Positions 1 through 64,000 of a DNA stretch of 64,000 nt are shown in pieces. Position 1 is the stretch's first letter, and the number at the start of each line of letters is the position of its first letter. Made by a program: the position numbers and the translations under genes. The notes under the pieces were generated by a model, which saw nothing but the letters and a program-made list of their open reading frames with translations, had not been told where the DNA came from and made no database searches. This stretch comes from Serendipita indica DSM 11827 (lineage: Eukaryota > Basidiomycota > Agaricomycetes > Sebacinales > Serendipitaceae), in assembly GCA_910890315.1 (NCBI GenBank), contig CAJVGD010000042.1, positions 1,674,001 to 1,738,000 on the forward strand, given 5' to 3'.

Positions 1-901
1 ACAGGTTCGCCGTGCATGGTACTTTCCAGCAATACGCAGTCAGCTATGTGCGACATCTCACTCCCATTCCTGCTGGCCTCGATCCCGTTCAAGCTGGCCG
101 TAAGCATCATTGTTGCATCTGTCAACCGAGCTCATACATCTCTTCAGCTATCCTTTGTGCTGGCGTGACGGTTTGGAAGGCTATCAAACAATCCAACACC
201 AATCCGGGCGACTACATCCTCATCTCCGGTGCTGGTACGTGGAATAAATTCACTTTCTGTGCTACTTACTCACGAGTGATGATAGGTGGTGGACTTGGCC
301 ATCTCGCACTCCAGTACGCAGCTGCCATCGGTCTCCGACCAATTGCCGTAGACACTGGTGAGGAGAAGCGCAAGCTGTGTATGGAACTTGGTGCCGAAAA
401 GTTTATCGACTTCCGCACGAGCCAAGACATTAAAGCCGATATCCGTGCCGCGACAGATGGACTTGGGCCACATGTACATCCCTTCTCTTTGATGAGTGGC
501 AAGTGAAGGACTGACGGTTATCTAGGCTGCGGTCATTGCCTCTTCGTCTGCTGCTGCGTACAATGATGCTCTCGAGTATCTCCGCAATCATGGAACTCTT
601 GTCGCTGTCGGTCTCCCAGCGGACTCGTATATCAAGGCCAACGTCTTCTGGACCGTCTTCCGTGCTCTTCGTGTACGTTCACTTGCCGCCTTTCGACTCT
701 TTATGTGACTAATATGCTATGCAGATTGTCGGTTCGTATGTCGGAAACCGCCAAGACGCCATCGAGGCACTCGACTTTGCTGCGCGTGGAAAGGTCAAGG
801 CCATTGTCAAAGTGCAGCCACTCAAGAGCCTCGCAGAAGTCTACGAGGGAATGGAAAAGGGCACTGTCAGCGGTCGCATCGTTTTGGAAACAGGTGCCTA
901 A
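1..901 (+). CDS. Zinc-type alcohol dehydrogenase, 3' part (5' end outside window)
   Basis: Medium-chain zinc alcohol dehydrogenase that interconverts alcohols and aldehydes with NAD(H), presumably cytosolic. Five exons are visible: to 99, 148-234, 286-473, 526-672 and 725-901, with GT-AG introns of 48-52 nt; they give about 231 residues. Seen: the stretch ILCAGVTVWKAIKQSN, a Rossmann GAGGGLGH dinucleotide-binding loop made by joining exons 2 and 3, and a C-terminal MEKGTVSGRIVLETGA ending typical of yeast ADH1-like enzymes. The catalytic zinc ligands of the N-terminal GroES-like domain lie mostly upstream of base 1. The gene is tail to tail with the membrane protein gene that ends at 1116. 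The family call is firm; the exact isozyme cannot be told. Confidence 0.93.
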
Positions 902-1115
902 GTCGTGGAAAATTCTCTCTGAGTACATGTACGATCATTGTGTGGTGTGCAATAGATTGTCTTGTTTCAATGTACACTACAGTATGGGAATCTTTTTAGG
1001 TGCGAACATCGCGCGCTAATACCAAGAAATGGTCGACATTAGGATTCCAGTCTTGTCCGAGCAAAAGAGCGAATACGAAAGCCCAGAAGAGTCCATAAAG
1101 TACCTGTCGTTACGC

Positions 1116-2481
1116 CTAGAAAGGCGCGTCGTATTGTGGCGGGGCTTGGGGATTTGAACCACTCGGACCATCCACACGATGGACAGGCGCAGCGTTTGGA
1201 TTCACGGCGCCCTTGGCAAACGGCGTCGCCTTTGTGTCAATTGGGGGTTTATACCCACCACTCGACTGCGTCACATCGGACATTTGCGTGTAAGAGACTT
1301 CGGAGGCTGCTGGCATGTAGCTCGAGGTGGGGGCTGGCGAGACTGGTGGTGGAGGTTGATAATTGTAGCCCCCCTGTGTGCCTCCTTGCTGGAATGGTGG
1401 TGGAGAGTTTGGTGCACCGTAGCCCGATGAGCTGCCTGCGTTGGACGGTGATGGGCCGTAGTAGTTTGGATATCCTGTTTCCGCGGGTATATTGTTAGAA
1501 GGTGGGGGAGGGAAATACCCGGCTTGTCCTGGTTGATTGTATGGAGAGTTGGGATGCGAGGGACCCTCTCCAGGCATCGGAGCCGCCCATGCAGGCGTTG
1601 GGTTATTGTGTGGCGAGTTTTCACGTGGAGGGACGAAGAACGGCGTAGGTTGTGGGATGCTTGGATCAAAGCCGTTGTTGTACTGTGTAGTGACCGGTGG
1701 TTGGTTGCTAAATGAAGATGGGGGTGGGACTCCAATTGGCTGACCCTTTTGAGCTCGGTTTCGCCTGGATCGCCAGAAGTAGATGCCAATGATGACACCA
1801 ACAAGAGCAGCGACTCCAATGGCTACAGCTGCGGCGATGATGGCTGTGTTGGACTTTCTGGATGGTGTATTATTCGAAGTTTGTGTAACGTCGTCTCCCA
1901 CATCTGGGACAGTCACACTACCAGATGTGATTAGTATCTATGTGAATGGATGGATGAAACGCACATAAAGCCCTGAAAGCTAAGATCCTTTACGTCTCCT
2001 GGCCGTTCCCCTGTGAGACGGAAGATGATGGTGTGGTTCCCGGCGCGGAGACCCGTCTTTGAAAAGAGCTCGCAGTTTGTCGAAGTATAATCTCCGAGAC
2101 GAACCGGCGACTCGTCGTCGACCTGGATGGTGTAGATGGGGTTTGTATCGTCGTCAAAGAGGCCATAGGCAAAGACTGCGACGCTGTAGACAAACAGTCA
2201 GTTGTTATCTTCCATCTCGTGTATTACAAACCCAGAGAACTTGAGTGTAATGGTGCCGGGCACCTTTGACCATTGTCCGATGGGAAAGTTTAGACAGCCG
2301 TTGGGAGGCCAATTCTGCCTAGAGAAGCAAGAAGAGTGAGCAAATGGTATGCGACTGGCACAACCTCCGAGACTGACCAAGTGTTGGTTGGCGTGTAAAC
2401 GAGTGCAGGATCGTTGGAGACATAGGTGATATTGTGAAAGGCGCTGGCGAGGAGCGGGAGAGATAACCACCAGAGACGCAT
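1116..2481 (-). CDS. Secreted-domain single-pass membrane protein, function unknown
   Basis: Four exons (2481-2378, 2318-2232, 2183-1965, 1917-1116) give 403 residues with phases that agree. Residues 1-15 form a signal peptide (MRLWWLSLPLLASAF). An extracellular domain of about 130 residues follows, with a WQNWPPNGCLNFPIGQW stretch, a repeated DDDTNPIYTIQVDDE-like segment and an N-glycosylation motif NHT; the beta-rich pattern resembles the galactose-binding-like jelly roll found in many Agaricomycete membrane proteins (inference). One hydrophobic helix (AVAIGVAALVGVIIGIYFW) is followed by the basic stop-transfer RSRRNR and a cytoplasmic tail of about 180 residues that is very rich in Pro, Ser, Asn, Gln and Tyr. 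Topology is type I. I do not recognise a named family; a surface sensor or wall-associated protein is possible. It is divergent from MRPL46. Confidence 0.8.
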
Positions 2482-2754
2482 CAAGAAAAGGCAAAGGACT
2501 GGCAGGAACCAAGAGACGTGCTGTTTGGCTGGGCTATCGGGCCTCCCGCTGTCAGGCGCTTAGAACGGGATCCCATGGCCGACAGCGACGCTGGATGACT
2601 ACGGAAAATCCTGTCAATCAAACAAATCGGGAGCCCAGCGGCAAGGAAATCAACAGGAAATACATTGATGAGCCTGGTGGTTACACTCCTTCGACCTTTC
2701 GACAATTTTTGAATTAGCTACGGCCGCGCTGTGACGCGACTAGCTGCTATATTC
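2482..2754. promoter_or_regulatory. Divergent promoter region, 273 bp
   Basis: This is the only DNA between the start codons of the minus-strand membrane protein (2481) and the plus-strand MRPL46 (2755), so it must hold both 5' UTRs and promoters. I see no convincing TATA box or operator repeat. Confidence 0.5.
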
Positions 2755-3787
2755 ATGCTCCTTGAGCTATTTCATCTCTCTCAGCGGTGTCTTGCGCGTC
2801 CAAATGGTGCAAATTCTCGCATGCTATAAAGTCACTGCTAGCTAACCATCACCCCAGTCTATTCACAGCGAACTGCCCTCAGATTTAGAACACTAGCAAC
2901 AGAAGCAAGTAATAAAACAACCCGAATAGTCGCCGCGACCATTCTCAACCGCGCACCTTTTCTCACTCCAACCCCTGACCCGTTTGAACAAGCCTACTAC
3001 GACTACCAAGCGCGTCTAGCCCGCGCAATATCCTCTCCACTCCCTACCGATGTATATTTCAAGCCAGGCTCACTGCTCGAGCGACGGTTTGCGTTGGAAG
3101 AACGGCAGCGTGAAAAGGCGGCGTTTGGCGAGGATTTTACACCAATCATCAGTCTCCCTGTGGATGAGGATGGAAAAGGTGGTGGGAAAAGTCTAGCAGA
3201 TCAACTAGCAGAAGAAGCTGGTTTGGAGGAGCCTCCCCAGCCCCGAATACACCGTGCAGATAAGGAAAAGGACGTAAAGAGTCTCGATCGCGCTGGAGAG
3301 CGGAATCTTTATCTATTGGTCAAGAAGGATCGCAAGGCAAATAGTTGGCAGTTCCCACAGGGTGGGCTCGAAAACGACGAAGCGTTGCACAAGGTTTGTT
3401 GCAATCTGAGCCCTCATTCACTTTTCGAACTGACAAGGGCCTCTTTATCAGGCTGCGTTGCGCGAACTCAAGGAAGAATGCGGGCCGAATATGGATGTGT
3501 GGATGGTGGGACGACAGCCTATCGGTCATTATGCCTATGAATATCCGACGGAGAGCCAACGCGATGGACATTTGGGTGCCAAGGTGGGACTGGTGTCGTC
3601 AATCGGCGATTCTGTGGCTGACGGATTGCCAAAGGTATATTTCTTCAAGGGCCATATCCTAGCCGGTCAATGTCGCCCAGACGGAAAGGAGGTTGTCGAC
3701 TTTGCATGGCTCACCAAAGAGGAAGTGCAGCAATACGTAGAGCCACACTATTGGACAGCGATCAAGGACATGCTCTCGGATTCGTGA
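2755..3787 (+). CDS. MRPL46: Mitochondrial large ribosomal subunit protein mL46 (Nudix fold)
   Basis: Component of the mitochondrial 54S/39S ribosomal subunit. Four exons (2755-2806, 2858-3393, 3452-3583, 3635-3787) give 290 residues. The start was chosen because splicing at 2806/2858 yields a presequence (MLLELFHLSQRCLARP, then a basic stretch ending FRTLATEA) typical of matrix targeting and joins in phase. The N-terminal MRPL46 region contains YFKPGSLLERRFALEERQ. The Nudix domain contains WQFPQGGLENDEALHK joined to AALRELKEECG, which matches the Nudix box pattern G-x5-E-x7-R-E-U-x-E-E-x-G, although the family is regarded as structural rather than enzymatic. The proposed intron 3584-3634 is 51 nt, has no stop and keeps frame, so retention would add 17 residues. 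Head to head with the gene ending at 1116. Confidence 0.92.
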
Positions 3788-4181
3788 GCTCGAGGGAGAC
3801 TAGACACGGCTTCTCGGCCCATCCTCTGACCGATCAGACGGTCCAGAACGGGACAATCCATCTGCGGTGGCTGAGATTTTGGCTCTCTTGGGGCGGTTTA
3901 TGTCGAGCCCTCGTACCACATTGTAGCCACAATGTTTAATTGACGTCTATATGCTTGCCCCACATCTAGAAATGCGCTGGGTCGACATTTACCATGGACG
4001 GTAAAGACCCGTGGCTGAGAATGGGCAAGAGACGTGATTCCTCGTGTTGACCCGTTTTCCCGGTAATTCATGAGAAAATTGATGTTCCTGAGCCCATGAG
4101 CCGCTCGCTTACTGTTTAGCGCCGCAACTTTCGACCTTGGACCTTTCCTTCTACCAGGATTGTCTATACCGACGCTTGTCA
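3788..4181. other. Intergenic, MRPL46 to desaturase
   Basis: About 390 bp that should hold the MRPL46 3' UTR and the desaturase promoter and 5' UTR. No open frame with splice support on either strand. Confidence 0.4.
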
Positions 4182-6000
4182 ATGCAAGCAGTCTCACAAA
4201 AGATGGAGACGCCTGAAAAGGGCTCATTCTGGCTCCCGAATGCCTTCTTCTTTGCCTTGATCCATCTCGGTGCTCTCCTCGGAGGAATCTATCTATCGCC
4301 TCCGAGTACTCTTTGCAAGCAGACTATTATCCTTACCATTCTCTGCTGGCAGCTCCCGTGCTTTGGGCAAGTCTACTTTTTTAGGGGAGTGGGAAACATT
4401 GAGACTAACGCGCTCCCGTCGTCAACGGGTCGCCTCTATAGCATCACCATTGGCTACCATAGGCTCTGGTCTCACAAGGCCTTTCGTGCCGTCAAGCCCG
4501 TTAGGTTTGTGCTGGCCATTTTTGGTACCATGGCATTCCAGGGTTCCATCAAAGTGAGTACCTCTGTCTTGCATCTTGCACCTCGTTCTCATCTCCCTAG
4601 TGGTGGGTTCTGAGACACCGTCTACATCACCGGTTCACAGATGACCCCGTTCACGACCCGTACGTCGTCTGGTTTGCCTTTGTCGTCAACCTTGACGTTT
4701 GTCTGACCTTGTCCAACGCCAGCTATGCCGCGACGCGTGGCCTGTTCTTCTCCCACATGGGCTGGATCTTTCGCAAACCGACGTATACCAAGCTGCCCCT
4801 GATCGAAAAGGACGATCTCGACCGGGACCCTAGTCAGTGATATGTCTCGTCATCGGGTTTCATCGACTTACGAACCCTCTAGTCGTCCGATTTCAGCACA
4901 AGTATTATGGTAATATCGAACATTACCTATTTCCGCAGTTTGGATCTCACCCTGCATCCAGTGCCGCTCGCGCTCTTTACCGGTCTTGTTCTGCCTACGA
5001 TGATCGCGGCTACGTGGGGTGACGCAATGGGTGGATATATTTGGGGAGGATTGGTTGGCCGAGTTTTGGGTAAGGCGGCATTCGGTCTACGGCGGCAGCT
5101 TTGGAGCTAACCTTTTCTAGTCTGGCATTGCACTTTCCTGGTTAACTCGTAAGTTCCACGATGCTGTCCCCAATGATATGCCTCATTTCGCTTACCAGGT
5201 TGGCCCACTGGGAAGGCTTGCAGCCCTATACGGATGAAATTACCGCGAGAGGGAACCTCGTGCGTGGCATGCAGGTCCATGTGGATATCGCTCATTTTCT
5301 ATAGATAATGGCCATGCTCACATGCGGAGAGGGAAATCATAATTTTGTACGTCAGTCTTCTTGATTTCTTATTATTTACTCACGTCTTTTGCAGCATGTA
5401 AGGCAATCTCATTGGGCTTTCCTTTCTGACTCTTGGTTTAGCACGCATTTCCTCATGATTTCCGAGCGGGCCCGAACATTCTCGACTGGGATCCATCCAA
5501 ATGGATTATCACTATGCTTTACAGGCTCGGCCTTGCTACAGGACTTCGCAAGGCGCATCCAGAGGATATCAAGGCGGCTCAGGCATGGATCTTGTCTCAT
5601 CACCACGAGCCATTCCCCGCATCTGCCAACGACGAGGCCGAGACCGACTCGGCAGAGAGCACAGACGAGGTCGTACTTGCTAAATGGAGCTTGAATGAAC
5701 TCAACAAGCAAGCTAAGCAACGCGGTTGTCTTCTCGTCATCGATGGGTTTGTTGTAGACGCTTCGAGTTATGTTGGAGATCACGTGAGTACTCTTCTTGG
5801 GTTCTTGATACTGTTTGATTCTCGATCACTAGCCCGGAGGTTCGGTTTTCCTGCGACGATATGCGGTACCGAAAGAAGGTGCACGCACCAGTGAGGAATG
5901 GCGCAAAGCGACATGGGCGTTCCAAGGAGGGATGAACGTCCACTCACGAATTGCAAAAAGGCGCATGATGTCGATGAGGGTAGCAGAGTTAATGGAATAG
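4182..6000 (+). CDS. OLE1: Acyl-CoA delta-9 desaturase with C-terminal cytochrome b5 domain
   Basis: Endoplasmic reticulum membrane di-iron enzyme that puts the first double bond into stearoyl/palmitoyl-CoA; the fused b5 domain supplies electrons. Histidine boxes: HRLWSH after an early intron, HRLHHRF at about 4630, and HNFHHAFPHDF at 5335-5460. The last box is complete only if a 3-nt exon CAT (5395-5397) is used between introns 5347-5394 and 5398-5441. Membrane segments surround the boxes. The b5 heme motif HPGG is assembled across intron 5784-5832. At least nine short introns are needed. The first intron is uncertain: 4358-4441 (84 nt, frame-preserving) gives WQLP-ITIGYHRLW, while no splicing also stays open. 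The start is the first in-frame ATG (4182); 4203 is an alternative. Stop TAG at 5998-6000. Confidence 0.93.
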
Positions 6001-6854
6001 ATGGAATAGATGGATGACCCGGATTGGAGGATCAGGAAGGTTTCAAGTCTAGACGTTTTCTACGTTGTGTTTCTATCGATGATAGTCATGGATGATAAAT
6101 TATCCTGTTGTTTCTGTTCCTGAAGTGTCACATTTGATTTGTGCCCACGGCCGTACGGCGGGCGGGTGATTCTTTAGACAAATATTGACTCTGCCATCCG
6201 CCGAGGTCGTTAACTTCTTGCGTACTGTCAGAATATCCAATGTAGAGTCTTATCTATACGCTGCTTTTGGATAATGGTATCTATGGAGCTTAACGCCAAT
6301 GACCCCACTGAGTTGTGCCGGCTTCTGTTTAACTACAATGACTTCTCTTCTTGTAACTCTTCCTAGCCAGTCCCTGATCTTTTCTCTAGTGTATATTCCG
6401 TCCTATTTTCCAAACAATGCAATAGACGGTCCCATGGACATTGTGTAAGCTCGGACGGCATTGCGTTTCTTGCCAAGGATACCCATTGGACTTTTCTAAT
6501 TCTAATTGATTTACTCATCGCATAGCGGCTGTACGCCGTCGCGTACTATTAGCACCTCGAGTTGCTTTTGCCAAGCTGCCTTGTCGCTTCTATGGGTTCA
6601 AATCATTCACAGTCACCTTATATAGGGCGAGTTATCCTATGTATCTTACATTTACCGCTAAAAGTTGTTCTAGACTTTTCCTTGCGCTGTTATGCAGCTC
6701 ACGCTCACTATTTCTCCTGTTCAGCTTCATAAACATCGTACAAAGGATACCGTCGATAGACTAGTGGCACAGATACGTCATTAGACTTAGGAAGCCAAAC
6801 TATGGAACCGCCTTAAGCGCGACTTGGGGGATTTGAACTATGAAGAGACAGATA
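6001..6854. other. Gene-poor DNA downstream of the desaturase
   Basis: AT-richer sequence with no open frame longer than about 60 codons and no splice-supported coding. It contains the desaturase 3' UTR. Nothing else was recognised. Confidence 0.4.
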
Positions 6855-7002
6855 TGAGCGGCCACGGTGGACAAAATTGATTCGACTTATGGATTTGCGC
6901 ACCCAGAACAAAGCAAGAGGCAGGATGGAGCGGGCTGGGACAGGACAAGGCGGGCTTGGGTATGACCAGGACAAAGTAAGCTGTCCCAGCCCGTCCCATC
7001 CT
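6855..7002 (+). repeat. MITE-like repeat, copy 1 (hAT-like ends suspected)
   Basis: This stretch matches, in inverted orientation, 12998-13112. Shared blocks in the same order are TGAGC(G/A)GCCACGGTGG followed by ACAAAA, then AGAACAAAGCAAGAGGC, then AGGCGGGCT, then CTGT(C/G)CCAGCCCGTC. Inside copy 1, 6922-6944 and 6980-7002 form an imperfect 23-bp inverted repeat with two mismatches and a 35-bp loop. The GGGCTGGG/CCCAGCCC-rich ends recall hAT-derived MITEs; the family is inference. Neither a transposase nor a target-site duplication could be fixed by eye. Confidence 0.55.
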
Positions 7003-7543
7003 AGCCTGTTCTGTTACTATCTAGATGTACTCAACAATTTACATGGAATGTCATTGCACCTCAATCCCAAGCTCTTCATGAATTAATGGAGTCCAGCGCC
7101 CAAGCTCGTGAAGGCCCAGACGTTTTGAAAGAACACGTCTTGCAATCTTCGTGGGTGGACAAGAAGCGACGGCTGCCTGAACGTTGCTGATATTGTAGGC
7201 GGAATAGCTGCTTTTAGGATGTAAAAGAGGTCTAGTAGGACTGCGAAACAGTCAAACCAGGTGACCGACGCCATGGAAGTGGTCCGCTCCACGCTGGCTT
7301 CGGGTGTGTCGATGGTCCGGCTTCCAGTTCTTTACCGTAACTTCCAATTCTTTGTCTCTGGGTTGGCCCGAAATTGTCTGCGAGGTTCCATGGGTTCTGC
7401 AATATGGACAATGGTATCTATTGGTTTCGAATTGTTCTGTACCTTCAATGATTAAACTCTGTATTTGGCCTTATCCTTTGAGCGCCGACAATACGGAGAG
7501 TGGCATTGGCGCTGACCATATCTTGGAGCCATCCACCTTCACG
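7003..7543. other. Upstream region of NLR1
   Basis: 540 bp without a splice-supported gene. It should contain the NLR1 promoter and 5' UTR. Confidence 0.35.
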
Positions 7544-10500
7544 ATGTCGACCCAAAAATCAACAAAGCACAAGAAACGACATCTGCCCACAGATTCATCG
7601 GGATCCTCGTCAGCACAGCGCCCAACAGGCAAAAAACGTCAAGTATACGACACGCTCAATGTCGGCCTGGATGTAGTGGCCAACATATCCGAGGGATCAG
7701 ATGTACTCGCTCCTCTCAAGGCAGCTTGTCGAACCACCAAGTCAATTCTCGAAGTCGTACAGGCAAGTTGGCGAACCTGCCACGACTGCGTCTAACGGAT
7801 TCAATAGGCAGCAGAGATCAATCAAGAGGAATGGATTGATCTAGCTGGACGTTTGAAGGAATACATGTCTGCGCTCGAGAAACAAATCACCCTATTGGAG
7901 GCATATCCTGAGGAAGACATGGCCGTTGACGAGGCGTTTAGGCAACCGCTAATCCACTATGTCGAGTACGTAGCACTTCAAATTTGCTTCAGTAGGCTGA
8001 GTGATGTAGATTTCTCGAAAATATGCACGATACAATTGTCGACCTGAAGGAGAAACGCAACCGCAGCAAGCTCAGCATCTTTAAAGCGTTCAGCAAAATG
8101 AAAATTGACGCAGAAGAGATTCGCAAACTCAATCGAGACATCGAGGACCGGCATAGGCAATTCATGGTGCGAGCCTCATCGACCTTGTTCACAGTACTCA
8201 CTATCGACAAAGGAGGCCTTGAGTCTTTTTACAGCCTTGCGTATTCAAAATGTCGAGAGGAATACCAAAGCCACCAAGGCGAACGTGGAGACCATTCTTA
8301 CAGACAGTAAGCTGAAATTTGGGATGAGACGCTTACTAAACATTCGAAGTCGACGCCCATGCTATACTACAGCTACCGGTGGTAGCTTTCGTCGCATCCT
8401 CAGTCCACAAGCCCTGTCTGAAAGGAACACGCGAGGCTGTTCTTCAGACCATCTACCGCTGGGCCGACGATGATACGTCGGACAAGCCGATATTTTGGCT
8501 GTGTGATATCGCCGGCTCTGGCAAGTCCACAGTCGCAATGTCTGCAGCAGAGACTTGGAGGAAGGAAGGAGTGCTAGGAGGCCGGTTCTTCTTCTCCATT
8601 GCAAACAGTGAAGGATCTACTACAGACAAGTTCTGCTCTACAATAGCAAGAGACCTGGTCGACTACATACCCAGGCTTGCGCCGCACGTCGCTGGAGCCG
8701 TGAAGCGGCACCCGTCGTTCATGCGAAGCTCTCTAGAAGAACAGTTCCAGAAGTTCGTCATTGATCCCATCCATCATAGTCAAGAACGTGTCATTCTCGT
8801 CATCGACGCTCTTGATGAATGTAAATCTGGATTGCAGCGAAGAGAGCTCGTCGAAACGCTTTCTACAGCTGTTCAAGGAACAAAAAACCTCAAGATCTTC
8901 ATGACGAGTCGGCCAGATCCCGTAATCCAAGCCGTCTTGGGGTCACTCTCTCAATCAAATCCAAGTTGGAGGACCGACTGCACGATGTCAAGCATCATGA
9001 TAACATTGGTGATATCGCAGTGTACATACACAAAGCACTAGACAACGTGCTGCCGGAGGGCAAAAGGCAGAGACTGATCGAAAAGGCCAACGGATTGTTC
9101 ATCTGGGCGAGCACTGCATGTCGAATGCTCACCAGCCAGACAAGCTTAAGCCCTCCGGAGATCACGTATGATCACCTCATGTCCATGGACAAGGCTGGGG
9201 CCATAGACGATCTATATAACCTCATCTTTGTGCGCATGGATCCCGAGTTCCACACGATCATGTACAAGATGCTCGCTGTACTGCTTGCAGCGTTTGAGCC
9301 GCTGACTGCGACGACGTGGACGACATTCTCAAGCATTCCGGGGTATACGGAAGTGCAAAGGCACTGGTACGGAATCTCGGCAGCGTACTTGTTGAGGATG
9401 ATACCACGAGTCTAATCCAATTTCGGCACCCCACTTTCGTCGAGTACCTTCGGCGTTGCTCTGTAGCCCCACCCATCGATACGCGTAACAACGTGTATAT
9501 CAGGATTCCTGACGCACACGGCCAAGCCGCAGTTTGGTGTCTCAAACATCTCACATCGCGAAGAGATGGTCTCAAGTTCAATATATGTCAACTGGAGTCA
9601 TCTTTCTATCTTAATAGAGAGATTCCAAACCTCGATACGAGAGTATCGAGATTCATTTCAAGACGCCTGCGATATGCCAGCTCTCATTGGCTGTTCCATG
9701 TGGCTGAAGCTGACGACAGCTGGCGGTCCATCGTCAAGAAGGAAATCCAACAGATTATTCAAGTTCCATACGTGTTATACTGGATGGAGGTTCTGAGCTT
9801 GACCAGAGGAGTGCCACGAGCAATAACCGGTCTTCGAGCTATTAAACGCCACGCAGGAGTAAGTTGCTGATCCGAGCCAATTCAACTCTGACGCCACAGA
9901 TAGCTTGAAACATGGGATGAAGTCAGCATGGACCAAATTCGACGGTTTATAATGGTATTTTCAGTACCGATTCAAGAGAGCGCCCCACACATATACATTT
10001 CCGCACTCCCGTTCACCCCTACAAATTCAATATTGCATATCGAGGGTGCGAAGATGTATAGTAATACCCTCTGTGTAACCGAAGGCCTCGAGGAAATGTA
10101 TCCTGGGCTCCCAAGTAGGCTTCGAGGTCATGAAGGCAGAGTCAACGCCGTCGGATTCTCGCCAGACGGCTCACAGATTGTGTCTGGCTCGTGGGACAAC
10201 ACAATTCGATTGTGGGACGCGGCAACTGGTCAGGCTGTGGGAGAGCCACTCCGAGGTCATGAAGGCAGAGTCAACGCCGTCGGATTCTCGCCAGACGGCT
10301 CACAGATTGTGTCTGGCTCGTCCGACAACACAATTCGATTGTGGGACGCGGCAACTGGTCAGGCTGTGGGAGAGCCACTCCGAGGTCATGAAGATTGGGT
10401 CAACGCCGTCGGATTCTCGCCAGACGGCTCACAGATTGTGTCTGGCTCGTGGGACAACACAATTCGATTGTGGGACGCGGCAACTGGTCAGGCTGTGGGA

Positions 10501-12132
10501 GAGCCACTCCGAGGTCATGAAGGCATAGTCAAGGCCGTCGGATTCTCGCCAGACGGCTCACAGATTGTGTCTGGCTCGGACGACAAGACAATTCGATTGT
10601 GGGACGCGGCAACTGGTCAGGCTGTGGGAGAGCCACTCCGAGGTCATGAAGGCACAGTCAACGCCGTCGGATTCTCGCCAGACGGCTCACAGATTGTGTC
10701 TGGCTCGTCCGACAACACAATTCGATTGTGGGACGCGGCAACTGGTCAGGCTGTGGGAGAGCCACTTCGAGGTCATGAAGGCATAATCAAGGCCGTCGGA
10801 TTCTCGCCAGACGGCTCACAGATTGTGTCTGGCTCGGGCGACAACACAATTCGATTGTGGGACGCGGCAACTGGTCAGGCTGTGGGAGAGCCACTCCGAG
10901 GTCATGAAGGCACAGTCAACGCCGTCGGATTCTCGCCAGACGGCTCACAGATTGTGTCTGGCTCGTCCGACAACACAATTCGATTGTGGGACACGGCAAC
11001 TGGTCAGGCTGTGGGAGAGCCACTCCGAGGTCATGAATATGAGGTCAAGGCCGTCGGATTCTCGCCAGACGGCTCACAGATTGTGTCTGGCTCGTCCGAC
11101 AAGACAATTCGATTGTGGGACGCGGCAACTGGTCAGGCTGTGGGAAAGCCACTCCGAGGTCATGAATACACAGTCAACGCCGTCGGATTCTCGCCAGACG
11201 GCTCACAGATTGTGTCTGGCTCGTCCGACAAGACAATTCGATTGTGGGACGCGGCAACTGGTCAGGCTGTGGGAGAGCCACTCCGAGGTCATGAAGGCAC
11301 AGTCAACGCCGTCGGATTCTCGCCAGACGGCTCACAGATTGTGTCTGGCTCGTCCGACAACACAATTCGATTGTGGGACGCGGCAACTGGTCAGGCTGTG
11401 GGAGAGCCACTCCGAGGTCATGAAAATTGGGTCAACGCCGTCGGATTCTCGCCAGACGGCTCACAGATTGTGTCTGGCTCGTGGGACGACACAATTCGAT
11501 TGTGGGACGCGGCAACTGGTCAGGCTGTGGGAGAGCCACTCCGAGGTCATGAAGGCACAGTCAACGCCGTCGGATTCTCGCCAGACGGCTCACAGATTGT
11601 GTCTGGCTCGGACGACAACACAATTCGATTGTGGGACGCGGCAACTGGTCAGGCTGTGGGAGAGCCACTCCGAGGTCATGAAGGCGGAGTCAGCGCCGTC
11701 GGATTCTCGCCAGGCGGATCACAGATAGTCTCCGGCTCGTGGGACAAGACGATCCGATCATGGGATGCAGAAACAGGTGAGTTCAACTCAGCTCGCCTTC
11801 GAGATTGTGATGCGACTCGACAAATAGCCTTGAGTGCAAACGCAAATTCTTCTGGTAAAGAGTCTGTATATTCAAGCCTCAGTGAGGGTCTACCGGCCAC
11901 TCCTCTAAGAATCCATGTACCTGGATTCCAAATTTGCTTACTCTCGCAGGACGGCTGGGTACATTCTTCCGGCAAACGTCTCTTCTGGGTACCACCAGAC
12001 AATCGACGCGGACTAAAATATCCATATCTCCTGACAATTCCAAACGAGGCTCCATTCCGCAAGACCAAGTTTGATTTCACCAATTTTCAATGTGGTCTCT
12101 CTTGGACAAATGTTCGAACAAATGTCCCATAA
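7544..12132 (+). CDS. NACHT-WD40 NLR-like protein 1, with two apparent frameshifts
   Basis: STAND/NLR-type signalling ATPase. Start ATG 7544 gives a basic N-terminus, a helical region, then a NACHT domain with Walker A DIAGSGKST (about 8510) and Walker B VILVIDALDECKS (about 8790), a helical linker, and 13 WD40 units (10120-11796). The C-terminal cap contains LLSQDGWVHSSGKRLFWVPP. Introns: 7763-7807 (GC-AG), 7966-8009, then at 8167, about 8311, about 9861 and 11777-11827. Their positions match those of the paralogue on the minus strand at 38388-43127. Two breaks are seen in the NACHT/linker part by comparison with that paralogue: an extra 2 bp in the CTCTCTC run near 8946-8953, and one base missing near 9309-9316. 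Either the gene is a recent pseudogene or these are sequence errors; the WD array itself is fully open. Related fungal genes (HET-E/HET-D/NWD) act in non-self recognition; that role is inferred here. Confidence 0.85.
10120..11796 (+). repeat. Tandem array of 129-bp WD40 units (12 near-identical plus 1 diverged)
   Basis: Thirteen consecutive 43-codon units start with LRGHE and end with GQAVGEP. Units 1-12 are almost identical at DNA level; unit 13 (from 11668) is diverged. Differences between units 1-12 fall almost only on residues 6, 7, 8, 9, 25 and 27 of the unit (for example GRV, DWV, GIV, GTV, YEV, YTV, NWV; and W, S, D or G at 25), with single changes at 34 (unit 7) and 42 (unit 8). This is the pattern of high-internal-conservation WD40 repeats in fungal NLRs. 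Confidence 0.95.
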
Positions 12133-12382
12133 TGACACTGAAGGGCCCTCCGGGCGGACCCCTGACCTTTATCTCCTTTTGGGCTCGACGATTTATTGCG
12201 AAATATATGTTATACACACAACTCGCGTGGGACCCCTTAGACGCTCGCAATGAACAGGGAGAAGGGGTGTGAACGAAATAGGAGATTTCATCAGAGACCT
12301 AAATGATAAACAAAAGCAATCGTGCCATCTGGATCCAGGAGGAGACAGAGCACGCAGGCGGAGATTGTGAGGGGCACTAAGA

Positions 12383-12925
12383 CTATGGGTCCGAGCCTTC
12401 AGTCCTCTTTCCCTTGATCTGCTGAAGCTCGCACTCAGGTGCATAGGAGTAAGCTGTTCGACAAAAGAACGTAAAGTTTCAGCTGATGATGCACTCACAA
12501 TACTCAAGGGAGCAACGTCTTTCCTGGGAACAACAGATGCGTGCAAATTCAACAGATAACAAGTGACATCAACGTCTCTGACGGGTGAAACGGAGTGCAG
12601 AGGCTCGTGTGAAACGACATTGGAATCCTCGCGTGGTATACAGGCAGCGCTGGCAACACCTACAGGCGGTCAGAGTAAGTCCAGGGGTATCAAGAGGTCC
12701 GACGCACCTTGAGGTGGCAAATTAGATAGCTTTACAGGAAAAAAGGTAGGCGGTGAGTAGACTTCGAAGCCAAACTGAACGTGTTCGAGCGGGAGGGTGT
12801 TGTCTGGGAAGTATCAGTACAATCCATAGTGATAGGGAGAACGTACTGGTTTACGTGCAGATATTTCAATTACTGTGCCTGGTGAGGGCGTATAAGACCC
12901 TTCCCTCCACTTCGTTACGGTCAGG
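12383..12925 (-). pseudogene. Truncated gene remnant, 3' exons only, family unknown
   Basis: Reading the minus strand, four stretches join in phase through plausible short GT-AG introns and end at a stop (12385-12383): one containing KWREGSYTPSPGTVIEIS, one with LPLEHVQFGFEVYSPPTFF, one with DVDVTCYLLNLHASVVPRKD, and a last one ending QQIKGKRTEGSDP. About 140 codons are recovered. No start codon or upstream exon is found: the frame closes near 12925, next to the MITE-like repeat that begins about 70 bp away. I do not recognise the family. It could be the 3' end of a gene cut by an insertion or rearrangement, or a short gene with a 5' exon I missed. Confidence 0.35.
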
Positions 12926-12997
12926 GGACTTAATCATTGACGGCTAAATTTTACAATCACAATCATTCAGAATTAACTGACGCAGGCTGACGAACTT

Positions 12998-13112
12998 GTG
13001 GCTTGACGGGCTGGCACAGGCGGGGGCCAGGATGAGTGTTTGTGAGCCCGCCTCAGCCTCTTGCTTTGTTCTCACGAATCTTGAATGATTTTTGTCCACC
13101 GTGGCTGCTCAA
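12998..13112 (-). repeat. MITE-like repeat, copy 2 (inverted relative to copy 1)
   Basis: The reverse complement of this segment carries the same ordered blocks as 6855-7002, with clear divergence and small indels between them. The two copies flank NLR1 in opposite orientation about 6 kb apart. Confidence 0.5.
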
Positions 13113-13602
13113 AGGGTCACTTATATATTATATACCATTTGGTTCAACGGGCTTATACCTCGGTTTCGCGGGATCAATGGTAGTTTTCTTTTTGTTTGTT
13201 CGGCGGCCAAGCCTTATGCCTTGCAACTTCGACCCGTTCTCCTACCATCCGTCCGGATCATGTCTCTCTTGCTTGTCTTATAAAGCAACTCCTTGTTTTG
13301 TATTCCAGAGGTCTGTGAATTTTTGTCCTCTTTGTCCTTGGGCTCATGGAAAGCCCCAACAGACTGTGACGATGGACTTGCTTGCCTCCATTCACGGCGT
13401 CTTGGATGCTGAGAGGTACAAATTATGCCCTATAAGGGCCCAGATACTCGCTCGCAGTGGTACTAGATGCCTCGATCAAACAGTATGTACTTTTTTTGGT
13501 TGCAAAAACAACGAGACTTATGCTTTGACTGTCACAGGAACGGTTGCATTGACTATTTGATGAATCTCTTCATGGCATCTTGGTCATCAAACCGCGCAAA
13601 CC
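13113..13602. other. Spacer between repeat copy 2 and the minisatellite
   Basis: 490 bp of unclear origin. A long plus-strand frame (about 174 codons) crosses it but has no family resemblance, no supporting splice sites and runs toward the minisatellite, so no gene is called. Confidence 0.3.
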
Positions 13603-14949
13603 CAGTCGTCTCCCCTCGACCTGATGTTTTCCTACTAGTCGGTCGTCTCCCCTCGGCCTGGCTTTTCTTCAGTCGGTCGTCTCCCCTCAACCTGACTTTT
13701 CTACTAGTCGGTCGTCTCCCCTCGGCCTGGCTTTTCCTTCAGTCGGTCGTCTCCCCTCGGCCTGGCTTTTCTACAGTCGGTCGTCTCCCCTCGACCTGGC
13801 TTTTCTTCAGTCGGTCGTCTCCCCTCGACCTGGCATTTTCTACCAGTCGGTCGTCTCCCCTCGACCTGACTTTTCCTCAGTCGGTCGTCTCCCCTCGACC
13901 TGGCATTTTCTACCAGTCGGTCGTCTCCCCTCGACCTGGCATTTTCTACCAGTCGGTCGTCTCCCCTCGGCCTGGCTTTTCTTCAGTCGGTCGTCTCCCC
14001 TCGACCTGGCATTTTCTACCAGTCGGTCGTCTCCCCTCGACCTGACTTTTCCTCAGTCGGTCGTCTCCCCTCGACCTGGCATTTTCTACCAGTCGGTCGT
14101 CTCCCCTCGGCCTGGCATTTTCTTCAGTCGGTCGTCTCCCCTCGGCCTGGCTTTTCTTCAGTCGGTCGTCTCCCCTCGACCTGGCATTTTCTACCAGTCG
14201 GTCGTCTCCCCTCGACCTGACTTTTCCTCAGTCGGTCGTCTCCCCTCGGCCTGGCTTTTTCTTCAGTCGGTCGTCTCCCCTCGACCTGAATTTTCCTACT
14301 AGTCGGTCGTCTCCCCTCGACCTGGCATTTTCTACAGTCGGTCGTCTCCCCTCGACCTGGCATTTTCTACAGTCGGTCGTCTCCCCTCGGCCTGGCTTTT
14401 CTTCAGTCGGTCGTCTCCCCTCGGCCTGGCTTTTCCTACTAGTCGGTCGTCTCCCCTCGGCCTGGCTTTTCCTTCCAGTCGGTCGTCTCCCTCGGCCTGG
14501 CTTTTCCTACTAGTCGGTCGTCTTCCCTCGGCCTGGCTTTTTCTACTAGTCGGTCGTCTCCCCTCGGCCTGGCTTTTCCTTCAGTCGGTCGTCTCCCCTC
14601 GGCCTGGCTTTTTCTACTAGTCGGTCGTCTCCCCTCGACCTGGCTTTTTCTACTAGTCGGTCGTCTTCCCTCGGCCTGGCTTTTCCTTCAGTCGGTCGTC
14701 TCCCCTCGGCCTGGCTTTTCCTACTAGTCGGTCGTCTTCCCTCGGCCTGGCTTTTCCTACTAGTCGGTCGTCTCCCCTCGGCCTGGCTTTTCCTTCAGTC
14801 GGTCGTCTCCCCTCGGCCTGGCTTTTCCTACTAGTCGGTCGTCTTCCCTCGGCCTGGCTTTTCCTACTAGTCGGTCGTCTCCCCTCGGCCTGGCTTTTCT
14901 TCAGCCGGTCGTCTCCCCTCGACCTGACTTTTCCTCCAGTCAGTCGTCC
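13603..14949. repeat. Minisatellite, about 39 copies of a ~35-bp unit
   Basis: Direct tandem repeats built on AGTCGGTCGTCTCCCCTCG followed by (G/A)CCTGGC or ACCTGACT and a T-rich spacer of variable length (TTTTCTTC, TTTTCCTACT, ATTTTCTACC). Unit length varies between about 31 and 37 bp, mostly from the spacer. Variant spacers occur in local clusters: CTACC types are common before 14250 and CTACTAG types after 14400. The plus strand is strongly pyrimidine-rich. Long open frames run through it on both strands because few stop codons fit the unit; these are not taken as genes. Confidence 0.95.
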
Positions 14950-15855
14950 AGGTGTTATCTACCATACACCCAGTTGTCTCCCCCATTAAGCATCAGTCGG
15001 GCACTGGAGTCAGTTAGGGTTCTGACTTGGTCAACCGCAAGGTCGACAAGCGTGTCCTGATTCCGGCAGGTTTACCAACTGACATTCCAACCTCACCCCA
15101 GTCTCAGGACGGGCGACATATGATGCAGTCTGGGCTCATCATTACACATGAAATGGTTCCCTGGACACTACTACAAATCATCAATGTAACAATTTCTGAA
15201 GGCATGTATCATTACATAGAATAGCCACTGCGTAGGTCCTAATAGACCTATGGAAATCCGGAATAAAAACATAAGTCAAGAAACCCGATGTTGATGAGAA
15301 CAAGTTGGAGGGCGACTTGCTTCCCATATACGACCGCTACAATTGAGTCGATTACATGGAGTATCAACGATCCCACGGAATACGTTTACCAGCAAGCGCG
15401 GTACTATTTGTGAGTATTGACAATAGAGCCTTGGGTCATTGCTGACCGACTTGCAGACTTATATAGATCCTGATGATGGACCTCCCGCCCAATCGGCCCA
15501 TGTCGTCTGTCAGACCTGTGACAGCCCCGTGTATACGGACCGATGTAATCTACTCTCAGTGTGAACAGTGGGAAGCTCATGCGCTCTGAATAGATGCAAT
15601 CTATATGTCTACAATTGTAGGCAATACTTGTGGGTTTTACGACAATTGAACAAGGGAGAAAGCAAGTAAGAGTTGGCCAACGGCATAAGGTAATACCTAG
15701 AGAAAGAAAACCCCAGCGTATAGATAAGACTCTACATCTGACAGTATGCAAGAAGTCAACGAGCTCGGCGGATGGCAGAGTTAATATTTGTCTAAAGAAT
15801 CACCCGCCCGCCGTGGCGCGGGTTGCAAACTTTGGACTCGCGCTCGACTTGTCTA
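14950..15855. other. Intergenic with possible decayed exons
   Basis: About 900 bp between the minisatellite and the bromodomain gene. Two neighbouring plus-strand stretches look protein-like: SINDPTEYVYQQARYY near 15350-15410, and a segment near 15457-15560 with HVVCQTCDSPVYTDRC. They do not join in one frame through the GTGAGT donor at about 15410. They may be remnants of a lost gene. Otherwise nothing was recognised; the RSC4-like promoter should lie at the right end. Confidence 0.3.
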
Positions 15856-17883
15856 ATGGATCCCCGCAAGCGCGCGCCGACGGGAAACATTGACCTAACG
15901 AATATTGTCAGCGGTCCACGCGCAAAACGCACAAGAGTGACCTATACAGAAGACGAACAAGATGCGGACCAAGACGTTGAGATGGCAGAGACGACTCAGA
16001 CGGCCCCTTCTGCTGTTATGCGGCAAGGAATGCGTTTATGGAACGCCGTAAGAAACTATACAGATGCAGAGTGCGTTTTATTTCTGTGTAATCGAGGCCG
16101 TCGAACGTATAGCTGAGCGTATTGGATCAGGGGCAACGAACTGGCGGTCGATTTTTTGAAATTGATTTCAAAGAAGTTGTATCCAGATTACTACAAAGTC
16201 ATTGCTCGGCCCATGGCACTGGATATGGTCAAGAGCAGACTTGAGCTCGACGGTTATCCGTCTTTGGAGTCTGTAATGGCCGACATGGAGCTCATCTTCG
16301 AAAATGCCAAGCAGTATAATGTCGAGGGCAGCGCCATTTACCGCAACGCAGAGGACCTTCACGTTTGTCGCGCTCTTCAGGTCTGGATTTAGGTGCTCAC
16401 ATGTCAAATAGGCTGCTCTTTTGCAGGAATATCGCTCCATTACAGGCGTCGAAGTAAAGCATAACGAGAAACAGGAAGAGTTGGACAAGCTCCTTACGCA
16501 AACGACGAATGAGCTATGTCAGGCAACGGACGAAACGTGAGACAACGATGATAAAAGAACATTTCTGATTCTCTTTCTAGTGGTTTAACCTGGGCCTATC
16601 ATTTCATGGAACTTCCAGATGGAAATCTTTATCCACAATACTATGTGGTCATCCAAAAGCCAATGTGCTTCAATCACATTCTCGCAAGTGAAAGTATTCG
16701 CCTCCTCTCCTCCGCTAATATCTCGATAGAGAAAAATCTCGAGACACGAGTATACGACCGCCACAAGATGGGGCCAAGACGTCGAACTCATCTTCCAGAA
16801 CGCATATACCTTTAATGAGGATGGTAGTCCCATTGTAACACAAGCAAAAGCCCTCCAGGTATGTCCGTGGATTAAAAACCGGACGGTGACACTGACCGCT
16901 CTTAGCTTCTTTACAACACCCTCGTCGACAAGTTTCCTCCCGAATTTGCGGTCGAAAAGTCTATTCCAAAGCCCAATGTGATCAAGCTCAAGGTTGGGCG
17001 ACCAAGAAAGTCGGACAGCCATGCAGCGACGCCACCAGCCAAACCTCGTCAATCTAGCTCAGTAGATACACCACGACATGCCGCTACTCCCGAAGTTGCT
17101 ATCAAAGTGGAGGAATCTATCAAGATGGACACTCCTCCCAACCCGCCAACCGCTCTGCCCCAAACGCCTGTTCCCGCTACACCCATCTCTGTAAAGCAGC
17201 CTCAAACTCCAGTACCTCAGATGCCTCCTCCATCAGTTCCACAAACTCCGGCGCGACCACCTGCACCTCCGGCTCCAATTGTCAATATCCGAGCACCATT
17301 TCCGACACAAACAAGACCCTATGGATATCCTCCTCAGCTTTCACAATCTCCGATTCCTCCTGGGCCCCCATTCCAAAGTTCGTTTGTTCTCGGACCACCG
17401 ACACCGCTTCCGGAGGGTATGATGAAGAATCCCATTACGCACGTTGGACTACGGACGCTGCCGATAGGGAGAACAATCTGGCTAGATGCCAAAGATGGAG
17501 TCACGTCATGGAGTATTCGATTAGCCGGCGGAAAGCGTGAGCACGGGCTGAGTATCGACCGGGTGGATATTGAAGACGACGAGGACATTCCGGCGGACGA
17601 GATGAAGGAGGAACCTGAAGAACCCAGGCCACGGAAACGGGGACGTCCACCGACTCGAAGTCTTGCCGCGCAACAGGCAATGATGAATGGAAACGGATAC
17701 GTGAAACGGGTCGCGGCTATCGAATACCTTCGTGGGCTCGTGGTAAAGCTAAATGGGAAGCAACTCTTACCCGTGAGCGATGCAGTCGATGACCCGACGC
17801 TCCGACAATGGAACGTGGATCTCGCGCCGGGTGCGTCCGTCTTGGACATTGGGGCATGGAGAGTCTACATAGACAGAGACTAG
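15856..17883 (+). CDS. RSC4: RSC4-like chromatin remodelling subunit with tandem bromodomains
   Basis: Probable subunit of the RSC/PBAF-type SWI/SNF remodeller, binding acetylated histone tails in the nucleus. Starts MDPRKRAPTGNIDL with an early acidic/basic region. Bromodomain 1 is spread over exons from about 16130 to 16372 and includes LYPDYYKVIARPMALD and FENAKQYNVEGSAIYRNA. Bromodomain 2 (about 16585-16860) includes LYPQYYVVIQKPM and LIFQNAYTFNEDGS. The second is whole only if the GC-AG intron 16684-16729 is removed. A proline-rich linker with two AT-hook-like motifs (VGRPRKSD, KRGRPPTRS) follows, then a C-terminal domain ending WRVYIDRD. The tandem bromodomain plus C-terminal domain order fits Rsc4 better than Rsc1/2, which carry BAH domains. 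The next gene starts 100 bp downstream on the same strand. Confidence 0.85.
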
Positions 17884-17983
17884 TGAATTGTTTCTTGTAT
17901 CTTACACCCATTCTGATTCGTTTCCCTTGCCTCTTGTTGTGCGTCCTTGGCTCACCACCTTTTGCCAAAACTCGCTCCCGACC

Positions 17984-19255
17984 ATGTCAGTCGCTCCGCC
18001 ACTTGGAAAGGAATTGGCCGCGACTGGTAAAGAATACTTGATAGGATATTCTCATAGGCTTACAGAGCGTTTTCAGATAAAAAGACGCGTGATAACGCGA
18101 TCAAAAGTTTGCGCACTTTCCTGTCTACGACGTCCGACAAGCCAATGGCGGACCTCGAAATGGCAAAGTTGTGGAAAGCAATCTTTTTCTGTGTGTATTT
18201 GATTCACCTCTTTTGTCGTCTTGGCTCTTTTGGTCGCTCATCCCGAGCCTTTTCGTATAGGCTTTTGGCACTCGGACAAGCCACTCGTTCAGCAAGAGCT
18301 GGCAGCTGCGCTTGCCGACATGCTCCTCGTCCCCTCAGCTCCAAAAGCCTCTTTTCATTTCCTCAAGGGCTTTTGGGAGGCCATGGTCAGAGAATGGTCT
18401 GGTTTGGATTACCTCAGGTGTGTGGCTAGCACCCTTTACATGGATTTGAAGCTGATCAAGACTTGTGACAGAATCGACAAGTACTATATGCTCGTTCGCA
18501 AGTTTGTAAACGGCTCGTTTCGGCTTCTCGCGAGAGAAATGTGGACCGTAGACGCCATGGACGAATACACGAGAATCATCTCTGGAAACAAGGGACCACT
18601 ATAGTCAGTCTCTCTACGCCCGTTTTCCATTTTCCTAACGGATGCAGCCCGGAAGACCGCAAGATACCAACCGGCTTGGGATACCATCTTGCCGACATTT
18701 ACAACGAGGAGCTGAACAAAGTTGTCGGATCCGACGATTCTGTATGCCTTGGTCAATGTCAACCTGCCCTATTCTGACAACCTGTAGTCACCGCCGGTGC
18801 CCCTTGTGCCTCTCTTTACCCCGTTCTTCAAGTTGAATGCATTGACACCCTCTCCTACCACCTACAACCGCTTCCAGAGTGCCCTCTACTCGCCCATGTT
18901 TGCTGCTCTCCTTGCACACTCGACTCCAGAGGGTGCAGTCGTAAACTATCGATCCACGACAAATACGGTGACTCTGGCACCAAGAGATTCGGATGGCGGG
19001 AGGAGAAAGCGGGCTCGCATCGAGCCCCCAGAGCTTCCCCTGAAAGCTCTGTGTCACAACGCCTGTCTGGAAGCTCACAAGGGGGACGCCGAAGAGGCAG
19101 AGAAACCGCTGTCACCAAAAGAGCTGAGGAAGGGATTATTAAAAGCAATGTTTGATGTCGCAAGTGCCGAAGACACCAAGGAAGTTAGCAGGAAGAGGAT
19201 GTATAGGCTATGGCGAGAGGCGACGGAGCAAGCCGAGACTCCTGGTGAAGACTGA
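17984..19255 (+). CDS. RRP1: Ribosomal RNA processing protein RRP1 (NOP52 family)
   Basis: Nucleolar protein required for maturation of 27S pre-rRNA to 25S/5.8S. Start ATG 17984 (MSVAPPLGKELAAT), first intron splitting the Asp codon before KKTRDNAIKSLRTFL. NOP52 family blocks are seen in order: MAKLWKAIFFCFWHSDKPL across an intron, QELAAALADMLL, then KYYMLVRKFVNGSFRLL, then PTGLGYHLADIYNEEL. A basic nuclear tail (GGRRKRARIEP) and a C-terminal helix ending with EDTKEVSRKRMYRLWREA follow. Five or six short introns. Gene neighbours are tightly packed on the same strand, 100 bp upstream and 87 bp downstream. Confidence 0.9.
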
Positions 19256-19342
19256 GATGCGTAGATTATAGACTCGTTAATCCCATGTTGTACTCTTTGG
19301 AATGTCGAGCAAAGGTGGTTGTCGCACTCGTACTCTTCTTGG

Positions 19343-21083
19343 ATGCCGCGACCTCCGCAGACTTTTGCTGGCAAAGTATGGGTGACCGGCGTCACTCTCT
19401 TGATTGCTTTCATCGCGTATACGTCGCAAATATTTATAATATGGCCTTGGTACGGACGTGAGGTGACGGTAGAACTCCTCGTCTTGATCGGGCCCTTCAA
19501 GTGCGCGCAGGGAATGATTGTAAGGCGTTTACTAACACCTATCCAGTTTAATGGTTGCATTCCTGTACTGGAACTACTTTCTTTGCGTCTATACGGACCC
19601 GGGAACACCGCCAGCAGATTGGGTAAGTAATGGGGCGTGTCCGAGACGAGTTATTGATCGATGCTGCAGGTCCCAGAAGCACAATCCTCTGGAGGCTTTG
19701 AAGTCAAAAGCTTGACGGGGCAGCCACGCTGGTGCCGCCACTGCGAGAAGTATAAACCACCCAGAAGTGAGCAGGTCCACGTTTCACATGACTTCCACTA
19801 AATATAGACAGCCCATCATTGCAAGACGTGCAAGCGGTGCGTTCTCAGGATGGACCATCATTGTGCGTACTATGGTTGATCTTCTCGTTCGACAATCTCA
19901 TCTCCACAGGCCCGTGGACAGACAACTGTATCGGACACTACAACTATGCTCATTTTATTCGGTTTCTTTGGGCGGTTGACATTGCATGCTCGTATCATTT
20001 AGCCATGCTAACGCGCCGAGTTTATTATGCGTTGCTCTTCAAGTACTGGGTACGTTCTCAAAACGTGTTATGGCCATCTCACATCGATTCTAGGAACCAG
20101 GAGGAGTAGAGTTGGCTTTCCTCGTGGCCAATTATGCTGCATGTATACCCGTTATTGTCGCCGTCGGATTATTCAGGTATGTGCCATGCATGCTCCCTCC
20201 CGCGAATAACTGAACACTATTAGTATCTATCATTTCTATTGCATGCTCACTAATACGACAACGGTGGAGGGCTGGGAGAAAGACAAGGTCACCACTTTGG
20301 TTCGACGGGGGAAGATAAGCCAGGCAAGTTCTATGGTGTCGGTACAAAACGCCACTAACCTTCTTCGTAGGTTCAATTTCCCTATGTAAGTCTAATCTTG
20401 TAAGGTACACCCAGGCTTGACTTTCTATCGTCTTAGAATCTTGGCCCACGGCGCAACTTCCTCGCCGCGTTTGGGTCTAATCCACTCTTTTGGTGCTGGC
20501 CACTCAAGTCTGTCGAGTCAGACGGGCTCAGTTTTCCTGTAGCGGACGGCTCTGGTGAGCGAGTGTCTTGCCAGCCTTATGCCCTCTGACTGATGTGCTA
20601 GAGCCGTCTGAACAATACTCGTGGCCACCAAAGGATCCCTTCCGGGACATAGACGCCCCGCGGAAAGAGATGCCATCCTCCCCTTGGACATACGGAAACG
20701 AAGGCTTCAATCCCTCACTTCAACCTTCTAACAGACGGCAAGCAGCTGCTCCTCCGTATCATCCATCATATGACAAAGAAGAAGAGGACGATCGATACTC
20801 TACATCTTCGTCTCCTGAGCGAGAATCGCATTCCTCCAATGAATACATTCCGTATCCTCAGCAGGATGGAACTCGTCGGAGAGACGGTTGGATGGATGCT
20901 AGCGATGAAGATGTGCCTATCAAGTCTGGGATGCGTGTCCGTCGTGGTTCCGAGGGGTGGGAGACGACTATGCCGAATCGCTGGGCTCAAGTCGAGGAAC
21001 AGATTCTCAACGATGAAGAGTCTGTTTCAGATACCCCATTAGACGAAGAATCTGCACGTGGTAGACCTGCACATAGACGCTAG
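19343..21083 (+). CDS. PFA4: DHHC palmitoyltransferase, PFA4-like
   Basis: Integral membrane S-acyltransferase, in yeast in the ER where it palmitoylates chitin synthase Chs3. Starts [13 protein letters not shown]. Two N-terminal membrane segments, then a cysteine-rich domain: [12 protein letters not shown] joined to [18 protein letters not shown] and [12 protein letters not shown]. The codon of the catalytic Cys of DHHC is split by a GTGCGT intron (about 19861-19910). PWTDNC replaces the usual PWTNNC. Two further membrane segments follow, then [18 protein letters not shown], a conserved PFA4-type motif with the TTxE-like segment [12 protein letters not shown] before it. The C-terminal 170 residues are Ser/Glu/Asp/Arg-rich and probably disordered. 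Confidence 0.9.
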
Positions 21084-21401
21084 TTTCTTGTTCACTGTCC
21101 TTTCCACCTCTCATGTTTCAATTACACATTTCAATGGAAGGATCAACCGATCTCTGACACATCTATCTGTGATATCTTTATGTTTGCACTTCCTGGTCCT
21201 GGTTTGAGGTACTTTGACAAGACGGACGGGCTCCAGGTGGATACAACTCCTGACTTCTACTGCGTCTAGCCATTGTGCACAGTCTCTGTACTCATACTTT
21301 TAAGTCGTTTTCAATGGTCTTGAAAAGTGATCCTCGCGTAATCCAGGTCAGCTTTACAGCGGTCGCGTTTGCCACTCTCAGATCTTTTACTTTGTGGCCT
21401 A
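21084..21401. other. Intergenic, PFA4 to SNF2 gene
   Basis: 318 bp between two plus-strand genes, likely 3' UTR plus promoter. Nothing distinctive was seen. Confidence 0.35.
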
Positions 21402-24400
21402 ATGCGTTCAAAGGAACTATCGTCTTCTGAAGATGAAGATGAAGTCCCCATTGCATCGAGCAGCAAAAGGCGGACCAACGTCGCAGCGAAGCGTATCATT
21501 GATTCCGACGACGATGAGGACGATTCGCCAGTTCCTGCAAGAACAAACGTGTCAAACATGTCCAGTGCGTCTTCCAAGACTGTCGGACCGGCTACAAATT
21601 CCACAACCTCACGTCACCCTGCGCCACCCATAACAATGCCGTGCGTTGCGTGCTTCATGTCTGCGAGGTTGAGACTAAAATAGGCCAGAAATCCTCGCCC
21701 GGTACAAACTTCTGGAAACTCTAATTTTGTTGGTGGATTCGCCCCAAGACTCCAGGGTAATACGTCGCCCGTCACTGGACAACCTACTCAATCTCTGGGA
21801 TCCAACTATTACCCACCACCAAAGACCTATAGTCCTCCAAGTCATCCACCACCGAATGCTGGATATCGTCCAACGGCAAATGCAGGGCCCCCGTCGGCGA
21901 CTACGGCCGGCAATCCGATCCGTATTCCTCAAGAAGGGGAGAGGCACTCGCTTTTACACACCGTCAACAAGGCTACACATGCCGTTAACGTAGCTGCTCA
22001 TGCAGTTGTCGATCGCTTTCACCCACACCCTCCTACGTATGCTCAGCCACATCCCCCTGCCTATACTCAGCCATATAAACATCCCCAAGCACAACCACCT
22101 CCCTTGCGCAACGGAGAGTTTGACCTTGATGCTGTCCAATCTATGCCCGGTGATCCAACCGACTGGCATGATCTTCTTAACAATATCAAGGCGACAGCGG
22201 ACGAAGTGGCGGAGGAGTTCAAGGAAGAGGATTCGATTGTTCCCGGGTTTGCAGAGGGGATTATACTGAGACCGTGGCAGGTTCAAGGTCGACATTGGAT
22301 GCTCAAGAGAGAGCAAGGCTCCGCTAGGGGAGGAATTCTCGCAGACGATATGGGTCTAGGTACGATGTCGGCGCACATGGCACCTTTAATCTGACTGTGG
22401 CAGGCAAAACGATCCAGATGATCACGCTCATCACGCTGAACCCAAGAACTTCGGCTGATCGAGAGAAAGGCTATGCAAAGGGCACTCTGTGAGTACCAGA
22501 CTTTCACTTTGTCGTTTCCTGACCGTCTTAGAATCATTGTCGGTCTCAACATCTTGGGCCAGTGGGAGAAAGAAGTCAGGAAATTTAACCCCTCCCTGCG
22601 CGTCTTGGCTCACCACGGACCGTCTCGTACAAAAAGTACACAACTCTCTTGAACGCGATCACTTTATGCTGACTGCATTTCTAGGCGAATATGATCTCGA
22701 ACGCTACGATGTTGTCCTCACTACATATGATGTGCTTTCGAACGAGCATAGCGCATATCAAGGTGGCGTCGAGGTGTCCTCCAAGGGGACTAAACAAAAC
22801 TCGAGTGAGGATTCCGACGACGGGTTCGGAGGGGCAATCAGAGCTCGTAAAGAGGCAGCACCAAAGCCCAAGAAGGTGAAAGAAAAGGGATCCGCACTCT
22901 TTAAAGTGGACTGGTATCGAGTGGTTGTTGGTCAGTCTACTGTTACCACGCTGTTTTGACAGCTGACCAGGCCATAGATGAGGCCCAGAACATCAAGAAT
23001 AGATCCTCTAAGCGTTCTTTGGCAGTATCTGCACTTAATTCAAAGTACCGTTGGATCCTAAGTAGGTTCCCCCTTGCAAGCTTTTCTTCGCTGACTGGCC
23101 GTAGCCGGCACTCCCATCCAGGTTGGTTGTCTATTTCTAGCTGAATCTTATGTTGAACCATCTGCAGAACCAAGTGGACGACCTGTTCCCACTATTTCGA
23201 TTCCTTCGGATCAAACCTTTGCACGAATGGGACGAATTCAATGCAAAGATTCGTGAACCTCTCAGTCGAGGTCGGTCTGGGACGGCCATGAAGCGGCTTC
23301 ACGTTCGTATAGTCAGCACATTGGGCACGGGCTAACTTTTCTCCAGCATATCCTTTCGACGATTATGTTACGACGCCTCAAAGCTGATGTCAAAGAGTTG
23401 AATCTGCCGGCTCGTAACGTCGAAGTGACAGAGTGCGAGTTTGAGGAGGCAGAGCAATTTGTATATGACCAAATCAGAGGAATTGCAGAGGAGAGAATTG
23501 GACGTGGATTCGAGGTAATAGTGATGAATTCACACTGGCCAGGCGCTCATCAACAATAGTCTAACGACATGATGTCCGCGCTCGTACTCCTCCTGCGTCT
23601 CAGACAAGGTATGATACCTTCCCTTTGTGATTCTTACAGTCTCATTCGTGTCCTAGCATGTGATCACCCGACATTGACCAAGTCTTCTGCCGCCAGTGAG
23701 ATCAAGGAAATGAATGCACCGTCAAGACGAGCATCTGTGGGACCAGATGAAGACGACGAACTCGTCGGGCTGATGAAGTCGATGACTGTTGACGGTCACT
23801 GCGAGATCTGCCACAGAGAGTTTGTACCTTTTCAACCTTCACGTTTAAACCTCATCTTTGACAGCCTCGACTCTTCCGAAGAGACGTACTGCCGCAGCTG
23901 TGCCATGGTCCAGAAACAGCGAGCATTGACAGCAAACGATACGACATATCGCTCGACAAAGATTCGGTGTATCTTAAAGCTCCTCAAAGACATCGACTCG
24001 AAGCCAGACAATGGCAAGACTATCATCTTTTCCGAATTCACGTCAATGTTGGACATTGTCGCTGCAGTGCTTGACGAGGAGAGAATTCGATACGTTCGCT
24101 GTACGTCGAGTTTGCACGTCACTCTCACATTCTGACGCACCCAAACTTCAGATCAAGGCTCTATGAACGCAGCGCAGCGACAGCAATCGATTGACATGTT
24201 AAACTCTGATCGCAGGGTCAAGGTTATATTAATCTCGACAAAGGCCGGCAACTCTGGTAAGAGGAATTGTTCATTTTTGGAATCCCTATACGCTAAACTT
24301 TTTAGGACTAAACCTGACTGTTTGCAACAACGTAATTATGATGGACCCATGGTGGAACCCCGCAATCGGTAAGGCTCTGTTGGGATGGAAAGATCCGCCG

Positions 24401-24692
24401 GCTGATGCCTCCTTCCCCAGAGGATCAAGCGTTTGACAGAGCTCATCGCCTGGGGCAAACACGCGACGTGAATATTTACAAGCTGATGGTTCCCGATACG
24501 GTCGAGGAACGGATCCTCGAGGTATGTGGATCTGCTGACTTTAGTCGGCGACACACTAACCGGTTATTCAAGCTTCAAGAGAAGAAGAGGGCATTGGCCA
24601 AAGCGGCTCTTGAGGGAGGCAAGCTTGCTAAAGGAAACAAACTCAGCTTCCAGGAACTGCTCAATCTCTTCAAGCACGGACACGACGACTAA
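21402..24692 (+). CDS. SNF2-family DNA-dependent ATPase, ULS1/RIS1-like
   Basis: Nuclear Swi2/Snf2 translocase of the Rad5/Rad16/Uls1 group. An acidic Ser-rich N-terminus ([18 protein letters not shown]) and a Pro/Tyr/His-rich region precede the core. Motifs: [16 protein letters not shown], then DDMGLGKT (motif I, split by an intron), DEAQNIKN (motif II, the DEAQ form seen in Uls1 relatives), TGTPIQN (motif III, partly on a 17-nt exon at 23105-23121), then [24 protein letters not shown] and [12 protein letters not shown] (motifs IV-VI). Between the lobes lies a four-cysteine module CEIC..CRSC instead of a clear C3HC4 RING. More than ten short introns. It could equally be called Rad16-like; the missing full RING argues against an E3 role. 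Tail to tail with the RasGEF gene. Confidence 0.88.
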
Positions 24693-24908
24693 CGTCTTTA
24701 CGAATGTATATCGTTTGCTACCCCCACCATATACCCTTGTTTCAATCGAAGAGTGTAAAACCGATGTACAAATGTGCATGCCAGTAACGAATCTAATAGA
24801 GAATACAAACAAACACGCTTGAGTTGGAATTGATTGACCAAAAGGGAAGAGACTGTCCGACAAAGAAGAGCACAGAGAGGTTCAAACAAGAGAGAAAGCA
24901 TTCTATAG

Positions 24909-27506
24909 CTAGAAGCCAGCGTCATTGAGGTTTCTCCAGATATCCGCATGCGTGACTTCTGTCCCTTGCAGCTCCTGACTTCGCTGCCAGAAGAATCCAG
25001 CGTCCTTGGAGACAGCGAGCTCAATCTGCTGCTCAATTGCACTTGTCATGGTCGGGTTTTCGACAAGATTTCTGTACGGTTTGTTGACAAACTTGAGCAT
25101 TTGGCCAATAATTTCGCCCAGTCGTCGTAGCTTCATCACGTTGATCAATGGTCGAGGGGTGACGAGATCTGGTTCTGGAGGAGCGGGCGTGGCCATAAAG
25201 TCTGGATGATGCTCGTGTGCATGTACGAGCTCTGTGAGGAAGATGCTGATAAACGGCACACAGGGACCATCGAGCGAGGCATGTAGCGCCTTGTAGGCGG
25301 CAAAGCGGCCCGTCGGATCCGTCAAGTGCACCAATTGCTCGAGCGTAGCGGCACGAAGGACGTGTGCCCATGTTAGGTGGAGCTTTCCAATGTCTCCTCC
25401 CGATAACGCCGCGACAATGGCGCACATGGAGAAAATGTTGTTCTGCTTCTTGCAATTCTACGCGAAAAGAGTGTGAGTATGCAAATATGATAGTTTCTGG
25501 ACTCAGGGGATGTAGGCGAGACTCGAAACGCTTCTCACCTCGGCAATCTTTATCCAGTGGTCAATGGTATCCGCCCGTTTCCCCAGACTTTCACATGTGA
25601 GCACGGAGAGTTTGACCCATGCTGCGATTCGGTCGCTTGTGCCAATAAACGCCGCCAGGTTGGCCACCGCGGGACCCTTTGTCGACCGTGACCAACTGAG
25701 GCACTCGTGCGGCCGTATTCGCGAATAGAGTCGGGTCTCCATAATAGTGAGATGATTGGCAATGTCGGCTGAATCCCATTTTAGAAACTCGCCCTTGGGA
25801 GCCTTGGCCTTGCGTCGGAGAGAAAAGCTCGACGAGGGTGAAGAGCTGGGAATCGACCTTAAAGCAACGTCTTCCGTTTGCTTGATTGACCTTCAGTATC
25901 TTTGTTTACTGAATGGCCAAGGGGCGAACTCACCACTCGATCCAACGTTTGCAATAGCTGCTTTGCGCTAATTGCAAGTCCCGTCGGTGACTGTATCGCA
26001 CCAAGAAATGTGCGTAATTTTGGTATGAGCTGCGGATCATCGATATGCATGGCATGTTTATCCACCCATTGGGAGATAACAGATAGGATCCTGATCAAGA
26101 TCCGTCAGCAGACATACAGGGGTACAGAGTGGGACGGTGCCTGACCTTGTCTGGGTGGGCCTGAACTTTTTCTCTTTCCACTCGAGAAACTCTGGAGGGT
26201 CTAGATTCGGTGGCGGCTCCATCTCGTAGTAGGAAATCAGGGTATCATAGACGTTATTGGCTGTCGTAAATGATTTAAACGTGGTTAGAAAGATTGTGCG
26301 ATAGGACTGTTCCTCTGTGGCCTCTAAAAGGGGGATTGAGTTTCAAGTGCGGCCGAGGAAAGAGGGTGCTGTCACTCACTCAGTGGGTCCAATAATAATC
26401 GCTCAATGAGGGCCGGGACTGTCCCGGCGATGACGAGTCCATTGGCGTCTACCTTGAGTTCCTCCCAGGTATACTTTGGCCGCAAATACCAGGGCAGATT
26501 CGCTTGGGATAAGCGGGCCATTTGCAGGGCAGCACTGTCGGCGGTAGTAGAGCTGGAAGGCGACGACAACGGGCCACGAGAGCTGCCAACCGAATTTCTA
26601 TGCGCATACTCTTCTACCCTCGGCATACTGGGCATACTCCACTGACTGTTAACATCGGAACCTTCCTCGAGTACCAATGAGAGCTGGTGGGGTATTGGCG
26701 GGTCATACGGTGGTGACATAGAGTAGGATGAAGACGAAGAGCGCGGATATACATAGTTTACGGGTGTCGTTGCAGATGGAGGCGAGTACATTGCATAAGA
26801 GGGCGGGACCGGAGCGCCAGAGGAACGGGCGCTGGACTTTGAGCCACGAAGGTTGGCGCTCGCAAACTTGTTTGAGAGATCACCGACGAGTGGATCTGTT
26901 GGGGAAAACTGTGGTATGGGCGTTGTAGGCCCGTCGGTGTATTCCGAGGAGACGCGATGGGAAGGATCGTATGGGTCGACGTCGGGCGACTGATAACCCT
27001 CGTCCTCTTCTGTGTAGACTGGCAAATCCGCTTCATTTCCTGTTGAGCTCAATGGAGACGCAAGGCTGGAGGGAGACGAGCTGGGAGGCACGGTGGGGGG
27101 CGCCAATCCCTTACGCGCGGGTACTGATATCAAGAAGCAGTATTGAGCAGTTGAAAGGAATACAACAGAGGTATGCAGACGTACTCGGAGTCAAGTAAGA
27201 GGCTGGTACCCATTTCAGACGACCGCCATGAAGTGCGGCCCACCAGCCAGATTGTTCCTTGTGGATAATCGTAAGTACGTCGTTCTGTCGAAACGAAAGC
27301 TGATCGGGCGCCGTCGTGTCGAAATCAAAGGCACACAAGTAGACTTCTCCCTGCGGCGGCGCATGCAAATGGGATTGTGCAGCTTGCACATGTCCAGAGC
27401 TGTTAGAAGAAGTGCTCTGGGGACGTTGGGAAAGCATCCCAACAAGTGTGCATGAAGTGGGAGAGAGCAAGAATGGACCAAATTGACCCTGGCGCCCACC
27501 GTCCAT
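24909..27506 (-). CDS. SH3 domain Ras guanine nucleotide exchange factor (CDC25-like)
   Basis: Activates Ras-family GTPases by GDP release at membranes. From the N-terminus: an SH3 domain (ALDF-type start at CAFDFDTTAPDQLSF, then GWWAALHGGRLKWVPASYL), a long Ser/Pro/Tyr-rich linker, a RasGEF N (REM) domain (EEQSYRTIFLTTFKSF, then MEPPPNLDPPEFLEWK), and a catalytic CDC25 domain (RTSDRIAAW-like segment GTSDRIAAWVKLSV, NNIFSMCAIVAALSGGD, DGPCVPFISIFLTELV, INVMKLRRLGEIIGQM). About 730 residues, shorter than many Ras GEFs. Start ATG 27506; the internal ATG at 27437 (MLSQRPQ) would lose little. At least seven introns. The gene downstream of its promoter on the same strand is the Rab5 gene at 27741-28861. 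Confidence 0.9.
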
Positions 27507-27740
27507 CAAGGTTCAGCTCTCAATATTGTCAAAACATTCGCGTAGAAACGACATTCAAAACATATTCGCGTAGAATTAGCTGGCAGCTACCCCGCCGGCT
27601 CATGCGCACGCGACGTTAGCGTGGGTGGGAAGCGTAGAGAGGAAAGAATTATGTCCGTTGTAAAACGAGAATCATCGCCGTAGATACAAGCATCTGGCTC
27701 TTGGTCATGAATCCGGGCACACGTCTATGTGCTCCAGAGA

Positions 27741-28861
27741 TCAGCAGTTGCATCCGTCTTGCTCGGCCGCAGGCTTTGAGCTCAAATCAACGCCTCGAGG
27801 CTGCCCGCCGGCTCGTGCTTGCCCTTTCTGACTTTGTGGAGCGGATAATGGTAGCTTTTTGGCTGCAGGGCCAGGGAAAACGACGATAGGGTCAGCCTTG
27901 ATCCGAGATACAACACAGTTGCGCACCGATTGCCATGAAGATATCTTGGACACCCTCACCAGTCTTTGCGCTTGCCTCGCACCACATCAATCCCTCTTCT
28001 TCTGCATACTTCTTTGCCTCTTCTTGTGTAACCTGTCGGCGGGCCTCCAAATCCGTCTTGTTGCCGCAGAGCGCAATGATAATGGACGGGTCCGCTTGAC
28101 GTTGCAATTCTCGGATCCACGATCGTGCCTTCTCCAAAGAAGCCTATCCAACGCCGCAGAACAATTCCAGTGTCAGCCTTTGCCGCAGCCGGTACCTGGC
28201 AGACACAACTCCGCCGTGAATAATACACGTACGCTTTGGGTAATATCATACACCACAACCGCACAATTCGCGTTTCGGTAGTACATGGGGGCCTGTTCGG
28301 TTCTTGTGTCAATAGCCGTTCGCTCTAGCGGTGTCAGGCGCAACAAACCAGGGATTCTGCAAAGAGCCGTCAGTCGGAAACTATGGGATAGCCGCAGAGA
28401 AATACATACTATATCGCTCCTGACCAGCCGTATCCCTATGAGATAGACGTCAGCGGGTTGATCCGGCGGAAGAGGACGCCCAGTCGTGCGTACCATATCT
28501 CAAAGCGGATAGTTGTTTGATCATCCAATTGCACCGTTTGTGTCAAGAATGCAGCTGGTTAACCCACACAAGCGCCAAAGGTCAGTTCGCCAAGTTGAGC
28601 CTGTCAGCGTGTGTACACACCTCCAATAGTCGATTCTCTGTAATCATCAAACTGGTCTTTGACGAAACGTAGAACCAAGCTGGAGTACCGTCCCCACGTC
28701 AGCGTCCGAGTCGTAGTGGGTCGATGATAGACGGGATTACCTAGACTTTCCAACAGCGCTCTCTCCTAAATTGTGAATAGAAGTATTTAGCAGAAGAGAA
28801 TGTCGGATATAGGAGGCCACTGACCGAGTAAAACGAGCTTGAACTGGTATTGGCGCGACAT
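27741..28861 (-). CDS. Rab5-type small GTPase (VPS21/YPT51)
   Basis: Early endosome Rab that controls endosome fusion. About 207 residues over at least eight exons. G-box motifs: GESAVGKSS (G1, across two introns), T in ESTIGAAFL (G2), WDTAGQERY (G3), GNKTDLE (G4), EASAKTG (G5). YKSLAPMYYR, a Rab5 hallmark, needs an 8-nt exon AATCCCTG at 28349-28356 between two introns. The C-terminus is Ser/Gln/Gly-rich and ends CNC, a double geranylgeranylation site. ATG at 28861 is only 44 bp from the divergent SNU114 start. Confidence 0.94.
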
Positions 28862-28905
28862 GGTGGAGTTGAAGGTTGGACAGCGCCGTTTAGACCCCGA
28901 CCAAG
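28862..28905. promoter_or_regulatory. 44-bp bidirectional region between Rab5 and SNU114 start codons
   Basis: Both start codons are well supported (MSRQYQFKLVLLG on minus, [15 protein letters not shown] on plus), so both 5' UTRs fit in 44 bp or the transcripts overlap. Regulatory elements of each gene must lie partly within the other. No TATA box is seen. Confidence 0.6.
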
Positions 28906-31900
28906 ATGGCTTCGTTTGCAGATTACGACGAGTTTGGAAATTATATCGGTCCAGATCTCGATTCAGACGAAGATGAGCAAATGGAGGCGGTCAGGCAAGA
29001 ACCAGAGCAGCAGCCGCTCGAGGGACTCGAAGAGGACGAGGAAGAAGAGGAAGTAAACAACGAAGGAGCTTTGATGCAAATAGGTGAGTGCATTTACATT
29101 GCAAAACACGTGACTCAGGTTGCGTAGACACCATTCCACGGAATCAAGTAATACTACACGAAGATAAAAAGTATTACCCTACGGCTCAAGAAGTATACGG
29201 AGAAGATGTAGAGACAATGGTTCAAGAAGAAGACGCGCAACCCCTCTCTGAACCCATCGTCGCGCCCGTCAAAGTCAGGACTTGGGCCGTCGAAGAAAAG
29301 GGGCTACCAGAAACGCGTTATGATAAAGGGTATGTGCTACTCTTTACATATAACCACTATTTACGCGTATCAAAGATTCCTGCTGGACATGATGAACTAT
29401 CCAGAGATGATTCGCAACGTCGCGCTCGTTGGGCATCTACATCATGGCAAAACGTCTCTAATCGACATGCTCGTATTTGAGACTCACAATCTCATCTGGG
29501 ACGCAGACCGACCCGTGCGGTATACAGACACTCACGTCCTCTCGCGTCAACGAGAAATCTCGATCAAGTCTTCGCCCATGTCCTTGGTACTACCCACAAC
29601 CAATGGTAAATCCCACCTCGTACACCTGATCGACACCCCCGGACACGTTAACTTTGTGGACGAGGTCGCAGCTGCTATGAGACTTGTAGACGGCGTGATC
29701 ATCGTTGTCGACGTCGTAGAGGGTGTAATGGTCAACACCGAAACTGTAATCAGGCACGCGATGCAAGAAGGTCTGGCAATGACTCTTGTGCTCAATAAAA
29801 TGGATCGCCTCATCCTCGAGCTGAGGATTCCACCGTCCGAGGCCTACTACAAAGTTCGCCATACAATCGAAGAGGTCAACAACTTTATTAGGTCAGTTCA
29901 TCAATGAACCCAGTTATTCAACGCTAATCGTTGTACAGCGGGATCAACCCAGACCCGGCACTTCGATTGAGTCCCGAACGAGGAAACGTCGCCTTTGCTA
30001 GCGCGGATATGGGATGGTGCTTTACCCTAAGGTCATTTTCGCAACTATATGCGGAAGAATATGGTACGTTTATACCTATGGTGGAAGCATATACTAATTT
30101 AATATATAGGCTGGTCGACGACCCGACAGAAAAACTCGGATGTCATGGAAGAAGCACTCAGTGGCCAGAGGGAAAGCACGACTGGACCGATGACCGCCAA
30201 TAAGTTCGCCGAGCGACTATGGGGAGATATTTGGTTCGACAAAGAGACGAGAAAGTTTAAGCGAAAAGCCAACGATCCATCTGCCCCTCGAACATTTATC
30301 CAATTCGTACTCGAGCCTCTGTACAAACTTTACGCTGCGGTAAGACTGCACCTATGATCGTTGTCTTCAGGTTTGCTCAACTCTCTCCAGGTCCTCAGCA
30401 AGGATACAGAATCTCTCAAAGTTATTCTAGACAAACTGTCCATCAAACTCAAACCAGTCATGTTCAAAATGGACGTTCGACCGCTTCTCAAAGCCGTGCT
30501 TGACCAGTTCTTCGGACGATCTACTGGGTTCATCGACATGATTGTTGAACACATTCCCTCACCCCTTGAAGCAACAGCGCAAAAGGTCGAACGTACCTAC
30601 ACCGGTCCCATGTCCTCTGATCTGGCACACGCACTCAAGAAATGCGATCCTAATGGACCTACTGTTGTGCATATTAGCAAATTGTACAATAGCACTGATG
30701 CACAGAGCTTCAGGGCATTTGGTAGGGTGATCAGCGGAACGATTCGTCCAGGAACAGACGTCAAAGTCCTTGGAGAAAACTATTCGGCAGAGGACGAAGA
30801 GGATGTGATGAAGGCCACGGTAGAAGACGTTTGGATCGGGGAGTCACGGTTAGTTTCCTTCTCATCTTTTACCAATCTCGCTAATATAGTCTTTTCCACA
30901 GATACGTTCTTTCCACTCAAGAAGTACCAGCAGGGAATCTTGTCCTCCTGGGTGGCATCGACACGTCCATCACGAAGACGGCAACGGTTGTGGATGCGTC
31001 AATCGAAGACGACTTGTACATTTTCCGCCCACTGCGACATTGTACACAATCGGTCCTCAAGATTGCTGTCGAACCCATTGCGCCTTCTGAGCTTCCAAAG
31101 ATGCTCTCCGGTCTTCGAAGTATCAACAAGTCGTATCCACTGGTTGCGACAAAGGTCGAAGAAAGCGGCGAGCATGTTGTGATCGGCACTGGTGAACTCT
31201 ATCTGGACTGTGTCATGCACGACCTCCGCAAGCTCTACGCAGAGATTGAGATCAAAGTCTCAGATCCTGTAACGAGATTCTGTGAGACCGTACTGGAAAC
31301 AAGTGTCCTTAAATGCTATGCGGACACCCCGAACAAAAAGTACGTCTCTCGCTTCAGAAACAGAGTATTCGCTAAGTATGGTCGCGCAGAAACCGACTGA
31401 CGATGATTGCGGAGCCATTGGACAAGGGCATGGCAGAAGATATCGAGACGGGAAGAGTCAATATGCGAATGTCGGCTAAAGAGCGTGGCAACTTTTTCCA
31501 ACAAAAATACAACTGGGATATTCTCGCAGCACGGTCAATATGGGCATTTGGACCAGATGAGCGTGGTCCTAACATACTCGTTGACGACACACTCGCGGGA
31601 GAGGTATGTTCTACGCTGGAAATTTTCGGTGACGTTCAACGCCGTCACAGGTCGATAAAAAGATGCTTGGGCTTGTCAAGGAGCATGTCCGACAAGGCTT
31701 CCAATGGGGTACAAGGGAAGGCCCGTTATGTGATGAGCGTAAGTGGGTTTTACTTCCAAGTCTTCAGAGGTTCATCTCCGCTAGCAATGAGAGGAGTCAA
31801 ATTCCGAATCCTAGGCGCATCGCTCGCGGAAGAACCAATATATCGAGGTGGTGGCCAAATTGTGCCAACAGCTCGACGTGTTTGCTACTCGTCTTTTCTT

Positions 31901-32494
31901 TTGGTACGTCTGTGTTCGCGATGCATGGAGATATGGCTCACTTTCTTAGGCGACGCCCCGTCTCATGGAGCCCGTCTATTACGTCGAAGTTCAAGCACCA
32001 GCAGATTGCATATCTGCGGTTTATACAGTACTTGCAAGGCGGAGAGGACACGTTACTCAGGATATTCCAAAGGCAGGCTCGCCGCTCTACACTGTCAAGG
32101 CTCTCATCCCAGTCATCGACGCAAATGGCTTTGAGACGGATCTAAGAACAGCAACGCAAGGACAAGCGTTTTGTCAACAAGTCTTTGACCACTGGGCTAT
32201 AGTCCCTGGTGAGTCAATCCGTTCCTCTGCCATGGTGATTTGCTCATTAGCCCCAGGCGATCCAACCGACTCAACCGTACGCTTGAGACCTCTGGAGCCA
32301 GCCTCGGGACAAGCTCTTGCACGAGATCTAGCGTTAAAGACGCGCAGGAGAAAAGGTCTTGGTGACCAAATTGCCGTCTCAAAGTATCTTGATGATGAGT
32401 TCATCGTACGTTTTCCGCTCCGCTCAATCATACTAGCGCTCAATCTTATTAGATGGCTTTGACTTCTACCGGGCATGCGGATCTCCTGGGCTAA
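28906..32494 (+). CDS. SNU114: U5 snRNP GTPase SNU114 (EFTUD2)
   Basis: EF-G/EF-2-like GTPase of the U5 snRNP that controls spliceosome activation through Brr2. Starts [18 protein letters not shown], the conserved SNU114 N-terminus, followed by an acidic stretch. G motifs: GHLHHGKTS (P-loop), DTPGHVNF (G3), NKMDRL (G4). EF-2-like domains II-V follow, including [16 protein letters not shown] and [16 protein letters not shown] (across an intron near 31950). The tail [21 protein letters not shown] ends at TAA 32492-32494 after a last intron at about 32407-32452. About 990 residues and a dozen introns of 45-55 nt. Tail to tail with POM152, 106 bp between stop codons. Confidence 0.94.
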
Positions 32495-32600
32495 CCAGCA
32501 AACATCCACTTGTAATCAAGCCCTCATAAAGCTGCGCACGTTCCAGCAAGGCAATCTTTTATGATATAAGGATAGAGATACAGTGCTATTGACGACGCGT

Positions 32601-35600
32601 CTATACGCTTTCAATTGATGGATCTGTCTTTGCTGGTGGATATCTGCACCACTTATCGGCGATAAAGGTCACCGTCCATGTCCCTGTCGTCCATCAACAA
32701 TCAGATTCTACCATGAGAGATCCGCTTACCTTCTGCTGATGAGAAGATTGAGTATTCCGAGCTCATAATGCCCGCAACGGTGTGCGTCTCCAAAACTTTT
32801 GGTTTGCGACCGCGAGCGTATTGTGCTAGCTCGGCGCGTTGATATGTAAACGTGAAGGGCGGTTCACCGATAAGAGTAAAGACGATCTCCGCTTGTTCGC
32901 CTGGGGAGATGGCTCGTCAGCAAAGCCCAAAAAATCTCAAGACGCCTACCTTCTCTGATGTTTTCTTCAAACCTAGTGCCATGGCTGACTTGTGCAGAAG
33001 GAATCTCGTGTACCTTGAGTTTGACCTCCGAAATCGTAGTTTGGCATTGCGCTTGCTGATGCGCGATTGACACCACGGAGAAATCGCCGGGAACATTGGC
33101 CACTGTGGTGTATTTTGGTTGCCTCTGAATCGTTTGTCGAATCTTGTCGTTGAAACGATAGCTGCAAAAGTATGAGCAAGAACGCCGAGTATGAGTGTCA
33201 AAGCCTTACTTGATCGTCCACGGAGGAATACCTTCCAGCTGGAACTGTAATAGATCGCCAACACAGACGTCTGTCCTCCGTTCGAACGGTACAATCATCG
33301 CCGTCTCAGCGACATCTACCCAGAGTTTTCTTCGCTCCATATCGTCCTTGACCTCCTCGCAGCTCGATGCATCGTGTACAGAATCAATTGTGATGAGATA
33401 AGAGCCCACCGTAGTGAAGAAATAATCGGGAAACTGGGGCTGCCACTCATGCGTGGAAAGTTCCAGCATCTCCTTTTTCACCTCACTCGAGGCCATGTTC
33501 TGTATCGTGAAATGCACGATGAACGGTGGCTTCCCAGAGAGGACCATGAGACCGTCCTGGCTCACTTGATGCTCGGGCCTTGGCATGAACGCGTCATTCA
33601 AGCAATAAGACAAGCGAGCAGAGTTCTTGAAATAGGCGTTGGGCCTCGCAAGTACTTGTTGCTCCCACTTGAGACTTGTTGCTTCGCGGTTTTCCGTTTG
33701 CGGTGAGTATCGCGCATCGCCCAGTGCGAGGATCTCGTAGAATACACGACCGGCACGATTGGTGAGCAGTGGGAGTCGATAATCTGGTTGCAATGAGCTG
33801 AACTGATGCTGCTCCGGCCTTTCCTTATCCAACGTGGTCTGATATGTGACCTGGAAAGGAGGAGCTCCTTGGAGAGAGATATCCACATAATCAGGTGCAG
33901 AGACGCAGACAGGTGGCCGGATGTGAGACCCATTCCTCGCTTGTGAGACGCGTGTGTCTTTCGCAAGTCGAATGCTTGGGAGAGGAATGTGCTCGACAAT
34001 GTATGTGTGTTCTGGAACAATTACGGTTCCAGGACATTGATCTCCCGTGACCTGCAGCTGATCAGAGACACCAAGAGCAAACAGAAAGTAGTTACCTCGA
34101 CAATCTCATACACTCCTGGTAATTTCACCACAAGGACATCGTTTGCCGAGTCGAAACGTTCTCTCCTGATACGTTCAGGGAAGGCCATGTGACGCCACGC
34201 AACAGACCAAGGCTAGTCGTGGTGAGAAGTCGAATCAATACATTGCAGAGATACTTACCCCGTCACCCGTGAGTCGCAAAGGCAGCCTCGCCTTTTCGCC
34301 AACCAGTACTTGGGTTGTCCTGACTCCGTCCTTTGCATAAAACTTGGCAGTTGGCTATCAACGAGGTCAGCCACCGCACGGATTAGGAAAAGTGGCCAAC
34401 AGACCTTGACTCTTCGGACATTAACAGATACACCTGGCACTACCAGGATCTGCTTGCAGCCATTTGCGTCCTCGACGGAAACTTGACGTGGTCAGCACAG
34501 ATTAGGTACTTACCAAGAGAACTCACCGAGGTCCACAAGTATTGTACCGCCATCCTTATCCACATCCTTCGGGATCTTGACGCTGACCGTGTGCTTGTCC
34601 TTCTTGATACCATTGACTTGGAACTTTTCCGTTCCGCTAGGTCCTACAACCTGCAACTCCAAGTTCCAGGGCGCAGTTCCCTTTAAGATCACTGGAATGT
34701 CGACTACATCGCCAGAGCAGCTTTGGACTGTCGTCTCTCGCGTTCGACCTCGACCGGCAGTACCAGCAAACATAGCACCCGCCAATGGATGAACTGTTTG
34801 CTTGATGACGGGACCATTGAGAGGAATGTTCCTGTAGTTCTTGTCGGAAAGAGCTGTGAACTTGTAGACGTAGCTGCCACTCCGCTCAGGCTGGAGTGTG
34901 ATCTCGCCTCGAGACCCATCAATGACGGTCGAGTTTGTAGTCTCATGGCCACCGTTGTGTTGCGTCGTATAGTGAACACGGAATGGCGGAGTACCGTGCA
35001 GAACAAGATTCGCGGTAACTCCAACATCGCCGGAACTGCAATTCATAGTCAGCTCGTGCTCAAATAGTGGTTCACCCACGCACCATTCATGGAGCTTGTG
35101 CCATTCAATATCTGCTTTGGGTCGAGGCACCTCGATGACGCGACAACTCTCAGGACTGAGGATATCACTTCTACAGACCTGTCCTTTTGCGCTGAGCAGG
35201 CGATATGTACCAGGTGCATCAACTTTGAACTTGAGGTTCCTGTCTGTAGCCACCAGTTCCTTTGTCCATCCCTTTGCCACCGTACTCGGATTCGCACCGC
35301 TAGCCTCGAGCGTGGTAGGCGTGTATTGAACTGCAATTCTCCAAGGCCCATCTCGCTGATCACCAGAGCGTGCAGAGATGGAGAGAGTGGCATCTTCTCC
35401 TTGCAAAAGATTGACCGATTCGCCAGCGCGGCACTTGTCAAAGGCGAATTCAGCTGGCTTGAGAACAGAGATGGTGCGAGTGTAATCGGCTTTGTGGCGG
35501 TGCGTATGAGTGAAAAAGTCCACTCGGTTGCCTAGACCGTCGGTAATCGAGTTTAGGGAATAGACATGCTCGCCTAGCGAGTCTAGATCCAGAGCCAGTG

Positions 35601-37019
35601 GAACTGTGAGCTCCCTTGCCACAAAGGAGGACTCCTTCGGTCTCTATGGCTTTGGTCAGGATGATCAATAGGAAGAGGAGTTTACAAACGTCTTTGGTGG
35701 GATCAAGACCCTCGACAGTGGTTACTTCCCGCTTCCCAGCAAGCTCTCGCTGCCATTCAAGCGTAAGAGGGGGTACGCCAAACATCTGCATGTTAATCTG
35801 TTCCTTTTCCCCGTGACACCGGACCTTATTATCTTCAGCACCGACAAACTTTGCTGATGGGCAATTGACAACAGTGGTTGTCACGGCTCTCAAGCGAACC
35901 TCGGTTCGTCCATCCTGAACGTTCTCCAATCTCAGGATACCCGGCTTGTTAACCTTGATCCATCTCAGACGCTGCGTTTTCTGCAGGGGTGGATGTTTGT
36001 CTGTCGAGGTCTTTTGTTGCTGCGAAAGCTGAGCAGATTTGACGCGTGGGTCGTCATACTCTCCAAATTCAATGTCGAACGCCTCGTCCTCACTAAGGAC
36101 AGCCGCCGCTGATTCTTCTGCGGCGACGGTTTCGACCATTTGGTGGGCATCCACTCGCGAGAGAATGTCTTTCTTCTTGATGTGGTGGGTGCTCCGACTA
36201 GTTGGGTCGTGTAAACTTGCGAGAGTGTACGTAATGTACGTTGGCTCTGTGTTGTTGAACAAGACCGGGACGAAGGCATGGCCAACGTGGTCGGGAATGC
36301 AGAACGATTCAAGGTAAGGGTTGAGTTTTGCCGTGCTGTGGATATCAGCTAGGAACGAGACAGCAAAGTGAAAGGGCTTACCTGATAGGAGAAAGCTTGA
36401 CGGTGTGCTGGCCGAGCAAATGCTTGTCGCCACGGAAAAGCTCGCTTATGGACACTTTGTAGCCATCAATTCCAACATAGTCCCCACGAAGCTTTTGCCA
36501 GATGTCTACAACCAAGTTAGAATTGAAGTGCATGCTGGGTAAAGCTCACTGTAAACGAGTGCTGGAACGAAACTCGCTCCGCTAAAGCTGAGCTGTACGA
36601 CATCACATGAGTGACGTAAGCCTTTAAAGAAGCTACATACTGTATAATTCCCAAATAATAGCCAGTTGATCAAGCCCAACAAGGCTATTTGCAACACGCT
36701 CGACTGCCAACGAAAAGTCAAGCGTGGTATGCGCAAGAAGCGGAGGAAGAGGAGAAATAACGCGTCGTAGAGCACCCATTTGAAGAAGAACCTGACAGAG
36801 TGACCTTCGATCAATGCGCCGAAAAAGGAGAATGCTTTCAAGGCCTGTAACACCAAGTTGAAAAGCAAGGCGCGTCAGCAAAACGCGTCGACGACGAGGA
36901 ACAGAATGATAGAGGACAAATATGCCTACTTGAAGCGCGAGGCCGAGACTGAGGATGTACAACCGCTGCGAGGGCGCGTCGATGAGCCGTTCTGGGAGAC
37001 GTGGGCCTTTGGCGGCCAT
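32601..37019 (-). CDS. POM152: Nucleoporin POM152
   Basis: Transmembrane ring component of the nuclear pore complex. From the N-terminus: MAAKGPRLPERLIDAPSQR, hydrophobic segments within about 37000-36630 (FFFKWVLYDALFLLFLRFL and LQIALLGLINWLLFGNYT) that anchor it in the pore membrane, then a luminal region of repeated Ig-like beta-sandwich domains. The repeats share G.PP(F/L)...Y/W-type strands, for example FGVPPLTLEWQRELAG, HGTPPFRVHYTTQHNGG, KGTAPWNLELQVVG, EGIPPWTIKYRF and GEPPFTFTYQRAELA. The C-terminus TWTVTFIADKWCRYPPAK is the conserved Pom152 ending. About 1,230 residues and around 15 short introns. Head to head with the thioredoxin gene. Confidence 0.92.
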
Positions 37020-37176
37020 TTTGTCATGAATTTAATCTCCTCTCAAGATTTCCTTTGTTGATTATAGATAAGTGGAAAGGCAAAGAGCTTGCCGTGCGGA
37101 CGGCGTTGTGGTTCAAGGTCAGAGTTCAACTTGGACCTGACCTCGAGGACCTGACCGGCCAGCACAGACAACTAGC
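37020..37176. promoter_or_regulatory. Divergent promoter region, POM152 and thioredoxin
   Basis: 157 bp separate the two start codons. No recognisable core element beyond short pyrimidine runs. Confidence 0.45.
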
Positions 37177-37979
37177 ATGACCATTACACACGTTAGCTCT
37201 CTTTCAGAACTCAACAAGCTTCTTGGAAGCCCCAACAAACTCACGGTACATCTCCCGTTGACCTTCGTGTCATCGCTTACTGAACAGCAAATTCTAGGTC
37301 ATTGACTTTCACGCAACGTACGTCTCTAAGAAAACTGTGGACTCTCTTCACTCAAAAGATGTACATTGGGGTTTCTCGGGATATAGATGGTGGTACGTAT
37401 GCTTTATCAAGCTCCATTCTAGTTACCGAGTTTGACCGGTAGTGGACCATGCAAGATGATTGCACCTACGTTCGAAAAGCTGGCACAACAATACGCAGGC
37501 AAAGTCAACTTTGTCAAAGTAGACGTCGATGAGGCGCAAGAGGTTGCACAAAAATACAGCGTCACAGCGATGCCCACCTTTATCTTCCTCAAGGGTATTA
37601 CTCCCAATGATTACTGGTCCGGTTTTCTGACTTGGTGACAGGATCCGACGTCGTACATACCATTCGTGGTGCAAGAAATGCGTGCGTAGTCTTTTCCCAG
37701 CCTTATCACGATATTCACGAGGCCACCCAATCTAGCGAGCTCACAAATGCTGTTGAACGCTACTCTGGAGGTGGAGGTGCAGCAGCATTCCAGGGCACAG
37801 GGCACAAGCTTGGTGATGGCACACCCAACGCAAAGTTTACGGACCCACGAGGAAAGTTTGAATTCAACTCGGAGATCAAGGTGAGCGAGTTTCTTGTGAT
37901 CGCCTCGAAACTCAGGCATTCCCAGGTTGTTGCGGGGCTCGTCGCCGCCTATCTCTTCCTCATGTACATGTCTTCATGA
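37177..37979 (+). CDS. Thioredoxin with C-terminal membrane anchor
   Basis: Thioredoxin-fold oxidoreductase. The N-terminus [16 protein letters not shown] leads to VIDFHAT, then the active site WCGPC, then [18 protein letters not shown] and a cis-proline segment [10 protein letters not shown]. The W and the first two bases of the following Cys codon of WCGPC lie on a 6-nt exon (37387-37392) between two introns. The fold is followed by a Gly-rich linker (SGGGGAAAF), PDPRGKFEF-like [15 protein letters not shown], and after a last intron a hydrophobic tail [17 protein letters not shown]. The tail has no signal peptide partner, so a tail-anchored protein facing the cytosol is inferred. Intron 37682-37735 (54 nt) is stop-free and frame-preserving. 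Head to head with POM152. Confidence 0.88.
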
Positions 37980-38387
37980 TTGCTTCCTGAGCGGAACGTA
38001 CTAGGAAGAGCCCCTTATATTATATCTAATTCCGACTCAACCGTTATCGTGTTTCGACCAAGTCTTGTCATGCTGAAGCGCAGGAGAGTGTCGCCTGTAT
38101 ACGACAGGAGCGAGGCGGAGACATCGCCCCAAGCGCAACCGAAACGCGACCATTTGAGCATATTTTTCATGATCATGTCCTGGCATGAGAATGGATTTGG
38201 GATAGCTTTCTGAGTTATCCCAATGGCTCTCTGCTCGGAGTTTACCCATAAATATAGAGTGGCTGAGAGAATATTCATTTACGACAATGTGACTAGCTCT
38301 AAGAGAGAACGAGGTCAAATTCAGCTTTAGATTCCTTACATGACATATGAAACGTATTATAATTAATAGTGGACAGCTCGCAAAACC
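37980..38387. other. Intergenic, thioredoxin to NLR2
   Basis: About 400 bp between two converging 3' ends. Likely UTRs; no gene seen. Confidence 0.4.
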
Positions 38388-41300
38388 TTACTGATTGGCG
38401 TTGGTTCGAACCTCGGTCCAAGATAGGCCACATCGAAAATGGGTGAAATCGAGTTTGGTTGCACGTGAGGGACTCGTCGTTGGCATAGTAAGAAGAAGCC
38501 GAGGACGAAGTAGTCCGTGTCGATTGTTCGGTGGTACCCAGAAGAGTAGCTTGCCGGACGATTGCACCCAGCCATCGTGCGAAAGTAAGCACTGATCGAA
38601 ACCAGGTGCAGATATTCTCACGGAAGTATTTGTTAAACCGTCCATGAGACCAGAAGGCTCTGCATAATCCAATGGGAATTGATTTGCTTCTGCACATTTT
38701 TAGATGACAGGCGATACAGTGCGGCTACACTCACCAGCCTCCGGAGTCCACAATCTAATTGTCTTATCCTTTGAACCAGACACAATTCGCGAACCGTCTG
38801 GCGAGAATCCGACAGTCAAGACTGAACCTTCGTGACCTCGAAGTGGCCCTCCCAACGGTTGTCCGGTTTTTGCGTCCCATAGTCGAATCGTTCCATCTAA
38901 GGAACCGGAGACGATTCGGGAGCTATCTGGTGAGAATGAGACGGCCAAGACCGAAGATTCATGACCTCGAAGTGGCTCTCCTAATGGGAGACCAATTTCC
39001 ACATCCCATAATCGAATTGTCGTGTTCTGTGAGCCAGATACGATTCGTGAACCATCTGGTGAGATCCCCACCGCCAAGATAGGGCCTTCGTGACCCTGAA
39101 GTGGCTCTCCCAACGGGTGACCAGTTTCCACGTCCCATAGTCGAATTGTACCGTCTTCTGAGCCAGAGACAATTCTCGAACCGTCTGGCGAGAATGCGAC
39201 TGCCTCAATGGAATTTTCATGGCCTTGAAGTGGCTCTCCCAAGGGTTGCCCGGTCTCTGCGTTCCATAGTCGAATCGTCCCGTCATACGAGCTGGAGACG
39301 ATGCGGGTGCCTTCTGGCGAGAATGAAACAGCTCCGACGGCGCCATGGTGACCTCGAAGTGGCTCTCCTAAGGATTCACCAGTGTCGGCGTTCCATAGTC
39401 GAATTGTCATGTCCTGTGAGCCAGAGGCAATTCGTGAGCCATCTGGCGAGAATGCGACGGTCGAGACCGACTTTTCATGGCCTCGAAGTGGCTCTCCCCA
39501 CGGCTCACCGGTGCCTGCGTTCCAAAGTCGAATCGTCTTATCGTCTGAACCAGAGACAATTCGCAAGCCGTCTGGTGAAAAGGCGACGACCCAGACCCAC
39601 CCTTCGTGGCCTCGAGGTGGCTCACCCAACGGCTCACCAGTACCTGCATCCCATAGTCGAATTATCTCGTCTTTTGAGCCAGAAGCGATCCGAGAGCCAT
39701 CTGGAGAAAACAGGACGGCCAAGACCGCGTCTTCGTGGCCTAGAAGTGGCTCTCCCAAAGGTTCATTGGTGCCTGCGTTCCATAATCGAATGGTCGCGTC
39801 CCTTGAACCAGAGACTATTCGCTCGCCATCTGGTGAGAATGCAAGGGTACAAATTGAATCTTTGTGTCCTTTCAGTGGGTCTCCCAACGGCTCGCATGTA
39901 CTTGTATCCCATAATCGAATCGTTCTGTCGTCCGAGCCAGACACAATCTGTGAGCCATCTGGAGAGAATGCGATGGCACAGATTCGGGCTTTGTGCCCTA
40001 GAAGTGGCTCCCCGAACGGTGCGCCGGTGTTTGTATCCAACAGGCGAATTGTATTGTCTTTTGAGCCAAATGCAATTCGTGAGCCATCCAGTGAGAATGC
40101 AATGGCATTGACCGACTCTTCCCGAGTTAGAAATGACTTCCCTAACGGACGACCAGTGGTTGCATCCCAGAATCGAATCGTCAAATCTTTTGAAAAAGAG
40201 ACAATTCGTGAGCCGTCTGGTGAGAATCCGACGGCGATGACCGAGGATGCATGACCACAAAGGGATGTTCCCATTGATCGACCAGTATCTGCGTTCCATA
40301 GTCGAACAGTCTGGTCATGTGAGCCTGAGATAATGCGTGAGCCGTCTGGTGAGAATGCGACGGCCTGGACGGAGTCGTCGTGACCTCGAATCGGCTCTCC
40401 CAACGATTGACCAGTGCCTACATCCCATAGGCGAACTTTCTTATCATCTGAGCCAGAGGCAATTTGTAAGCCATCAGGTGAGAATGCGACAACGTTGACG
40501 GCCTTTCCGTGACCTCGAAGGGTTCTCGGCAGATTGGGGTATATCTCTTCGAGCCCTCGAACCACTTTGAAGGTATTTATATACCTCTGTAAACCCTCTT
40601 GATATAATTTTGACTTTGTAGGAGTGAAGGGAAGCGCAGAAATGTAGATGTGTGGAGCGCTGTCCTGGATCGGCACTAAAAACGCCATCATAAATCGCAG
40701 CATCTCCATGATAGACTTTCTAGTTGCCTCTTCCAACTATCTTTGTGTAAATTGTGGAATTTATTAAGAATTCCAACTCACCCCTGTTTGGGCCATAAGA
40801 GCTCGAAGACCGGCTATTGCCCGTGAAACTCTTCCGGTGAAGCTCAGGATCTCCATCCAGTATAATGGGTATGGAATTCGAAGAATATATTGAAGATCGT
40901 TCTTGAGTGTGCGTCTCCAGTCTTCGTCAGTGTCTGCAGCATGTGAAAACCAGTGCGAACTAGCATATTGGAGCCTTCTTGGGATGAACTTTGAGACTTT
41001 GGCGTCGAGGTCCGGAACCTGTCTATTTAGGTAGAAGGATGACTCGATCCGACAAATGTTGAACTTGAGACCTTCAGTCCGCGACTTCAAGTTCTTCAGG
41101 CACCAGGATGCAGCATGACCATGTGCGCTGGTGATGTCGATATGTATTTTGTGACTGCCCTCGACAGATGGAGCGTCAGAGCAGCGTCGAAGGTACTCTA
41201 CAAAGGTTGGATGGCGAAATTGAATCAGTTTGGTTGTCTGATTCTCGGTAAGTACAGTGCCAAGGTTCCGTACAAGCGCTTTAGCACTTCCATCGACTTT

Positions 41301-43127
41301 AGCGTGCATGGCGAGGTTGTCCAGATCATTCGTGGTGAGCGGTTCATATGCGGCAAGCAACAGAGCAAGCATCATACAATTGACCGCGCGGTCATCGGGG
41401 TTTGTGTGTTCGAGGATGAAAGTGTACAGATCGTCGATCACCCCGCCTTGCATCGAGACCAAACGGTTGTATATACTCTCAGGAGACCTCGAACTGGTTT
41501 TGAACATTCGACATGCAGTGCTTGCCCAGATGAATAATCCGCTGGCCTTTTTAACCAATCGGTCTATCTTGTCTGAGGATAGTACCGTATGTAGCGAATG
41601 GGTTATGTATTTCGCAATGTCGTCAATGTTATCTTGATGATTGACGTCGTGGAGGCGATCCTTCAACTCTGCTTTGATTGAAAGGGGCCCTAAAACTGCA
41701 TCTATGGCCAAGTCCGGTCGACTAGTTATGAATATTTTGAGGTTCTTTGTTTCTCGCGCAGCCTGAGCAAGAGCGTCGAGAAGGTTGCTACGTTGCACTT
41801 CTGATTTACATTCGTCGACGGCGTCGATGACAAAAACCACTTTCGCTTGTCGATGGCGTAGCGGGCCGGTGAGTAGGTTTCGGAGCTGGTCATGCAACGA
41901 ATTTCGCATGATGGCAGGGTTTTGCTTCAAGGCTTGCGCAATGTACGGGGTGAGTTCGCGCATGTGCTGTGCCAGTTCCTTGGCTAAGGTCGAGCAAAAC
42001 TTGTCCGTCGTAGAGGCTTCGTTGCTATCCAGGGAGAAGAAGAACTGACCCCCCAGGATCCCCTCCTTCCTCCACTGTTCCACTATAGACATTGCAACTG
42101 TGGATTTGCCGGAACCCGCTATGTCACAGAGCCAAAATATCGGCTTCCGCGAGATATCATCCTCTACCCAGTGCCGGATTGTCTGAAGGACAGCCTCTCG
42201 TGTTCCTTGCAGACAAGTATTGTGGACCGACTCCGCAACAAATGTTACCATTGGTAACTGGAGTATAGCAGAACAGTCGGCTGGAAATGCTAAGCAAGCA
42301 CCCCATAGAATAGTCGAGCTCACCATCTATCAGAGTTGTTTTTACGATGGATTTGGTAGCCTCCGCACTCATCCTGGTAGCCTGCATATTTGCCCTGGTA
42401 TTCTCCGCAATGGATTTGGTAGCCTCCAAGTTAGCCATGATAACCTCAGTATTTTGTTCAATGACTTGAGCACGGTATCCGGTAAAAAGAGCCAATGCAT
42501 CCTATCGTATATATTGAGATCGTGCACATGCTCAGCGAAGTCCATACCATGAATCGCCTGTGGAGGTCCTCGATATCGCGAGCGAATTTACGGATCATCC
42601 CTGCATCAAATTTGGTGTTTTGTGCCGCAGTAGTGAAACTTCGTCGTTGATAATGGCCCACTGTCTGATAGAGATCCTCGAGGGATCTAAACCCATCAAC
42701 GTCTTGGATAGAATTTCTATTCTCACTCACTCCACATAATGAATGAGTGGTCGGCTGAAGGCATCGTCGACGGCCCTTTGTTTGGGTGGGTATGTTTCAA
42801 ACAAGCCGATCTGATTCTCAATAGACAACATGTGCGCCTCCAAACGTAACCCTAGTTCTATCCAATCTTCTTGGTTGTCATCCACGGCCTGGCGTTATTC
42901 ATTTAGACAACGGCAATAACAGGAGACACGTCTTGTGCCCACCAACTCACTTGGAGGAGATCCAGAATTAATTTCGTTACTCGACATGCTCCCTTGAGAG
43001 GTGCGAGGACATCTGCTACCTCGGATCCATTTGCTACAAAGTCGAGTACGAGGCTGGCCCGGTTGTACACTTGGCACCCCCTGCGTGATGAGGTTCTGGC
43101 GCAAGAGGATGAAGTTGGTGGACCCAT
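38388..43127 (-). CDS. NACHT-WD40 NLR-like protein 2, intact
   Basis: Paralogue of NLR1. Seven exons (43127-42951, 42888-42731, 42686-42548, 42501-42324, 42280-40782, 40736-38735, 38689-38388) add up to 4,455 nt and 1,484 residues with all phases agreeing. Helical N-terminal region with repeated ATKSI segments, NACHT with Walker A DIAGSGKSTVA and Walker B VVFVIDAVDECKS, a helical linker, then 14 WD40 units that are clearly diverged from each other (LRGHGKAVNVVAF, IRGHDDSVQAVAF and so on). A C-terminal cap after the last intron holds LLSHDGWVQSSGKLLFWVPP. An upstream in-frame ATG (43325) would add 66 residues; 43127 is preferred because it aligns with the NLR1 start. Likely role in recognition and cell-death signalling, by family only. 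The gene looks whole. Confidence 0.92.
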
Positions 43128-43655
43128 GATTGAGTCGGAATCAACTTTCTGGACAATAGCGCTGAGATGGATGGGTACAACTTGTCGGGCGTCTGCCAGT
43201 CTCGACATACCAGATACACGGGACAAGATTACAACTTGGTTTGGTGACTTAACGTTTCTATCATTGATACAATTTGCTAGTGCATTCATTAGCTCGCATC
43301 TGAATGCCCTTATTCTCAGAACCATCCATGGCCAGGGCCAATGAAAATATAGCGAGCATGTAAACTTCTAATTCTGAATTTATTGTACATACAGCACTAG
43401 CACAACCTGGGACATGAACGCAGCAACTGAGACCAGGTGAACAAAAGGACCAGAGGTATGCAAGGGGGAATATGGCACCTATCGAATACCAAGTGTCCAA
43501 ACGAGAATAGGTGATCTACAATGCAGTATAAAGATGGAATGAGGGATGAAGAACTAGTCGAGTCGTACCAAATAGTAGCCTGAGTGTCGAGGCCCGAAGG
43601 ATAGATCCATACACGGGTAGGAAAGTTAATGAAATAAGATAAAGGTTGGCGAACT
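43128..43655. other. Upstream region of NLR2
   Basis: About 530 bp with NLR2 promoter and 5' UTR on one side and the 3' UTR of the minus-strand gene that ends at 43656. Nothing further was recognised. Confidence 0.35.
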
Positions 43656-45493
43656 TCACAGAGGTTGTGTCTGCGCTCTGGTTGGCGTCGTAGGTCGAGG
43701 AATAGAGACCGTGCCTCCCGGAGGAGCACTAACACGTCGTAGAGGACTTTTTCTCCCTAGATCCTCCCCGAATGCTCTCACATCTGACGCCTTTGTCGAT
43801 TGCACCGAGTCGCGTCTCGACCCAGAGGTCGGCGTCCCAACAGAATTGCGCTTTGACGGAACAGGTCGCTCAATTCCAGGAAGCTCGTATGGTCGAGTAC
43901 GAGGGATACCCGTCTTCGGCACTGGCGTCGCTCGATACCCATCACGCGTACTGGGACCAGTCCCAAGGCCATGTCGGTTGTACAGGTGAGCTTCCAAATC
44001 TCGTAGCGGATTGAAGCGAGTCCTCGTTGGTGTCGTTGTTTGAGTTGTTGAGTTGAGAGTAGAGGAGCGGAGTAGTGCGCTAGCACGAGAGGGTGTAGTA
44101 GGAGTATTTATGGGGGAAGAGGATATGCGTACATGTGGGGGGGATTGGTTGCCATTATCCATGGCCAAAGGCCCAATTGTCAACTCTTCAGGCTCTTGTG
44201 TACGCGTCGACGAGTTTGACCTCGCCTTTTTCGTCAGCCGTTTTGGTCTTGAAAGTAACCAACGCGTCGATGTCGTAGCGTCTGCGTCCGACATGCTCAC
44301 CGCCATTGGCTTACTGTTGACAGCCTTGGCGGGGTACGGCGACTTTCGGCGCAGACGAGTGGGACATGGCATCGAGGCTTCCGCATCTGAAAGTCGTGCA
44401 GACTGGCTGGTCATAGAGCTGCTTCGCTTGCGACCGAACAGCCTAAATCCACTTCGTGGGCGCCGTTCTTTTTTATCACTGATCGACTCTGCGCCGGATC
44501 CAGCACCAGACGGATCTGCAACAGGAGGGATGGAAGGCTCTGTAGTTTGCACTGCCGACATTGCCGGCGCAGCCGCTGGTGCAGAGACAAACTCGCCAAA
44601 CTCGGTCATGGAATGCGCCGGAGAGGGCTCCTGCATCTCCATCACAGGAGAAGGAAGGTCCTCGAGTCTCAACTGAGGCGAGTCGCTAATGACCAAGCGC
44701 TCTACAGGCGAGTCCTGGGTGACAAGAGACGCAGGCGGCGCAGTTTGCCTTCTCGCTACCTTGTGATCCACAAACAAGATTCGTCTCTTCGAATGATCCA
44801 CATGATTCCTCATTCTTGCCCTTCTTCCTTCCACCTCCGCAGCAGCTGACGCAGCCACCACCGTATCTCCTCCGAGCGCCTGATCGACATCACCCAGCAA
44901 AGTCGGTCTCTGCCGCGGTGTCGATGGGACCGAATGTGTACGCGTGTTTGCCACATCAGAAGAAGAAGAAGTTGACGTCGACGCAATTGACGTATTTTTG
45001 GACTTTCGGTTATGGGAGATCCACGAATAGTGCGTACGTCGTTGTGGGCCCTCTACGTCTGAGTACGCACTCCTGTTGCCGCTGGAGTCGAGTTGATTGC
45101 GTGTTGTACGTCCACGGGTGCGCGGGCCACGCTCGACGACCCGTAGATTGACGGGTTTAGGCTGGTAGATGCCGAACAGCTGACGCGCCGTTTGCAAAGG
45201 AATAATCCTGAGAGAGACGATATAGGAAACTAGGTTCTGTAATCATCACGGGCCAACTCGTCAGTCTCTATCATACTCCCGACGGACACGGCGGTATTTC
45301 GTCAAAATTTGCTCACCCTTGCATATCCAAACAGCCAGAGGATTGTGAATGCGATAGTGTAGAGCATGTCACCCAACATTGCTGCATTACGCACAGGCGA
45401 CGTTGTCGCGAGTTGTTGAGTGGCCAAAGATGAGACGGTCGAAGGTGCGGGAGATGGAGGTCCACCGACGACAAGCAGCTCTTGTATGCTCAT
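43656..45493 (-). CDS. N-terminally membrane-anchored, Ser/Arg/Pro-rich protein of unknown function
   Basis: Two exons joined across an intron at about 45315-45240 (phase 0) give roughly 580 residues. Residues 1-35 are Ser/Thr/Pro-rich, then a hydrophobic helix DMLYTIAFTILWLFGYA and a second amphipathic stretch after the intron. The remaining ~500 residues are low complexity, rich in Ser, Arg, Thr and Pro, with basic clusters (RRPRSGFRLFGRKRSSS, SRPKRLTKKARSNS) and many SP/TP sites, so probably disordered and phosphorylated. No catalytic domain is recognised. Its 5' flank (45691-46056) is duplicated in inverted orientation at the window's right end, so a paralogue may lie beyond it. Confidence 0.75.
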
Positions 45494-46181
45494 CGCTCGC
45501 TACCGTTTAAATGCCCAGGTTATTAATAAGAGTGAAATGCGATGAACAGGCAACACCCGGGTAGCCTGGCTTGTGCACGGCTTCAAAGGATTCTCGGTGG
45601 CGTGTCTGGTGGCCACTGTGCCTAATAGCTCAAATCTGAAAATCGTCGTCGAGTCCAAGAAACAAGTCCCCGTCTGGCTTTGTCGTCTCAGCGCGAGAAC
45701 GTTCAAGGCCGGGGTCAAGCCATAATGTCGTTCCACTTGTTCGTCCAAAATGTCAATGGCGTCGTCTAGCGCCGTCTAGACATCAATCGCGCCTGATTTC
45801 TCCGGGATTAAATTTGAAAAAAGAAATCAGACGATGGTTACGTATCCTGTTTCACGAGCCCTTGTCAGGGTTAGCGGGTCCCACCGTCTATCGAACGACA
45901 CCCTCGGTTTGCAACAATAAGCACGTAGGATTGCACAGGGCATACATCTTGCAAAAATAATCAGCAGCTCCGAGACAGCGACTGCCAAACAGGTCCGTCG
46001 GAGGAGGGAGGGAGGAGAGAGCAGGTACCAGTCCAAACAGTGTGTTTTTTGTAATCCGTTGGAGATGAATGTGAGACTAACTTCGCCATGAGTGAGTCAT
46101 GATGGCCCCAAAGGCATTACTCTCAAATATGCATCATTGTTGTGCTGAGAACTTTCGTAGGTACACGTTTCTGTTTTCTGG
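45494..46181. other. Intergenic, unknown gene to MetAP2
   Basis: Upstream region of the minus-strand gene at 43656-45493 and 3' flank of MetAP2. It contains the duplicated block 45691-46056. A minus-strand frame (ILDEQVERHYGLTPALNVLA near 45700-45765) looks somewhat protein-like, but no start or supported splicing was found. Confidence 0.35.
45691..46056 (-). repeat. Inverted duplication, left copy
   Basis: 366 bp whose reverse complement equals 63636-64000 base for base as far as I could compare, except one A fewer in an A run in the right copy. Similarity fades beyond 46056. On the other side it is cut only by the end of the window, so the full duplication is longer. Confidence 0.95.
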
Positions 46182-47902
<1,721 letters not shown>

Positions 47903-48272
47903 TACGGGCGTCGCTGGTACAAATCAAAGGGACGGCAGGAACCAACAAACTCCGTCGCCACTCGGAGGCAAACTGACATACGCCCACTTAGAATCCAGCA
48001 CTATATCTTCCCTATTGATATATAACCTGCTATTATGGTAACTATTGTCGATGTGGCTCAGTCTGCGACTCTCCAGTCGCTGCATCGAGGCTACAGGCTC
48101 ATTAGGCGGTGCCGGGTCTCAGAAATATAATCTCGATGCAAGAGAGAGTTCACTACATTGCTACTACCAAGGCCCGGAGCCCTTTTCATACTCTTTGTGT
48201 TTCAACCCTTCCTTTCGGTGGGCCTAGATCGAGTAGTGAAGTCCATAGCCTCTAATCATGCTCTAGTGTATC
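47903..48272. other. Intergenic, MetAP2 to small ORF
   Basis: 370 bp. A plus-strand open stretch beginning ATGGTAACTATTGTCGATG (about 48034; 31 codons) and another near 48120-48225 might be exons of the small gene at 48273, but I found no convincing splice chain. Confidence 0.3.
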
Positions 48273-48503
48273 ATGGAATCCTCTGATCTGGTTGAGACTA
48301 CCACTCCTTCGCTCCCGGACCCATCCATTTGGCAACTCGTAGACAACTACTTGGCAAAGAAACTCGGTCTCGAGTATCTTGTCATACCCCCATACGGACC
48401 TCTTCTAACTCGGATACACAACGGAGAACGTCAATACTGTTCACTCCGCGGGGACAAGTATGTGATGATTGAAGTCCCTAAGCCAAAGAAAAGGAGTGCA
48501 TAG
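48273..48503 (+). CDS. Small ORF, 76 residues, unknown
   Basis: Open frame from ATG 48273 to TAG 48501-48503. The protein has a Ser/Thr-rich start, a hydrophobic/aromatic middle (LEYLVIPPYGPLLTRIHNGE) and a basic end (VPKPKKRSA). Composition looks more protein-like than the shadow frames around it, and the space between MetAP2 and PRP22 would otherwise be unusually empty. No family was recognised. It may be the last exon of a longer gene, or not coding. Confidence 0.35.
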   Translation: MESSDLVETTTPSLPDPSIWQLVDNYLAKKLGLEYLVIPPYGPLLTRIHNGERQYCSLRGDKYVMIEVPKPKKRSA

Positions 48504-48564
48504 CAGATTTAGAGGTATAAAGATCCAATTGGGTTCATATTTAGTCGCTACATTATCATAGTAC

Positions 48565-52375
<3,811 letters not shown>

Positions 52376-52496
52376 TGCACCGAGGCTGGTGATGGAGCGA
52401 GTCCAAGTGGCTTTTGGACCGGATCTCAGCGGCAAGCACCGAGCCGCCAACAACTGCTGCTTACTATAGACGATTTGGAGGACATTGAGCTCTGCT
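52376..52496. promoter_or_regulatory. Divergent promoter region, PRP22 and Raptor
   Basis: 121 bp between the two proposed start codons. The Raptor start at 52497 depends on a 25-nt first exon, so the true distance could differ. Confidence 0.45.
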
Positions 52497-55400
52497 ATGA
52501 GGCGTTGGGATTCGACTGGAGGTGCTTCCTGGCAGGATCAAGGCGCGTCTCGTTACCAATGTTGAATTGTTGCTGAAAACGCTGAATAGACGATGGCTAT
52601 GGGCGAGGCAGAAGCTCTCGAAATGGGACACATAACTACTCCGATGGTGAAGGAGAGAGCCGGTCCACGTCGCAGTCATTCTCTCATCTCTCTGAGTCGA
52701 TTCGCTCCCTCGCGTTGGTCGAGTCGGAGGGCTCTATCCCAGAAATCATCCAATTACAAAAGCCATGGCTCTACAAACGACATTTGACAAATGGAAATCC
52801 CTCCCCATCGCAGGCGAGGCACAATCGCTTCCACCAGTGGCGGCTGCAAGACAAGCTCAAAACCGGCAACGGAGCCATCGTTGTCTGCCTAAATCTAGAT
52901 GTAGACCCTCCGGACGTTGTCAAAACCCAGCCATGCGCCGTCCTCGAAGGTTGGGTTGACCCTCGAAAGCTAGGTTCGGCCAAAGCGCTCGAAGCGATCG
53001 GCAAAAACCTATGCCAACAGTTCCAGAGCTTGAACCCTCGTATCAAGTACAAACCCTTCCTCGACCCATCCATCGACGAGGCCCGTCGTTTCTGCGTCAA
53101 TCTGCGCAAGACGGCAAAGGACGAACGCCTATGTTTCTACTACAACGGGCATGGCGTGCCGAAACCGACGAGTTCAGGAGAGCTCTGGGTCTTTAACAAG
53201 ACATACTCTCAGTATATACCCGTATCCCTCTATGATCTTCAAACGTGGCTCGGTAGTCCTGTCGTTTACGTGTGGGACTGCTCAGCGGCAGGCAACTTGG
53301 TCACCAACTTTATCAAATACGCCAAGAAACGAGACGAAGAGTCGGTAGCGAGACATGGTGGACATTTGGATGGAAGTCCGCCCCACTCGTCTGCGATTCA
53401 GCTCGCGGCTTGCCTTGCAACCGAAACTCTCCCAATGGCACCTGACATGCCAGCCGATATGTTCACATCTTGTCTCACCTCACCAATAGAGATGGCCTTG
53501 CGCTTCTACTATTTGCACCAATCCCCACCGCCGGGCGTCACCCTCGACATGTTACATGAAGTACCAGGAGACTTGAAAGATCGTCGCACTCCACTTGGGG
53601 AATTGAATTGGATATTCACTGCAGTCACCGATACGATTGCATGGACGTCCTTCCCTCGACCCATTTTCAAGCGGCTCTTCCGCCAGGATCTTCTCGTTGC
53701 CGCTCTCTTCCGTAACTTCCTACTTGCAGAACGTGTTATGCGCAATTACCATTGTACTCCCCACACCATTCCCGCACTTCCCTCCACCGCGACACACCCA
53801 CTCTGGGCGGCTTGGGATAGGTCACTCGAAGACATCATCAAGCAGCTGCCGGACTTGATCAAGTCCGCGAACCCTCCCAAGCAGCCGACTCTCGAGATTA
53901 TGGAAGGCAAGCCCTATATTCCTACCCCTTTCAAGTACGAGTACAAGCCCAGCTCGTTCTTCACGGACCACCTCACCGCTTTTGAGCATTGGATGTCTCA
54001 AGGAGGTGGGGCTTTGATCAGAGTTGGCCCTTGGTCAATGTCACCTCTCGAGGATTCGGATGAAGAGACACCCCAACCTACAGAGGAGAACCCACGCTCC
54101 GAGCTTGTGCCTCGCAAGCCACCTGCACAGCTCCCCATTCTTCTGCAAGTCTTGCTCTCTCAAGCCCATCGAATGAGAGCACTCACTTTGCTCTGTCAAT
54201 TTGTGGACCTTGGCCCATGGGCGGTATATCTGGTGTTGGAGATTGGCATTTATCCCTACGTCCAAAAGCTGCTACTTTCCCCTCAAAGCGACTTGAAACC
54301 TCTCCTTATTTTCATCTGGTCGAGGCTCATCGCCTTTGACAAGACCTGTCAGGTCGACTTGCTCCGAGACCTTCACTTCACCTACTTTGGCACGATCCTC
54401 GACTATTCAAACCCTGTCGGTCTCGCCAACACATTTGAACATCGGGCAATGTGCGCGTTCATCTTGGCCTCGCTATGTCGTGACCACCCACAAGGACAAG
54501 CGGCATGTTTGGCATGGAACGACGGAGCCCTGATCGACTTTTATCGCTACCATATGACCAACTCTAGCGACTTTCTCCTCAAGCAGTGGTGCTGTTTAGC
54601 CATGGCGCAAATGTGGGATGGGAATGACGACGTAAAGGAGCGAGCTACCATGCAAAACGTACCCAACTTCCTCTTGGGACTACTCCAAGAGGATGTCTCG
54701 TGCGAGGTCCGTGCTTCGGCACTCTATGCGCTTGCTATCTATTGCGGTGCAACTGGGTCCGCCAATGATGAGATTAGTGGAGAAGATGGAACAGGTCGAA
54801 TGACCCAGCTTACCGAGGACCAGCACCTAGAGCTCGAATTCGGCACCGCATATGATGCCATCCGTATCATCAAGGTACGTCTGTTCAGTAGAGACTACCG
54901 TCTAGTATTGACTTTCGTCAGAGCGATGCCAGCCCCATTGTTCGTAAAGAGGCGGTGGTTCTCATCAGTGCGCTAGCCAATGAGTGGCGAGGTTACTTTA
55001 TCGTTGCGGCATGGGTTCATTGGGAAGAGGAGAAGGCCGCCAAATCTGCTGATGGCACGGCATCCAATAGCATTGCCGACAATGCTCTAGAAGATTGGAT
55101 GCGTGGTCTACGCTGCCGAAGTGCAGAGGCCAAGAGGCAGCATCGGAAGTTGCTCAACAAAGTCTTCTTCCTCTTGACTCATCTCTATGATCTTGCGGTG
55201 GACCCACATGTAGAGGTCGCAACACTAGCGATGACCGTAGTGGATTTCATCACGGCCATGTTACTCGAATCTCCATTTGCCCGGATACAAGGAACGACAG
55301 TCCGAGCATTGCCTAACCTTCCCTCAAACAGCAAGTCCCGTACAAGCGTCTCGTCGGCCGCTACCAGTGCAATTATATCTAGACAAGGCTCCACGGCAAA

Positions 55401-57637
55401 TATGGCGCCTCAATCACCCAATCCAGGACTCACCAGAACAGATAGCACCACCCGATCCACATTCCCAGGTCTCATGAGGACGAGTTCGATTGCCTCTGCA
55501 CTTGGTTCGCTTGCCGGACTTGCTCTTGGGACCCCTACCGCCGAATACAGCGCCCCTCCGAGCCCCTCACTCAGTCATAAGAGTGACCCCGACAGTCCGC
55601 CTGGACCCGCCGTCAATATTGCTCGGTATATTTCTCCGTATCCTCAGCAGTCTGGCCCTACGTCCCCACTTTCACGAGTCGGCTCATCCTCCTCAGTCTC
55701 GAGTCAGTTGAATCAAGCATACGGGAATGGGCAAAGTGGAAGTCAGCATGAGTCATTCATCGCCAGTCGCTATATGCCCTCGGACATTGTCACTGCTCTT
55801 ATAGCTCGCGATCTCATACGATTCTCTGGAAGACGACGGAGCTCGGATAATAATCCGCCTGGCCATAACTTATGGCAGGACTTTAATGTGGATAAGGGAA
55901 GGTTGGATGAACTAGGAGACATAGGACTTGACGCTGGCGCAACTTTGGTCCAAACGTTGCCGCTGAAGAGCAAGCTATACGACTGGTGCCTCGAATATTA
56001 CAAGGAGCCGCAAATGAGGGTCAGTGCTTGCAAAGTGTGCTAATATCATGCTCACCGGATTTCTAGCACCTTGACGAGGACGAACCTGGTAGCGTTCCAT
56101 ACACCCGGCAACTGTGGAGAAGGGACCGTGACGAAGGAATCCTTAGATCGTCACGGATTCAAGGTCAACAAGCGCGTGAGTATACCAGAAGATGTATAAC
56201 CCCAGACTGATCAGACGCAGCAAAACATGCATGGGGCCATACACTATCCTCGTGGAAGATTCCGTTCTCCCCGTCACGAATGACATTTCACCACTTTGAT
56301 TCTCACGTCGCAATTTCAAACGAAGGGACACATATTAGGTGAAACAAGTAGTCGTTCATGACCGCCCTCTGACTCTTTGTTAGCCTTTACGACTGGCGGA
56401 GCGGATCGAAGCTTAATGGATTTAACAATGGCAATCCCAAAGGAACCACCGTCACGTCGCTGCATTTCGTTGACGAAGAGATTGGTGGTGCACTCGTGGT
56501 CGGCTCTTCCGACGGTGTAGTCAAAATCTACAACAACTATGACCCGGCATATAGTGATGGCCAACCTATTCAACTCGTTTCTGGTTTTAGAGCCCTCCCT
56601 TCACTGATCCCCGCTACTCGAGGCGTTGGGATTGTCAGCGAATGGAACCAGCCCTTGACAAGGTTGCTTTGTGGAGGAGATTCAGATCGTGTCTATGACT
56701 GGGATGCCATTTCGGAGCGCTGTGTTACGGTGAGTGGGGGCCCTCGGGATGAGAGGGAGAGACAACTGATATTTTGAAAGATGATGCCGACAGAGGAGAA
56801 TTGTCCCGTCACTTCGATCACTTCCAACCCTCACAGTCGTCGATCCTTTGTCGTTGGATTCGGGAACGGTGCTCTCAAAGTGTTTGACACACGAGCGCGC
56901 TCAGTACAAATGACATGCATACAAACACGTCGAGAGCATCGTGCTTATATTGTTAACCTACGATACCAGACGGGAGCGAGCAAACAGCTTCTGTCAGCAA
57001 GGTAGGTTGGACACATCTTGGTTTTCCGTATCTTATGGCTCGCAGCGTCGATGGAAGCGTTCACCTTTGGGATCTTCGATTCGCAGATGCTGTCGTTCAG
57101 TCGTGGGACATTCACACACAAGGACTTGCTGCATTCGACGTTCATCCAAACAGCAATGTATTTGTAGCGTGGGTGAAATTCTCTTCTGCTAGCAATTTGT
57201 GCTTACGCTCTGGTTGTAGGACTTCATCTCTTGGTCGTTCTTGGAGAAATCAAGCCGTCTCGTTGTACGGTTTCACCTCTGCTCAAGAGCAACGAGCAAT
57301 GCAGGTTGAAGGCGTTTATCAGGATAGCTCCACATCTATCCTCAACACTACGTATCCAACTGGAATTACTGCACCTTCGCGAGCCCATGTCGGTTCTGCA
57401 AACCCACATGTCACTCAGAGCGTCGTTACCTTCCACCCGGCGGAGATGTTCTTCGCACTAGGAACTGCCGATGGCACAATTCGTCTACAGGGCCCACACT
57501 TTGCCAACGAGGGAAGCTTTGTCGACACCGAGTCAAATGGGCCCGTCACACCGCTCTCCAACGGTTATCAGAATGGGAGGACCTCGGCGTATTTTGACCA
57601 TGGAGACGGTCGTATTGACTTCCCTACCATACGATGA
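52497..57637 (+). CDS. KOG1: TORC1 scaffold Raptor (KOG1)
   Basis: Substrate-recruiting subunit of TOR complex 1. The start is inferred: a 25-nt exon 52497-52521 joins in phase to 52590 and gives MRRWDSTGDDGYGRGRSS. The N-terminal raptor (caspase-like) domain runs from WRLQDKLKTGNGAIVVCLNL through DVDPPDVVKTQPCAVLEGW, CFYYNGHGVPKPTSSGELW and YVWDCSAAGNLV, keeping the His and Cys equivalents of the caspase dyad. HEAT-like repeats follow (ASLCRDHPQGQAACLAWNDG, IVRKEAVVLISALANEW). A Ser/Pro-rich linker comes next, then a WD40 propeller with VAISNEGTHIRS and VGSSDGVVKIYNNY. About 1,500 residues, with one large first coding exon and around ten introns. ISC1 follows 187 bp downstream on the same strand. 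Confidence 0.93.
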
Positions 57638-57824
57638 CCGCACTTTTGACCTATTTGACTTCAACCCCGCAGTGCATCCTGTCCCGGCATGGATTTGGAA
57701 CAGCCTTTACGGACCCTTTCTGTCATATAATGTACTAATAGCTCTCCTTGCTCATTTATCCAGTCTCTTGTTACTGAATGTTGTGAACCTTGAATCTTGT
57801 CCGCGACCAATTCAATCTCGCTAC

Positions 57825-59267
57825 ATGGCGCACGAGTCTTTGCGTGTTCTCACTTTCAACGTTTGGTAAACATACTTCATTCTTGAGTTCGTCCGTTGGA
57901 CTGACTGTGTTGGGTCAAGGGCCTTGAAATGGATATCTAAGAACCGGGTTGAACGACTCCAGGCGATTGCAGAGCTGCTGAAGGATTCAGACTATGATAT
58001 CATATGCTTTCAGGAACTATGGACGGGCTACGACTTGATTAAAAGGACGCTATGCCGCCAATTTCCACACTCCAAATATTGGCGGACAGCAGTAGTGGGA
58101 AGTGGACTTGCTATCTTCTCCAAATTTACAATCTTGTCCTCTCACGTCTATCCGTACTCGCTCAATGGTTCGCCAGCGGAATTGGGCGGGGATTGGTTCG
58201 CCGGCAAGGCGTGCGTGAGCACTCTGCTTTGGCATCCAATTCTAGGAGAGCTAGAAGTGTTTAATACACATGTAAGCACAAGATCTGACCTGCCGGGCGC
58301 ACACTGATATCAATAAAGTTTCATGCAAAGGGCGGGGAGGAGGGACCTGAGCATTGGAGAGCAGTACGCATCTCCAATGCCTGGGAAATGTCGAAACTTA
58401 TTCGTGCGTCCGTTTTGGCAGGACGTCATGTGATAGCAGTGCGTTCTCTGCTTGCGTTCTTAACGATACTGATGAGGATAGACTGGCGACTTTAACTCCA
58501 ATCCAAACTCTGTTCCTATGAAAATCATGCGACTCCACACGGGTCTCGTCGACGTATGGGAAACTCTTAATCCCTCAACACCCACGAGCCCAATTGGGCC
58601 AAACTCGCGAGCCAATGCGACTGCAGCGATAGAACGACTTGGACTCACCGTAGACTCACCAATGAACACGTGGTCTCAAGGAAAGCCTCTGGATGCATAT
58701 GCACGACGGTGGTTGGGCAAGCGACTCGATTATATCCTCTTCTGGTCGCCACCATCATCCACCCGCCTAAAGGCCGAGGATGTCAAAGTGGTGATGACTG
58801 ACCTGACACCTGGCCATACATTTTCGTTGTCTGACCACTTTGGACTGGAAGCGACATTTGGAATTGCCACCGAAGATCCGGGTCAAACCTCTGTGACTGG
58901 TCAGCTGGACGCCAATCGTCGCCTATCGACGCACAGTAGATTGTCAGAAGACGACCTTTTGACGGTGCTAGGCGCTCTTTCGTACGAGCATCGCGAGGCG
59001 AATAGGCGGTCCAGGCGATTGATTGTCTATTTCGGTGCATCCGTGGGCATCTTGCTCTTTGTACTGATTGGATCTGGCTTTATTCGCTCCGAGAATCGCT
59101 GGCTGGCCCCTGTGGCCGCTGTTTTGGGTGCGGTGGCGGCCTGGGCTGGGACAACGTCGCTTTATGTGGGGTTTGTATGGGGAAAATGGGAGACTGGAAT
59201 CCTGGAGAATCTCATGAACGATGTGGAAGAGACGCTGTCCACTCATCGATTGCGGCACGCGACTTAG
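57825..59267 (+). CDS. ISC1: Neutral sphingomyelinase / inositol phosphosphingolipid phospholipase C
   Basis: Mg-dependent phospholipase C that makes ceramide from complex sphingolipids at the ER and mitochondria. DNase I-like fold: LRVLTFNVW (split by intron 1), CFQELWTGYD with the metal-binding Glu, EVFNTHFHAKGG across an intron, GDFNSNPNSVPM with the catalytic Asp, and SDHFGLEATFGI with the catalytic His. Two C-terminal membrane helices (VYFGASVGILLFVLIGSGFI and PVAAVLGAVAAWAGTTSLYV) match the ISC1 layout. About 430 residues and four introns. Confidence 0.93.
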
Positions 59268-59484
59268 CGGCGAGTTGCACTGACGATGAGGAGAATAATC
59301 GTATATTATTCGTGAATTTAATCACATCTTTTATTTGTATCCTGTAAGCCGCCCCGCTTTGCACGGTCGGCACGTCGATCCGTAGGCTCCATCCCACTTG
59401 CCTTTCCCCACATCAAACGACGTCTTTACGACCAGACCACGACGCCCGAAACCGACTCAAAACTCTAATTATTGCCAGTAAAGC

Positions 59485-61578
59485 ATGTTATTTGTGCCGC
59501 AGTGGCTCTTCCAGCCGTCGCCTCCAGCAAACACCGATGACGAGGTCCAGCAGGAATCACTAGCACAGCGACTACGGCATTATACAGCGAATGGAGAACG
59601 TCCTCCTTCGTCAAGGGTGGACCCATCGCTCGAGCAGCGCGAGTACCAACCACGCACTTTGACCGACCTCTGGAAATACGGCGCGTTTCTCGCGACAAAG
59701 GGTAGAATCTGCTTGTTTACGACATCTACGAGCATGCTGACACGCTCTCCTCCCAGCAACGGATGTAGCCTCTGACCTCGTACGACACAAACTCGTCGGC
59801 GCACGAAAGAAGAGCTGGGGAGTCGAAATGACCATTCTATCTGCTCTCATGCGTAATATTGGACAAAATTCCAGTCTGGCAGACCTGCCCATGCTCCGTT
59901 TCTTCATCTCCATCTCTGGCCTCGCTCCGTTGCCCTCAGATGCCATCGTTACCCCTGTCACGTTCAGGGTTCACAAGCGCAATTTGCGCGGATTCTTAGC
60001 CGAAAGCGACGCAAAGGAAGACGGGAGCCGAATTTTATCGGGCGAATGGATTGTGGGACGCAGTCTGTGGCTTCGACTACAGCATGAATGGCGCAGCGCG
60101 AAAAGAGACGAAAATGGCAAGCGACCACGACAGAAACCGGGTCGGGTGATTCTGTTCTTGCACGGTGGAGCGTATTACATGTTTAGCCCTGCCACCCACC
60201 GTACAATCACTATACCGCTCAGCAAGTATTGCGATGCCCGTGTATTTGCAGTGGATTATCGTTTGGCGCCGGAAACGCGCTTCCCCGGCCAGTTACACGA
60301 TGCGGTCCTCGCCTACCTCCGGCTCATCGACGACCTTCACATCCCGCCCGAGAATATCATCGTCTGTGGAGATAGCGCTGGGGGCGGGTTGACCCTAGCA
60401 CTTCTGCTTTACCTCAGGGATAACAATTATCCTTTGCCTGCTGGTTCCATGCTGTTTTCGCCTTGGGTCGGTGCGTAAACCTATCCGACGCCAAATACAA
60501 ACCCCCTACTCAGCCAATTATATCTAGATCTAACGATGAGCTGCGACTCTTGGGACAGCAATGCCCAATTCGACCTCGTTCCGATGCCTCAATCTGGAGA
60601 TCACCTCAACCCAATACTATGCCTCTTAGGACCGGAAGGGATCTCCAAATACCTTACCCATCCCTATGCGAGCCCACTCTTTGGCGCGCTCGAAGGTCTC
60701 CCGCCGATGCTCATCCAGTCAGGTGATGCAGAAGTGTTGAGGGACGAGGCACTGTTGCTCGCGCACAAGGCCACGTTAGCAGGGGTCAATGTGCGGCATG
60801 AGATTTACGAAGATCAGGTTTGTCCCTCTTCTCTCGTTGCCCAAAGGCAGTTTCCTTACCCGCAAACGGCCACCAGGTCCATGTTTTCCAAATGTTCTTC
60901 TTTTTGGAAGCGACAAAAAAGGCCATGCTAAGCTGTCGCGAGTTTGTCGCTGGTGTGCTCAACCCGCGAGAAGGCACTCGGGGTGCACGCGAGATTGGCA
61001 AAGAAGCGGAGCGTGGCCTGGAGCAGGAGATTGCGGGGACGTCTGCTCGAATCGTGCGTGGGGATGGAACAGTGGTGGAAGACAAACGACCTGCGGACCT
61101 ATCGTCGTCGTCGAGAGGATCGTCGCCAGTGGGAGAAGAGGGTCGGGCGTCTTTAGACGTTGAACCCAGCTGGTTTTCGACACGTGATGGACGAGATGGT
61201 ACAGAAGTCGATATGGAATTGGAAGAGCAAGACCTGCCGATCAGCTTCAAGCCCCGCAAACGCGCTTCTCCGTCCAACCTCGAATCGTCAAAGACCAAGG
61301 ATGCTCAAAGCTATTTTACATCGAAATCGACGATACTGGAACAGCACACGCCGCCTACTGTACTCGCCGAACGCAATGGCAAGACGCTGCAGCGACAACG
61401 GACACATATGCATATCAGTGTCACATCTACAAATGCTCTCAATTCACCTCCACCGCTATTAACACCCTCTGTTCGACGCCGAGAACGGGCCATCAGTCAC
61501 CCTGATGTGCGACTGTTGTGCGAGTCGTTTTCGCAAGGGCCGGCAATGGATGTAGTTCGAATTGAAGCCGAGGGATAA
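59485..61578 (+). CDS. Alpha/beta hydrolase, hormone-sensitive lipase-like
   Basis: Probable esterase or steryl acetyl hydrolase. N-terminus MLFVPQWLFQPSPPAN, one intron, then the HSL fold: oxyanion-hole motif FLHGGAYYMFSP, YRLAPETRFPG, nucleophile motif GDSAGGGLT, acid segment QSGDAEVLRDEA, and catalytic His in EDQVHVFQMF, reached after an intron at about 60818. The C-terminal 220 residues are a charged, Ser-rich extension without a recognised domain, longer than in bacterial HSL enzymes. About 640 residues and three introns. The exact substrate cannot be told. The gene precedes SHO1 by 237 bp. Confidence 0.88.
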
Positions 61579-61815
61579 ACTATCTAGTGTTTTAGGGTAA
61601 TCGCTTTTCGTATCTAAGGTGTACAACTAGGGTGTAATGGGATGACGACGTGGGTGAAACACGGTAAACTGGTTGCTGGTCGGTGATTGGGGAAGCATCT
61701 GATCCGGTGATACTCCCACCAGTGCTGAGATAACGACTTGGCGAGGCTGGGTTTTCCGGGGGTGTTAGTGGCTCCCCTGCTGTTCTCCTACGCAGCGCAG
61801 CCTTTGCAATCGACA

Positions 61816-63434
61816 ATGGCAACGGCTATAAATGAGCAAAATGGACATGAAATGGCACAAACGGTGCCCTCGTCGCCGTCTCCGAGCGGCGTCCCACTCG
61901 GTGCAGTGCCAGGACAAGGCCTGATGAGTGCAACTTTGGATCCAACGCCCGCAACCGCAGCTGGCCACCCTGCGCCCGGCACACACGACCAACGCCGTTC
62001 TGAGCATTCACAGCAGCCTCCAGTACCCATAATGTCTCCCCGACGTGGCCAGGGATTAAACGGGCTCGACTTCACGCCCATCGTCACCCATTATCTCTTC
62101 CTCGTCACCTCTATCCTCGCTTTTGTGCGCTGTTTCGGCTTTAAATGATACAGGGATATCTACTTATTCACTCTAGATCGGCTGGCTCACAGCGTTTATT
62201 GGCCAGGCGGCATTTGAAGCAAAGTTCAAAGAGCCCAAGGGTCTGCGCTTTTCCTCGCAGCGTGTCAGGAATCTTATATTTCGAATAGGACTTCCTCCCA
62301 GCGCCGGTACACTCTGGTTCGCCATCTTGTGAGTGCCCGCGGCGCCAATTGTTTTCCCAAATGTTGAACGACGCTCGCAGCTTGCATCTCGCCGTCATCC
62401 TCGGCGTCCTCTACACCCTCGCAACCGATAACATTGCTCTCAACAGACTCCAGGTCAATCTCGTCGTTTTTGGCTCCATCCTGCTAACATTCCTCGGTGA
62501 TGCAGATTTCCGTCTTTTCGGCCATTTCAATCGTATATGCCGTCCAAGGTGCCAATGATGGTCTTTACTCTCCGTTAGCAGCCGCACAGGCTATGGGAGC
62601 GGGCTACTTGTTGCTCGCCTTCGTCTTTGTACGTCCTGTCGCCTCTGGAAACGGTGCGTTCTAATAATGGTTCAAGATTCTGTGGACGCTCTACTTCTCT
62701 GCCGAAGAGGGCTCTATTACCCTCGACCTCTTTAACAGCATGGGCACGGGCGGATTGACGGGACCCGGGCGTCGACGAACAATTATCGGTGGCCAAGGCG
62801 TCTCTCGATCCGTAACCAACATGAACAACGGCCAAAGCGCCGTGCCATACGAAACTTATGGATCGCCGAACGCGCCGAGCCAGAAGCTAGGCGGCTACGG
62901 CGGAGGAGGGATTGGCAGCGGCATTGGTGGCGGACCTGGTGGAGCTCTTGGTCCTGCACAGAGTGTCAAAGACGATACGAGGAGTCCACGCAGCATGAAC
63001 ACGCAGCCTATTGATGCGCAGAGCATGGCTAGCATGGGTGCCCGCAGCAATGCTGGTGGTGTGATTGGGGGAGGTCCGCCAACGGGTATGACAGAGGCCT
63101 CTGCACCGCTCATGACTGGATCGAGTGGTGAGCCGACAAGCGAGCAGCCATATTCATATCATGCAAAGGCGCTATACAATTGTGAGTAGACTGTCCTCGG
63201 TCGGTCGGGTCAGCTGGTTGACGCCCGAGAATTAGATAATGCATCCCCTGATGACCCGAACGAGCTCTCTTTCTCAAAGGGAGAGATATTGGACATTGTC
63301 GACAACTCGGGCAAGTGGTGGCAAGCGAAAAAGGCCGACGGTACGACTGGAAGTGAGTGCTGTGAGACGGGATTGTGTACTTTTGACTGACTTTGGTGCT
63401 AGTCGCGCCATCAAACTATCTCCAAATCGTGTAA
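61816..63434 (+). CDS. SHO1: SHO1 osmosensor, four-helix membrane protein with SH3 domain
   Basis: Plasma membrane adaptor of the HOG osmostress MAPK route. An N-terminal ~90-residue Pro/Ser-rich cytosolic part is followed by four closely spaced membrane segments spread over several exons ([16 protein letters not shown], then [20 protein letters not shown] and so on to LLLAFVFILWTLYF). A Gly/Ser-rich linker ([18 protein letters not shown]) precedes a C-terminal SH3 domain: [20 protein letters not shown], then [15 protein letters not shown] and, after the last intron, [10 protein letters not shown]. In yeast this SH3 binds Pbs2. About 370 residues, stop at 63432-63434. Confidence 0.92.
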
Positions 63435-63635
63435 AGCCCATCCGTCGTTGCGGTGCTCATTTCCGTTCCTCTACCCTCTCCTGCGGCGAGGCTTCGTGGA
63501 GAATACTATGGAAACGAGCAAAAGGAAAACTCCCCCAAAACGCGCTGCGGCTCCCGTTCGCTGCGTTTTGACTGTGACGACTCATACCCATGACGAATTA
63601 GTTTCATATTTCCACTCTTCTCATCTCCTCCAACA
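63435..63635. other. SHO1 3' flank
   Basis: 200 bp up to the duplicated block; probably 3' UTR. No gene was recognised. Confidence 0.4.
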
Positions 63636-64000
63636 GATTACAAAAACACACTGTTTGGACTGGTACCTGCTCTCTCCTCCCTCCCTCCTCCGACGGACCT
63701 GTTTGGCAGTCGCTGTCTCGGAGCTGCTGATTATTTTTGCAAGATGTATGCCCTGTGCAATCCTACGTGCTTATTGTTGCAAACCGAGGGTGTCGTTCGA
63801 TAGACGGTGGGACCCGCTAACCCTGACAAGGGCTCGTGAAACAGGATACGTAACCATCGTCTGATTTCTTTTTTCAAATTTAATCCCGGAGAAATCAGGC
63901 GCGATTGATGTCTAGACGGCGCTAGACGACGCCATTGACATTTTGGACGAACAAGTGGAACGACATTATGGCTTGACCCCGGCCTTGAACGTTCTCGCGC
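63636..64000 (+). repeat. Inverted duplication, right copy (runs off the window)
   Basis: Reverse complement of 45691-46056, identical except for one base in an A run near 63642-63646. In the left copy this block is the upstream flank of the unknown membrane-anchored gene at 43656-45493, so the right copy may lead into a second copy of that gene beyond base 64000. The frame TALDDAIDILDEQVERHYGL begins at 63916 and is open to the edge, but its coding status is uncertain. Confidence 0.95.

Follow-up and report, generated by a model that had tools for sequence, protein, structure and literature searches.

A homogenised WD40 repeat array with five recurrently variable codons in a predicted NACHT–WD40 gene of Serendipita indica

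Two paralogous NACHT–WD40 genes in the window

The window, a 64,000-nucleotide stretch, contained two NLR-type paralogues of the same architecture separated by 26–27 kb (Table 1). In gene A, both the NACHT model (PF05729, 45.2 bits with a cut-off of 26.7) and the WD40 model scored well above their Pfam cut-offs, with the NACHT domain upstream of the repeat array. The array lay in an open reading frame (ORF) of 742 codons without a stop and is, by this predicted domain order, the sensor of a NACHT–WD40 NLR-type gene. In paralogue B the array was not homogenised, and the stop between its units and its tail suggests an intron at the place equivalent to that predicted in gene A.

No Pfam family exceeded its cut-off in the predicted N-terminal exon pieces of gene A. 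A HET domain gave no Pfam match in the N-terminal ORF or in the four predicted exon pieces (31–73 residues), which are so short that a divergent HET domain could escape detection. Exon piece 3 had weak matches below the cut-off to GOST_TM and LRR_12. An Rfam search of the window at gathering thresholds returned 0 matches, and no relatives were found in IMG/VR by protein search or with a 39-base exact pattern.

Table 1. Predicted features of gene A and paralogue B (window coordinates).
Feature	Position	Strand	Evidence and remarks
Gene A, first coding exon (predicted; N-terminal region)	7544..7762	+	Open from ATG; 51% identity with 42951-43118 minus; no Pfam match
Gene A, exon 2 (predicted)	7808..7966	+	55% identity with 42730-42888 minus
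Gene A, exon 3 (predicted)	8011..8166	+	39% identity with 42548-42682 minus
Gene A, NACHT and following region	8340..9870	+	PF05729; tblastn with paralogue B; pieces 8343-8951, 8948-9307 and 9334-9864, each in another frame
Gene A, linker exon from NACHT to repeat array	9904..10119	+	58% amino-acid identity with paralogue B
Homogenised array of 12 WD40 units, 129 bp each; codons 6, 7, 9, 25, 27 variable	10120..11667	+	
WD40 unit 13, first 46 bases homogenised, rest diverged; cut by the predicted intron	11668..11776	+	
Predicted 51-bp intron, GTGAGT...ATAG	11777..11827	+	Sequence, splice ends; frame kept spliced or unspliced
Gene A, C-terminal tail and stop codon	11828..12132	+	64% identity with paralogue B tail, 38397-38654 minus
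Paralogue B	38397..43118	-	Same exon order as gene A; NACHT in one ORF, 40764-42326; 14 diverged WD40 units, 38715-40520; tail

Uniform units and the codons at which they differ

A single array with a 129-bp period, 12.7 copies and 0% indels was detected by Tandem Repeats Finder, and 13 WD40 units were read in frame from position 10120. The DNA identity among the 12 homogenised units was 90.7–100%, with a mean of 95.2%, and 11 of the 12 were distinct; the twelve near-identical units described in the first-pass annotation were thus borne out. Unit 13 matched the consensus over nucleotides 1–46 except at codons 7 and 9, and its last 20 bases (11777–11796) were located inside the predicted intron. 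This unit was excluded from the 12-unit statistics. No higher-order repeat structure was observed, adjacent units being no closer than shuffled ones at lags 1–6. The unit number and order, taken from one assembly of one strain, may depend on that assembly.

Nine of the 43 codons varied among the 12 units; eight of these changed the amino acid, and codon 1 varied silently only. Codons 6, 7, 9, 25, and 27 varied repeatedly, and codons 8, 34, and 42 each carried a replacement in a single unit. Outside the five codons, three of the four changes were replacements (V8I, A34T, and E42K), a small sample without sign of purifying constraint. The five codons, 15 of the 129 bases, held 12 of the 16 segregating sites (Fisher test, 3e-11). 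Nine sites were held by codons 7, 9, 25, and 27 (12 bases; 1e-7) and 13 by the a-priori Podospora sites (21 bases; 4e-10), and chance was therefore excluded as the source of the clustering. The seven published Podospora sites took 93% of the non-synonymous differences (permutation, 1e-5). The first-pass annotation had named sites 6, 7, 9, 25, 27, and 34 and had placed them in Podospora numbering by an offset of 5. The offset was right, the sites matching those published for het-d and het-e, and five of the sites recurred; site 34 varied in one unit only, and the single-unit replacements at 8 and 42 were missing from the list. The front and back variable blocks combined differently from unit to unit: the back S-N occurred with both fronts, GRN and GTN, whereas W-N accompanied GRN and D-N accompanied GTN.

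Synonymous differences between units were in the minority when counted formally, with 4.93 non-synonymous and 1.26 synonymous differences per unit pair. The earlier description of the differences as almost all amino-acid changing holds by this count. It does not carry over to the whole-unit pN/pS, which was 1.36 with a codon-bootstrap interval of 0.66–4.70 for the 12 units (0.77 when unit 13 was added). This interval includes 1, so that the ratio by itself does not prove positive selection, and a whole-unit dN/dS was rejected as such proof. When the five codons were set against the backbone, their pN was 0.362 and the pS elsewhere was 0.0099, giving a ratio of 36.6 with a bootstrap lower bound of 16; the ratio was 31.4 in the version for the bacterial comparison, where the silent-site class did not include codons 39–43. 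The distinctive trait of the array is the uniformity of its silent sites, with replacement at the five codons 31–37 times the silent change elsewhere. Within the five codons, pS was 0.349, close to pN, although this value came from only 2.8 silent sites and was partly inflated by the counting of multi-base codon changes. The similarity indicates that these codons escaped homogenisation, and not that replacements are in excess there.

When the variable residues were mapped onto a modelled propeller, as the first-pass annotation had proposed, positions 6 and 7 were placed in the d-a loop and 25–27 in the b-c turn. The model of units 8–13 had mean pLDDT values of 83–98 per 10-residue block over residues 1–250, and strands a, b, c, and d of its first unit were composed of positions 8–13, 19–24, 28–33, and 39–45, respectively. 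About 255 residues of this model matched solved or designed WD40 propellers at 0.9–1.4 Å. The best match of the whole ORF in both sequence and fold was 2YMU, a solved repetitive propeller whose units, in the alignment obtained, differ chiefly at the position equal to codon 9 of the array. The whole-ORF model could not be superposed on a double propeller (2YMU, TM 0.33, r.m.s.d. 24 Å). The C-terminal tail formed low-confidence strands in both models and may contain a cryptic propeller blade. The 13 units and the tail would then make 2 x 7 blades, a count that is broken by paralogue B with its 14 units and tail.

Comparison with control arrays and known systems

The 97 WD40 arrays of the bacterial control came from 79 loci among the best 80 matches, out of 574 confirmed; units with <30 aligned codons and arrays with <7 units were excluded. 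The most variable positions in these arrays were 7, 25, 9, 6, and 27, and in paralogue B positions 27, 9, 25, and 6 led, with position 7 ninth. Variability at the five positions is a generic property of WD40 units, so that agreement in position is by itself no pointer to incompatibility, one of the readings offered in the first-pass annotation. The ratio of five-codon replacement to silent change elsewhere had a median of 0.96 and a maximum of 3.7 in the bacterial arrays from the best 80 matches, and was 1.16 (about 1.1–1.2) in paralogue B. Six consecutive units at a mean DNA identity of at least 88% occurred in no bacterial array from the same 80 matches. Of the first-pass reading, the role as a receptor sensor and the homogenisation with diversification at binding-face codons stood, the gene being of NLR type and the pattern lying far beyond both controls. 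For the field, it is the silent-site contrast, not the variable positions, that can argue for a recognition repertoire, and the two NLR paralogues, one homogenised and one not, are a built-in control for the evolution of HET-D/HET-E-type sensors.

The Podospora anserina genes het-d, het-e, and het-r likewise have a NACHT domain followed by highly identical WD40 repeats, with common variable codon pairs that flank the conserved residues 8 and 26. The partner of the WD40 region in Podospora is a glycolipid-transfer protein. The available text of PMC1805685 places the variable codons of the Podospora HNWD genes at 7, 9, 25, and 27 in the same unit register. In contrast to het-d, het-e, and het-r, the unit here has 43 residues instead of 42, 13 units (12 homogenised) are present instead of the usual 11, no HET domain was detected, and the NACHT region does not keep one frame when compared with paralogue B, possibly through sequencing error. 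High internal conservation is defined as >85% identity over at least 100 residues, and occurs in ascomycetes and basidiomycetes and in 21.6% of the WD repeats of the NLR set, according to the portion available of Dyrka et al. 2014. Gene A has the NACHT domain, a repeat identity of at least 90.7% at the DNA level, and hypervariable codons on the modelled binding face. Its array is no different in kind from those NLRs, here with an unhomogenised paralogue nearby. It is also alike in uniform units and hotspot diversity to the Highly-Repetitive WD40 proteins, for which the accessible part of Hu et al. 2017 describes near-identical units with diversity retained at interaction hotspot sites. Gene A is a further case of an array type that earlier work has described in fungal NLRs.

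Proposed origin of the array and alternative explanations

The array probably serves a fungal NACHT–WD40 NLR of the high internal conservation type as its C-terminal beta-propeller sensor, and has probably been shaped by concerted evolution and diversifying selection. Unequal crossing-over or gene conversion would keep the unit backbone identical, and selection for new binding surfaces would cause the top-face codons 6, 7, and 9 (d-a loop and beginning of strand a) and 25 and 27 (b-c turn) to differ. Backbone homogeneity, clustered differences, fold placement, and varied block pairings form the demonstrated part of this explanation. Diversifying selection on ligand recognition would be the cause, and binding would lead to NACHT oligomerisation and to triggering of an N-terminal death or signalling domain.

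When the NACHT region of gene A was aligned with paralogue B by tblastn, three consecutive pieces were obtained; over about 490 aligned codons the frame changes twice, downstream of the PF05729 match, with no room for an intron. Therefore, this copy may not encode a functioning receptor. No frame change was found in the NACHT ORF of paralogue B, the aligned part of a PRP22-like ORF, or the first Raptor ORF, the latter two being a mild control chosen for length. Between genes A and B, pN/pS was similar in all three pieces, at 0.217/0.636 ahead of the first frame change, 0.229/0.733 between the two, and 0.210/0.606 past the second, so that any loss would be recent. The array ORF is stop-free, and a base-calling error could explain the frames. 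Gene A may be recently inactivated, at about even odds, or mis-sequenced, and a dead receptor whose array pattern is left over from earlier selection has an even chance of being the correct reading.

Relaxed constraint alone, in which five exposed loop positions tolerate any residue in a recently amplified array, is unlikely. It agrees with the leading positions in the 97 bacterial arrays (best 80 of 574 matches), four of which lead in paralogue B, and with the similar pN and pS inside the five codons. However, it would bring replacement up to the surrounding silent level, not about 36-fold past it, and a recent amplification uniform in the backbone would have left the five codons uniform too. 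A functioning gene for heterokaryon (vegetative) incompatibility, of the same kind as het-d/het-e, is more doubtful. The sensor architecture and variable sites resemble those of HET-D and HET-E, but the site match is generic, the NACHT frame changes, and the N-terminal pieces lack a detectable HET domain. Podospora hnwd1 and hnwd3 are themselves thought unlikely het genes in the available text of PMC12222747.

There is a small probability that the array of gene A, though its receptor is broken, is still being homogenised and diversified as a silent store of binding-face variants, its units being donated by gene conversion to working NLR relatives. Pseudogene cassettes act as such donors in some antibody and surface-antigen systems. 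The transfer trace would then be a 31-bp exact tract, including GAC at codon 25, common to units 4 and 12 of gene A and unit 5 of paralogue B. Such a length was reached by 0.5% of 5000 codon-column shuffles, a post hoc comparison in which shuffling breaks neighbour linkage and may understate chance.

An assembly artefact, with units collapsed or shuffled by short reads, is slightly less probable again. Repeats of this type can be lost, shortened, or newly created in Illumina assemblies, as the accessible portion of PMC12222747 describes, but in each unit the variable codons are confined to about 66 bp and are spanned by single reads, and an artefact would not restrict differences to binding-face codons. 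Targeted hypermutation (RIP, deaminase, or retroelement-type) would account for the tight focus on five codons but is very improbable, since transitions and transversions both occur without a single-base signature; a transversion was needed at eight of the 12 variable sites in these codons, and RIP or deamination alone was therefore rejected as the source of the diversity.

Elsewhere in the window, the ORF at 50340-51077 (minus), tried as an adjoining part of the helicase gene, matched nothing in the PDB. The Raptor gene shifted frame between 52586-54976 and 54892-56043, where an intron would fit.

The homogenised array and its variable codons

Gene A, the plus-strand NACHT-WD40 gene, was composed of predicted N-terminal exons, a NACHT region and a single ORF, with a putative short intron between the last two. 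Thirteen WD40 stretches were detected in it by a Pfam search. Gene B, its minus-strand paralogue with diverged units, served as an internal control, and the C-terminal tails of the two genes were 64% identical.

Features of genes A and B and neighbouring ORFs in the window
Feature	Position	Strand	Remarks
Gene A, N-terminal exons	from 7544	+	prediction
Gene A, NACHT region	8340-9870	+	Pfam NACHT 45.2 bits (cut-off 26.7)
Gene A, linker, 13 WD40 units and C-terminal tail	9904-12132	+	single ORF, 742 codons, stop-free
Gene A, 31-bp tract, unit 4	10555-10585	+	exact match to gene B unit 5
Gene A, 31-bp tract, unit 12	11587-11617	+	exact match to gene B unit 5
Gene A, intron cutting unit 13	11777-11827	+	prediction
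Nucleoporin POM152-like ORF	33206-36445	-	within NLR-bearing window
Gene B, paralogue	38397-43118	-	part order as in A: N-terminal exons, NACHT, linker, 14 WD40 units, tail
Gene B, 14 diverged WD40 units	38715-40520	-	26-27 kb from homogenised array, opposite strand
PRP22/DHX8-like helicase ORF	49020-50207	-	within NLR-bearing window
Raptor-like ORF	52586-54976	+	within NLR-bearing window

The units of gene A were spaced at 129 bases from 10120 with zero indels, and the array started abruptly, the 129 bases preceding unit 1 being only 23% identical to the unit. Units 1-12 shared 90.7-100% pairwise DNA identity (mean 95.2%), in agreement with the first-pass annotation, which had described twelve nearly identical units. 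Unit 13 was consensus-like over its first 46 bases, with only 3 differences, all in codons 7 and 9, and differed from the consensus by 26% over nucleotides 47-108. It is cut by a predicted intron, and the final 20 bases of the interval first assigned to the array (10120-11796) are therefore probably non-coding.

Across the 12 units, 16 of 129 sites were variable, and 12 of these were located in the 15 bases of codons 6, 7, 9, 25 and 27 (Fisher 3e-11), the five codons. The remaining four were a silent site at codon 1 (two units) and replacements at codons 8, 42 and 34, in one unit each; the last had been listed together with the five codons as a variable residue and thus depends on a single unit. 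The residues observed in the 12 units were G/D/Y/N at position 6, R/W/I/T/E at position 7, N/K at position 9, W/S/D/G at position 25, and N/K/D at position 27, and 11 distinct five-position combinations occurred among the 13 units. The front block (6, 7 and 9) was variably paired with the back block (25 and 27), GRN occurring with W-N and S-N, and GTN with S-N and D-N. This re-pairing points to exchange within units, repeated mutation being also possible.

For the whole ORF, AlphaFold2 gave a model of moderate quality (mean pLDDT 63.8), whose best PDB match was the repetitive propeller 2YMU (TM 0.33, 24 Å over full length). In the model of units 8-13 with the tail, residues 1-250 reached mean pLDDT values of 83-98 per 10-residue block and the tail scored low; ~255 residues of this model could be superposed, at 0.9-1.4 Å, on WD40 propellers, natural or designed. 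In the first modelled unit, strands a-d comprised positions 8-13, 19-24, 28-33 and 39-45. When the variable residues were mapped onto this propeller, as had been proposed, residues 6 and 7 were located in the d-a loop, residue 9 where strand a begins, and residues 25-27 in the b-c turn. The loop placement of variable residues in HET-E is described alike (PMC1805685, excerpt). Six units on a seven-bladed fold would leave one place, which the gene A tail might fill; the 14 units and tail of gene B misfit that arithmetic. HET-E was modelled as a pair of seven-bladed propellers with three cryptic blades (PMC12222747, excerpt).

Silent and replacement differences

Pairs among the 12 units of gene A had on average 4.93 replacement differences and 1.26 silent ones (Nei-Gojobori). 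The earlier statement that the differences are almost all amino-acid changing thus held as a count. The whole-unit pN/pS was 1.36 with a codon-bootstrap interval of 0.66-4.70, and 0.77 with unit 13 added; the simple pN/pS is no proof of positive selection. The informative contrast is that between replacement difference in the five codons and silent difference in the rest of the unit. The silent difference per site in the other 38 codons of gene A was 0.0099, and the ratio was 36.6 (bootstrap 2.5% bound, 16); the corresponding ratio in gene B was 1.16. Within the five codons of gene A, pN (0.362) and pS (0.349), the latter over only 2.8 silent sites, were about equal, and therefore the five codons as a whole escaped homogenisation.

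Conversion would homogenise the units of gene A and spare only the codons of the binding face; the simplest explanation for such sparing is selection against loss of their diversity. Protein repeats have been described as subject to relaxed purifying as well as positive selection (Persi et al. 2016; PMC5120217, excerpt), and on this basis the high ratio might instead reflect relaxed constraint alone at the five positions together with recent amplification of the array, which we consider unlikely.

The control set comprised 97 bacterial arrays, each of at least seven units, drawn from 79 non-independent WD40 loci that a genome scan gave among the best 80 of 574 matches. Mean variability in these arrays was highest at positions 7, 25, 9, 6 and 27, in descending order, exactly the five positions of gene A. 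In gene B, positions 27, 9, 25 and 6 held ranks 1-4 and position 7 was ninth. The choice of variable positions is, on these rankings, a general WD40 property and cannot alone point to incompatibility, so the step from positional match to incompatibility receptor in the first-pass annotation was not sustained. Among the arrays compared, the bacterial ones from the best 80 of 574 matches, gene A alone had six or more units whose mean DNA identity was at least 88%, and the ratio, by the same reckoning, was 31.4 in gene A and had a bacterial median of 0.96 and maximum of 3.7. Diversity at interaction hotspots has been noted in Highly-Repetitive WD40 proteins, of which half are bacterial and more than a third fungal (Hu et al. 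2017; PMC5587647, excerpt).

Three bacterial arrays (L047, L059 and L046; two Poribacteria loci and one Aminicenantes) had variable positions much like those of gene A and, in the best six units of each, a mean identity of 83-87%; their silent sites were clearly diverged (ratio 2.2-3.7).

Comparison with Podospora and other fungal NLRs

In Podospora, strong positive selection was reported at codons 7, 9, 25 and 27, which flank the constrained codons 8 and 26 (Paoletti et al. 2007; PMC1805685, excerpt), and the same finding was restated by Chevanne et al. (2010; PMC2873952, excerpt). Positions 10, 11, 12, 14, 30, 32 and 39 were used by Ament-Velasquez et al. (2025; PMC12222747, excerpt), whose printed HET-E unit starts TGTQTLEGHGGSVWSV. 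By-eye alignment with this printed unit placed HET-E residue 6 at gene A residue 1; the offset of 5 assumed earlier is therefore correct and converts the sites to 5, 6, 7, 9, 25, 27 and 34. These a-priori sites carried 13 of the 16 segregating sites and 93% of the non-synonymous differences of gene A (permutation 1e-5), which bears out the placement of its variable residues among the selected het sites.

The HNWD family of Podospora anserina (including het-d, het-e and het-r) and gene A have the same variable unit positions at this offset; the NACHT frame is broken in gene A. A HET domain was not found in the short N-terminal pieces of gene A that were searched, which agrees, if the window is basidiomycete, with the absence of HET domains from basidiomycete NLRs stated in an excerpt of PMC9815663. 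Membership of gene A in HNWD is thus not supported. Among the open-licence papers listed, judged by title and the opening of the abstract, none was a functional study of this kind of gene in a basidiomycete. The array fits the sensor of a fungal NLR of high internal conservation, a property held by 21.6% of WD repeats in the fungal NLR set of Dyrka et al. (2014) and found in ascomycetes and basidiomycetes alike (PMC4986451, excerpt).

Integrity of gene A and possible exchange with gene B

When the gene B NACHT protein was compared with the NACHT region of gene A, it matched three successive segments, each in a different reading frame, the frame breaks lying near 8.94 and 9.31 kb and leaving no room for introns. 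The two genes had diverged to a similar extent in the segment upstream of the breaks, the one between them and the one downstream (pN 0.217, 0.229 and 0.210; pS 0.636, 0.733 and 0.606, respectively), and the breaks are therefore recent or sequencing errors. The comparison ORFs, chosen for length, were free of such breaks in the gene B NACHT ORF and in the aligned parts of the PRP22-like helicase (388 residues) and the first Raptor ORF. This is mild evidence against poor sequence; frame shifts may occur between neighbouring ORFs of the helicase and Raptor genes. The chance that gene A is a recently inactivated copy is judged to be roughly even.

The units of A and B shared a mean identity of 69%. 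A units 4 and 12 and B unit 5 had in common an exact tract of 31 bases, within which lies the position-25 aspartate codon. This length was reached in 0.5% of 5000 codon-column shuffles; since the tract was spotted post hoc and the shuffle breaks the linkage of neighbouring codons, it is no more than suggestive of gene conversion between the paralogues. Occasional exchange between Podospora paralogues has been described (PMC12222747, excerpt).

A minisatellite of 38 copies of a ~36-bp unit was located at 13605-14948, 1.5 kb 3' of the gene A stop codon.
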